Position numbers and translations under genes: made by a program
Shown: one piece after another, positions 1 through 45,605 of the stretch
Position numbering within the stretch: position 1 is the first letter of the stretch
How the letters are laid out: each line of letters starts with the position of its first letter
Notes under the pieces: model-generated
What the model saw: only the letters and a program-made list of their open reading frames with translations
Told to the model about the DNA's origin: nothing
Databases searched by the model: none
Assembly: GCA_027064005.1 (NCBI GenBank)
Contig: JAMOQM010000031.1
Span: 1-45,605, forward strand
Direction: 5' to 3'
DNA length: 45,605 bases
Origin: Candidatus Cloacimonadota bacterium
Lineage (GTDB): Bacteria > Cloacimonadota > Cloacimonadia > Cloacimonadales > JAMOQM01

Positions 1-594
1 AAAGTTTCATTCCCGATTGAGATTAGTGATGAGAGAATTTATGAACTTCTCACATTCAAAATAGATTGGATTCGAAAAAATTTAAGAAAGAATCACTTCA
101 AAAAAATAAAACAAAATACATTTTATGCCGATCAAAAAACACTTCCCTTTAAAGGAAAAGAATACGAATTAAAAATATTTCCAAATAAATATCATTCAAA
201 GATAACTCTAACCGATTCCGAGATTCACGTATTTGTTACGAATAATCCATCAAAATCAGATATTCAGAATTTCATTAATGATTGGTATCGAATACATTTA
301 AAGGTTCGAGGGGAAGAATTAATTTCAAAATGGGAAAAAATCATCGGTGTAAAATCCAACGAATTTAGAATTAAAAAGATGAAAACCAGATGGGGTACTT
401 GCAATTATAAAGTAAAAAGAATTTGGTTAAATTTGGAATTAATGAAAAAAGCTGATGAATGTTTGGAATACGTTGTTGTCCATGAATTAATGCATTTGCT
501 TGAACCGAGTCATAATGCAAATTTCAAAGCTTTGATGAGCCAATTTCTTCCTAATTGGAAATTTCTGAAAGCTAAATTAAATGGCAAAATTTAG
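1..594 (+). CDS. YgjP-like zinc metallopeptidase, 5'-truncated
   Basis: The reading frame is open from the first base of the window, so the N-terminus lies outside it; 197 codons plus the stop are visible. The C-terminal half contains the HELMH motif (a HExxH zinc site) followed by a further histidine in EPSHNANF, and just before it the KTRWGTC segment. Together these are typical of the YgjP-like (DUF45, M48-related) metallopeptidase family, whose members are usually about 230 residues, so roughly 30 to 40 residues are missing. The first ATG inside the window (379) would remove half of the domain and is not the start. The cellular substrate of this family is poorly known. It ends 9 bases before the next gene on the same strand. 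Confidence 0.85.
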   Translation, partial: KVSFPIEISDERIYELLTFKIDWIRKNLRKNHFKKIKQNTFYADQKTLPFKGKEYELKIFPNKYHSKITLTDSEIHVFVTNNPSKSDIQNFINDWYRIHLKVRGEELISKWEKIIGVKSNEFRIKKMKTRWGTCNYKVKRIWLNLELMKKADECLEYVVVHELMHLLEPSHNANFKALMSQFLPNWKFLKAKLNGKI

Positions 595-603
595 AGTTGA
601 TAA

Positions 604-1521
604 ATGAGTTTTTATTTCAAATTACAATTTCGAAGAATTGAAAGAAAATTTTTGGAGATAGGATTAAAACCGCTAATCGGCTTCATTATTATTCCTATTA
701 TTTTTATCTTTTTTTCTAAATATTTGTTTTACAGATTTCCTTCTTCCGGATACTTATATCCTATTTTATCAATATTAATTTCTTTTAAATTGAGTGAAAA
801 AAGAAGGAATGATTTCCTAAATACTTTGTTTAATTTTGCAAATTATCATAAAATCAGATTAATAGAAAACTACATTTTTGCCACTCCGTTTATAATTTTT
901 CTTTTGTTGGAAAATTTTTATTTTGAATCTTTGGGATTGACTTTCGTTACAGCTCTCTTATCTTTCATAAAAATCAAACAGAGTTGGAATTTGAAAATAC
1001 CTACCCCATTTAAAAAATTTCCTTTTGAATTTATTGTTGGATTTAGAAAAACGTTTTTTATATTTCCTATAATTTATTTTTTTTGTTTTAAAGCATTTAA
1101 AATCCAAAATTTTAATCTTGGACTTTTCTCGTTAATCGCTGTTTATTTACTGAGTTTCCTTTATTATCCCAAACCGGAAAACATCTATTTTGTTTGGATA
1201 TATTCTACCGATAGCAAGGCTTTTTTATTAAAAAAAATTATGAACGCCTTAATTTGTTCCTCAATAATTTCCTTACCAATTCTTTTTAGTTTAGTATTAT
1301 TTTTTAATGGAAATTTGTGGTTGATTTTGGCAGTTTTAATTTTCGGAATCTTACTTTTAACTTCTATAATTTTGGCAAAATATTCAACATTCCCTTCGGA
1401 AATGAATTTGCTTCAAGGAATAATTTACGGAATAAGTATTTGGATTCCACCAATGTTTTTAATAACTATTCCCTATTTTTACAAACACTCAAAAACTAAT
1501 TTGGAGAATATTTTAGAATGA
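604..1521 (+). CDS. Polytopic membrane protein, probable ABC exporter permease
   Basis: This is a 305-residue, very hydrophobic protein with roughly eight to ten predicted membrane segments separated by short basic loops. I do not recognise a named family from the sequence. Its stop codon overlaps the start of the following ABC ATPase in an ATGA arrangement (1518-1521), which implies translational coupling and makes it the likely membrane partner of that ATPase. The pair would form an ABC-2-like transporter of unknown substrate. There is no separate substrate-binding protein nearby, which fits an exporter rather than an importer. The family assignment rests on context and hydrophobicity only. 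Confidence 0.6.
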   Translation: MSFYFKLQFRRIERKFLEIGLKPLIGFIIIPIIFIFFSKYLFYRFPSSGYLYPILSILISFKLSEKRRNDFLNTLFNFANYHKIRLIENYIFATPFIIFLLLENFYFESLGLTFVTALLSFIKIKQSWNLKIPTPFKKFPFEFIVGFRKTFFIFPIIYFFCFKAFKIQNFNLGLFSLIAVYLLSFLYYPKPENIYFVWIYSTDSKAFLLKKIMNALICSSIISLPILFSLVLFFNGNLWLILAVLIFGILLLTSIILAKYSTFPSEMNLLQGIIYGISIWIPPMFLITIPYFYKHSKTNLENILE

Positions 1522-2198
1522 TCTCAATCAAGAATTTATCAAAATCTTATGGTAATAATCAAGTACTGAAAAATGTTAGCTGTGATTTATCAAAAGGTAA
1601 AGTTTATGGATTTGTGGGTGAAAACGGTGCAGGAAAAACAACTTTATTCAAATGTATTGCCGATTTGGAAACCTACGATGGCGAGATTAAATCAGAATAT
1701 CAGGTCTTAAAAAATCATATCGGATTTTTACAAACAAATCCAATTTTTATGTCATTAATTACCGGTTGGGAGTATCTGAAATTATTGAGCATTGCCAGAA
1801 ATATTAAGAATGATGATTTTGAGAAAAGAAATATTTTCAATTTACCTTTAGATCAATACACTGAAAACTATTCAACCGGAATGATGAAAAAATTAGCTTT
1901 TATGGGAATTCTTCTTCAAAAAAATGATATTTATATTCTGGATGAACCTTTTAACGGCGTTGATATTCATAGTAATATTCTTATTTTGGAAATTATCGCT
2001 AAGTTAAAATCTCTTAATAAAACCGTCCTAATTTCTTCTCATATTTTTTCTACTTTGAATGATTGTTGCGACGAAATACGTCTAATTAAAAACGGTCAAT
2101 TCCACAAAACAGTCCAAAAAGAAAATTTCTCACTTTTGGAAGAAGAAATGCGGAAATTTGTGGTTGGTAATAAAATCTCTGCTCTTGAGATCGAGTAA
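1518..2198 (+). CDS. ABC transporter ATP-binding protein
   Basis: This 226-residue nucleotide-binding subunit carries Walker A (GENGAGKTT, about residues 35-43), a signature of the YSTGMMKK type, Walker B with the catalytic glutamate (YILDEPFNGVD) and the H-loop (SSH). The relaxed signature motif and short length match ATPases of the CcmA/BcrA type that partner ABC-2 permeases in export. It should sit on the cytoplasmic face and drive the 305-residue membrane protein encoded immediately upstream, whose stop codon it overlaps. The substrate is unknown. The next gene lies on the opposite strand, so this is the end of the transcription unit. Confidence 0.88.
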   Translation: MISIKNLSKSYGNNQVLKNVSCDLSKGKVYGFVGENGAGKTTLFKCIADLETYDGEIKSEYQVLKNHIGFLQTNPIFMSLITGWEYLKLLSIARNIKNDDFEKRNIFNLPLDQYTENYSTGMMKKLAFMGILLQKNDIYILDEPFNGVDIHSNILILEIIAKLKSLNKTVLISSHIFSTLNDCCDEIRLIKNGQFHKTVQKENFSLLEEEMRKFVVGNKISALEIE

Positions 2199-2247
2199 TT
2201 TTTTGTAGATGAACATTCTGAAGATTTAAATTTCCCGATAAAATATA

Positions 2248-3501
2248 TTAATTTGATTTCTTATTTTCAAGAATGGATTCAACCGCAACAAAAGCTGTTG
2301 AAAAAGCTATTTGAAGATTATATCCACCGGTGTCAGCATCCAAATCTAAAATTTCGCCGGCAAAAAACAAGTTGTCGTAAAGTTTAGATTTCATTTGAGT
2401 AGAAACTACATCTTTTAAAGAAATGCCTCCGGAAGTGATTATTGCTTCCGAAATAGGTCTGGCAGATTTTAAGCTTAATTTAATACCTTTTAACCATTTT
2501 TTTAATGATTTTCTTTCTGATGAATTTATCTGATTTCCCGGTTTTTCGGCATCTAATCCAATTTCAGCCAAAACTACATTAATCATTTTGGAAGGAAGTA
2601 AACTTTTTAAAATAGATTTTACCTTCTTTTTTCCAGAAGATTCAAATTCTCTTAACAATCTTTTATCTAAAGTTTTATCATCCAAAGCCGGTTTTAAATC
2701 TAATAAAAAATACATATTTTCTTTAGAATAAATTTCATGCGAAAATTCTTTTGAAATGGTTAATACTATCGGACCGGAAATACCGAAATGCGTAAAAATC
2801 ATCTCACCAAAATAATCTTTCTTCTTTTTGTTATTAATCCAAACGGAAATTGAGACGTTTTTTAAGCTTAAACCTTGTAATTTTTTAGGAAGATTTCCTT
2901 CAATTTCAATTGCATTTAAAGCCGGGATTGGCGGAATTATTTTATGACCCAATGTTTTAGCAAAAATATATCCATCTCCGGTAGAACCGGTTAAAGGATA
3001 AGATTTTCCACCTGTACATAAAAGAAAATTTTCGCCATAATATTTTCCTAATTTTGCTTCAATTCCAACGATTTCACCATCTTTTAAAATGAAATTTTTT
3101 ACCGGATTCAGATAGCTAATTTCACCTTTATTTTTTAAAATATTTTTTTTTAAGGAGTTAACAACATCGGTGGCTTTTTGAGATTCAGGAAAAACTCTTC
3201 CTCCCCGCTCGACAACAGTTTTAATTCCAATATTGGCAAAATATTCTAATAATTCATTATTGTAAAATTTGGAAAAGGTGTATTTTAAAAATCTATAGTT
3301 TTTCCCAACATGTTTATAGAATTCGTCTTGGGAAGCTGTATTACATATATTGCATCTACCTTTACCGGTGATACTTAATTTGATTCCGACACGGTTCATT
3401 TTTTCAATAAGAAGTACTTTTAAACCTTTAGAAGATGCGTGACCGGCGGCAAATAAACCTGATGCTCCGGCACCAATAATAATTAAATCATAATTTTTCA
3501 T
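2248..3501 (-). CDS. BaiN/HI0933-family FAD-dependent oxidoreductase
   Basis: The 417-residue protein opens with a dinucleotide-binding fold (IIGAGASGLFAA) and has the family segment KLSITGKGRCNICN near residue 40. Near the C-terminus it has TSGGISLKDV and a second FAD-contact region (GYNLQIAFSTAFVA). These are the hallmarks of the HI0933/YhiN/BaiN flavoprotein family, soluble enzymes whose best studied member reduces bile-acid intermediates but whose general role is unclear. Length is normal for the family. It starts 30 bases downstream of an initiator tRNA gene on the same strand, with only a weak GAG ribosome-binding site, so it may be read through from the tRNA operon. The FAD fold is certain; the substrate cannot be deduced. 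Confidence 0.88.
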   Translation of the reverse strand: MKNYDLIIIGAGASGLFAAGHASSKGLKVLLIEKMNRVGIKLSITGKGRCNICNTASQDEFYKHVGKNYRFLKYTFSKFYNNELLEYFANIGIKTVVERGGRVFPESQKATDVVNSLKKNILKNKGEISYLNPVKNFILKDGEIVGIEAKLGKYYGENFLLCTGGKSYPLTGSTGDGYIFAKTLGHKIIPPIPALNAIEIEGNLPKKLQGLSLKNVSISVWINNKKKKDYFGEMIFTHFGISGPIVLTISKEFSHEIYSKENMYFLLDLKPALDDKTLDKRLLREFESSGKKKVKSILKSLLPSKMINVVLAEIGLDAEKPGNQINSSERKSLKKWLKGIKLSLKSARPISEAIITSGGISLKDVVSTQMKSKLYDNLFFAGEILDLDADTGGYNLQIAFSTAFVAVESILENKKSN

Positions 3502-3531
3502 ATTACTCGGGGATTGTTTTAAATAATTGAT

Positions 3532-3608
<77 letters not shown>

Positions 3609-3616
3609 ACAAAAAA

Positions 3617-3693
3617 TGGGGTGGGAGATGGGGCTCGAACCCACGACACCATGAACCACAATCATGTACTCTGCCAACTGAGCTACACCCACC
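3617..3693 (-). tRNA. tRNA-His (GTG)
   Basis: This minus-strand tRNA has anticodon loop TTGTGGT, encoded CCA, discriminator C73 and the extra G at position -1 that pairs with C73, the classic histidine identity element. The acceptor stem has a U6-U67 mismatch as I read it. It belongs to the five-gene tRNA cluster. Confidence 0.93.
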
Positions 3694-3709
3694 ACAACAA
3701 ATAAAAAAA

Positions 3710-3786
<77 letters not shown>

Positions 3787-3789
3787 ACA

Positions 3790-3866
3790 TGGTAGCGGCG
3801 CAGGGACTTGAACCCCGGACACTCGGATTATGATTCCGATGCTCTAACCAACTGAGCTACGCCGCC
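3790..3866 (-). tRNA. tRNA with CAT anticodon, elongator Met (or Ile2)
   Basis: This minus-strand tRNA of 77 nt with encoded CCA has anticodon loop ATCATAA. The acceptor stem starts GGCGGCG and pairs normally, so it is not an initiator. It is probably elongator tRNA-Met. A tRNA-Ile2 whose CAT is modified to lysidine cannot be excluded without a covariance model or knowledge of the other CAT tRNAs in the genome. Confidence 0.85.
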
Positions 3867-3867
3867 A

Positions 3868-3944
<77 letters not shown>

Positions 3945-4077
3945 TCAACAAATCAACAAGAAATTATCCCTTTTTTGTGTCAAGATAAAAAAAACGTTAG
4001 GAATGAATAATCTTACAAAAATCTTCGTAATTTATTTATTCAACAAAAAATACAATATTAGAAATAAAATGGTATTT

Positions 4078-4857
4078 TTAAATATTATTTGGTAAATCTA
4101 TCAAAACTTTTTGCAGTGCCAATTCAAGTTTTTGTACAACAACTCTGGTATTAATGCATGGACCTTCCGGTCTGTCATTTAAAACTCCGTAAACAGGAAT
4201 TGGAAAAACATCCTGAATACCATCAACCAAGTCTCTTTGACACGCAACGGCAATAATAAATTTAGGTCTGATATTTACAATAATTCTTCTCGCTAAAGTT
4301 CCGCCTGTGGCGATTGCAATATGGGTTTTATATTTATTTGCCAGGTTTTTCAAATCACCGATATCGCATCTTCCGCAATTTACGCAATTTTGGATATTAG
4401 TTGTAATTCGGATTTTACAATCAACATGTTGCAGGCAATGGGGGAGGAGGATCAGTACTTCTTTAGCTTTAAATTTCTTTTTTAAAGCTTTTACAAAGGA
4501 GTTATTTACATAAACAAAAGAGTCTCTGATTTTATCTTTTTTAATCCCAAACATTTTTCCTAAAATAATAGCCACAGGAAATAAAAAAATTATAGATAAC
4601 CTAACGGCAAATTTCGTAATTAAAAAATTGCGTTCCGTATAACAAGTTAGAATTACCAGTAAAATCCCTGAAATAATAATAGCAAAAAATATTCTCAAAG
4701 AATATAAAGTTATAAATGCTAAAACATTGCTAATTTCGTGTAATCTTGGTGATATAAACCACCATAAAAGAGTCGTTAACATCATCATTAAGACTAGTGA
4801 AAGCGAGGAAAGAAAGAGAAACAACCCTTTACCTTTAGTATTTATTTCAAGTTCCAT
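4078..4857 (-). CDS. DUF116 membrane-anchored cysteine-rich protein
   Basis: The 259-residue protein starts with two or three membrane segments (about residues 12-35, 45-70, 80-100), followed by a cytosolic domain with LPHCLQ, CKIR, CVNCGRCDIG, GGTLARR and VACQRDL. This cysteine-rich pattern is that of DUF116, and the CxxCxxC spacing suggests metal or Fe-S binding. The biochemical role is not established in this family. The gene overlaps the end of fmt by 11 bases and follows def and fmt in the same direction. Genomic coupling with formyl-methionine genes may therefore be meaningful, but no function should be inferred from it. The initiator tRNA genes start about 130 bases downstream. Confidence 0.85.
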   Translation of the reverse strand: MELEINTKGKGLFLFLSSLSLVLMMMLTTLLWWFISPRLHEISNVLAFITLYSLRIFFAIIISGILLVILTCYTERNFLITKFAVRLSIIFLFPVAIILGKMFGIKKDKIRDSFVYVNNSFVKALKKKFKAKEVLILLPHCLQHVDCKIRITTNIQNCVNCGRCDIGDLKNLANKYKTHIAIATGGTLARRIIVNIRPKFIIAVACQRDLVDGIQDVFPIPVYGVLNDRPEGPCINTRVVVQKLELALQKVLIDLPNNI

Positions 4858-5821
4858 TTGTAAAAATATCTCCGTTTTTTATTCTTGCTCCGAGATGAAA
4901 ATCATAAGCATTCATATCTTTTTTTCCAGCCGGTTGGACTATTGTAATCAGAATATTTTTTGTTAGAGTAGAAACTTCCAAGCCTATTTTTTTATGAATA
5001 TTTACAATTGTGCCAGGAGTTTTATTTGATTCAATATCTAAAATTTTTAGAGATTTTATCTTAATTTTTTTTTCTTTGAAATTTGAAATAGCTCCGGGAT
5101 AATTTGAAAACGCTCTTACAAAATTATGTATTTTTTCGGCAGGATTATTCCAATCTAAAAAAGTATCTTTCTTCTCAATTTTAGTTGTAAAACTAGCTTT
5201 AGAATCATCCTGAGGAATAAACTCTATCGCATTTTCCTCATATTTTTTCAAAGTATTTATTAGCAATGAAACACCTTTATTAATCAAGATTTCTTCTAAT
5301 TCTGAAAAATTAATTTCATTATCAATATTTATCTTTGTTTGAGATAAAATCGGACCGGCATCCATTTTAGCGACAATTTTAAATATTGTTACACCTGTTT
5401 CTCTATCTCCATTTAAAATGGGAAAATTAATAGGTGAAGATCCTCGATATTTAGGTAATAAGGAAGGATGAACATTTATACAACCGTATTTTGGAATTTT
5501 ACGAAAAGCTCGTTTTAGATAACCTCCGAAAGCTACAGTAATGACAATATCAGGATTAAGTTCCTTAATATAATTTAGAAAATCTTTTGCATTAACATCT
5601 TCAGGTTGTTCAATTTTTATTCCTAATTTTTCAGCAGCAATTTTAACCGGTGGTGGTTGAATTTTCCGTTTTCTACCTTTCTGACGATCCGGTTGAGTTA
5701 TTACTAAAATTGGTTTATATAAATTCTCATTTAAAGAATTTAAAAAAGGGACAGCAAATTCAGGCGTCCCCATAAAAATAATTTTTTTTAATTTAGTTTT
5801 GAATATTGATTCCATTTTCAT
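4847..5821 (-). CDS. fmt: Methionyl-tRNA formyltransferase
   Basis: This enzyme transfers a formyl group from 10-formyltetrahydrofolate to Met-tRNA-fMet. The 324-residue protein has the N-terminal signature FMGTPEFAVPFL (from about residue 16), the catalytic loop NVHPSLLPKYRGSSPI with the conserved Asn and His, and the catalytic Asp in KMDAGPIL. The C-terminal domain binds tRNA. The N-terminus is about ten residues longer than usual, and the ATG at 5821 lies 29 bases inside def; the in-frame ATG two codons later (5815) is an alternative start. It is co-transcribed with def upstream and DUF116 downstream, and lies close to two initiator tRNA genes that encode its substrate. Confidence 0.96.
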   Translation of the reverse strand: MKMESIFKTKLKKIIFMGTPEFAVPFLNSLNENLYKPILVITQPDRQKGRKRKIQPPPVKIAAEKLGIKIEQPEDVNAKDFLNYIKELNPDIVITVAFGGYLKRAFRKIPKYGCINVHPSLLPKYRGSSPINFPILNGDRETGVTIFKIVAKMDAGPILSQTKINIDNEINFSELEEILINKGVSLLINTLKKYEENAIEFIPQDDSKASFTTKIEKKDTFLDWNNPAEKIHNFVRAFSNYPGAISNFKEKKIKIKSLKILDIESNKTPGTIVNIHKKIGLEVSTLTKNILITIVQPAGKKDMNAYDFHLGARIKNGDIFTNGT

Positions 5822-6350
5822 CCGTGCGATTCATAAGAGTCTTAATTTTTTTATTAACGGGAATTAATCTAAATTTAGAAGCTCGATCGACAAATAAAAT
5901 ACCGTCTAAATGATCATATTCATGTTGAAGAGCTCTTGCTAATAAATCATTATCGGCTTCAAGTCTAAACTTTTTACCTTTCAAATTTGTAGCTTCAAAA
6001 AGTACCGAAGAAGGTCTTTTAACTTCAACATAAATATCAGGAATACTAAGACATCCTTCTTCATGTGTAGCTGATCCTGTCATTTCTAAAAACTTAGGAT
6101 TAATACAGACGATAGGATTTTTTTTACCGGTTTCCGTCCAAGTAGTATCGACCACAAATATTCTTAATGATTTTCCGACTTGGGGAGCTGCTAAACCAAC
6201 TCCATCTCGTTCGTACATTGTATAAATCAAATCATTAACAAAATCTTTAATTTCGTTAGTAATTTTTTCAACAGGTTCCGCTTTAGAACTTAAAACTTTA
6301 TCACCGATAATTCTAATTGGTAATAAGTTATTTTTCCTCTTTTGTTTCAT
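5793..6350 (-). CDS. def: Peptide deformylase
   Basis: This metalloenzyme removes the N-formyl group from nascent proteins. The 185-residue protein contains all three family motifs: GVGLAAPQVG (about residue 51), EGCLSIPD with the metal-binding cysteine, and HEYDH with the two metal histidines and catalytic glutamate, followed by LDGILFVD. Length is normal. It overlaps yajC by 23 bases upstream and fmt by 29 bases downstream, so the three genes form one tightly packed transcription unit on the minus strand. Confidence 0.97.
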   Translation of the reverse strand: MKQKRKNNLLPIRIIGDKVLSSKAEPVEKITNEIKDFVNDLIYTMYERDGVGLAAPQVGKSLRIFVVDTTWTETGKKNPIVCINPKFLEMTGSATHEEGCLSIPDIYVEVKRPSSVLFEATNLKGKKFRLEADNDLLARALQHEYDHLDGILFVDRASKFRLIPVNKKIKTLMNRTDENGINIQN

Positions 6351-6642
6351 TAATTACACCTGCAACCGCTGTTTTTTGGAATTCAATTTTTGTGTTTTCA
6401 TCGAATTTAATAACAACAGTCCCTTTATCTTTTTTAATACTGGATATAACTCCAATCATACCGCTATTTGTAATTACTTTATCATGAACTTTCAATTCAT
6501 CTAACATTTTCTTTACTTCTTTTTGTTTTTTCTGTTGAGGTTTAATCATCAGAAAATATAAGATTGCAAACATTAAAATAAATGGTAAAAGTCCTCCGAT
6601 AAGACTTGGGTTTTGTGCGGCAGCATTCAATAATAGATACAT
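6328..6642 (-). CDS. yajC: Preprotein translocase subunit YajC
   Basis: This is a 104-residue protein with one membrane helix (about residues 15-36), then MIKPQQKKQKE and a small soluble domain with GDKVITNSG-type sequence (here HDKVITNSGMIGVI). This is the YajC layout, an accessory partner of SecDF and SecYEG in the inner membrane. A strong ribosome-binding site (AGGAG, 6 bases before the ATG) fixes the start. secD and secF, common neighbours, are not in the window. Confidence 0.93.
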   Translation of the reverse strand: MYLLLNAAAQNPSLIGGLLPFILMFAILYFLMIKPQQKKQKEVKKMLDELKVHDKVITNSGMIGVISSIKKDKGTVVIKFDENTKIEFQKTAVAGVINETKEEK

Positions 6643-6657
6643 TTTAACTCCTTTTTT

Positions 6658-7131
6658 TTAAAATATTTGTGGAAAAATTCTAATTAATATTTGTAAGCAG
6701 ATATTAGCAAAAACACCCGCCACTATATCATCAACCATAATTCCCCAACCTTTTGGTAAACTTTGAACTTTATAAATCGGTTGAGGTTTTGCAATATCAA
6801 AGACTCTGAAAAATATAAACGCATAAATTGCTAAAAGCAAAGATTTTGGTAAAAAAAGTATAGTTACAAAATAACCGACAAATTCATCTATAATGATTTT
6901 TCCGTCATCATGTCCCAAAGTTTTTTCAGCCAAAGATGTAATAACCACCCCAATTAAACTCAATCCGGTTAGAAATATAACAACAATAAAATTATCATAA
7001 TTTGTTTTAAACAAACTTGCAGGCAAAATATAATATATTAGAGCTGCAAATAAAGTTCCGGCGGTTCCGGGTGCAACAGGAAAATATCCTATTCCAAAAA
7101 TCGTTGCTAAATAGACGGATAATTTTTTCAT
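6658..7131 (-). CDS. pgpA: Phosphatidylglycerophosphatase A
   Basis: The 157-residue membrane protein has the PgpA signature: an N-terminal GIGYFPVAPGTAGT segment, the acidic GKIIIDEFVGYF motif, and FDIAKPQPIYKVQSLPKGWGIMVDDIVAG near the C-terminus. It dephosphorylates phosphatidylglycerophosphate to phosphatidylglycerol at the inner membrane. About four membrane segments are visible. Its start overlaps the end of the SurA-like gene by 4 bases, so it belongs to the dnaA-proximal minus-strand operon. Confidence 0.92.
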   Translation of the reverse strand: MKKLSVYLATIFGIGYFPVAPGTAGTLFAALIYYILPASLFKTNYDNFIVVIFLTGLSLIGVVITSLAEKTLGHDDGKIIIDEFVGYFVTILFLPKSLLLAIYAFIFFRVFDIAKPQPIYKVQSLPKGWGIMVDDIVAGVFANICLQILIRIFPQIF

Positions 7132-8405
7132 TTTATCTCTGAATCATCGTTAAAGTTAATCTCAATATAAGCTTCTTTTTTGATATTTTTTATCCATTCT
7201 TTATATAATTCTTCTTCTTTATTTGCCATTGCCATATCTTTGATTCTATTTTCAATTTCGCTAAATTTATATTGTCGAGAAGGTATTTTTTCTAATTTTT
7301 TGAAGATATATAAAACGTTATCCTGTTTAATAACATCTGTGCATTCACCATATTTTAGAGGAGTTAAATACGGTTTAAACAGTTCAGGATAATTATCTTT
7401 CGGAAATTCGCCCAAAACACCGCCTCTAACAGCTGTTGAATCGTCTTCCGAATAAGTCTTGGCTAATTCAGAAAAATCAGCTCCGGCACGTATTTTTGAG
7501 ACAATATTATCCATTAATTTCATTTCAGCTTCAATATCTAATTTTGTTGGCTTAACAAGTTTTAAAATATGTCTTACCCTAATTTCATCACCGCGTTTTT
7601 CTTCCATTTTGATAACATGATAACCAAATCTTGTTTTTACTACTTTGGAAATTTGTCCCGGTTGCAAACTAAAGGCAGCGTCTTCAAACGGTTTAACCAT
7701 CATTCCACGACTAAAAAATCCTAAATCTCCGCCATTTTTTCCGCTATAATCGTCACTTTCTTTTTTAGCTAATTCTGCAAAATCAGCACCGTTATTTAAT
7801 TCATCAACAATTTTATTAATTGCTTTAAAAGCTGTTTTATCAGTTTCTTTACTAGGTTTAACGGTTCTCATAATCATTCCGATTTTATCCATTTCCGGTC
7901 GCAAAGGCAGGCTGTCTTTTTTCTCATTATAAAATTCTTCCACTTCGGCAGAAGTTACGTGAACCTTACTTTTGATTTCATTTTGGATAATTTGATCTTT
8001 AAGTTTTTGTTCGGTAATCATTTTTTTATAATATTCTTTGAGATCCACAGGATTCAAATTAGCTTTTTTTAATTCTTTAAGAAAAGTTTGATGGTCGGGA
8101 AATTTTGCTTCAATTTGTTTGAGTTGATTATTAGCCAATTCTTCAACTTTCAAATTATCAACAGAATAATTATTTTCTTTAGCTTTTTGAATAACGAGTT
8201 TAGTTTCGATCATTTTATTCAAAACATCTAATTTTGAAACACCTTTTGGAATATTATTCATTGCTTTAAGTTGGTTGATATTTTTTTCCAAATCACTTTT
8301 GAGAATAATTTCATCACCGACTTTAGCGACAATTTTATCCAAATTTACAGCGAAGATTTGAATGGCAACAAGTAAGTTTATTACGATTACTAATATTTTT
8401 TTCAT
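7128..8405 (-). CDS. SurA-like periplasmic peptidyl-prolyl isomerase
   Basis: The 425-residue protein has a cleavable signal peptide (about residues 1-20). It is followed by a SurA-type N-terminal chaperone domain (DKIVAKVGDEIILKSDLEKNI, to about residue 170) and two PpiC/parvulin domains: one with GGDLGFFSRGMM and RFGYHVIKMEEKR, the other with VRHILKLV and GGVLGEFPKD. This is the SurA layout, a periplasmic chaperone for outer-membrane proteins. The second parvulin domain has lost some of the usual residues, which is common. A second, shorter PpiC-like lipoprotein gene lies 7 bases upstream on the same transcript, so foldase capacity is duplicated here. Confidence 0.9.
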   Translation of the reverse strand: MKKILVIVINLLVAIQIFAVNLDKIVAKVGDEIILKSDLEKNINQLKAMNNIPKGVSKLDVLNKMIETKLVIQKAKENNYSVDNLKVEELANNQLKQIEAKFPDHQTFLKELKKANLNPVDLKEYYKKMITEQKLKDQIIQNEIKSKVHVTSAEVEEFYNEKKDSLPLRPEMDKIGMIMRTVKPSKETDKTAFKAINKIVDELNNGADFAELAKKESDDYSGKNGGDLGFFSRGMMVKPFEDAAFSLQPGQISKVVKTRFGYHVIKMEEKRGDEIRVRHILKLVKPTKLDIEAEMKLMDNIVSKIRAGADFSELAKTYSEDDSTAVRGGVLGEFPKDNYPELFKPYLTPLKYGECTDVIKQDNVLYIFKKLEKIPSRQYKFSEIENRIKDMAMANKEEELYKEWIKNIKKEAYIEINFNDDSEIK

Positions 8406-8412
8406 TTTAACC

Positions 8413-9219
8413 TCATATAGAAATTAATATTTTTGATTGAGCTTTTAACTTATCAATGAAATTTCTGTAAAGCTCTTTTTTCTTATTTTTGATTATTCTA
8501 TTTTTTATTATGTTTTGAACATCTTTGAATTTATCATATTCCACGAAATTATTTTTACCGTAAAATCTGATAATATAATATCCTTTGTTAAGTTTAACGG
8601 AAGCATAATAGTATTTTTTAAGTGAATTTAATTTATTCCAGATTTTAGAATCCACATCTTTTTTTGAAACATATCCAACAAGTCCGCCACTTTTTGCATA
8701 TTTATTTTGAGAATATTTTTTAGCTATTTGTTTAAATGGTTCGCGATTATTTAATTTCACTAAAACAGTATCTCTCATTTCTTTTGTTTTAACAAATATT
8801 TCTTGCAAAGCAAATTTTGTTATCTTTTTTCCAAACTCTTTTTTATGAATTTTATAGAAGTTATATTCTTCATTTTCATTAATCGTTATATTTGATATTT
8901 CATTAGCTAACAAAGCGTTAGCTTTAACTTTTTTTATTGCAGATTCTATTTTTGATTTGATAATAGGATTTTTACTTAATCCTAATTCATCAGCTTTATT
9001 TTCCAAAACGGTAAGATTTATCCAATTATTAATAAAATCTCTTTTTGAATTAATTGAAAGAGTATCCCATTGAGACTTTGTAAAATAATTTTTCATTTGG
9101 TTTTCCGTTAAAGAAATATCATTTACTTTAGCCACCACCATATCTATTTTAGAATTTTCCTTTTTTTTACATCCTAAAAAAATTGCAAAAAGCAAGAGAG
9201 CAATAAAATATTTTCTCAT
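8413..9219 (-). CDS. Parvulin-like foldase lipoprotein
   Basis: The 268-residue protein begins with a lipoprotein signal peptide ending at Cys17 (FLGCKKKE). An N-terminal SurA/PrsA-like helical region follows (VVAKVNDISLTENQMKNYF) and then a single PpiC-like domain with SGGLVGYVSKKD and GYYIIRFYGK. It resembles PrsA/PpiC foldase lipoproteins more than a full SurA. The protein is lysine-rich and should be membrane anchored in the periplasm. It is separated by 7 bases from the SurA-like gene downstream and by 2 bases from the lipoprotein gene upstream, so the three are co-expressed and may serve the same envelope clients. Confidence 0.82.
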   Translation of the reverse strand: MRKYFIALLLFAIFLGCKKKENSKIDMVVAKVNDISLTENQMKNYFTKSQWDTLSINSKRDFINNWINLTVLENKADELGLSKNPIIKSKIESAIKKVKANALLANEISNITINENEEYNFYKIHKKEFGKKITKFALQEIFVKTKEMRDTVLVKLNNREPFKQIAKKYSQNKYAKSGGLVGYVSKKDVDSKIWNKLNSLKKYYYASVKLNKGYYIIRFYGKNNFVEYDKFKDVQNIIKNRIIKNKKKELYRNFIDKLKAQSKILISI

Positions 9220-9221
9220 AA

Positions 9222-10448
9222 TTAATCATCCAAATTAGGTTGAGTAAAAATTATATCCAATTTTAAATCATCTGTTTGAAAATCGATATTATCAAAATTT
9301 TTTCCTTCTTTTAATGACTTTACTATAATCCCGTAATTATCTTTATCGCCGGAAGTTATAGCTTGAACAATTGGTGTGATATTTATTCTTAATTCCTTAT
9401 CATATTCCAAAGAATCGGTTGTTACGGTTGAACCGGATAAAGATATGTAATTTTCCGAAGATATCGGTAAATCAGGATTTTCAGAAGTTACTAAATATGG
9501 ATAAAACGAAAAAGCATGATCTGTTAAATATTTATCGCTAAGTTCTGTGTGGAGAACTAATTCCGCTTTATTGACAGTAAGTTTTTGATATTCAGAATTG
9601 GAATTTATTCCCGGGAAAAGATTTTGAGGAAGATTAAATTTGAAGAACATTCTGGTGGGGGAGATGTTAGAAATTGTTAATCCTTGAATTTCATCTGTAG
9701 AAATTTGTTCATTAATAATAAAAGTATCGTAAGCCGGTGGTCTAAAATAAGTTACATCAACTGTATCCGTTTCTGTTCTATAAGTAAATGAAAGATGAGG
9801 TTGAACAAGATTTTCCGATGAATTCAATTCCAAATAATTTGTTTCCGGATCATGATAATAATCTTGCTGTAAAACCATTAATAGACCGTTATTTAACGAA
9901 TCTGCTGATATCCAAGTATTTAGTAATTCTTTAAAGTTATTTATTGCTTCATTATCGGAATTAATATCAAATACAAGGGAATCGTTTTCTATTGTGTAAT
10001 CTGTTAAGATAAAAGGATTAGCTGAAATTTCATCAGGATTATCCCAATTTTCATCAGATGTTGCTTTGAATTTATTAGCTTTATTTTCATCCCAATTTTG
10101 TAATATTTCTGAAAAATTAAATTCATTGGGATTCAATAGTGAATTTTTAGTAAATGGAAAACTCAGTCGTAAATGTGTTAAAGTTACAATTGAATCAGGT
10201 AAATTTGTGAATTTTAAAAGTACCTTTGCTTCTTTAGAATTGTTTGTTCCTAAAAATAAAGATGTGTTATTTGCATAATTTTCGGTTGTATCCTGAAAAC
10301 TATATTGATTTGTAAAACAAGAATCAGGAATTGTTATCATAGTTGGTGTTATTCCCGAACCAACAAATCCCACCGTATTTTTTGATGAATCTATGCAAGA
10401 TGTGAGTAGGAAAAGTGTTCCTATAATTAAGATAATACATTGTTTCAT
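9222..10448 (-). CDS. Large exported lipoprotein with DNRLRE-like repeats
   Basis: The 408-residue protein has a lipoprotein signal peptide with Cys18 (FLLTSC). The rest looks beta-rich and appears to contain two related halves of about 180 residues, each with segments of the type AKVLLKFTNLPDSIVTLTHLRLSF and MFFKFNLPQNL...VNKAELVLHTEL. This resembles DNRLRE-type domains, beta-sandwich modules often found on exported proteins; I call it similar rather than a proven member. The last gene before it on the strand is dnaA, and the non-coding stretch between them holds the proposed DnaA-trio. A good GGAG site precedes the ATG. Its function is unknown. Confidence 0.65.
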   Translation of the reverse strand: MKQCIILIIGTLFLLTSCIDSSKNTVGFVGSGITPTMITIPDSCFTNQYSFQDTTENYANNTSLFLGTNNSKEAKVLLKFTNLPDSIVTLTHLRLSFPFTKNSLLNPNEFNFSEILQNWDENKANKFKATSDENWDNPDEISANPFILTDYTIENDSLVFDINSDNEAINNFKELLNTWISADSLNNGLLMVLQQDYYHDPETNYLELNSSENLVQPHLSFTYRTETDTVDVTYFRPPAYDTFIINEQISTDEIQGLTISNISPTRMFFKFNLPQNLFPGINSNSEYQKLTVNKAELVLHTELSDKYLTDHAFSFYPYLVTSENPDLPISSENYISLSGSTVTTDSLEYDKELRINITPIVQAITSGDKDNYGIIVKSLKEGKNFDNIDFQTDDLKLDIIFTQPNLDD

Positions 10449-10703
10449 ATTATTATTACTCCTTTTAATTAAAATATAGTAGTAGTAGTAGAGTGTGTGT
10501 ATTAGTGGACAATAGAGGTTTTCGTTCTCTTAAAACCTTTAAATACATACATTTATAGTTTTTATAAATTTGTGGACAATTTGTAAATAAGATGTTTATA
10601 TAATTGATGTTATTCACTTTACGTAAATTAGCTATGGTAAAAAAATACTTTATAGACATTAATAAACATTTATTCATGTGTATAAGTGAATATCTTAAAA
10701 ATA
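10449..10703. other. oriC: Downstream half of putative bipartite oriC (DnaA-trio region)
   Basis: This is non-coding sequence just 3' of dnaA. On the dnaA strand it reads: DnaA-like box TTGTCCACA (complement of 10571-10579), box TTGTCCACT (complement of 10504-10512), a 12-base spacer, then five TAG triplets on the opposite strand (10477-10491), then AT-only DNA (10461-10476 region). Order and polarity match the basal unwinding unit of Bacillus subtilis oriC (box, spacer, DnaA-trio, AT-rich unwinding site). An 80-codon open frame across this stretch (10465-10707, minus) has no recognisable features and I do not consider it a gene. Confidence 0.6.
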
Positions 10704-12032
10704 TCATTGTTTTATTTCTTTAATTAAGCTTTCAATTTCGATTCTAAAATCATTATCTTCTTTGAATTTTTTCTCAACTGTTTTTTTGGCATGTAAAACG
10801 GTGGTGTGATCTTTACGTTTATAATAAAGTGCAATTTCTTTGAGAGAAAGTTGAGGAATTAAAAGGTTTGATAAATACATGGCAATTTGTCGAGGAAAGG
10901 CAATATTTTTTTTTCTTGTTTTATCTAATAATTGATAAGCTGTTATTTTGAAATGTACGCATATTTTCTTAAGAATTAAATCCATACTTATATCTTGAAT
11001 TTTATCTGAAATCATATCACTCAAAACTTCTGTAGCAATTTCTCTGGTAATATCAACAGTGTTAATCTTATTATAAGATGCGTAAGCTGATATTCGAATT
11101 AATGAGCCTTCAAGAGTTCTAATATTATTGTAAATATGTTCAGCGATAAATTCCATAACATCATCTTGTAATTGAATGTTATCAGATTCTGCTTTTTTAC
11201 GTAAAATAGCGACTCTGGTTTCGAAATCAGGTGTTTTTAAGTCTGCTAATAATCCCCACTCAAATCTTGTTACAAGTCTTTTCTCTAAATCGGCAATATC
11301 TTTTGGCGGGCGATCACTTGTCATAACAATTTGTTTTTTACGGTCATATAAAGCATTAAAGGTGTGGAAAAATTCTTCTTGAGTACCTTCTTTTTTTGCC
11401 ATAAAGTGAATATCGTCAATAAGTAAAACATCTATATTTCTATATTTATTTCTAAATTTTGGCATTGAATTACTTCGAAGTGCATCAATCATTTCATTTG
11501 TAAAAGATTCACTTGAGGTGTAATATACTTTTTTATTACTCATTTCTTTTAAAACAAAATTACCAATAGCTTGCATTAGGTGAGTTTTTCCCATTCCGGA
11601 TTCACCGTAAATAAATAAAGGATTGTAAATATTTCCAGGAGATTCAGCCACTGCCATGGAAGCGGAATGAGCAAAATTATTACTTTTACCGACAATAAAT
11701 TCTTCAAAAGTGTATTTATAATTCAATTTAGGTTTTTCAAAAGAACTGTTTTTTTGTAAATTTTCGACAACTTTTTCTTTTGATATTAATTCATTTGGGG
11801 TAAACCTAATTTCATATTTTACTTTAAAAATATTATTGCTAATTTCCGAAATCAAGGATGTATAATTTTTATTAAGAAAATCTGCTGCAAATTTTGTCTG
11901 AACTTTAATTAATAAAACATTATCCTTAAAAGAAATAAATTTTGTGTTTTTAAACCAGGTCTGAAAGCTTCTTGGATCAATTTTTTCTTCTAAAGATAGA
12001 AGTAATTGCTCCCAAATACTTTTTTCATCCAT
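10704..12032 (-). CDS. dnaA: Chromosomal replication initiator DnaA
   Basis: This AAA+ initiator binds DnaA boxes and opens oriC. Domain I is at the N-terminus (EKSIWEQLLLSLEEKIDPRSFQTWF). Domain III has Walker A in the form GESGMGKTH, Walker B LLIDDIHF and the arginine-finger region RLVTRFEWGL. Domain IV ends with RQIAMYLSN...LSLKEIALYYKRKDHTTVLHA. I place the start at the ATG at 12032 rather than the one at 12059, because AGAGGA (complement of 12041-12047) stands 8 bases upstream and the protein then begins MDEKSIWEQ, the normal N-terminus. The DNA-contact signature has KRKDHTT where GGRDHTT is usual, while the DHTT contact residues are kept. Exact DnaA boxes lie upstream, so autoregulation is likely. 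Confidence 0.97.
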   Translation of the reverse strand: MDEKSIWEQLLLSLEEKIDPRSFQTWFKNTKFISFKDNVLLIKVQTKFAADFLNKNYTSLISEISNNIFKVKYEIRFTPNELISKEKVVENLQKNSSFEKPKLNYKYTFEEFIVGKSNNFAHSASMAVAESPGNIYNPLFIYGESGMGKTHLMQAIGNFVLKEMSNKKVYYTSSESFTNEMIDALRSNSMPKFRNKYRNIDVLLIDDIHFMAKKEGTQEEFFHTFNALYDRKKQIVMTSDRPPKDIADLEKRLVTRFEWGLLADLKTPDFETRVAILRKKAESDNIQLQDDVMEFIAEHIYNNIRTLEGSLIRISAYASYNKINTVDITREIATEVLSDMISDKIQDISMDLILKKICVHFKITAYQLLDKTRKKNIAFPRQIAMYLSNLLIPQLSLKEIALYYKRKDHTTVLHAKKTVEKKFKEDNDFRIEIESLIKEIKQ

Positions 12033-12049
12033 ATCAATTATCCTCTTTG

Positions 12050-12248
12050 TTATCCACACGGTTTATAAAACAAGAATTTCTATCAACAATGTATATAACT
12101 TAATGTATTTTGGTATTTTATATAAATCGTGGATTGTTAATCCACAGATTGTCCACACTAAAAAAAATAATTGTGGATAAATAATTAAATAAAATCATAA
12201 CAAATTTTTAAAAATCTTTTTTATTGTCAAGATATGAAGTGTGGATAA
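12050..12248. promoter_or_regulatory. oriC: DnaA-box cluster upstream of dnaA (oriC upstream half)
   Basis: Three exact TTATCCACA boxes occur: 12050-12058 (plus), and on the complement 12172-12180 and 12240-12248. One-mismatch boxes lie at 12138-12146 (TAATCCACA) and 12149-12157 (TTGTCCACA). The remaining DNA up to the permease gene at 12397 is almost pure A/T (about 12249-12320), with a TTGACT hexamer at 12322-12327 that could serve the permease. This would both regulate dnaA and form the upstream part of the replication origin. The whole gap 12060-12396 contains no plausible gene. Confidence 0.8.
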
Positions 12249-12396
12249 GTATAATATTATAATTTTTTTTTTTAAGAATATTTTTTACTTTGAAAATTTT
12301 AAGCGTTTAAAATTAATTATTTTGACTTAATATACTTTTTTTGTACTTTTTGTTTTTAGAAAGAAAATCAACAAAATAAAGAAGTTAGGAGGAAAA

Positions 12397-14229
12397 ATGG
12401 CACTTAAAAAAGGTTTGGGTTTATTGGATGTTTTTAGTATCGCTACAGGAGCAATGATTAGTTCAGGGATTTTTATTTTACCGGGATTAGCTTTTGCAAA
12501 AACCGGTCCTTCGGTTGTAATATCTTATTTTATTGCCGGATTATTTGCTCTTACCGGATTATTTAGTATTGCTGAACTTTCTTCCGCAATGCCGAAAGCG
12601 GGTGGTGATTATTATTTTATTACTCGGTCAATGGGACCAATTGCCGGAACAATTTCGGGGCTTTTAAGTTGGTTTTCACTTTCTTTAAAAAGTTCATTTG
12701 CTTTAATAGGTATGGCTGAATTATTAACATTGTTTTATCCTGTAAATATCCATATTGCAGCTATCGGATTTACTTTGATTTTTTTAACTTTAAATATCTT
12801 CGGGGTTGAGAAAGTTGGCCACACTCAAACAGGGTTAGTTGGTATTTTACTTCTGGTAATCGGGATTTTTGTATTTTTAGGGATTCCAAATATCAAAATC
12901 AGTAATTTCGAACCGTTTACTTTTAACGGAAAATCATCAATTTTTTCGACGGCCGGATTTGTGTTTATTTCTTATGGAGGTTTATTAAAAGTTGCGTCTG
13001 TTGCTGAAGAAATAAAAAAGCCTGGTAAAAATATCATTAAAGGGATGTTAATTTCTATTATTGTGGTTGTTATAATGTATTTTCTAATGCTTTTAGTCAC
13101 GGTAGGCGTATTATCAGCTTCAGAATTATCCGGATCACTAACACCGGTTGCAAATGCTGCCAGAAAATTTATGGGAAAACCGGGAATGTATTTAATGCAA
13201 TTAGCCGCAATTACAGCCTTTATTTCTACCGCAAATGCCGGTTTGTTAGCTGCTTCAAGATATCCCTTAGCATTAAGTAGAGATAGATTATTACCGGGGT
13301 TTTTAAATAAAGTCAGCGAGAAATATAGATCACCGTATTCCGCTTTAATCGTTACCGCCGGATTTATGATAGTAACTTTGTTTTTAAATCTTGATGTATT
13401 GATAAAAGTTGCTTCTACTGTTTTAATAATGACCTATATTTTATCCAATTTTTCCGTAATTATTTTACGAGAGAGTAAGTTGCAAAATTATCGTCCTATT
13501 TTTAAATCCCCACTTTATCCTTGGGTTCAATTTATTGGCATTATCGGATTTGTTTTTTTATTAGTGGAAATGGGATTTTTGGCATTGATTATTAGTTTGG
13601 GATTGATTATTTTAGGTCTGTTTGTTTATTTGGTTTATGGACGAAAATCACAAATAAAAGAATATGCTTTATTACATTTGATTGGAAGAATGTTGAATAG
13701 AAAATTAACGTCTCATAAACTTCAAACCGAATTAAAAAACGTTATTCTGGAAAGAGATGAGATTGAGTTGGATTTTTTTGATAAATTAGTTAAGGATGCT
13801 ATAGTTTTAGATATTCAAGATAATTTTTCTTTTGATGAAGCAATTAAACTTTTTTCAGACAAAATTTCTCAAAAATATAAGATAAATAATGATGAAGTTT
13901 TTAATGCTTTTATGGAAAGAGAAAGCCAAGGAAGTACCATTATTACAGAAGAGGTTGCTGTTCCACATATTATTTTAAAAGGTAAGCATAAATTTGGATT
14001 GTTATTAGCTCGCTCTAAACAGGGAATCTTTAATAATGATAGCAAAATTACCGCCTTTTTTGTGTTATTTGGAACTTTGGATGATAGGATTTATCATCTT
14101 CGATCTTTAGCTTCTATTGCTCAAATATGTCAAAATGAAAAGTTTGTGAATTTATGGAAAAACGCTAAAAATGTAAATGATATGAGAGATTTAATTTCAA
14201 TAATTCCAAGAAAAAGAAATAAATTCTAA
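12397..14229 (+). CDS. APC-family amino-acid permease fused to a PTS EIIA domain
   Basis: The 610-residue protein starts after a strong AGGAGG site. Residues 1 to about 430 form an APC-superfamily transporter of 12 predicted helices; the N-terminal GLLDVFSIATGAMISSGIFILPG carries the substrate-binding TM1 glycine motif. After a basic linker, residues of about 460-605 form a type-2 PTS EIIA domain: RESQGSTIITEEVAVPH, with His524 at the phosphorylation position, and a C-terminal HLRSLASIAQ segment. No PTS permease components are adjacent. The likely reading is an amino-acid transporter whose activity is gated by phosphorylation of His524 in a regulatory PTS. It is transcribed away from dnaA and the origin; codon use looks like its neighbours. 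Confidence 0.87.
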   Translation: MALKKGLGLLDVFSIATGAMISSGIFILPGLAFAKTGPSVVISYFIAGLFALTGLFSIAELSSAMPKAGGDYYFITRSMGPIAGTISGLLSWFSLSLKSSFALIGMAELLTLFYPVNIHIAAIGFTLIFLTLNIFGVEKVGHTQTGLVGILLLVIGIFVFLGIPNIKISNFEPFTFNGKSSIFSTAGFVFISYGGLLKVASVAEEIKKPGKNIIKGMLISIIVVVIMYFLMLLVTVGVLSASELSGSLTPVANAARKFMGKPGMYLMQLAAITAFISTANAGLLAASRYPLALSRDRLLPGFLNKVSEKYRSPYSALIVTAGFMIVTLFLNLDVLIKVASTVLIMTYILSNFSVIILRESKLQNYRPIFKSPLYPWVQFIGIIGFVFLLVEMGFLALIISLGLIILGLFVYLVYGRKSQIKEYALLHLIGRMLNRKLTSHKLQTELKNVILERDEIELDFFDKLVKDAIVLDIQDNFSFDEAIKLFSDKISQKYKINNDEVFNAFMERESQGSTIITEEVAVPHIILKGKHKFGLLLARSKQGIFNNDSKITAFFVLFGTLDDRIYHLRSLASIAQICQNEKFVNLWKNAKNVNDMRDLISIIPRKRNKF

Positions 14230-14505
14230 TAATAATTTAAATAAAAAAAAAGATGGTTGATTTTGGGGATTATAATCAACCATGCTTTTTAAGTAAGAGG
14301 TAATTAAAAATTAAAAGGATTATCCAGTTAATCTTTATTTACTAAGCAATATTTGTGCCAAACAAAGTTTTGGTTAGTTAAAGTATTGTTTTCCAATAAT
14401 ATAAATAAATATCTTTAAAAGCTGGAGACGTTGAATAATTTCACAACGTTGTTCTTTATCAACACTAATGTTGAAAAGTATCTTCATTATGTAGTATTTG
14501 AAATA
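14230..14505. other. Intergenic stretch with hairpins, no gene seen
   Basis: This 276-base non-coding gap lies between two convergent genes. It contains a 10-bp hairpin (14253-14283) and, nearer the sigma-factor gene, alternating GTTG/CAAC blocks (14429-14473) that can form several mutually exclusive short stems. I see no open frame or recognised RNA family. The structures may be terminators for the two converging transcripts or part of a small RNA. Confidence 0.4.
14253..14290 (+). terminator. Hairpin terminator after the permease gene
   Basis: A perfect 10-bp stem (14253-14262 with 14274-14283, ATGGTTGATT and its complement) with an 11-base loop is followed after two bases by five T residues. 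It lies 24 bases after the permease stop codon, and the A-run before it would let it act in the other direction too. Confidence 0.6.
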
Positions 14506-15372
14506 TTATAAGTTTTTATTTATAATCAAATCTATATCGTTTTCTAATTCTTTATAGGAATCTTCATAAATTTTTTTTATAGATTCTTTTTGTATTTGTC
14601 TAATCCGTTCTCGAGATAAACCTAATTGTTTTGCAATTTCAGCAAAATTCTTTTCTTTGTTGTCGTCCAATCCAAAATAAGACCTCAAAATATATTCATT
14701 TCTTTCCGGAAGTTTTTTAATTAAATCGTTAATTTTCTTCTTTAATTTTTCTTCTTTATATTGCTTATTTGGATCAAGATTGTTAGGATCGGATAAAAAA
14801 GTGTTTATGGTAATATTTTTAGTTTTAAGGTTATTTGACTCACTATCTAAAGAAACTGTTTCAGGAATTTGTCTTTGAACCTTCGCCAAAGTTTTTAAAT
14901 CAATGTTTGATTGTTTAGAGATTTCTTCATTTGAAGCTTGTTCTCCTGTTTTTTGATATATATTTTCTCTTGTTTTTCTGATTTTATTATTTACATTGTT
15001 TTTTCCGAGCGGGACAATTATCATTGATTTATTGTTACTTATTGCAGCGTTAATTCTCTGTTTTATCCACCAAACTGCGTATGAAATAAGTTTAATATTT
15101 TTATCAGGATCGAATTTTTCTATTGCTTTTATTAAACCTTGATTTCCTTCACTAATTAATTCATTAAAAGATAAACCTCGGTTTTGGTATTTTGTTGCGA
15201 CTCTAACAACGAATTTAAGGTTAGATTCAATTAATTTATTTAATGCTTCTTTATCACCGTTTTTGGCTTTAATAGCAAGCTTATTTTCTTCTTCTCTGCT
15301 CAAAGTAGGTATTTTGGAAATATCTTTGAGATATTGTTGTAAACCTTTATCGTTATATACATTTTCACTCAT
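14506..15372 (-). CDS. Compact primary-type sigma-70 factor
   Basis: The 288-residue protein has region 1.2 (LQQYLKDISKIPTLSREEE), region 2 (KFVVRVATKYQNRGLSFNELISEGNQGLIKAIEKF, then SYAVWWIKQRI), region 3, and region 4 with PERNEYILRSYFGL and the helix-turn-helix NFAEIAKQLGLSRERIRQI. It lacks region 1.1 and the large non-conserved insert. This is the size and layout of the short RpoD proteins of FCB bacteria and of RpoS/SigB-like group 2 factors. Whether it is the housekeeping sigma or an alternative one cannot be settled from this window. It lies 3 bases after a MerR-type regulator and at the end of a four-gene minus-strand unit with envelope hydrolase and acylphosphatase genes. Confidence 0.85.
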   Translation of the reverse strand: MSENVYNDKGLQQYLKDISKIPTLSREEENKLAIKAKNGDKEALNKLIESNLKFVVRVATKYQNRGLSFNELISEGNQGLIKAIEKFDPDKNIKLISYAVWWIKQRINAAISNNKSMIIVPLGKNNVNNKIRKTRENIYQKTGEQASNEEISKQSNIDLKTLAKVQRQIPETVSLDSESNNLKTKNITINTFLSDPNNLDPNKQYKEEKLKKKINDLIKKLPERNEYILRSYFGLDDNKEKNFAEIAKQLGLSRERIRQIQKESIKKIYEDSYKELENDIDLIINKNL

Positions 15373-15375
15373 AAT

Positions 15376-15669
15376 TTATCCTTGAAATTCATTCAGGTGA
15401 TCTTCTAAAAAATCTATTAACTCATCATCCGACATATTTATTTTTTTTACTAATGAAAAAACTAATCTTACACCGGAAATATTAAAACCCAATTCTTGTG
15501 TCAATTTAATTATGACACTTATTCGTAAAATATCTTCTTTGGTAAAACATCTAAAATTACTTTTATCCCTTTTTGGCTTAATAAGATGTTTTCGTTCGTA
15601 ATTTCTTATTGTCTGTTCGTGAATACCTAATAATTTTGAGACATCACCTATATTTATTGATTTTTGCAT
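15376..15669 (-). CDS. Small MerR-family transcriptional regulator
   Basis: The 97-residue protein consists almost only of a MerR-type winged-helix domain: INIGDVSKLLGIHEQTIRNYERKHLIKPKRDKSNFRCFTKEDILRI. A short helix follows with an acidic tail. There is no cysteine-containing effector region, so it is closer to HspR-like or chaperone-type small MerR proteins than to metal sensors. It is sandwiched between the LysM/M23 gene (4 bases upstream) and the sigma-factor gene (3 bases downstream), so it probably controls this unit or acts together with the sigma factor. The effector is unknown. Confidence 0.85.
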   Translation of the reverse strand: MQKSINIGDVSKLLGIHEQTIRNYERKHLIKPKRDKSNFRCFTKEDILRISVIIKLTQELGFNISGVRLVFSLVKKINMSDDELIDFLEDHLNEFQG

Positions 15670-15673
15670 TAAT

Positions 15674-16777
15674 TTATAAACCTTTTATTACGGTTAACGG
15701 GTCAATTGCTTTTCCTTTTATGCGGTATTCAAAATGGAGGTGAGGTCCGTAAGCGTTTCCACTTTGTCCTAAAGTTGCAATCGGTTGACCTTTTTTTACA
15801 ACATCACCTAATCTAACTAAATTTGTTTCATTATGAGCATAAACCGTCATTATTGAATTCCGGTGTTCCAAAACTATAACATTTCCATAACCTTTTTGAA
15901 TTCCTGCAAAAACAACTTTGCCGTCCAAAACGGCTTTAATCGGTGTTCCCAAAGGTGATGCAATATCAATTCCTTTGTGAGGTCGTCCATTTCTCAAACC
16001 GAATTTGGAGATAACTTTTCCCATAACAGGAATTACAATATCATCATTTTTAACAACTTTAATAGTATTGTCCGGAGTTTTTGATGATTTGTTTTTATAT
16101 TTAAATGAAGAGTAGTTCGATACGAGCAATTTTTGTCCAACAGAAATGTTGTTATTTTTCAAATTATTAATCTTTTTTAATTCATCCAAACTCATTTCAT
16201 GATTTTTAGCGATTCTATAAAGATTATCACCTTTTTTAACAACATAATGTTTTATTTTTTTAGAATTCTTGGAAGAATTTTTTATTTTTTTCACTTCGGT
16301 AGTTTTTACGTTTTTAATTTTATTTTTACTTGAGAGAAAGATTTTTTGATTTACTTTGATATCAAACGAGGCGAGATTATTATATTCAACCAAATCCATT
16401 ACCGGAATTCCAAACATTTTTGATATCCGATATAATGTATCGTGTTTTTTAACAATATAGAAATTTGATTTAGGTATTTTTCTTTGAGTAACGAAAGAAT
16501 TTTCCGTAACTTTTTTTGGAATAAGATATATCTTTTGACCTTGATAAATTTTATCCTGTTTTAAATTATTATAAAGACGTATTTTTTTGATTGGAATATG
16601 GCATTTTTTACTAATTTTTGTTAAGTTATCGCCTTTTTTAACAATGTAATAATCAGACGATTTTGTTATATATGAGGGGTTGCTTTGAAGCGGAAAAAAT
16701 TTTGTGCTAAAAATTAGAAAAAAAATGAGGATGCAGTTAAATTTAGTATTTGATAGTAAAGTTTTCATAATTCTCAT
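15674..16777 (-). CDS. LysM-domain M23 cell-wall endopeptidase
   Basis: The 367-residue protein has an N-terminal signal or anchor segment (about residues 12-30) and three LysM peptidoglycan-binding repeats: YYIVKKGDNLTKIS..., FYIVKKHDTLYRIS... and HYVVKKGDNLYRIA..., at about residues 42-86, 106-150 and 177-220. A basic linker and an M23 (LytM) domain follow (about 250-365), with zinc ligands in RPHKGIDIA and GPHLHFEYR. It should cleave peptide bridges or act as an activator in the periplasm, as NlpD/EnvC-like proteins do, although the active-site residues here look complete. The start overlaps the acylphosphatase gene by 35 bases; the ATG at 16768 is an alternative. Confidence 0.93.
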   Translation of the reverse strand: MRIMKTLLSNTKFNCILIFFLIFSTKFFPLQSNPSYITKSSDYYIVKKGDNLTKISKKCHIPIKKIRLYNNLKQDKIYQGQKIYLIPKKVTENSFVTQRKIPKSNFYIVKKHDTLYRISKMFGIPVMDLVEYNNLASFDIKVNQKIFLSSKNKIKNVKTTEVKKIKNSSKNSKKIKHYVVKKGDNLYRIAKNHEMSLDELKKINNLKNNNISVGQKLLVSNYSSFKYKNKSSKTPDNTIKVVKNDDIVIPVMGKVISKFGLRNGRPHKGIDIASPLGTPIKAVLDGKVVFAGIQKGYGNVIVLEHRNSIMTVYAHNETNLVRLGDVVKKGQPIATLGQSGNAYGPHLHFEYRIKGKAIDPLTVIKGL

Positions 16778-17015
16778 AATCCGTTAAATCTGTTATTTCC
16801 AAATTAAAAACCCAACCGTAATTAGGTCCTTTTCTCATTTTTTTGATAAAATTTTTCATATCATTAATTTCCCCTATTGCGATTATTTTTACTTGCATAG
16901 AAGCGAGGTTTTTGACGTATCCTTTAATATGATTAAGTCGAGCATATTGCTGACAAAAAATTCTAAAGCCAACACCTTGAACTTTTCCGTTTACGATTAT
17001 TTCTTTTGCAACCAT
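16743..17015 (-). CDS. acyP: Acylphosphatase
   Basis: This 90-residue cytosolic enzyme hydrolyses acyl phosphates. It shows the two catalytic motifs of the family: VNGKVQGVGFR with the phosphate-binding arginine and GYVKNL with the catalytic asparagine. Length is normal. It is the first gene of the minus-strand unit that continues with the LysM/M23 hydrolase, MerR regulator and sigma factor. It diverges from rsmG across 100 bases that contain two back-to-back TTGACA hexamers. Confidence 0.93.
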   Translation of the reverse strand: MVAKEIIVNGKVQGVGFRIFCQQYARLNHIKGYVKNLASMQVKIIAIGEINDMKNFIKKMRKGPNYGWVFNLEITDLTDYENYENFTIKY

Positions 17016-17063
17016 TAAGATACCTCTTCTCTTTTTATGATATTAAAAATAGAGGTTTAAGAC

Positions 17064-17086
17064 TGTCAATAGATTTTCACTTGACA
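17064..17086. promoter_or_regulatory. Divergent TTGACA promoter pair (acyP / rsmG)
   Basis: TTGACA occurs on the minus strand (complement of 17064-17069), with TAATAT 18 bases further on that strand, facing acyP. It also occurs on the plus strand at 17081-17086 facing rsmG, without a good -10 at 17 bases. Positions suit divergent promoters; the -10 elements are uncertain. Confidence 0.45.
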
Positions 17087-17115
17087 CATCAAATAGAAAA
17101 ATAATTCAACGAATT

Positions 17116-17739
17116 ATGGAAAATAAAAAAATATTTGAAGATTACATAAAAAAGAATTTTAAAGAAAGATTTGTTTCAATAATGGATGGTTTTAATTTAT
17201 ATCATTCCCTGTTGTTGGAAGAAAATAAAAAAATAAATCTTGTTTCACGTAAAACAATAGAGGATGATTTTTGGAGTTTACATTATTTGGATTCGATTCT
17301 TTCTTCCGAAATTTTTAATTTCAACAATAAAAACGTATTGGATTTCGGGACAGGGGGAGGATTACCGGGAATTCCGCTTAAAATTATCTTTCCTAAAATG
17401 AAAATTACTTTTCTTGATTCAAGATCAAAAAAAATTAACGCTATTGCCAATATTGTGGAAAATATGAAACTGGAAGCTTGTTATTTTTCTAAAGACAGAT
17501 TGGAAGATTTTCAGGTTGCAAATCATTATGATAGGTTTGATTATATTGTTTGTCGTTCAGTAAAAATGAATGAATCGATTAGAAAAAGTATTCCGAAAAT
17601 AATTAAAAGCGAGGGTTCACTCATTCTTTACAAAAGTAAGAATATTGATGATTTAAATATCTTTGAAAATTATAAAACCTATGATGTCAGTAAACCGGAG
17701 ATTGGAAAAAGATTGATAATAGAGATAAAAAAAATATGA
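17116..17739 (+). CDS. rsmG: 16S rRNA (guanine527-N7)-methyltransferase
   Basis: The 207-residue protein is a class I SAM-dependent methyltransferase with the RsmG/GidB signatures NLVSRKTIEDDFWSLHYLDSI, VLDFGTGGGLPGIPL (SAM motif I) and CRSVKMNESIRKS. It modifies G527 of 16S rRNA. It stands directly before parA, which overlaps its stop by 4 bases; rsmG-parA-parB is the common origin-proximal order in bacteria. No obvious ribosome-binding site precedes the ATG. A parS-like palindrome with one mismatch is embedded at 17241-17256. Confidence 0.95.
   Translation: MENKKIFEDYIKKNFKERFVSIMDGFNLYHSLLLEENKKINLVSRKTIEDDFWSLHYLDSILSSEIFNFNNKNVLDFGTGGGLPGIPLKIIFPKMKITFLDSRSKKINAIANIVENMKLEACYFSKDRLEDFQVANHYDRFDYIVCRSVKMNESIRKSIPKIIKSEGSLILYKSKNIDDLNIFENYKTYDVSKPEIGKRLIIEIKKI
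17241..17256. promoter_or_regulatory. parS: Near-consensus parS site inside rsmG
   Basis: TGTTTCACGTAAAACA differs at one base from the general parS consensus TGTTTCACGTGAAACA. Its position inside rsmG, about 500 bases from parA, is typical of origin-proximal parS sites. The mismatch breaks one half of the palindrome, so binding may be weaker than at the exact site at 30559. Confidence 0.65.
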
Positions 17740-18494
17740 AAAAAATAATTGCCATTGTAAATCAAAAAGGTGGAGTTGGAAAAACAACAACGTCGGTAAA
17801 TTTAGCTGCCGCTTTAGGAATTTATGAGAAAAAAACACTTTTGATTGATTTTGATCCTCAAGGAAATGCTTCGAGCGGTTTAGGTATTGATAAGGATGAT
17901 TTGAAATATAATATCTATCATTCTTTGATTGGAGAAAAACCACTAAAAGATGTTATTGTCTCAACTTCTTCAGAAAATTTAGATTTGGCGCCGAGTAATA
18001 TTGATTTAACCGGAGCTGAAATTGAATTAGTGAAAGAATTTGCTCGGGAGCAAAAATTAACGGAAGCAATAAAATCCGTTAAGGATGATTACGAATATAT
18101 TTTAATAGATTGTCCGCCTTCTCTCGGATTATTAACCGTAAATGCTTTGACAGCCTGCACGGATGTTTTAGTTCCTATTCAATGTGAATATTATGCTTTG
18201 GAAGGTGTAAGTCAGCTTTTAAATACGGTTAGGTTGATTCAAAAAAATCTTAATCCCGATTTGAATATTTTAGGAATTTTATTAACACTTTATGATAAAA
18301 GACTGAATTTATCCAGACAAGTTTCTAAAGAAGTTCGCAGATATTTCAAAGAGCAGGTTTTTAATACAATAATTAATCGCAATGTAAAATTAAGTGAAGC
18401 TCCGAGTTTTGGAAAATCAATTTTTCATTATGACATTTCTTCAATAGGAGCAAAAAATTATTTAAAATTAGCAACGGAAGTATTGGAAAGATGA
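17736..18494 (+). CDS. parA: Chromosome partitioning ATPase ParA (Soj)
   Basis: The 252-residue protein begins IIAIVNQKGGVGKTTTSVNLAAALG, the deviant Walker A motif with the signature lysine. It also has DFDPQGNASSGLG (Walker A-prime) and YILIDCPPSLGLL (Walker B). No DNA-binding N-terminal extension is present, so it is the chromosomal type. It works with ParB and parS to segregate origins. It overlaps rsmG by 4 bases and parB by 4 bases, indicating one translationally coupled operon. Confidence 0.97.
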   Translation: MKKIIAIVNQKGGVGKTTTSVNLAAALGIYEKKTLLIDFDPQGNASSGLGIDKDDLKYNIYHSLIGEKPLKDVIVSTSSENLDLAPSNIDLTGAEIELVKEFAREQKLTEAIKSVKDDYEYILIDCPPSLGLLTVNALTACTDVLVPIQCEYYALEGVSQLLNTVRLIQKNLNPDLNILGILLTLYDKRLNLSRQVSKEVRRYFKEQVFNTIINRNVKLSEAPSFGKSIFHYDISSIGAKNYLKLATEVLER

Positions 18495-19348
18495 AAAGAT
18501 TAGGAAAAGGTTTAGATGCTTTAATTAAGAATGAAACGGAGTCGGTTGATAAGACCACGGGAATTACTACGGTAAAAACATCATTTATTCATCCAAATCG
18601 ATATCAACCGAGAAAAAAATTTAATGATGAAAAATTAATCGAATTATCCAATTCTTTGAAAGAAAATGGGATGATTCAACCAATCATTGTTACAAAACAG
18701 GATAATTCTAATTATGAATTAATTGCCGGAGAAAGAAGATGGAGAGCGGCAAAATTGGCAGGATTCTCCGAAATTCCCGTAATTGTCAGAAGTGTATCTC
18801 CGCAAGAACAACTCCAATATGCTATTATTGAAAATATTCAGCGAGAAAATCTTAATCCGATTGATGAAGCAAAAGCTTATAAACAATTGAGTGATGAATT
18901 TAATCTTACCCATTCCAAAATAGCCGAAATGATGGGCAAAGATCGAGCAACCATAACAAATTCTATTAGACTTTTAAGATTGCCTGAAATTGTTCAAGAT
19001 TTAATTTTAGCGTCAAAAATCAGTTCAGGACACGCTCGAACTATTTTGCAATTGGATGAAAAAGACCAAATCCGATTTGCGGAATATATTGTTGAAAATA
19101 AATTGTCGGTTAGAAAAGCGGAAGTCTTATCTAAAAAAATTAATAAATTTGGTTGGGAGGTTTTGGAAAGTCCCAAAAAACCAATTAAATCAGATAATAG
19201 ATTTTTTGATATTGAGGGTGTTCTAAACACCAGATATAAAACTGAAGTGAAAATCAAAGGAAATCTTTCCAAAGGTAAAATAATTTTTTCATATAGAAAT
19301 GAAAATGAGTATAAAAAATTAATTTCTTTGCTTAATAAAAATGAATAA
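18491..19348 (+). CDS. parB: Chromosome partitioning protein ParB (Spo0J)
   Basis: This 285-residue CTPase clamp loads at parS. It has the N-terminal ParA-interacting segment (KRLGKGLDALI), the CTP-binding motifs GERRWRAAKLAGFSEIPVIVR and ENIQRENLNPIDEA, a helix-turn-helix (LTHSKIAEMMGKDRATITNSIRLL) and a C-terminal dimerisation region. It is encoded directly after parA with overlapping stop and start. Two candidate parS sites lie in the window, one in rsmG and an exact one at 30559. It overlaps the following M23 gene by 8 bases. Confidence 0.97.
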   Translation: MKRLGKGLDALIKNETESVDKTTGITTVKTSFIHPNRYQPRKKFNDEKLIELSNSLKENGMIQPIIVTKQDNSNYELIAGERRWRAAKLAGFSEIPVIVRSVSPQEQLQYAIIENIQRENLNPIDEAKAYKQLSDEFNLTHSKIAEMMGKDRATITNSIRLLRLPEIVQDLILASKISSGHARTILQLDEKDQIRFAEYIVENKLSVRKAEVLSKKINKFGWEVLESPKKPIKSDNRFFDIEGVLNTRYKTEVKIKGNLSKGKIIFSYRNENEYKKLISLLNKNE

Positions 19349-20033
19349 AATTATTTTTGCTACTTTAGTTATAGTTCTAAGTTTGGTTTTATTTAATTCT
19401 AAAAAGAAAATAGATAAATTGGAATTACAACTAAAAGATAAAAATGAAGAGTTAAAGGTAACAAATAATTATATTGAACAACTTAACCAAAAAATTAAAA
19501 AATCGCAGAAATCAGATGTTAAAATTAATGAAGAAGACATAATTAACGATCTGATAAATAAGTATTTAAATAAACAGGAAAGTCCGAAATTAAATTTGTC
19601 AATTTCGTCGGAAAAACTCAAAAAAGAATTAGATAATTATCGCGAATTAAATAGATTTATACCAAATAAATATCCCATTGACGGAGAGTTTAATATTTCA
19701 AAAACATTTTCCAAAAACCATAAAGCAATTGATTTATCTGCGAAAATTGGAACAAAAGTAATTGCTTCAGCTGCCGGAGTTGTGATTTCTTCAAAACAGG
19801 ATAAATTTTTAGGTAAAGTCTTAATTTTAGACCATTTAAACGGTTTTATTACTCTTTATGCGCATTTATCTAAAATCTTGGTTAAGGAAAAATATTTTGT
19901 TGAAAAAGGTGAATTAATAGGTTTCGTTGGAAATAGTGGAAATAGTAAAAATCCTCATTTACATTTTGAAATAATTAAAAAAGGAATTGAGATAAATCCT
20001 GATTCAATTCTTACAAAAAAGATAATTGAATAG
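19341..20033 (+). CDS. Membrane-anchored M23 peptidase, bactofilin partner
   Basis: The 230-residue protein has one N-terminal membrane helix (about residues 3-20) and a coiled coil (about 21-60, KKKIDKLELQLKDKNEELK...). It ends in an M23/LytM domain (about 115-225) with HKAIDLSAKIGT and NPHLHFEI, giving the usual HxxxD and HxH zinc ligands. It should cut or regulate peptidoglycan cross-links at the periplasmic face. The gene overlaps parB by 8 bases and is followed 8 bases later by a bactofilin. The membrane M23 peptidase plus bactofilin pair is a recurring operon in bacteria that control cell shape, so the two are likely functional partners. Confidence 0.9.
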   Translation: MNKIIFATLVIVLSLVLFNSKKKIDKLELQLKDKNEELKVTNNYIEQLNQKIKKSQKSDVKINEEDIINDLINKYLNKQESPKLNLSISSEKLKKELDNYRELNRFIPNKYPIDGEFNISKTFSKNHKAIDLSAKIGTKVIASAAGVVISSKQDKFLGKVLILDHLNGFITLYAHLSKILVKEKYFVEKGELIGFVGNSGNSKNPHLHFEIIKKGIEINPDSILTKKIIE

Positions 20034-20041
20034 AGGTGGTA

Positions 20042-20410
20042 ATGAAGAAAAACACAAAGATTATTTTATCAACAATAATCGGGAAAAAATCTAAAATTGA
20101 CGGTGATTTGAATATTACCGGAGGTTTAAGAATTGATGGTGAAATAACAGGAAATGTTATGACTGACAGTTTTCTAACTTTAAGTAAAAATGGATTCGTT
20201 AAAGCCGATATAACTGCACGGGAGTGTTTAATCTCCGGTAGAGTTATCGGAGATGTTGTTGTGGAAGATGTGCTGGAAATTGGAGAAACAGGGCGAATTG
20301 ACGGTTCAATAAAAGCCGGTAAATTAATAATTAATTCCGGAGCGGTTTTTAACGGGAATTGTTTAATGACAAAAGAGAATGAAGAAGATGTTAAAGAAAC
20401 CGAAAATTGA
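20042..20410 (+). CDS. Bactofilin cytoskeletal protein
   Basis: The protein of 122 residues has the bactofilin beta-helix core: TIIGKKSKIDGDLNITGGLRID, then GEITGNV, RVIGDVVVEDVLEIGETGRIDGSIKAGKL. It polymerises without nucleotide and scaffolds cell-wall enzymes. I place the start at the ATG at 20042; a GTG at 20036 is in frame but lies in the Shine-Dalgarno sequence AGAGGTGG. The short basic N-terminus (KKNTKII) fits membrane contact. It follows the M23 peptidase and overlaps the first ATP-synthase accessory gene by 32 bases. Confidence 0.93.
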   Translation: MKKNTKIILSTIIGKKSKIDGDLNITGGLRIDGEITGNVMTDSFLTLSKNGFVKADITARECLISGRVIGDVVVEDVLEIGETGRIDGSIKAGKLIINSGAVFNGNCLMTKENEEDVKETEN

Positions 20411-20618
20411 AGATCCCGAAGTTTTTAAATATATTGGATTGATTACCGAGCTGGGTTTATCAACAGCAATCGTTATTGTGATCTCAGTATTAATTACATT
20501 CTACATTATAAGGGCTTTGAATCTAAATACCTATTTTTTAACCTTTGGAATATTAATAGGTTTGATAGCCGGTTATTTTAACGCATATAGGATTATAAAA
20601 AAATTTTATGGAAAATAA
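20379..20618 (+). CDS. AtpZ/AtpI-type accessory protein
   Basis: The 79-residue protein has two membrane helices (about residues 22-44 and 50-70) and the segment YIGLITELGLSTAIVIVISVLITFYI with a C-terminal GLIAGYFNAYRIIKK. This matches the AtpZ (putative F0F1-ATPase subunit) family. Such proteins help assemble the c-ring or deliver Mg2+ for the synthase. The ATG at 20388 is an alternative start. It overlaps the bactofilin upstream and the next accessory gene downstream by 11 bases, at the head of the atp operon. Confidence 0.83.
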   Translation: MKKMLKKPKIEDPEVFKYIGLITELGLSTAIVIVISVLITFYIIRALNLNTYFLTFGILIGLIAGYFNAYRIIKKFYGK

Positions 20619-20985
20619 GAAATTTATTAAAACGATACTGATTATTATTTGCTTGACAAGCATTCCCTTTATTATAGTTTTGCCAAAGTTCTTTAATCAG
20701 TCTTTGGGTTGGTTGCTCGGTGCGATGGGAAGTACAATTAACTTTTTGTGGCTTTCTTACGACACATTATATAAATTTTCAACGGAAGCAATTAAAGCTA
20801 AGGTTAGGTCGGCAAAAGTATTTTACTTTCGATATCTCGTGCTGGTAATTTACTCTGTGCTAATTATTTGGTTAATTAAACCGGATATTTTGACTTTTGG
20901 TTTAGGGCTGTTTGCTGCTCAAATATCCATATATATTTATTATGGAATTGATTCAGCTAAAAATATAAAATGGTTTAAAAAATGA
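20608..20985 (+). CDS. atpI: ATP synthase subunit I-like protein
   Basis: This is a 125-residue protein with four predicted membrane helices and no long soluble part. Sequence and position (after the AtpZ-like gene and before atpB) fit the ATP synthase I family, a chaperone-like factor for c-ring assembly. In a genome with a fused multi-hairpin c subunit a dedicated assembly factor is of interest. The family call relies mainly on size, topology and context. Confidence 0.7.
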   Translation: MENKKFIKTILIIICLTSIPFIIVLPKFFNQSLGWLLGAMGSTINFLWLSYDTLYKFSTEAIKAKVRSAKVFYFRYLVLVIYSVLIIWLIKPDILTFGLGLFAAQISIYIYYGIDSAKNIKWFKK

Positions 20986-20992
20986 GGTAAGT

Positions 20993-21898
20993 ATGAAAAA
21001 AAAGAAGTTTAAATTTTGGATGCTTTTTGTAATTTTTGCCATTATTGAATTACCTTTTTCACTCAATCTTGATAAAACACTTCATATTGGAACAAACCCT
21101 AAAACCGGTAATTTCTCATTTTGGACTACTTCACATCCAATGACTTTACAACAGAAAATCGAAGAAGAATTTCAGCCGGATCAATATTTAAAAGAATCCG
21201 GAGAACACGGGAGTTTTTACGGAAGTGAAAAACTTTATGATGCTTTTGAAAATTTCTTTGGTGAAGGTAAGGCTGTCGGGGCGTTTAAACTAATTCGTGT
21301 TTTGATTGTTGTTGATCTTGTATGGCTGTTTCTTGCGTTTTACATAAGAAAAGCTTTGTTGAGAATTCCAAGTAAAAGACAGATTGCTTTCGAGTTAGTT
21401 TATTCTTTCTTTGAAGATCTTGTTGTGGATACTTTGGGTAAGGAGAGAATTCGTTTTACTCCTTATATTTTAACGATATTCCTTTTTATTTGGACATCTA
21501 ACATGTTAGGATTAATTCCTATCCCCGGATTAATGGAACCTACAAGAAATCTCAACGTACCGCTTGGTATGGGCATAATTGCGGTAATTGTTGTGCATTA
21601 TTTTGCTATTAAGCACAAAGGTATAGGTAATTATCTAAAAGGTTACGCAGAGCCTCTTTTCTTTTTGGCTCCGTTAAATTTAATCGGTGAACTTTCGAAA
21701 GCAGTTTCAATATCTTTCCGTCTGTTCGGTAATATTCTCGGAGGTGCAATTATTATTTTAGTTGTATCTTCTTTGGTTAATTTCATTGTTTTACCGGTTG
21801 GTCTAAATTTGTTTTTTGGACTTTTTGTAGGAACGATACAAGCATTTGTTTTCACAATGTTATCGCTAACCTATATTGCCGTTGAAATAAACGATTAA
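20993..21898 (+). CDS. atpB: F-type ATP synthase subunit a
   Basis: The 301-residue membrane stator subunit forms the ion half-channels. The essential arginine is Arg243 in SISFRLFGN, and the C-terminal helix ends LTYIAVEIND. Also visible are TPYILTIFLFIWTSNMLGLIP and ELSKAVSISFRL. The N-terminus is extended by about 80 to 100 residues (one helix, then a hydrophilic periplasmic segment with SFWTTSHPMT and GEHGSFYGSEKLYDAF) before the first core helix, as seen in subunit a of several FCB bacteria. It is followed by two different c-subunit genes. Confidence 0.95.
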   Translation: MKKKKFKFWMLFVIFAIIELPFSLNLDKTLHIGTNPKTGNFSFWTTSHPMTLQQKIEEEFQPDQYLKESGEHGSFYGSEKLYDAFENFFGEGKAVGAFKLIRVLIVVDLVWLFLAFYIRKALLRIPSKRQIAFELVYSFFEDLVVDTLGKERIRFTPYILTIFLFIWTSNMLGLIPIPGLMEPTRNLNVPLGMGIIAVIVVHYFAIKHKGIGNYLKGYAEPLFFLAPLNLIGELSKAVSISFRLFGNILGGAIIILVVSSLVNFIVLPVGLNLFFGLFVGTIQAFVFTMLSLTYIAVEIND

Positions 21899-21909
21899 GA
21901 GAGGTTTTC

Positions 21910-22662
21910 ATGTCATTTTCAATAGAAATTATTAATATTGCTTCATTTCTTGGGGCGGGACTAGGAGTCGGAATTGCTTCTGTAAGTGCAGGTATTGGAG
22001 AAGGATATACGGCCGGCCATGCTACTTCCGGAATTATGGAGCAACCCAAAGCAGAAGACCAATTATTACGAAATATGTTAGTATCACAAGCTGTTACGGA
22101 AACCGGTGCTATTTTTGCTTTGGTTGTGGCTTTACTTTTAATTTTTGGTGGTTTTGCAAATGGTGCAGGTGGATGGTATCGTACAGCAGCGTTATTAGCT
22201 GCCGGATTGGCTGTTGGACTTGGTAGTGTTGGACCGGGATTTGGTTCGGGATATACCGGTGGTCAGGCCATGAAAGCTGTTGCAAGAATGCCTAAACATT
22301 CAAATTCAATAACAGCAAGTATGTTGATTGGGCAAGCTTTGGCTCAAACAGATGCTATATTTGCTTTAGTTGTCTCTTTATTGTTATTATATTCCACACC
22401 GAATCAACCGGCAGGAGTTGAGGTCGGAAGAATAGTAATCAAATCAATTAGTTTTCTGGGAGCTGGATTAGCTATTGGTTTCGGAACGTTTGGACCCGGA
22501 ATTGCAATCGGATATGTTTCCGGAAGAGCAAATGAAATGATAGGTAGATTTCCTGATCAGCGTTCGATTTTAACAAGAACGATGTTTTTAGGTTCTGCCG
22601 TATCTGAATCTACAGCTATTTATTCATTAGTAATTGCATTTTTATTAATGTTTAGCGTATAA
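21910..22662 (+). CDS. Triple-hairpin fused ATP synthase c subunit
   Basis: The 250-residue protein has six membrane helices made of three tandem c-subunit hairpins (about residues 8-80, 90-162, 175-250). Hairpin 1 has Glu31 on the inner helix and the ion-binding Glu64 in AVTETGAIF, but its loop has MEQP, so the usual loop Arg is Glu44. Hairpin 2 has loop ARMP but reads ALAQTDAIF: the canonical Glu is Gln146 and the only acidic residue is Asp148, two positions later. Hairpin 3 keeps Glu233 in the Na+-type context AVSESTAIYSLV with loop GRFP. It sits between atpB and a normal 81-residue c gene. A GAGAGG site at 21898-21903 precedes the ATG. A heteromeric c-ring built of both proteins is the natural inference. 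Confidence 0.93.
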   Translation: MSFSIEIINIASFLGAGLGVGIASVSAGIGEGYTAGHATSGIMEQPKAEDQLLRNMLVSQAVTETGAIFALVVALLLIFGGFANGAGGWYRTAALLAAGLAVGLGSVGPGFGSGYTGGQAMKAVARMPKHSNSITASMLIGQALAQTDAIFALVVSLLLLYSTPNQPAGVEVGRIVIKSISFLGAGLAIGFGTFGPGIAIGYVSGRANEMIGRFPDQRSILTRTMFLGSAVSESTAIYSLVIAFLLMFSV

Positions 22663-22683
22663 AAAAAATAATCGGAGGATAGT

Positions 22684-22929
22684 ATGCAAGGAATGGAATT
22701 TGTTGCAAAAGCAGCGGCATTGTTGGGTTCTGGAATTTGTATGGGAATAGGTGCGTTAGGACCTGGACTTGGTGAAGGATTTGTTGCCGGTAAGGCTTGT
22801 GAAGGAATTGCCAGATCTCCTGAAAATGCAAACTTGATTACAAGAACAATGCTTGTTGGTCAAGCTGTATCGGAATCTACAGGTATTTATTCTTTAGTAA
22901 TTGCGTTACTTTTGATTTTTTCAACTTAA
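22684..22929 (+). CDS. atpE: ATP synthase c subunit, single hairpin, two-carboxylate motif
   Basis: The 81-residue hairpin has an inner helix [11 protein letters not shown], loop IARSPE and outer helix [19 protein letters not shown]. Glu64, Ser65, Thr66 and Tyr69 form the Na+-type signature ESTxxY. The inner helix position that is Gln in the Ilyobacter Na+ ring is Glu31, giving two carboxylates per site as described for the Fusobacterium nucleatum c-ring. It is preceded by a strong GGAGG site and separated by 21 bases from the triple-hairpin gene. Na+ coupling is therefore likely but not proven. Confidence 0.96.
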
Positions 22930-22944
22930 AAAACTGGAGACGAT

Positions 22945-23427
22945 ATGATTAGTATCGACTATACTTTAATAATTGTTGTTCTAAACTTTATACTTTTACT
23001 TATTGTTTTAAATAAATTATTATTTAAATCCATTAGTAAATTTCTAAAAGAGCGACAAAAAAAGATTGAACAAGATTTAATTAACGCAGAAGATGCTAAG
23101 AAAAAAGCTGCTGAATTGGTTCTTCTTAAAGAAGAGGAATTTCATAAATCAGCTCAAGAAGCAAGAAAATTAAAAGAAATTGCTAAACATGAAGCTGAAA
23201 AAAATGCCGATAGTCTTATTCAATCAGCAAAATTTAAAGAAAGAGAAATTCTTAAAGAAACCGAATCTAAATTAGAAAGAGAAAGAGAAAAAGCTATCGA
23301 AGAGATTAAAGCTGATATTATCGGTTTGGTTTCTTCAGTTACCGGAAAAATTCTTGCAAAAGATTTGAATAATGAAGATGATAAAGTTTTTATTGATCAA
23401 TTAATTAGCAAGAGAGGACAGAAATGA
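22945..23427 (+). CDS. atpF: ATP synthase subunit b
   Basis: The 160-residue protein has an N-terminal membrane helix (about residues 5-24) and a long charged coiled coil (about 35-130) rich in EA, KK and EE, the peripheral stalk layout. It overlaps atpH by 4 bases. Only one b gene is present, so the stalk is probably a homodimer. Confidence 0.94.
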   Translation: MISIDYTLIIVVLNFILLLIVLNKLLFKSISKFLKERQKKIEQDLINAEDAKKKAAELVLLKEEEFHKSAQEARKLKEIAKHEAEKNADSLIQSAKFKEREILKETESKLEREREKAIEEIKADIIGLVSSVTGKILAKDLNNEDDKVFIDQLISKRGQK

Positions 23428-23960
23428 AAAATATGCTGGTAGCTAAACGCTATGCAAAAGCATTGCTTCCTCTTATTCCTAAAGATAAAGTAAAAGAATT
23501 TCTTAGCGAAGTAAAATTACTGAAGAAAGTAACTTTAGATGATGAATATCTTATGGATTTTCTTAATTCTAAAATGGTCAAAACTCAGACTAAATTAGAA
23601 TTATTGGACGTTGTGATAAAAGATTTTTCTAATTATATTATTTGGAAAGAATTTTTTCAAATTTTATTAGAAAAACAAAGGCAATTTATTTTACCTCAAA
23701 TTCTTGAAATTCTTGAAAAAGATGTTTTAGAAAAACAGGGGATTGTTAAAATAACTCTTAGAATTGCTAAAAAACACAGCGAAAAAGTTATTCGAAAAAT
23801 ATCTCTTTATGTAGAAAATTTTCTTAAAAAGAAAATCGAAATTAATGAAATTATTGATCCAAATATAATTGGCGGGTTTGTTGCTGAAGGCGATAAATAT
23901 CTCATAGATTGCTCCGTCCGTCATAATTTGGAAAAATTACAAAGTGTATTAAAAAATTAA
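23424..23960 (+). CDS. atpH: ATP synthase subunit delta
   Basis: The 178-residue protein starts [13 protein letters not shown], the usual AKRYAxAL motif of OSCP/delta, and ends with [29 protein letters not shown], the conserved C-terminal motif. It links the F1 head to the peripheral stalk. It overlaps atpF and is followed by atpA after 16 bases, the standard order. Confidence 0.96.
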
Positions 23961-23976
23961 CTCTAATGAGGAAAAT

Positions 23977-25491
23977 ATGAATATACAACCCGAAGAAATA
24001 AGTTCAATAATAAAAAGTAAAATCAACGAATTTAAATTTGATATAGATGTTACTGAATCGGGAAAAGTTGTTCAATTAGGTGATGGAATTGCTCGTGTTT
24101 ACGGTTTACAAGATGTAATGGCCGGAGAAATGATCTTGTTTCCCGGTAATGTTAGTGGGATGGCACTTAACCTTGAAGAAGATAATGTTGGTTGTATTAT
24201 TTTTGGTGATACGACTAAAATTAAAGAAGGTGATATTGTTAAAAGAACTCACAAAATTTTGCAAGTTCCGGTTGGTGATGAATTACTCGGACGTGTTGTA
24301 AACCCTTTAGGTGAGCCAATTGATGGTAAAGGTGAAATCAAAACTACTCAATTCCTACCGGTGGAAAGAAAAGCTCTTGGGGTTGTTCACAGACAACCAG
24401 TGAAAGAACCGCTTCAAACCGGTATTAAACCTATTGACTCAATGATTCCAATTGGACGTGGACAACGTGAATTAATTATTGGTGATAGACAAACAGGTAA
24501 AACTGCGATTGCCTTAGACACAATTATTAATCAAAAAAATACTGATGTATTTTGTATTTATGTTGCTATTGGGCAAAAAAAATCTTCCGTAGCAAAATTT
24601 GTAAAAACTCTTGAAGAAAACGATGCTTTAAGTTATACAATTGTTGTTTCGGCAACAGCTGCCGAATCTTCCGCTCTTCAATATTTGGCTCCTTATGGTG
24701 CTTGCTCAATGGGAGAATATTTTAGAGATAAAGGTCAACATGCATTGATTATATATGATGATTTATCAAAACATGCTAATTCTTATCGAGAATTATCCCT
24801 ATTATTGAGAAGACCACCAGGTCGTGAAGCTTATCCCGGGGACGTTTTCTATCTCCACTCAAGATTGCTTGAAAGAGCTTCAAAATTAAGTGAAGATAAA
24901 GGTGGCGGTTCTTTAACTGCTCTTCCAATTATTGAAACTAAGGCTGAAGATATTTCTGCATATATCCCAACAAATGTAATCTCAATTACAGATGGACAAA
25001 TTTATCTAAGTACAAGACTATTCTTCTCCGGAGTTAGACCTGCTATTAATGCCGGGCTTTCTGTTTCTCGAGTAGGTGGTAGTGCTCAGATTAAGGCTAT
25101 GAAAAAAGTTGTTGGCCAATTACGATTAGATTTGGCTCAATATGCAGAATTAGAAGCATTTTCTAAATTTGGTTCTGATCTTGATAAAGCTACTTTACAG
25201 CAATTAAGAAGAGGTGAAAAACTTATTGAAATCCTTAAACAAGGTCAATATCAGCCTATTCCTGTTGTAAAACAAATCTTTATTATCTTCATGGCAAATA
25301 ATGGCTATTTAGATCAATTTGATAATGAATTAATCGGTAAAATAGAGGAAGAATTGTTTAGTATTTTGGATTCTAAATATAAGGATTTAATGCAAACAAT
25401 AGAAAAATCTAAATTAACCGATCAAATTCTTGATAAAATGCATGAAGTTAGTAAAAAAGTCATTGAAAGATTTAAGTCGGAAATGAAATAA
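23977..25491 (+). CDS. atpA: ATP synthase subunit alpha
   Basis: The 504-residue F1 subunit has the non-catalytic nucleotide site GDRQTGKT, the arginine-finger region [14 protein letters not shown] and the family segment [21 protein letters not shown]. Length is normal. It follows a GAGG site and is part of the collinear block atpF-H-A-G-D-C. Confidence 0.98.
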
Positions 25492-25504
25492 CACAGGAGA
25501 CTTC

Positions 25505-26359
25505 ATGGCTAATACAAGAGATTTAAAAAATAGAATTGAGAGTATTAAAAATACTAAGCAGATAACTAATGCTATGAAAATGGTTGCAGCTTCTAAATTA
25601 CGTAAATCTCAAGATAAAATTATCAATGCCAGACCTTATGCTAATTATATTGATGTAATGTTAAGAACTCTGAAAATGAGGAATAAATCTAATCTTCATC
25701 AAATTCTAAATGATAAAATTGAGAATAAAAAAGAAATTCTTGTTATTGTTACGGCCGATAGAGGTCTTTGTGGAGCTTTTAATGCACTTATCATTAAAGA
25801 AGCTCTGCATTATCTTAAAGATAAATCAGAAGTAGATTTGATTTGTATCGGTAAAAAAGGCTATGATTTTTTCAAAAAAACCGAGTATAAAATTATTGAA
25901 AAATATCTCGGTCTTTTTAATGAGATGGATTTTACATCATCTAAATCTATTGCTTGGAATATGTTAGATAGGTTTATGAACAAAGAATATGGTAAAATAA
26001 ATGTTTTGTTTAATGAATTCAAATCCGTTATCCAAAATAATATTGTTATAAAACAAATTTTACCGATTATTCCTAATGAATCCGATGTTGTTAACGGTAC
26101 TGATTTTATCTATGAGCCTGATGAAAATACGATAGTTGAAGAACTCGGACGTAAATATGTCGATGTTGAATTATGGAGAATGTTGTTAGAATCATCAGCT
26201 GCAGAACAAGGATCAAGAATGACGGCGATGGATAATGCTACTGAAAACGCTTCAGATTTAATCGATCATTTAACATTACAATATAACAGGGTGCGTCAGG
26301 CATCAATTACAACTGAAATTATTGAAATAGCCTCAGGTGCTGAGGCAATAAAACAATAA
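25505..26359 (+). CDS. atpG: ATP synthase subunit gamma
   Basis: The 284-residue central-stalk subunit has the N-terminal helix LKNRIESIKNTKQITNAMKMVAASKLRK, the DRGLCGAFN motif and the C-terminal helix with ASDLIDHLTLQYNRVRQASITTEIIEI. All family features are intact. It sits between atpA (13 bases) and atpD (12 bases). Confidence 0.97.
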   Translation: MANTRDLKNRIESIKNTKQITNAMKMVAASKLRKSQDKIINARPYANYIDVMLRTLKMRNKSNLHQILNDKIENKKEILVIVTADRGLCGAFNALIIKEALHYLKDKSEVDLICIGKKGYDFFKKTEYKIIEKYLGLFNEMDFTSSKSIAWNMLDRFMNKEYGKINVLFNEFKSVIQNNIVIKQILPIIPNESDVVNGTDFIYEPDENTIVEELGRKYVDVELWRMLLESSAAEQGSRMTAMDNATENASDLIDHLTLQYNRVRQASITTEIIEIASGAEAIKQ

Positions 26360-28162
<1,803 letters not shown>

Positions 28163-28164
<2 letters not shown>

Positions 28165-28184
28165 CGGTCTTTGACCGCTTTTTT
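28163..28184 (+). terminator. Intrinsic terminator of the atp operon
   Basis: The stem AGCGGTC/GACCGCT (28163-28169 with 28173-28179), a 3-base loop and a T-run to 28184 overlap the atpC stop codon. It separates the ATP synthase operon from the ATP-grasp gene starting 13 bases later. Confidence 0.85.
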
Positions 28185-28196
28185 ATTGGAGTTTCT

Positions 28197-29309
28197 ATGA
28201 ATTACCTGATTACCGGGAAAAACTATACCTCAAAATTATTCAAACAATTAAATACTAAAACAATTAAAATTATTGATGAAAATGAATTGAAAAAAATAGA
28301 AATTTCTTTTGATGAAAATGACAGACTTTATGTAGCGTCCGAAAGTGCTTTAGATATTGTATTAAAAAAATCAAAAGATTCTCAAAAAAAGAAAGTAACT
28401 GAAATTCTTAAAAATAAAATAAATTTTAGAAAATCTATCGCGAAATTTCATCCAAATTTTTATTTCAAAGAAATAGCCTTGGATAAAATACATCTACTAA
28501 AGTTGGAAAAAGGTAAAAAATTTGTAATTAAACCTTCAAAAGGTTTTTTTGGAACTGCCGTTAGAGCAATCAATTCTAAGACGGATTTGTCATCTTTACA
28601 AAATGAATTGGCTTCTGAAATTAAAAAAAATTCGGCTTTTTTTAGTGAAGCGGTGTTATCGACAAATACATTTCTTATTGAGGAATTTGCGGAAGGCCAT
28701 GAATACGCTATTGATATGTTTTATAATAGTGATTCTCAACCTGTCATAATGAATATTTACCGCCATCCTTTTCATAAAAATGAAAAGTATTTTCACTCAA
28801 TTTATTATACGGGTAAAGAATTTTATAATGAAATTAAAGAAAGATTTTTAGAAATATTTATTCAATATAATTCGGTATTTAAAGTTAAAAACTATCCGAT
28901 TCATTGTGAATTTAAAATAAATGGCGAAAATGTAATTCCGATAGAATTTAATCCGTTACGTTACGGAGGATTCGGTTTGGCGGATTTAACTTTCCACGCT
29001 TTCAAATTCGATCCTTTTAATTATTTTTTTGAAGATATTGAACCTGACTGGAACTATATTTGGAAAAATTCCGAATACAAATATTTTGCTTGGGCTTTAG
29101 GGTATAATGGGGAAGGTCTTAATGTAAAAAAATTTATTCCTGATCATAAAAAATACAAGAAATTTGTTCAAAATTATTTTGAATATGTTGAGTTAGACCA
29201 TACCATTAATCCGGCTTTTTCAATCGCTTATTTTCCCTTTAATGATTTATCGAGAGTTCAAAATTTTTTAGAAATAGAATACAAAGATTATTTTAATGAA
29301 AAAAAATAG
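28197..29309 (+). CDS. ATP-grasp family protein of unknown substrate
   Basis: The 370-residue protein has an N-terminal region of about 90 residues with no clear domain. The ATP-grasp fold follows: KFVIKPSKGFFGTAVRAI (about residues 108-125), FLIEEFAEGHEYAIDMFYN (nucleotide- and metal-binding part) and PIHCEFKINGENVIPIEFNP (catalytic Glu/Asn that coordinate Mg2+). Family members ligate a carboxylate to an amine or thiol, but no substrate-specifying features stand out. It is preceded by a GGAG site after the atp terminator and overlaps the next gene, a DUF4015 lipoprotein, by 14 bases, so the two are co-expressed. Confidence 0.85.
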   Translation: MNYLITGKNYTSKLFKQLNTKTIKIIDENELKKIEISFDENDRLYVASESALDIVLKKSKDSQKKKVTEILKNKINFRKSIAKFHPNFYFKEIALDKIHLLKLEKGKKFVIKPSKGFFGTAVRAINSKTDLSSLQNELASEIKKNSAFFSEAVLSTNTFLIEEFAEGHEYAIDMFYNSDSQPVIMNIYRHPFHKNEKYFHSIYYTGKEFYNEIKERFLEIFIQYNSVFKVKNYPIHCEFKINGENVIPIEFNPLRYGGFGLADLTFHAFKFDPFNYFFEDIEPDWNYIWKNSEYKYFAWALGYNGEGLNVKKFIPDHKKYKKFVQNYFEYVELDHTINPAFSIAYFPFNDLSRVQNFLEIEYKDYFNEKK

Positions 29310-30558
29310 TTTAATATTTCTATTCATTTTTTTTAATTTAATGTTTGTATTTTCTTGTACAAAAAAAAATAAACCGGTAGTTGAAAATAAAACAATTAAA
29401 ACAGATACTTTGAAAACAATAGAACGGATTTCCAAACAAGATTCCAATCCGGTGTTTGTTGATCCGATTGATGTTTTGATTGATTCGCTTTTGGAAAATA
29501 AAAAAAAGAAATCTACGAGATTGTCCCAAGACAAAGATTTTGAAAAAGGTATATATTTGACAGCTTATTCTGTTGCCGATAAATCTTTTCCCGAATTGCT
29601 TTCTAAGGCAAAAAAATCAGGAATAAACACAATTGTTTTTGATGTAAAAAATATGGATGGAACAATATTCGATAAAAAGGCTCAAAAATCCACGTACAAG
29701 CAATTTAGTTTCAGAAACACTTTAGATATTCGGAAGGTGACGAAAGTTATTCACGATGCAGATATGAAAGCCGTTTCTCGGATTGTTATGTTTCATGATA
29801 TTAATATTGCCAAAAAGGATTCTACGCTTTGTCCTTTTAGGCTATATGGCAGTCAATGGATTGAAAGTAAGAGAAAAGGTCCGGCTTGGCTCGACCCTTC
29901 AAATCATAAAGTTCAGAGTATTCTTCTAACTTTAATTGATTGGACGGCTCGGCAAGGTGTTGAGGAAATCCAATTGGATTACGTAAGATTTCCGACTCAA
30001 GGTGATGTTGGAAATGCAATTTTTGCTTATCAAAAAGAAGACAGTTTATTTGCCAAGAAAGATTCTCTTTATAAATTCCGTTCAAAAGATGATATAATTG
30101 CTAATTTTGTAAAAAAAGCTTCCGCTATCTGTCATAGTCATAATGTGAGATTATCTGCGGATGTATTCGCAATAACTTCTTGGCAGAGAAAATCGGATAT
30201 TTCCGCAACAGGTCAAAATTTAAAAAAAATGTCTTTGTATTTAGATGAGATTCATCCTATGATTTATTCGTCTCATTTTGATAAACATTTTGATTTTAGG
30301 AAGAATTATTGGAATGACGGATATTTGTCTGTTTATGAAGGAAGTGTTCGGGCGATGGTAAATTCCAATAAAAATTGCAAGGTAATTCCTTATATCCAAG
30401 GTAATAGTTGGAGGGTTAGATTTAATAAAGAATATATTTATTCGCAAATTGCTGCTGTCAAAGATTCCGGATCTAAAGGATATATTTTTTGGAATGCTTC
30501 AAATCGGTATAGTAAAATTTTTGATTGGATAAAAGAAAAGCCGGTTGACCGGCTTTAA
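29296..30558 (+). CDS. DUF4015 putative glycoside hydrolase lipoprotein
   Basis: The 420-residue protein has a lipoprotein signal with Cys21 (MFVFSC) and a hydrophilic linker to about residue 85. A TIM-barrel-like domain follows with GIYLTAYSVADKSFPELLSKAKKSGINTIVFDVKNMDG, WLDPSNHKVQSILLTLIDW, GVEEIQLDYVRFPTQG, SADVFAITSW and LDEIHPMIYSSHF. These segments are characteristic of DUF4015, predicted to be glycoside hydrolases related to GH13-type folds. It should be anchored in the envelope facing the periplasm or outside. It overlaps the ATP-grasp gene; an exact parS site and a hairpin follow directly. Confidence 0.85.
   Translation: MKKNSLIFLFIFFNLMFVFSCTKKNKPVVENKTIKTDTLKTIERISKQDSNPVFVDPIDVLIDSLLENKKKKSTRLSQDKDFEKGIYLTAYSVADKSFPELLSKAKKSGINTIVFDVKNMDGTIFDKKAQKSTYKQFSFRNTLDIRKVTKVIHDADMKAVSRIVMFHDINIAKKDSTLCPFRLYGSQWIESKRKGPAWLDPSNHKVQSILLTLIDWTARQGVEEIQLDYVRFPTQGDVGNAIFAYQKEDSLFAKKDSLYKFRSKDDIIANFVKKASAICHSHNVRLSADVFAITSWQRKSDISATGQNLKKMSLYLDEIHPMIYSSHFDKHFDFRKNYWNDGYLSVYEGSVRAMVNSNKNCKVIPYIQGNSWRVRFNKEYIYSQIAAVKDSGSKGYIFWNASNRYSKIFDWIKEKPVDRL
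30537..30556. terminator. Bidirectional hairpin terminator (DUF4015 / purE)
   Basis: A GC-rich stem of at least 8 bp, AAAGCCGG/CCGGCTTT (30537-30544 with 30549-30556), overlaps the end of the DUF4015 gene. On the minus strand it is followed by TTTTCTTTT, so it is a better terminator for the purE transcript than for the plus-strand one. Confidence 0.75.
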
Positions 30559-30572
30559 GTTTCACGTGAAAC
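30559..30572. promoter_or_regulatory. parS: parS centromere site (exact 14-bp palindrome)
   Basis: GTTTCACGTGAAAC is the exact core of the universal parS palindrome; one flanking base (A at 30573) also fits the 16-base consensus, while 30558 is A instead of T. It lies between convergent DUF4015 and purE genes, about 12 kb from parB, a typical distance for an origin-proximal ParB loading site. Confidence 0.9.
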
Positions 30573-30578
30573 ACAAAA

Positions 30579-31031
30579 TTATTTAGATAAATCTTCTCTA
30601 TATTTAAGATATTTTTCTCGAATATCAGGGTATTTTATAGACAAAATTTGAGCTGCTAAAATAGCAGAATTTTTTGACCCGTTTATAGCGACAGTTGCAA
30701 CAGGAATTCCGGTTGGCATCTGAACCACTGAAAAAAGTGCATCTTCTCCGGAGAGAGTATTTCCTTTTAAAGGAACACCAATTACCGGTAAGGTTGTTTG
30801 AGCTGCTATTACTCCGGGTAAATGAGCCGCCATTCCGGCTGCTGCAATGAAAATTTGATAACCATTCTTTTCTGCTTCTTTTACTAATTTAGTGGTTTTT
30901 TCAGGATTTCTGTGAGCTGAAGATATAAAAAAATCATACTCAATGTTAAACATTTCAAGATACTCTTTAATTTTATTTCCTTCAGTTAAATCTGATTTAC
31001 TGCCTAATATAACTCTAACTAATTTTGCCAT
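30579..31031 (-). CDS. purE: N5-carboxyaminoimidazole ribonucleotide mutase
   Basis: The 150-residue purine-biosynthesis enzyme has GSKSDLTEGNKIKEYLEMF, the active-site segment SSAHRNPEKT and GMAAHLPGVIAAQTTLPVIGVP. It converts N5-CAIR to CAIR (class I) and normally works with PurK, which is not in the window. An AGGAG site fixes the start. It is 8 bases downstream of the HTH-EIIA gene on the same strand, so the two may share a transcript. Confidence 0.96.
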   Translation of the reverse strand: MAKLVRVILGSKSDLTEGNKIKEYLEMFNIEYDFFISSAHRNPEKTTKLVKEAEKNGYQIFIAAAGMAAHLPGVIAAQTTLPVIGVPLKGNTLSGEDALFSVVQMPTGIPVATVAINGSKNSAILAAQILSIKYPDIREKYLKYREDLSK

Positions 31032-31039
31032 GAATTCTC

Positions 31040-31696
31040 CTAAATTGAAGAAATTATATTGTAATAATCTTCTTTGGTTTTAGCTTCATTTAATTTTTTA
31101 ATTGCTGATTTGCTATTTAAAAATCTTGAAAGATAAGAAAGCGTGAAAAGATGTTGTTTGTCATCTTGAAAAAGAAGTAAAAAAAAGTATTTTACGGGTT
31201 TTTTATCTGGTGCGTCGAAATCAACCCCGTCTTGACAAACACCAAAAAGTAATGAAGGTGTTTTAATTTTTGAAGGATGAACGTGACGCGGATGTAAGAA
31301 AGCTGTTTGTTTTCCAACTGCGGTTGAGACTAATTCTTCTCGAGCTACAACAACTTCATAAAGCCATCTGTGATCTTTAACTATTTTTAATTCTTTGGCA
31401 AATTTGGACATTTCTCCAATTGCTTCATATTTATTATCGGCTTCGAAATCAATTAAAATATTTTCCGGACGGAAATAATCGTGAAAACGAGTTTTGGTGC
31501 GTTTCATAGCGAGAATTTGAAATTCTTTATCAGAAAGATTCGTCAGCCAGCTATCAATTTCGTTTTTACTGATTTTGATTATTTTTCCTTTGCTTGCGGT
31601 AGTAAAAATGCCGGAGTTGATCATATCTAGTACTATGTTTTCGCTAAGTTTTAAAAATTTAGCTGCAGCTTTTACGGTAATAAGAGTATCTTCCAT
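31040..31696 (-). CDS. Helix-turn-helix / PTS EIIA fusion protein
   Basis: The 218-residue protein joins an N-terminal excisionase/MerR-like DNA-binding domain (ITVKAAAKFLKLSENIVLDMINSG...KISKNEIDSWL, residues 5-52) to a type-2 EIIA domain (about residues 75-215). In the EIIA part, EELVSTAVGKQTAFLHPRH aligns with the PtsN active site, placing His135 at the phosphorylation position; the preceding proline is replaced by leucine, and His138 and His140 lie close by. It is a candidate phosphorylation-controlled transcription regulator. A Shine-Dalgarno AGGGGA precedes it. It is divergent from lptE and followed by purE. Confidence 0.83.
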   Translation of the reverse strand: MEDTLITVKAAAKFLKLSENIVLDMINSGIFTTASKGKIIKISKNEIDSWLTNLSDKEFQILAMKRTKTRFHDYFRPENILIDFEADNKYEAIGEMSKFAKELKIVKDHRWLYEVVVAREELVSTAVGKQTAFLHPRHVHPSKIKTPSLLFGVCQDGVDFDAPDKKPVKYFFLLLFQDDKQHLFTLSYLSRFLNSKSAIKKLNEAKTKEDYYNIISSI

Positions 31697-31747
31697 TATA
31701 TTCCCCTTTATTTTATGATAACTAAATTTTTTAAACTACCCTATCTT

Positions 31748-31776
31748 TGTCAAGAAAACTTAGTAATTTCTTGACA
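31748..31776. promoter_or_regulatory. Divergent TTGACA promoter pair (HTH-EIIA / lptE)
   Basis: TTGACA occurs on the minus strand (complement of 31748-31753) facing the HTH-EIIA gene, and on the plus strand at 31771-31776 facing lptE. This is the same arrangement as between acyP and rsmG. No strong -10 is visible at 17 bases in either direction. Confidence 0.45.
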
Positions 31777-31804
31777 TAAAAATAGTTAAAACTTCTTTGC
31801 AAAC

Positions 31805-32308
31805 ATGATTAATATAAGAAAAATACTTAGAATTTCATTCTTGATTTTAATTGGCGGTTGTTCTTATTCCTTTAATCTTAATAATTATCCGAATTTAAAA
31901 ACCGTGCAGGTTGATGCTTTCCAAAATAAAACATCAGAATTCGAGATTGATGAGGAAATTACAGATTATCTGGCAGGGGAATTTAGAAAAGATTCAAGGT
32001 TAAGGTTAGTAAATGAAAATCCTGATTGTCTAATCACCGGAAAGGTGGTTTCATATAGTGATGTTCCTGCTCAATATGATGAAAAAGAAAACGTTAGTCT
32101 GCGAAAAATCAAAATAGCTTTTAAAATTCAGTTTGAAGACACAAAAGAAAAAAAGATAATTTGGGATTCCGGGTCATATTCAGAGAATGAGAATTATGTT
32201 GAATCGGGTAGTTCGGAAACAATTGCTAATTCTGCTGAAGAAGCACGTCAAAAAATATATGAAAAAGTCTTTAATAAAATAATACAAAACACGTTGGAAT
32301 CATGGTAA
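31805..32308 (+). CDS. LptE-like outer-membrane lipoprotein
   Basis: The 167-residue protein has a lipoprotein signal with Cys19 (LIGGCSYSF). It continues in the way of LptE: YPNLKTVQVDAFQNKTSEFEIDEEITDYLAGEFRKDSRLRLV, ITGKVVSYSDVPAQYD, and a C-terminal helix that begins AEEARQKIYEKVFNKI. LptE plugs LptD in lipopolysaccharide export at the outer membrane, so an LPS-type outer membrane is implied. lptD itself is not here. The gene lacks a clear ribosome-binding site and overlaps the pseudouridine synthase gene by 7 bases. Confidence 0.85.
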   Translation: MINIRKILRISFLILIGGCSYSFNLNNYPNLKTVQVDAFQNKTSEFEIDEEITDYLAGEFRKDSRLRLVNENPDCLITGKVVSYSDVPAQYDEKENVSLRKIKIAFKIQFEDTKEKKIIWDSGSYSENENYVESGSSETIANSAEEARQKIYEKVFNKIIQNTLESW

Positions 32309-33054
32309 GAATAAACAAATATTTAGCTCAAAGCAATGTTGGGTCGCGTAGAGATGTTGAAAAACACATCTTAAATGGTGAAGTAAAGGTAAATGGTAAA
32401 GTCTGTAAAGATTTATCGAGACAAATTGATGAAGAAAATGATGAAGTAATGTTTCACGGGAAACATGTTAAACCTAAAAATGAAATTATCTACTTAATGC
32501 TTAATAAACCGAAAAATTATTTGGTTACTGCTAAAGATGATTTTGAAAGAAAAACGGTTTTCGATCTTTTGCCCGATTTTAACGTTCATCTTTTTTCTGT
32601 CGGTAGATTGGATTACATGTCAACCGGACTTTTAATAATGACAAGTGATGGCGATTTTGCTAACAAAATCATTCATCCTAAAAATAAACTCCCTAAAGTT
32701 TATCGAATAAAAGCAAAAGGGATTTTAACAGAAGAACAAATTAAAAAATTATATAACATTAAAACAATTGAAGGAAAACCAATTAGCCGTCCTATTGTTA
32801 AAGTGAAAGAGAAAAATGATAACTCTACGATTTTAAGAATGACAATTTTTGAGGGACGAAAAAGACAAATAAGACAAATGATTAGAATAATTGGTTCAGA
32901 AGTATTGGAATTAAAAAGAACACAAATTGGAAATCTTAAACTTGATAAACTCCCGATTGGAATGTGGCGATTTTTAAAACCAAATGAAATATTAAATTTA
33001 ATACGATATAAAAGAGGAAACAATGAAAATAGGACTGATAGGACTGCCGAATAG
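32302..33054 (+). CDS. rRNA pseudouridine synthase, RsuA/RluB family
   Basis: The 250-residue protein has an N-terminal S4 RNA-binding domain (MVRINKYLAQSNVGSRRDVEKHILNGEVKVNGK, residues 1-60) and a catalytic domain with VGRLDYMSTGLLIMTSDGDFANKIIHP, containing the catalytic aspartate. It ends with MTIFEGRKRQIRQM. It is closest to the RluB/RsuA group that modifies large- or small-subunit rRNA; which site cannot be told from this. Its last 32 bases overlap the start of ychF. Confidence 0.93.
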   Translation: MVRINKYLAQSNVGSRRDVEKHILNGEVKVNGKVCKDLSRQIDEENDEVMFHGKHVKPKNEIIYLMLNKPKNYLVTAKDDFERKTVFDLLPDFNVHLFSVGRLDYMSTGLLIMTSDGDFANKIIHPKNKLPKVYRIKAKGILTEEQIKKLYNIKTIEGKPISRPIVKVKEKNDNSTILRMTIFEGRKRQIRQMIRIIGSEVLELKRTQIGNLKLDKLPIGMWRFLKPNEILNLIRYKRGNNENRTDRTAE

Positions 33055-34090
33055 CGGCAAAACAACAATCTTTAATGCTTTAACCGGTCAAACAGCAGAA
33101 ATTACTTCTTATTCAAGCGGGAAAGCTGAACCAAATTTATCAGTAGTAAATGTTCTTGATGAAAGAATTACGAAATTATCAGAGATGTATAATCCTAAAA
33201 AAACAATTTATGCTACGATCGAGTTTATTGATTTTGTGGGATTAAATGAAGGTGCCGGTCGGGAAGGTTTATTTTCCGGAGCCGCAACAGCTTTAATAAA
33301 AAATACTGATGCTTTGTGTGTTGTTGCCAGAAATTTTGATGATGCATTATTAGGATCTCCAACACCTTTTCAAGATGTTGAAAAAATTATGGATGAGTTA
33401 CTAATTTCTGATTTAATTATTGCAGAAAAAAGGCTGGAAAAAATAGAATTGGCTTATAAGAGAGGTCAAAAAACTGCAACTTTACAATTTGAAGAAAAGG
33501 TTATTCACCGAATTATTGAGCAATTAAATGAAAACAAACCTATTCGCGATTTAGAGTTATCTCAAGATGAGCTAAAATCAATTAGAGGTTTTCAATTCTT
33601 AACCTTAAAACCGGCAATGGTAATTTTAAATTCATCGGAAGACAATTTTAATAATTCAGAAAGTGTTTTAGATAAATTAAGCACAAAATATAAAACTTTG
33701 GAGTTCGCCGGTAATTTTGAAATGGAATTGAATCAACTGGAGGAAGAAGAAGCAATTGAATTTATGAAAGATATGGGTATTGAAAAATCTGCTCAAGACA
33801 GATTAACTAAATTTGCTTATGATTTGCTCGGATATATCAGCTTTTTTACGGTTGGGACAGATGAAGTCAGAGCTTGGACTATCATTAAAGGAAGCAATGC
33901 AGTGATTGCCGCCGGAACGATTCATTCTGATTTAGCTCGCGGATTTATTAGAGCTGAATGTTTTAACTATAAAGATTTAATAGAGTTTGGTTCTGAAAAA
34001 GCTATTCGGGAAAAAGGAAAATTCAAATTGGAAGGAAAAGAATATATTGTAAACGATGGCGATATTTTAAACATTAGGTTTAGCGTGTAA
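33023..34090 (+). CDS. ychF: Redox-regulated ATPase YchF
   Basis: The 355-residue Obg-family ATPase has G1 GLPNSGKTT, G3-like DFVGLNEGAGREG and, in place of the guanine-specific NKxD, LNSSED, which is why the family prefers ATP. A C-terminal TGS-like domain follows (DEVRAWTIIKGSNAVIAAGTIHSDLARGFIRAE). It binds ribosomes and is linked to stress responses. It starts inside the preceding pseudouridine synthase gene behind an AGAGG site. Confidence 0.96.
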   Translation: MKIGLIGLPNSGKTTIFNALTGQTAEITSYSSGKAEPNLSVVNVLDERITKLSEMYNPKKTIYATIEFIDFVGLNEGAGREGLFSGAATALIKNTDALCVVARNFDDALLGSPTPFQDVEKIMDELLISDLIIAEKRLEKIELAYKRGQKTATLQFEEKVIHRIIEQLNENKPIRDLELSQDELKSIRGFQFLTLKPAMVILNSSEDNFNNSESVLDKLSTKYKTLEFAGNFEMELNQLEEEEAIEFMKDMGIEKSAQDRLTKFAYDLLGYISFFTVGTDEVRAWTIIKGSNAVIAAGTIHSDLARGFIRAECFNYKDLIEFGSEKAIREKGKFKLEGKEYIVNDGDILNIRFSV

Positions 34091-34091
34091 A

Positions 34092-36296
34092 ATGCAAAAG
34101 AAAGAAGGTGTTGGAAGTTTGAAAAGGAAAATGGCAGGAAGTATCATACTGCTATTTTCTTTATTAATTTTAATTTCTCTTTTTAATGCACAAGAAAAGA
34201 TATTTCATGATTATAACCGAATTGTAAATGCTCATTTAAGCTTTTTCCAAATCCTTAAATTAGATTTTCCTCAAGTGTCGAATCCGGTGGGTGTTTTCGG
34301 AGCAATTTTTTCATATTATCTCTTGATTTATTTGGGCAGATTTTTTTCAATAATATTTTTTCTTGGAATAATTTTATTGAGTATTTCTTGTTTGATTATG
34401 ACTTCCAATAAAAATAAGATATTGAAGATTTCCAGTTTTGTTTTTGCCGGATTATTCCTGAATGTTCTTTTGATAGAGTTCAGGATATCGGACAGTGGAA
34501 TATTTCCGATTTTTGTTGATAAAATTTTGACTCACATTTTTAATCCGATTGGGGCTAAATTAATATCTTTATTCCTTATTATTGCTCCCTTGCTGATAAG
34601 TTTTGAATTTGGGCATTTAATTAATTTTTTTAAAAATCATAAGAATGATAAAATTCCCAAAAAGAAAATTAAGAAAAACAAAAAGCTAAAAAAAATACCT
34701 GAATATACTGAAATTGAAGAAGATTTTGAAGATGATGTTATTTCCAAAAAAGAGCAAAAACCAATTAAAATAAGAAAACATGACACTTCTCTAAAAAAAT
34801 TACCACCAAAGGAAAAATTTGTTTTTAACAGTAATCAAACTTTCGATGTATATACTAAACCAGATGTGGAAGCATTTTTGTTAGTTCAAGAAAATCATAG
34901 TGAAGAAAATAGAAAAAATTTGGAAAAAAATATTAATCAAGTAGGAAAATTATTAATTACAAAATTAGCCGAATTTAATATTGAAGCAACTGTTGAGAAT
35001 GTGAATGTAGGACCAATTATTACGCAGTTTGAATTAGATCCGCCTCCGGGAATTAAAGTAAGCAAATTTTCCAATTTGTCTGATGATTTAGGTTTGGCTT
35101 TGAAAGCTAAAAGCGTTAGAATTGAAGCACCGATTCCGGGAAGAGGTCTGATTGGGGTGGAAGTTCCAAATAAATATTGGGATACGATTTTATTGCGTGA
35201 TGTTATGTTGTCAGAAGAAATGGCAAAACTGAAAGATTCACCTTTGGCAATTGCTTTAGGGAAAGATATTTCAGGGAAACCTGTTGCGGCTGATCTTTCG
35301 AAAATGCCCCATTTATTAATTGCCGGAGCAACGGGTGCCGGGAAAAGTGTTTGCATAAATACTTTGATTACCAGTATTTTATTGCGTTCAGATCCTGACG
35401 AAGTTCGAATGGTTTTGATTGATCCAAAAAGGATTGAACTCTCCGGATATAATGGAATTCCTCATCTGATTCAGGATGTAATTTCTGATCCGGAAGAATC
35501 ACTTATTTCGTTTAATTGGGCGGTAAAAGAAATGGAACGGCGTTATAGTTTGCTCCAAGAATATAAAGTTAGGGATATTGCTTCTTTTAATAAAAAAATT
35601 GCTAAATTACAGAAAACAGAAGAAGATTTTGAAGAAAAGAAATTGCCTTACATTGTGATTGTAGTTGATGAATTTGCCGATTTAATTATGACAGCCGGAA
35701 GAGATATTGAAACTCCGATTTCCAGATTGGCACAAATGGCAAGAGCAATTGGTATTCATTTGATTATTGCAACTCAAAGACCTTCTACGAAAGTAATTAC
35801 AGGTATAATCAAGGCTAATTTTCCAACCAGAATTGCGTTCAAAGTTTCTTCAAAAATAGATTCTCGTGTTATTCTCGATTCAAATGGGGCAGAGCAACTT
35901 TTAGGACGCGGAGATATGTTATTTTTAGGACCGGGAAAATCTTCCGTAGAAAGAATTCATGGTGCTTTTGTAACAGATGGCGAGATTGAGAGTATCGTGG
36001 AATATCTTAAATTGCAACCAAAACCGGAATTAGAAGTAAAAATTGAAATAAAAGAGGATTGTGATTTAGATAATTTTGATTATGATGACGAACTTTTCCC
36101 TGAGGCTGCCAGATTAATTGTTTCCGCACAAACTGCATCTGTTTCAATGTTGCAAAGACACTTCAAGATTGGATATGCGAGAGCCGGTCGATTAATTGAT
36201 AATTTGGAAGCGGCACACATTATCGGTCCCCACGTTGGCAGTAAATCACGTGATGTTTTAGTTTCAGAGGAGGAATTAAGCAATTATGGATTCTAA
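34092..36296 (+). CDS. ftsK: DNA translocase FtsK/SpoIIIE
   Basis: The 734-residue protein has four N-terminal membrane helices (about residues 15-180), a lysine-rich linker (about 190-260) and the alpha/beta motor, with Walker A AGATGAGKSVCINTL and Walker B IVVDEFADLIM. A C-terminal gamma winged helix follows (AARLIVSAQTASVSMLQRHFKIGYARAGRLIDNLE). It pumps chromosomal DNA at the septum and helps resolve dimers; the gamma domain would read polar KOPS-type motifs. The start ATG is 1 base after ychF stops; the ATG at 34131 is possible too. The linker is shorter than in E. coli FtsK. It overlaps lolA by 11 bases. Confidence 0.96.
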   Translation: MQKKEGVGSLKRKMAGSIILLFSLLILISLFNAQEKIFHDYNRIVNAHLSFFQILKLDFPQVSNPVGVFGAIFSYYLLIYLGRFFSIIFFLGIILLSISCLIMTSNKNKILKISSFVFAGLFLNVLLIEFRISDSGIFPIFVDKILTHIFNPIGAKLISLFLIIAPLLISFEFGHLINFFKNHKNDKIPKKKIKKNKKLKKIPEYTEIEEDFEDDVISKKEQKPIKIRKHDTSLKKLPPKEKFVFNSNQTFDVYTKPDVEAFLLVQENHSEENRKNLEKNINQVGKLLITKLAEFNIEATVENVNVGPIITQFELDPPPGIKVSKFSNLSDDLGLALKAKSVRIEAPIPGRGLIGVEVPNKYWDTILLRDVMLSEEMAKLKDSPLAIALGKDISGKPVAADLSKMPHLLIAGATGAGKSVCINTLITSILLRSDPDEVRMVLIDPKRIELSGYNGIPHLIQDVISDPEESLISFNWAVKEMERRYSLLQEYKVRDIASFNKKIAKLQKTEEDFEEKKLPYIVIVVDEFADLIMTAGRDIETPISRLAQMARAIGIHLIIATQRPSTKVITGIIKANFPTRIAFKVSSKIDSRVILDSNGAEQLLGRGDMLFLGPGKSSVERIHGAFVTDGEIESIVEYLKLQPKPELEVKIEIKEDCDLDNFDYDDELFPEAARLIVSAQTASVSMLQRHFKIGYARAGRLIDNLEAAHIIGPHVGSKSRDVLVSEEELSNYGF

Positions 36297-36897
36297 AAAA
36301 ACATTAATCTTAGCGTTTCTCTTGCTTGGTTCAGTTTTATTTGGTTTAAATAATTCGGAAATTAGAAATAAAATACTTGCTAAATATTCTGACTGCAAGA
36401 CTTTTCAGGCTGAATTTTCCCAATACAATTATTGGCCAAGTTATGATAAATCTAACAAGTCGGAGGGGAATATTTACTTTAATTCCCAAAAAATGATTTT
36501 AAAATACATATCACCGCATCAACAATATCTTTATCTGCATTCTGATTCATTACTTATTTACAATGTTGAATCAAATCAGGTTATGATATCAGAGCAAACC
36601 GGACTTTTTTCCGATTTTAAGATAAGTAACATTATAAAAAAATATTGGAACAAAAATGTTGCAAAAGTGGAATTTGATGGATCTGAATATAAAATTACTT
36701 TGAATTTGACAAATCAGGATGTTAAATCCATAACTCTAATTTTTACCCCGGAGTTTGTTCTAAAGAAAATGAAATATATAGACAAAAATAGCAATGAAAT
36801 TTCATTAAGCTTAAAAAAACTTGCCATAAATAAAAAATTACCAAAAAATGTGTTTGAACTTAAAATACCGAAGGATGCGAACATAATTGTTAGATAG
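36286..36897 (+). CDS. lolA: LolA-like outer-membrane lipoprotein carrier
   Basis: The 203-residue protein has a signal peptide (about residues 1-18) and the LolA half-barrel pattern: CKTFQAEFSQYNYWPSYDKSNKSEGNIYFNSQKMILKYISPHQQYLYLHSDSLLIYN and a C-terminal VFELKIPKDANII. It ferries lipoproteins across the periplasm. The genes around it encode several lipoproteins, so it has plenty of clients. It overlaps ftsK, a frequent neighbour of lolA in bacteria. Confidence 0.88.
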   Translation: MDSKKTLILAFLLLGSVLFGLNNSEIRNKILAKYSDCKTFQAEFSQYNYWPSYDKSNKSEGNIYFNSQKMILKYISPHQQYLYLHSDSLLIYNVESNQVMISEQTGLFSDFKISNIIKKYWNKNVAKVEFDGSEYKITLNLTNQDVKSITLIFTPEFVLKKMKYIDKNSNEISLSLKKLAINKKLPKNVFELKIPKDANIIVR

Positions 36898-36905
36898 GAG
36901 ATTTG

Positions 36906-37547
36906 ATGAAAATTAGAAATTTAATGATCATAATTTTAATGATATTGATGACTTTTGGTTGTACAAAGTTAAATTTGGCACGAAATTATTTTATCCTTGA
37001 TTACAATCCAATTATAGAAAATCCTAAATTATCTTTGGCAAAACCATTTCCTTATTCTGTTCAGGTAGTTGATAGCAGAATGCCCAGAACTTATGACAGA
37101 AGTCAGATTGTAATTCGTTATTCTGCTCATAAACTTTCTTATTCTTCTCAAAATATTTGGGCGGTTCGACTTTCATATTTAATACCTGATCTTATTAATA
37201 AACAAATTAAGTCCTATAATATTTTTGCTCAAACTCAAAGAGAATATTTGGAAGATCGCCCTGATTATGAAATAATAACTTACGTAAATCGAGTGGAAAT
37301 GTTTAAAAATGAATATTATACAGCCGCTCATTTAAGTATGGATTATTATTTAAGAAAGAGCGATAGCCACGATGATCTTATCAAATATTCGTTTGATATT
37401 GAAAAACAAATCTCTCAGGAAGGTATGGATATTTTTGCAAAAAAAATAAGCAATTTGTTAAAAGAACAAACTGATATTTTTTTAGTAAAAACAATCGATT
37501 ATTTTCAATCTTTAGAAAAGAAAAAAATTAAGGTTAAGAAGAAATGA
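36906..37547 (+). CDS. PqiC-like ABC-transport auxiliary lipoprotein
   Basis: The protein of 213 residues has a lipoprotein signal (Cys19, MTFGC) followed by NLARNYFILDY, PFPYSVQVVDSRMPRTYDRSQIVIRYSAHKLSYSSQNIWAVRLSYLIPDLI. This is the ABC_trans_aux/PqiC pattern of lipoproteins that work with MlaD- or PqiB-type bridges between the membranes. I use the ATG at 36906 (GGAG six bases upstream) rather than the TTG one codon earlier. It lies in a unit with mlaE and mlaF, supporting a role in lipid transport. No MlaD gene is in the window. The C-terminus ends in a lysine-rich tail. Confidence 0.82.
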   Translation: MKIRNLMIIILMILMTFGCTKLNLARNYFILDYNPIIENPKLSLAKPFPYSVQVVDSRMPRTYDRSQIVIRYSAHKLSYSSQNIWAVRLSYLIPDLINKQIKSYNIFAQTQREYLEDRPDYEIITYVNRVEMFKNEYYTAAHLSMDYYLRKSDSHDDLIKYSFDIEKQISQEGMDIFAKKISNLLKEQTDIFLVKTIDYFQSLEKKKIKVKKK

Positions 37548-39094
37548 AGAAATTACCCGGTATTTTCCTAATTTTGCTGTTTTCACTAAACCTCTTTTCA
37601 AAAGTTAATTATGATTCTTGGCTAAAACCTCCACCGTCAGAACAATTGGATTTAGAAGGAATTGACGACCAAAAAGGAGTTGGAAGGGTTTTTGTTCCGG
37701 CAATGACCGATCCTGAAAATGAACCTTTTTATTTCATTTATAAAAAAAATAAACTTATTAAAAATAGTAGAATGGGAACGAGTTCTTTTCTTTTACCCGG
37801 ACTCTATACTGTTCGTTATGGTTCCGGAGATGTAACTCAATTAATGTCTCAGACTATTCAAATATATAAAGAAAATGTAACTTATCCAAAAATAAATTGG
37901 AGTGGATTAACTATTAAGCTAATTGATGAAAATAGAAATAGTATTGATAATCGATATGAAATTTTTAGGATGAATAATGCCGAAAGTTACGGATTCGGTT
38001 ACGGGGCAAGAGAAGAAGTGGGTGAGCATTTGTCAACTTGGATTCTTCAACCGGGAACTTATAAAATTACTCTCAATGGACAATCTTTTAACACTTATAT
38101 TGATTTTACAACTGTGGAATTAGTTAAAGGAGAATTAGAGCAATTGACCATTGTGGTGGATTCGGAATCCGGACATTTAATTGGGGCAGGTATTCTTAAT
38201 CAGGAAGAAAATATTCTCTTGAATACACCATCAAAATTATCTACCGCTCTCCATTTAAATGCAAATGCCAACAGTGATAATTCTACTGACAAAAATCATT
38301 CCTCTACTCGAATTTCTCTAATCGGTCAGCTTGATAATAAATATATTTATGAAAAAGACCCTTTTCATATTATCTCAAAAGATTTATTTGATCTTGGTGT
38401 TTCTAAAGAGACTGATACTGATTTTAGAATTTCTACCGACAACATTTCTTTGAGAAATACCGGTTTATATTATTTTTCAAGATTTTTCGGTTCTTATATG
38501 AGAATTGATTTGCAATCACATTTTTTTAAGGAAAAAGTATATTCGCAGAATGGCGATAATTTTATGAAATTATCAGCATCAGGAGATACTCTTCAAACTT
38601 ACCAAAATATCAAATCGTTGGATGTAAAACCACCTTTTTACCCTATTTCTATAAAAGAAGGATTAGGTTTTAATTTTAGGATTTTAAATCATCCTCAAGC
38701 AAATTTGAATATTCGATCCGGTTTTGGAATGCGACAAGATGTTTACCGCAACGTTTATTCTTTTCTTCACACAATTCATGATGAGAATAGTCCGTATAAT
38801 AATTACAATGTTTATCAGCAAAATAAATCTAATTATCAGGAAGGTATTGAGATTTCTCTTTTGGGTAATTTCCAAATTCTCCGTGACGTTAGTTATAATA
38901 CAAATGCCGACATTCTTTTTCCGTTCGATAAAGAATCGTCCAAAAGTGTTGATTGGGAGCAGACTGTTAACTTGAAGCTTTTCAAATATTTGTCTGTCGA
39001 TTATCGGCTTAATATTTCTTACAATAAAGACGTGTCTGATTGGTTTGTTTTAAATCAAAACCTATTCTTGCGTGTAACCTATTTCCTCTATTAA
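37544..39094 (+). CDS. Exported protein, possible outer-membrane beta-barrel, in the Mla-like operon
   Basis: I do not recognise this 516-residue protein. It has a signal peptide (about residues 1-19). An N-terminal region of about 20-215 is beta-rich with aromatic residues and a pattern of two or more Ig- or carboxypeptidase-regulatory-like modules (LLPGLYTVRYGSGDV, ILQPGTYKITLNGQSF). From about residue 250 onwards there are alternating polar and hydrophobic strands ending in aromatic residues (NTGLYYFSRFFGSYMRID, LSVDYRLNISY). The last residues, LFLRVTYFLY, end in a terminal aromatic, as in outer-membrane barrels recognised by BamA. It overlaps the PqiC-like gene by 4 bases and precedes mlaE by 5 bases, so it may be the outer-membrane partner of this lipid transporter. 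Confidence 0.6.
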   Translation: MKKLPGIFLILLFSLNLFSKVNYDSWLKPPPSEQLDLEGIDDQKGVGRVFVPAMTDPENEPFYFIYKKNKLIKNSRMGTSSFLLPGLYTVRYGSGDVTQLMSQTIQIYKENVTYPKINWSGLTIKLIDENRNSIDNRYEIFRMNNAESYGFGYGAREEVGEHLSTWILQPGTYKITLNGQSFNTYIDFTTVELVKGELEQLTIVVDSESGHLIGAGILNQEENILLNTPSKLSTALHLNANANSDNSTDKNHSSTRISLIGQLDNKYIYEKDPFHIISKDLFDLGVSKETDTDFRISTDNISLRNTGLYYFSRFFGSYMRIDLQSHFFKEKVYSQNGDNFMKLSASGDTLQTYQNIKSLDVKPPFYPISIKEGLGFNFRILNHPQANLNIRSGFGMRQDVYRNVYSFLHTIHDENSPYNNYNVYQQNKSNYQEGIEISLLGNFQILRDVSYNTNADILFPFDKESSKSVDWEQTVNLKLFKYLSVDYRLNISYNKDVSDWFVLNQNLFLRVTYFLY

Positions 39095-39099
39095 ATCTT

Positions 39100-40185
39100 A
39101 TGCTAAAATATACTATAATTGATGAAACGCTATATTTGGAGGGATCTTTATCAAAAAAATTAATTGATTCTTCTTATTATAATTTTGAAAATTTAAACTG
39201 GGCGTTATTAAAAAAAATTAATATTTCTAAGATTGAACACATAGATTCTTTCGGGGTTGCCTTTCTTGATTTGTTAATTCAAAAAATAAATCCAAAAGAA
39301 AAATATAATTTATTGGAAGATGTTCCGGAAAAATTTCGCGATATTTTTCAAACTTTCACCTCATTAGATTTGGCAGATGTTCCACCGCCTCAGAGAAAAA
39401 CTTTTTTTGAAGAACTTGGCGAAAAATTTTATAATTTTAAAGATGAATTTATCCATTCGATGTTTTTAACCGCGGATATTTTTTATTGGTCGATCGTCGG
39501 TTTGTTTAAACCTAAAGGTCAAAGAAAGGGAGCTGTTATTCAACAGGGGATTTTGATTGGTGTTGAGGCGATTCCAATTTTATCTCTGCTTTCTTTGATA
39601 ATAGGGTTGATTTTAGCTTTACAGGCTGCCGCTCAATTAAGACAATTTGGAGCAAATATTTTTGTCGCAGATTTGATTTCAATTTCGATGGTTAGAGAAA
39701 TGGGACCAATGATGACCGCTATAATTGTTGCCGGAAGAAGTGGGTCGGCTTTTGCCTCTGAAATTGCGACTATGCAAGTTACGGAAGAAATTGATGCGTT
39801 GAAAATGATGTCAATTAATCCAATTAGATATATTGTTGCTCCAAAATTCCAAGCTATTACTTTCTGTTTACCGCTTTTGGTTATTTTGGCGATTTTTGTG
39901 GGTATTTTTGGCGGATTGCTAATTGCAATGTTCTATTTGGATTTAACTCCGACTTCATATATTAATGAAGCTATAAGCATATTATCCTTTCAAGATATTT
40001 TAGTTAGTTTGATTAAATCCATAACCTTTTCTTGGGCAATTGTTGTTATCGGAAGCTATTATGGTTTTCGAGTTAAAGGTGGGGCGGAAGGTGTTGGTAA
40101 AGCAACTACCTATTCTGTGGTTGCTTCTATTTTTTCAGTAATTGTCCTTGATGTAATTTTTAGTTTGATATTTTTGCCAAAATGA
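39100..40185 (+). CDS. MlaE-family lipid ABC transporter permease with STAS domain
   Basis: I place the start at ATG 39100, 5 bases after the preceding stop, because the product then begins directly with a STAS-like domain (LKYTIIDETLYLEGSL..., residues 1-90). The remaining sequence to residue 361 is the MlaE permease (DUF140) with about five to six membrane helices: GILIGVEAIPILSLLSLIIGLILALQAA, MVREMGPMMTAIIVAGRSGSAFASEIATMQVTEEIDAL and the later FRVKGGAEGVGKATT. N-terminal STAS fusions are common in this family. It pairs with the ATPase encoded next (ATGA-type overlap). Confidence 0.92.
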   Translation: MLKYTIIDETLYLEGSLSKKLIDSSYYNFENLNWALLKKINISKIEHIDSFGVAFLDLLIQKINPKEKYNLLEDVPEKFRDIFQTFTSLDLADVPPPQRKTFFEELGEKFYNFKDEFIHSMFLTADIFYWSIVGLFKPKGQRKGAVIQQGILIGVEAIPILSLLSLIIGLILALQAAAQLRQFGANIFVADLISISMVREMGPMMTAIIVAGRSGSAFASEIATMQVTEEIDALKMMSINPIRYIVAPKFQAITFCLPLLVILAIFVGIFGGLLIAMFYLDLTPTSYINEAISILSFQDILVSLIKSITFSWAIVVIGSYYGFRVKGGAEGVGKATTYSVVASIFSVIVLDVIFSLIFLPK

Positions 40186-40916
40186 AAAATCCGATTATAG
40201 AAGTTAAAAATTTGACAGCTCAATATGGTGAAAAAGTCATTCTTGATGATATTGACGCTGTTATTTATCCTAATGAAGTTACTATTATTCTTGGGGGAAG
40301 TGGTTGTGGAAAATCTACATTCTTAAAGAATATTTTAAGGCTAAATACTCCGACTTCAGGGAAGGTAAGTTTTTTTGGAAAAGAAATTGTTACTGAAGAA
40401 GAATTTGAGGAAGTTCTGCTTAGAATTGGAATGCTGTTTCAAAATGGAGCCTTGCTGAATTCTCTAAATATTTATGATAATTTAGCTATTCCTTTGGAAA
40501 CTCACACAAATTTACCGACAGAATTAATCAAAAAAATCATCAAAGTAAAATTAAATTTAGTCGGATTAAAAAATATTGAATATATGACTCCAGCCGAATT
40601 ATCCGGAGGAATGAAGAAAAGAGCAGCTTTGGCAAGATCTATTATTTTAGATCCGGAGATTTTATTTTGTGATGAACCAAGTGCAGGATTAGATCCCCTA
40701 ACAAGTGAAACTCTTGATAAATTGATTCTAAAGCTAAAAAAACAATTAAATATGACGATTGTAGTAGTTACGCATGAATTGGCAAGTATTCATCGAATAG
40801 CTGACAGACTGATTTTTTTGGATAATAAAAAAGTTATTTTTCAAGGTAGTCTATCTGAAGCAAAAGCATCCGATATTAAATATATTCAAGATTTTTTTAA
40901 GGTTGGAGAATTTTAA
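40182..40916 (+). CDS. MlaF-like ATPase of the lipid ABC transporter
   Basis: The 244-residue ATPase has Walker A GGSGCGKST, the Q-loop LFQNGALLNSLNIYDNLAIPL (typical of MlaF), signature LSGGMKKRAALARSI, Walker B ILFCDEPSAGLDP and an H-loop (TH). It drives the MlaE permease with which it overlaps by 4 bases. It lacks a long C-terminal extension. The gene is the last of the unit; no mlaD follows within the window. Confidence 0.94.
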   Translation: MKNPIIEVKNLTAQYGEKVILDDIDAVIYPNEVTIILGGSGCGKSTFLKNILRLNTPTSGKVSFFGKEIVTEEEFEEVLLRIGMLFQNGALLNSLNIYDNLAIPLETHTNLPTELIKKIIKVKLNLVGLKNIEYMTPAELSGGMKKRAALARSIILDPEILFCDEPSAGLDPLTSETLDKLILKLKKQLNMTIVVVTHELASIHRIADRLIFLDNKKVIFQGSLSEAKASDIKYIQDFFKVGEF

Positions 40917-40993
40917 GAGTTTTTAACGTGTTGGATTTAGAGTTCTAACTATCTGAAAAATAAAGAATAGTGATTTATATCCTTTCAATTTAA

Positions 40994-41044
40994 TCAGGAG
41001 CTAAATCCTGAAAAATGTAGATAATTATAAAAAATTGTTTGACA
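40994..41044. other. Hairpin and TTGACA upstream of the tRNA trio
   Basis: The 210-base gap 40917-41126 holds a short hairpin TCAGGA/TCCTGA (40994-40999 with 41006-41011) and a TTGACA hexamer (41039-41044) with TATAAA 13 bases further on. The distance to the first tRNA (41127) suits a promoter of the tRNA operon, but the spacing of the -10 is unusual. I see no gene in the gap. Confidence 0.35.
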
Positions 41045-41126
41045 TAAAAACCATATTTATAAATGTAGCTTCATTGATAGAGTGAATAGCGAGGCTGCTT
41101 TTGTGCAGAATTGTCTAAATTTTTTT

Positions 41127-41200
41127 GGCGACATCGCCAAGTGGTAAGGCAAGGGTCTGCAAAATCCTTATCCCCAGTTCGAATCTGGGTGTCGCCTCCA
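41127..41200 (+). tRNA. tRNA-Cys (GCA)
   Basis: This 74-nt tRNA has anticodon loop CTGCAAA, a GGCGACA/TGTCGCC acceptor stem, discriminator T (U73, expected for cysteine) and encoded CCA. It is the first of three tRNAs in a row on the plus strand. Confidence 0.95.
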
Positions 41201-41212
41201 AAAAAAATGTTT

Positions 41213-41299
41213 GCCGGAGTGGTGGAATTGGTAGACACAAGGGACTTAAAATCCCTCGGACTTCGGTCCGTGCCGGTTCAAGTCCGGCCTCTGGTACCA
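41213..41299 (+). tRNA. tRNA-Leu (TAA)
   Basis: This 87-nt class II tRNA has a long variable arm, anticodon loop CTTAAAA giving TAA (reads TTA/TTG, abundant in this AT-rich genome), discriminator A and encoded CCA. It lies 12 bases after tRNA-Cys. Confidence 0.95.
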
Positions 41300-41305
41300 T
41301 ATATT

Positions 41306-41380
41306 GCGAAAGTAGCTCAGTGGTAGAGCACAACCTTGCCAAGGTTGGGGTCGCGGGTTCGAACCCCGTCTTTCGCTCCA
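41306..41380 (+). tRNA. tRNA-Gly (GCC)
   Basis: This 75-nt tRNA has anticodon GCC (loop TTGCCAA), a GCGAAAG/CTTTCGC acceptor stem and encoded CCA. It lies 6 bases after tRNA-Leu and is followed by a strong terminator. Confidence 0.95.
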
Positions 41381-41387
41381 TAATAAG

Positions 41388-41417
41388 ACCATTTGAATTC
41401 GTTCAAATGGTTTTTTT
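41388..41417 (+). terminator. Intrinsic terminator of the tRNA trio
   Basis: A perfect 10-bp stem, ACCATTTGAA with its complement (41388-41397 and 41402-41411), a TTCG tetraloop and seven T residues lie 8 bases after tRNA-Gly. A further TTGACA (41419-41424) directly after it may start transcription of the sensor-kinase gene. Confidence 0.93.
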
Positions 41418-41467
41418 ATTGACACAAATTCATTGTTCAACATTGATTAAATTAAAAAAAGGATTTA

Positions 41468-43699
41468 ATGATGTCGAAAAAAAATGGAACCTTAATGTTT
41501 GCTCTTATAAAAATAACGATGTTCAGTATATTTATAACTTCTTCTATTTTTTATTTTATCCTTTTCAAGTCAGAAGTCACAAATCAAACCAAACTTCTTC
41601 ATAGTAGAATTACTCAAATATCACAGAAACTAAGTTCAGATCTCGGATACTCTCTTTGGAACTATGTTGATAATGAAATTACTAAAAATATTACCCAAGA
41701 GTTAAAATTAGAGTATGTTGGAGGTATCATTCTTTATAATTCAAAAGGGGAGATCGTTAAAGGATTTTATAAAGATAATGATAATATAATAATAAATTTA
41801 TCCGAAACTTCTAAAGAACTTAAGAAATTTAAGTTTAGTGAAAGACGAAAAATTTTCTATAATAATAAATTCATCGGTGAATTAGAGATTTATGCTTCCG
41901 ATAGACAACTCAAAAAAACAATAAACAATTACCTTTTATTTCTCATTGTTATCGCTTTATCTGAGGTTGTGTTTTCTACACTTATTATTATTTTGCTTTT
42001 TAAAAACTCAATTCTTAAACAATTAAACAATATTAAAGATGGTATTTCCGAGTTAAATAAAGGAAATTATGATAATAAAATTCCTAAACAAAGATATAAT
42101 GAATTTGATGTTATTTCTAACCATATAAATATTATGGCTCAAACAATTCAAAAAAGAGAAAAAGAAATCTCAAATATTAAAAATTATCTCAGTAATATTT
42201 TAGAATCTATGCCTTCTGTTCTAATTTCTATAGATGAGAATTATAAAATAACCCAATGGAATAAAACAGCTCAAGAAGTGTTTAGTGCAAATAAAGAAAA
42301 TGTTCTAGGTAGAAAGATTTGGAAGATTATCCCTCAATTCAATTCCTATAAAAATAAAATTTTCAACGTTATGCAGACAAAAGAAGAAGAAATAATTTAC
42401 AAAAAGAATCTATTTGAAGAAGTTGATCGTCTATATAATATTATTTTTTATCCCTTAATTGCTAACGGAGTTAGGGGAATTGTGATACGCTGTGATGATG
42501 TTAGCGAATTGGAAAAGAAGCAGTTACAATTGGAACAAGCTCAAAAATTAGAAACAATCGGAACATTGGCCGGCGGTCTGGCTCATGATTTTAATAATAT
42601 CTTGAATGGTATTTTTGGACCGATATCTATTATGAAAACATTAATTTCAATGGGAAAAGAAATTACGGGAGATCAATTAAATAAATATCTGGGTTTAATG
42701 GATTCTTCGGCAAACAGAGCAAAAGATATTGTAAAGCAAATCTTAATGCTTTCCCACAAATACAAAATCAGAAATATGCCGGTAAATCTTAATGAAACAA
42801 TTTCCAGTATTCAGAAAATAGCAACCAGCTCTTTTGATAAAATTGTTGACCTTGATATTGAGTTTTTTCCTGAAAAAGCAATGATTAAGGGTGACCCAAC
42901 TCAGATAGAACAAGTTTTTTTGAATTTAACGATCAATGCTTATCATGCGATGACAATTATGAAAGAGGAAGATGAACGGGGAGGAACCCTATATTTAACC
43001 ATTACTAAATTCAAGGTGGATAATAGTTTTTGCAATAAACATATTAATGCCAAAAAAGGATATTTTTGGAAGGTTAGTATTGAAGATTCCGGTGTTGGTA
43101 TGGATAAAGAAACCATTAAGAAAATATTTGACCCATTCTTTACAACTAAAGAGAAAGGTGTCGGTACCGGTTTAGGTTTAGCAATGGCCTATAATATAAT
43201 TTTTCAGCATAAAGGATTTATTGATGTTTATTCTGAAAAGGGAAAAGGAACAACGTTTAATGTATATTTGCCTCAATATTCTGATGTAATAGAAGAGCGT
43301 GAAACACAAATAGATATTGTGGCTAAGAAAAGTAGTGCTTCAATTCTTTTTGTTGATGATGAAGAAACTAATAGAACTATTGCTAACGACATTTTAACAC
43401 CTTTAGGCTATAAATTAACTTTCTGCAGCAATGGCGAAGAAGCTTTAGAAGTTTATAATAGCGGTAAAAAATTCGACTTAATTTTATTGGATATTGTAAT
43501 GCCAAAATTATCAGGTGATAAAGTTTTTTGGGAGATCAATAAAAAAAATAAGGATCAAAAAGTAATTATTATGTCAGGTTTACGAATTTCGAAGGAACTC
43601 AATAAAATCTTTGAAGAAACAAAAGCTTCCTTTATGAGCAAACCATTTACTTTTCAATCCTTAATAGCATCAATTCAGGAAAAATTAGAAGAAAATTAA
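41468..43699 (+). CDS. Hybrid sensor histidine kinase with receiver domain
   Basis: The 743-residue membrane kinase has a first helix at about residues 12-30, a periplasmic sensor region of about 125 residues, and a second helix (about 155-180). Then come HAMP (about 180-235), a PAS domain (about 240-355), a dimerisation domain with [11 protein letters not shown] (His373) and an ATPase domain ([34 protein letters not shown]). It ends in a receiver (LFVDDEE, phospho-acceptor Asp675 in LLLDIVMP, Lys in MSKPF). The start may be either ATG 41468 or 41471. No output regulator is adjacent, so a phosphorelay partner must be elsewhere. The ligand is unknown. Its stop overlaps the convergent hsp33 stop. 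Confidence 0.93.
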
Positions 43700-44571
43700 T
43701 GCTTTTTTGATTGTTTAATTTTGAGTATTGTTTCAGGGCTATATGTGTATTTTTTATTACAAAATCTGCAAACTACTTCAATATCTTCATTATCTTTAAT
43801 AATCTCATTTAACTCGCTTTCAGATAATAAACTAATTCCTTTCAGAAATCTTTCATAAGAACAATCACAAAAATATTTTGGCTCGATTGTTTCATAAATT
43901 TTTGAAGGAATGTCTTTAAGAACAAATTTTTCAATAACCTCTTCAATAGAATGTCCCATATCCAATAAATCAGTAATATTAGGGAGAAAATTTAAATTTT
44001 CCTCCAATTTTGAAATACTTTCTTCCGGTGCAAAAGGTAATAATTGAACAACAAATCCCCCGGCTTGTTTTACACTTCCATCCTTATTAAACATTATTCC
44101 AACAGAAACGGCTGTATGGATTTGTTCTGATTTAAGATAATAATGAGTCATCTCATCACCGATTCCCCCGGAAATCAACTCGATGGTGCCAATATAGGGC
44201 TCTTTTAATCCTAAATCTTTTATGACAGAAATAGTTCCGTCTTGTAAGAATTCTTTGAATGATTTTGTCTCTTTAGAAAATTCCGCAGCAGGGTTATTAA
44301 TATAACATTTTATCTCTCCGTTATTTTTCACAGTAGTAATAATTCCTTTCGTCGGACCGGAGCAGTCCAATTTTATTGATAAAAGGTCTTGTTTATTTTT
44401 TAAATCAAAACTCATCATTAATCCGGCTAAAAGTAATTTGCCTGTCAAAATACTATTTGCTACTGATAATTTATGAATTTTAATAGCTTCTTTGACAGTT
44501 TTAATCGCATCTACTGCGTAAAATCTTATATATTTGTCTTCGCTAATTCCTTTGATTAACTTATCTGCCAT
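43696..44571 (-). CDS. hslO: Redox-regulated chaperone Hsp33
   Basis: The 291-residue protein has the Hsp33 N-terminal core (LIKGISEDKYIRFYAVDAIKTVKEA, SIKLDCSGPTKGI) and a C-terminal zinc switch, CDC about residue 239 and CRFC near residue 270, i.e. the CxC plus CxxC redox centre. It protects proteins during oxidative stress. It overlaps the DUF523 gene upstream by 11 bases and converges with the sensor kinase, sharing 4 bases at the stops. Confidence 0.95.
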   Translation of the reverse strand: MADKLIKGISEDKYIRFYAVDAIKTVKEAIKIHKLSVANSILTGKLLLAGLMMSFDLKNKQDLLSIKLDCSGPTKGIITTVKNNGEIKCYINNPAAEFSKETKSFKEFLQDGTISVIKDLGLKEPYIGTIELISGGIGDEMTHYYLKSEQIHTAVSVGIMFNKDGSVKQAGGFVVQLLPFAPEESISKLEENLNFLPNITDLLDMGHSIEEVIEKFVLKDIPSKIYETIEPKYFCDCSYERFLKGISLLSESELNEIIKDNEDIEVVCRFCNKKYTYSPETILKIKQSKKH

Positions 44572-45010
44572 TTATTTCCTCCAATTTTTGTAACATTTCT
44601 TTATTTTCTTCAGTGATTATTTTGTAGTTTCTATCAATTAGCATTTTAGCAAAAACACCATTTCCATCAATGATTTTTCCTGTAAAACTTCCATCGTAAA
44701 TTTTTTGATATCCGCAAGATGGAGATTTGGCTTTGAGAATAATCAATTCCGGTTTTACTAAATCAACAATTTTTAGAGCTTCTTCAGCACCTTTTTTGAA
44801 ATTTCCCGTAACATCTTCACCATTTTTATTACGAACTTTATTATTAATAATTTCAGCAGGGATTCTCGGTGTTGGTAAACCACCTAATTGTTCAGGGCAA
44901 ACCGGTATAACTCCACCATTTTTAGCGAATTCTATTAATGGCTTGCAAGCATTATTACCGGCATTATATTTACAATTTATTCCTAAAAGACACTCGCTGA
45001 CTACTATCAT
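44561..45010 (-). CDS. DUF523 (YbbK-like) protein
   Basis: The 149-residue protein has VSECLLGINCKYNAGNN, IPVCPEQLGGLPTPRIPAEI and LKAKSPSCGYQKIYDGSFTGKI, the three conserved cysteine-containing blocks of DUF523. The conserved cysteines suggest metal or Fe-S binding; activity is not established for the family. It is the first gene of a two-gene unit with hsp33. Confidence 0.9.
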   Translation of the reverse strand: MIVVSECLLGINCKYNAGNNACKPLIEFAKNGGVIPVCPEQLGGLPTPRIPAEIINNKVRNKNGEDVTGNFKKGAEEALKIVDLVKPELIILKAKSPSCGYQKIYDGSFTGKIIDGNGVFAKMLIDRNYKIITEENKEMLQKLEEINGR

Positions 45011-45109
45011 AATTTCCTCTTTTTTTTGTTTGAACTAAAAAAATAATTGTTTCTGATTATGCAAGATAATTCGATAAATGTTCTCTATAAAATACTCAAA
45101 AATTTGTAA

Positions 45110-45208
45110 CTAAAAAATGATATATTGTGATAAAAAAGTTAAATTCGATGTGTAGCCAACATAATATTTATCTCTGGTTTTTGAATAAAGAATATATGTA
45201 TAATACAA
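45110..45208 (-). pseudogene. Truncated N-terminal fragment of a GIY-YIG gene
   Basis: From the TTG at 45208 the frame repeats the first 24 codons of the intact GIY-YIG gene (YYTYILYSKTRDKYYVGYTSNLT), because this is the 140-bp repeat. It then leaves the repeat and ends nine codons later (stop complement of 45110-45112). It is a remnant of a second copy. A preserved GGAG site precedes it. Confidence 0.75.
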
Positions 45209-45222
45209 AATTACTCCAAATA

Positions 45223-45254
45223 AAAAAAGCCGATTCAATGTTAATCGAATCGGC
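45223..45254 (-). terminator. Hairpin terminator in repeat copy 1
   Basis: The stem GCCGATTC/GAATCGGC (45229-45236 and 45247-45254) is followed on the minus strand by a T-run. It stands directly 3' of the tRNA-end remnant, as a tRNA terminator would, and the GIY-YIG stop codon lies inside it. Confidence 0.75.
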
Positions 45255-45537
45255 AAGTGGCGGGAGCGACGGGACTTCCCGAATTTTCGGGACGACCTTC
45301 TGCTATCAAATTTTCAATATATTTTCTGCTTTTCTTTTTCTTAATTTTATTCTCTCTCTTAATTGCTGAACTTTTATCTAAATATTCCTCAAAATAAACT
45401 ATTTCCCAAGGTATTCCAGATTTTGTAAATCTGCTTCCCCCGGCATTATGTTTTTCCAATCTGGCAGTTAAATTCGATGTGTAGCCAACATAATATTTAT
45501 CTCTGGTTTTTGAATAAAGAATATATGTATAATACAA
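45241..45537 (-). CDS. GIY-YIG nuclease, small single-domain
   Basis: This 98-codon gene encodes a stand-alone GIY-YIG domain: YYTYILYSKTRDKYYVGYT (the GIY and YIG motifs appear as TYI and YVG), RLEKHNAGGSRFTKSGIPWEIVYFEEY and a C-terminal KKKKSRKYIENLI. I place the start at the TTG at 45537, because GGAG lies 5 bases upstream; a longer frame from 45585 would run through the terminator hairpin. The last 15 codons (about from RPENSGSPVAPATCRFD) are read from the tRNA 3'-end-like remnant and the stop codon is in the hairpin, so the tail is a by-product of the insertion site. Such small GIY-YIG proteins often adjoin tRNA genes; their function is unclear. Confidence 0.82.
   Translation of the reverse strand: MYYTYILYSKTRDKYYVGYTSNLTARLEKHNAGGSRFTKSGIPWEIVYFEEYLDKSSAIKRENKIKKKKSRKYIENLIAEGRPENSGSPVAPATCRFD
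45258..45276 (-). repeat. tRNA 3'-end-like remnant (copy 1)
   Basis: On the minus strand it reads AGTCCCGTCGCTCCCGCCA: T-arm 3' side, acceptor 3' strand, discriminator G and CCA. This is the 3' end expected of a bacterial tRNA such as tRNA-Asp (G73). Upstream on the minus strand the cloverleaf does not continue but runs into the GIY-YIG C-terminus, so it is not a complete tRNA. Confidence 0.7.
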
Positions 45538-45550
45538 AATTACTCCAAAT

Positions 45551-45583
45551 AAAAAAAGCCGATTCAATGTTAATCGAATCGGC
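45551..45583 (-). terminator. Hairpin terminator in repeat copy 2
   Basis: The stem GCCGATTC/GAATCGGC (45558-45565 and 45576-45583) is followed on the minus strand by seven T residues (45557 down to 45551). It would end a tRNA transcript whose 3' end lies at 45587. Confidence 0.75.
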
Positions 45584-45586
45584 AAG

Positions 45587-45605
45587 TGGCGGGAGCGACG
45601 GGACT
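45587..45605 (-). tRNA. Possible 3' end of a tRNA gene, cut by window end
   Basis: The last 19 bases read on the minus strand as a tRNA 3' end with CCA and discriminator G (tRNA-Asp-like). A real tRNA may continue beyond the window, or this may be another remnant followed by a further GIY-YIG copy; the sequence in hand cannot tell. Confidence 0.4.

Follow-up and report, generated by a model that had tools for sequence, protein, structure and literature searches.

We propose that a compact operon of Candidatus Cloacimonadota encodes a trans-envelope MCE lipid transporter that ends, at the outer membrane, in a PqiC-type lipoprotein and a dedicated outer-membrane barrel, a reading that we consider likely (probability around 0.8). 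The operon lies in the window, that is, the whole stretch of 45,605 nucleotides analysed here, which corresponds to contig C31 in a Cloacimonadota genome of 2.4 Mb. The ABC core, the MCE partner, the PqiC-family lipoprotein and the usual fusion between lipoprotein and barrel are all read directly from the sequence. Lipid transport is inferred from the families to which the partner proteins belong, and substrate, direction and stoichiometry are matters of inference only.

Results

Gene organization of the operon

Four genes, coding for a lipoprotein, a 516-aa exported protein, an MlaE permease with a STAS domain and an MlaF-type ATPase, are tightly packed in the window, with gaps or overlaps of no more than 8 bases. 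The features are as follows:

36286..36897, + strand: LolA-like periplasmic lipoprotein carrier (Pfam LolA, 1.7e-12)
36906..37547, + strand: PqiC-like outer-membrane lipoprotein, ABC_trans_aux (PF03886, 6.6e-13)
37544..39094, + strand: 516-aa exported protein with a Sec-type signal peptide, two beta-domains and a barrel-like domain
37667..38161, + strand: residues 42-206 of this protein, two tandem beta-domains with a predicted periplasmic location
38186..39091, + strand: predicted beta-barrel domain of 12 strands (residues 215-516), from alternation, strand coupling and DUF481
39100..40185, + strand: MlaE permease with an N-terminal STAS (MlaB-like) domain, 361 aa from its ATG (PF02405, 5e-76)
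40182..40916, + strand: MlaF-type ABC ATPase, 244 aa (PF00005, 8.8e-28)

The original prediction, made without database searches, had described a PqiC-like lipoprotein, a 516-residue exported protein with an aromatic end, MlaE (with STAS) and MlaF as a packed set. Re-reading the genes upheld this description with small coordinate corrections, and the 516-aa protein does carry a signal peptide and a C-terminal Tyr. The lipoprotein starts at the ATG at 36906, preceded by a good AGGAG site (the mechanical open reading frame begins at TTG 36903), and its gene overlaps that of the 516-aa protein by 4 bases. The ATG of STAS-MlaE at 39100 is found 5 bases past the preceding stop, the TTG at 39040 being merely a mechanical start, and the MlaF gene overlaps that of STAS-MlaE by 4 bases.

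An MCE/Mla-type lipid ABC transporter is expected to contain an MlaE-family permease, an MlaF-type ATPase and an MCE domain. The permease is identified by PF02405 and by NCBIfam TIGR00056 (1.1e-73, 248 bits against a cut-off of 212), together with a match to mlaB, the STAS component (6.9e-06). The top NCBIfam model for the ATPase is PRK11831 MlaF, at 189.9 bits and under the equivalog cut-off of 441; the ATPase gene adjoins that of MlaE in nearly all related loci, as is required of such a transporter. The MCE domain is supplied by genes located elsewhere in the genome, as described below. The LolA-like gene is placed directly upstream of the lipoprotein gene, with an 8-base gap, and was not found beside the operon in any of 100 related loci; it belongs to the local gene string, outside the conserved core. 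Elsewhere in the window, at 21910-22662, a 250-aa ATP synthase c subunit looks as if its single chain contained three copies of a hairpin unit.

Conservation and linkage within Cloacimonadota

The 516-aa protein is present in 111 of the 125 genomes of the phylum and in 67 of the 71 high-quality ones. We fetched 100 loci and assigned every gene in them to a type by means of profiles made from the proteins of the window. The order MCE, lipoprotein fused to barrel, STAS-MlaE and MlaF was found in 73, exemplified by locus L008, where lipoprotein and barrel form a single 705-aa chain; 11 showed the identical order with lipoprotein and barrel genes split, and most of the remaining loci were truncated by contig ends. 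STAS-MlaE directly follows the barrel in 99/100 loci with an intact 3′ end (median gap, 1 base), and an MCE gene on the same strand precedes it in 94/98 loci with the 5′ end present. The four loci without MCE comprise two at contig starts, the window and L095.

Linkage of the barrel to MlaE-type transporter genes is thereby shown. The proposal that the 516-aa protein is a candidate outer-membrane component of a lipid transporter was to be refuted if its homologues were not linked to mlaE/mlaF in other genomes; this was tested and did not occur, in Cloacimonadota or in other phyla. The proposal is supported, with linkage shown and both the barrel and lipid transport inferred. All four high-quality genomes without the barrel come from a single genus (g7), in which a single MlaE is present in 5/5 barrel-less genomes and two in 7/7 genomes with the barrel (Fisher p 0.0013). 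This p value overstates independence, and a single loss is possible. Neither MlaA (PF04333) nor MlaC (PF05494) was found in any of the 125 genomes of the phylum, while E. coli and Caulobacter, used as controls, were positive for both.

On the MlaE tree, whose support is incomplete, the fused and split states require four changes. The window and locus L042 (genome G057) are split inside a mostly fused order, and locus L074 (genome G117) is fused inside a mostly split group. Fission in the lineage of the window is likely, although it is not shown given the incomplete support. In L042, the N-terminus of the split barrel itself has a lipobox-like LSSC, a motif from which it may be inferred that this barrel could have become lipidated after the split.

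The MCE partner is encoded elsewhere in the genome

A domain search identified no MCE domain inside the window operon, in agreement with the original prediction, which had left two options for MlaD: elsewhere or replaced. Searching the genome for MCE-domain proteins revealed two genes, on contigs C47 and C30. The C47 gene (L003:4152-5096) is the counterpart of the operon MCE gene of L008, the two proteins having in common the start MVxKxQKxRLG and the stretch GLQVGGxVKYHGIxVGRIxDIS, and none of the remaining operon genes is on contig C47. In the window genome the operon's MlaD-type gene is unlinked and not replaced, the absence of MlaD being only local, and the first of the two options is the one that held.

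Two other explanations of this absence were considered and rejected: a replacement of MlaD by the 516-aa protein, because nearly all relatives have both the MCE gene and the barrel in one operon, and an assembly break, because the window runs on upstream through lolA and ftsK. Operon-type MCE proteins have a single MCE domain, a long helical tail and a helical C-terminus, without a barrel of their own. Only one MCE stretch per gene was matched in the window genome, which does not fit the multi-MCE organization of PqiB.

Several neighbouring genes deserve mention. On C47, 128 bases upstream of the MCE gene, L003:2785-4023 encodes a 412-aa exported beta-rich protein without a Pfam match. The second MCE gene, on C30, is followed within 16 bases by the gene of a ~1000-aa protein with Peptidase_MA and beta-propeller (PD40) domains, whose C-terminus resembles an Omp85-type barrel by eye, without an Omp85 Pfam hit. 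This pair occurs in the 3/3 loci examined (L004:6156-10067, L157:1577-5517 and L158:1558-5473) and might constitute a second MCE system with its own barrel. MlaE is also encoded twice in the genome: the copy in the window includes the STAS domain, and the one on C132 (L007:6431-7168) is a STAS-less orphan that comes right after dnaB and has neither an MlaF nor an MCE gene beside it.

The lipoprotein belongs to the PqiC family

PF03886 (ABC_trans_aux) was matched in 28/28 sampled lipoprotein homologues, the lipobox Cys19 is invariant among them, and the family profile matches PqiC and related solved structures (8q2c, 13hr and 2iqi). An ABC_trans_aux domain behind a lipobox defines the PqiC family, and the lipoprotein is a member of it. 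None of the lipobox-positive proteins, including the window lipoprotein, has Asp at position +2. According to the Lol rule of E. coli, lack of +2 Asp favours sorting to the outer membrane, and therefore this destination is favoured for these lipoproteins.

Architecture of the 516-aa protein

The protein comprises a signal peptide (residues ~1-20), two tandem small beta-domains (~42-206) and a barrel-like domain of 12 strands (~215-516). The N-terminal beta-domain part that had been anticipated consists of two domains: a profile comparison aligns one half with the other (hhalign probability 89.8), and an L-x-PG-x-Y motif recurs in this region. A tandem duplication of the barrel halves was unsupported (hhalign probability 3). 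The protein had also been called unrecognised, which holds only in part, as it has some relatives: it matches DUF481 at 1.5e-06, with 28.9 bits against a Pfam cut-off of 21.1, and DUF3078 below the cut-off (20.6 bits against 25). Among 46 homologues, DUF481 was matched in 33 and DUF3078 in 29. In TCDB, DUF481 has an entry (1.B.75) as a family of putative outer-membrane pores with 12 strands (PMC4827864). NCBIfam gave only stray matches over the family, a PHROGs search gave no match, and no relative was found in viral contigs.

We consider it likely that residues 215-516 form a closed 12-strand outer-membrane barrel, an inference made from sequence alone. Family-averaged hydrophobicity revealed 13 alternation peaks (>=0.5) in this part, versus 4.2 +/- 1.8 and a maximum of 9 in 1000 column shuffles; the adjacent peaks at 295 and 303 were counted as one strand, which gives twelve. 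The N-terminal beta-domains have no comparable excess (4 peaks versus 2.5 expected). In a covariance-inverse analysis of 143 sequences (~105 effective), neighbouring strands outscore other pairs in antiparallel ladders (p 2e-4 to 2e-3 across four regularisation settings), whereas the parallel-ladder control shows no neighbour excess (p 0.07 to 0.26). S1 pairs best with S2 and S12, and S12 with S11 and S1, the pattern of a closed barrel. The pairs S6-S7, S7-S8 and S9-S10 score poorly in this ranking, and the test was partly unblinded, since raw ladders had been seen before two strand centres were fixed. The loops predicted to lie outside have a mean length of 18.5 residues, against 6 (range 3-10) for the inner turns. 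Invariant residues are present in the periplasmic part and also in the barrel part (in the latter G375, G393, G395, Y318, R320 and P367).

The fold remains only inferred because confident structure prediction failed. AlphaFold, run with two-sequence alignments (the window protein and that of L008), reached pLDDT 30 for the whole protein and 40 for the barrel alone, which is not evidence of fold. In the barrel-only model 12/12 strand centres fall within predicted strands, a result equalled by 1.3% of circular shifts and given little weight. Foldseek with this low-confidence model returned mostly porins, autotransporters and ushers (TM about 0.15-0.3), which were not counted, and the barrel profile matched no solved structure among PDB sequences. 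The barrel-like C-terminal part that had been anticipated is then supported by alternation, covariation with closure and DUF481, and unconfirmed by a confident structure. Barrels of ~300 aa with DUF3078/DUF481 that match the barrel part alone were seen at L155:3351-4235, L156:3408-4256 and L159:257-1150; those of L155 and L156 adjoin an MscS-like gene.

The family beyond the phylum

The A3 profile, built from 46 members of the 516-aa family, found strong full-length relatives in 5/165 sampled genomes outside Cloacimonadota. In the phyla of these relatives the gene is present in 13/13, 27/64 (strong matches), 2/2 and 1/2 genomes. Nearly all outside loci carry MCE, lipoprotein, barrel, STAS-MlaE and MlaF as separate genes; this unfused five-gene order occurs in at least three other phyla, and in the phylum with the barrel in 13/13 genomes the five genes are found in all 11 sufficiently intact loci. 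Two loci depart from this order. In L153:5007-11291 (genome G252) it is MlaE, MlaF, MCE, MCE and barrel, with an MlaE that lacks the STAS part and no PqiC-like gene detected. In the other, L149 (genome G229), the gene of a 596-aa protein of no known family (L149:6201-7991), upstream of barrel, MlaE and MlaF, occupies the usual position of the MCE and lipoprotein genes.

Discussion

A model of the putative transporter can be drawn from these parts. MlaE, with its built-in STAS domain, and MlaF would form an ATP-driven ABC core in the inner membrane, as is established for their homologues in E. coli. The single-MCE protein, which has a long helical tail, may assemble into a hexameric needle spanning the periplasm, as has been proposed for Brucella MpcD (PMC12436622). 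PqiC assembles into a ring of eight subunits at the periplasmic face of the outer membrane, where it accepts the tip of PqiB (PMC10897342), and the PqiC-like domain would likewise form a ring there and take the needle tip. The tandem beta-domains would act as a periplasmic collar, and the 12-strand barrel, in the outer membrane, would anchor the ring, fix the needle and probably offer a site for lipid entry or exit. Barrel and PqiC-type ring would stand in for MlaA/MlaC or for the MlaD-fused barrel of Veillonella. The topology of the fused chain is consistent with this arrangement, with lipid anchor, PqiC domain, beta-domains and barrel N-terminus all predicted on the periplasmic side.

Judging from the partner families, the likeliest activity is ATP-driven, Mla-like movement of phospholipids. 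By analogy with what has been proposed for Mla, retrograde phospholipid removal is only slightly favoured, and the direction is undetermined. A bolder reading, against which we lean slightly, is that each subunit of the PqiC-type ring carries its own 12-strand barrel, covalently attached, so that the needle would end in a ring of 6-8 barrels. To our knowledge, no ring of six or eight barrels has been described. If true, the ring would open a lipid path to the outer leaflet, and MCE systems would in general end at the outer membrane in such a multi-barrel portal, both in Cloacimonadota and in several other phyla without MlaA, MlaC or a barrel-bearing MlaD.

Could the barrel play a lesser part than the one proposed here? 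We cannot exclude that it is real and belongs to the complex as a mere anchor of the PqiC ring, lipids being exchanged with the inner leaflet through the ring alone. Such a mechanism has been proposed for Pqi and Mpc, and barrel-free PqiC rings suffice in E. coli Pqi (PMC10897342) and Brucella Mpc (PMC12436622). Moreover, a 12-strand barrel is narrow, and an equal doubt has been voiced for Veillonella MlaD (PMC10665443). Against this possibility, the invariant residues of the barrel exceed what a passive anchor would need beside the existing lipid anchor.

The two remaining alternatives concern the nature of the 516-aa protein itself. It is unlikely to be a soluble or surface-associated beta-rich member of the complex without a transmembrane barrel. 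The lack of a confident model and of a solved homologue would be compatible with such a protein, but alternation far above that of shuffles, closure between first and last strands, the relation to DUF481 and the asymmetry of loop lengths speak against it, and the alternation excess of the barrel part is not paralleled in the N-terminal beta-domains. We give still less credit to an ordinary porin or osmotic-stress barrel of the DUF481 type, present in a lipid-transport operon by chance. In favour of it, barrel-only relatives of ~300 aa exist in other contexts, such as those beside the MscS-like gene. Nevertheless, proteins with the complete domain set, both beta-domains included, are linked to MlaE at almost all loci across several phyla, and the barrel is fused to a PqiC-type lipoprotein and lost along with its MlaE. 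The transporter with a dedicated outer-membrane barrel remains our preferred reading.

How do MCE needles reach the outer membrane in lineages that lack MlaA/MlaC or an MlaD barrel? A survey published in 2023 left this question open: it reported MlaA and MlaC as mostly proteobacterial and the MlaD barrel as completely absent from FCB and PVC (PMC10665443). Cloacimonadota are usually assigned to the FCB group. The barrel family presented here is one concrete answer for Cloacimonadota and related phyla, filling a part that surveys had reported missing. Evidence on how the components are stacked comes from the natural fusion of the PqiC-type ring subunit to the barrel, which also provides a testable single-chain target for structural studies of lipid entry into, or exit from, the outer membrane. 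In the open-licence literature searched we found no paper naming both Cloacimonadota and MlaE, and searches on MCE transporters with a separate barrel and on PqiC operons in different phyla yielded none whose title and abstract describe the present arrangement; this literature is incomplete and a prior description is not excluded.

Each known system has some of these pieces in a different arrangement. The 516-aa family has weak Pfam matches to DUF481 (TCDB 1.B.75, PMC4827864) and DUF3078 and an inferred 12 strands, the number also listed for DUF481, but DUF481 proteins average 277 aa, and the family of the window differs by ~200 more N-terminal residues, by its fusion to a PqiC-like chain and by being strictly linked to an MCE transporter. 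MlaE, MlaF, STAS and MCE components are common to the E. coli MlaFEDB-MlaC-MlaA pathway, whose MlaA and MlaC are missing throughout Cloacimonadota. In E. coli PqiABC too, a PqiC-family lipoprotein is taken to terminate an MCE needle at the outer membrane (PMC10897342); in that case PqiB carries three MCE domains, and the system has PqiA instead of an ABC permease and no barrel subunit. Like the transporter proposed here, the MlaEFD system of Veillonella parvula (PMC10665443) is of the MCE type, spans the envelope, has an outer-membrane barrel and lacks MlaA/MlaC. However, its barrel has 10 strands and forms the C-terminus of MlaD, and lipoproteins are absent, whereas in Cloacimonadota the inferred 12-strand barrel is part of another chain, one linked to PqiC, and the C-terminus of the MCE protein is helical. 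The Mpc system of Brucella and other Hyphomicrobiales (PMC12436622) resembles the present one in its MlaE-type permease, MlaF-type ATPase, single-MCE needle and PqiC-like lipoprotein, and in the absence of MlaC and MlaA. Its four genes, mpcEFDA, include no barrel, in contrast to Cloacimonadota, which have a dedicated one that is usually fused to the PqiC-like chain.
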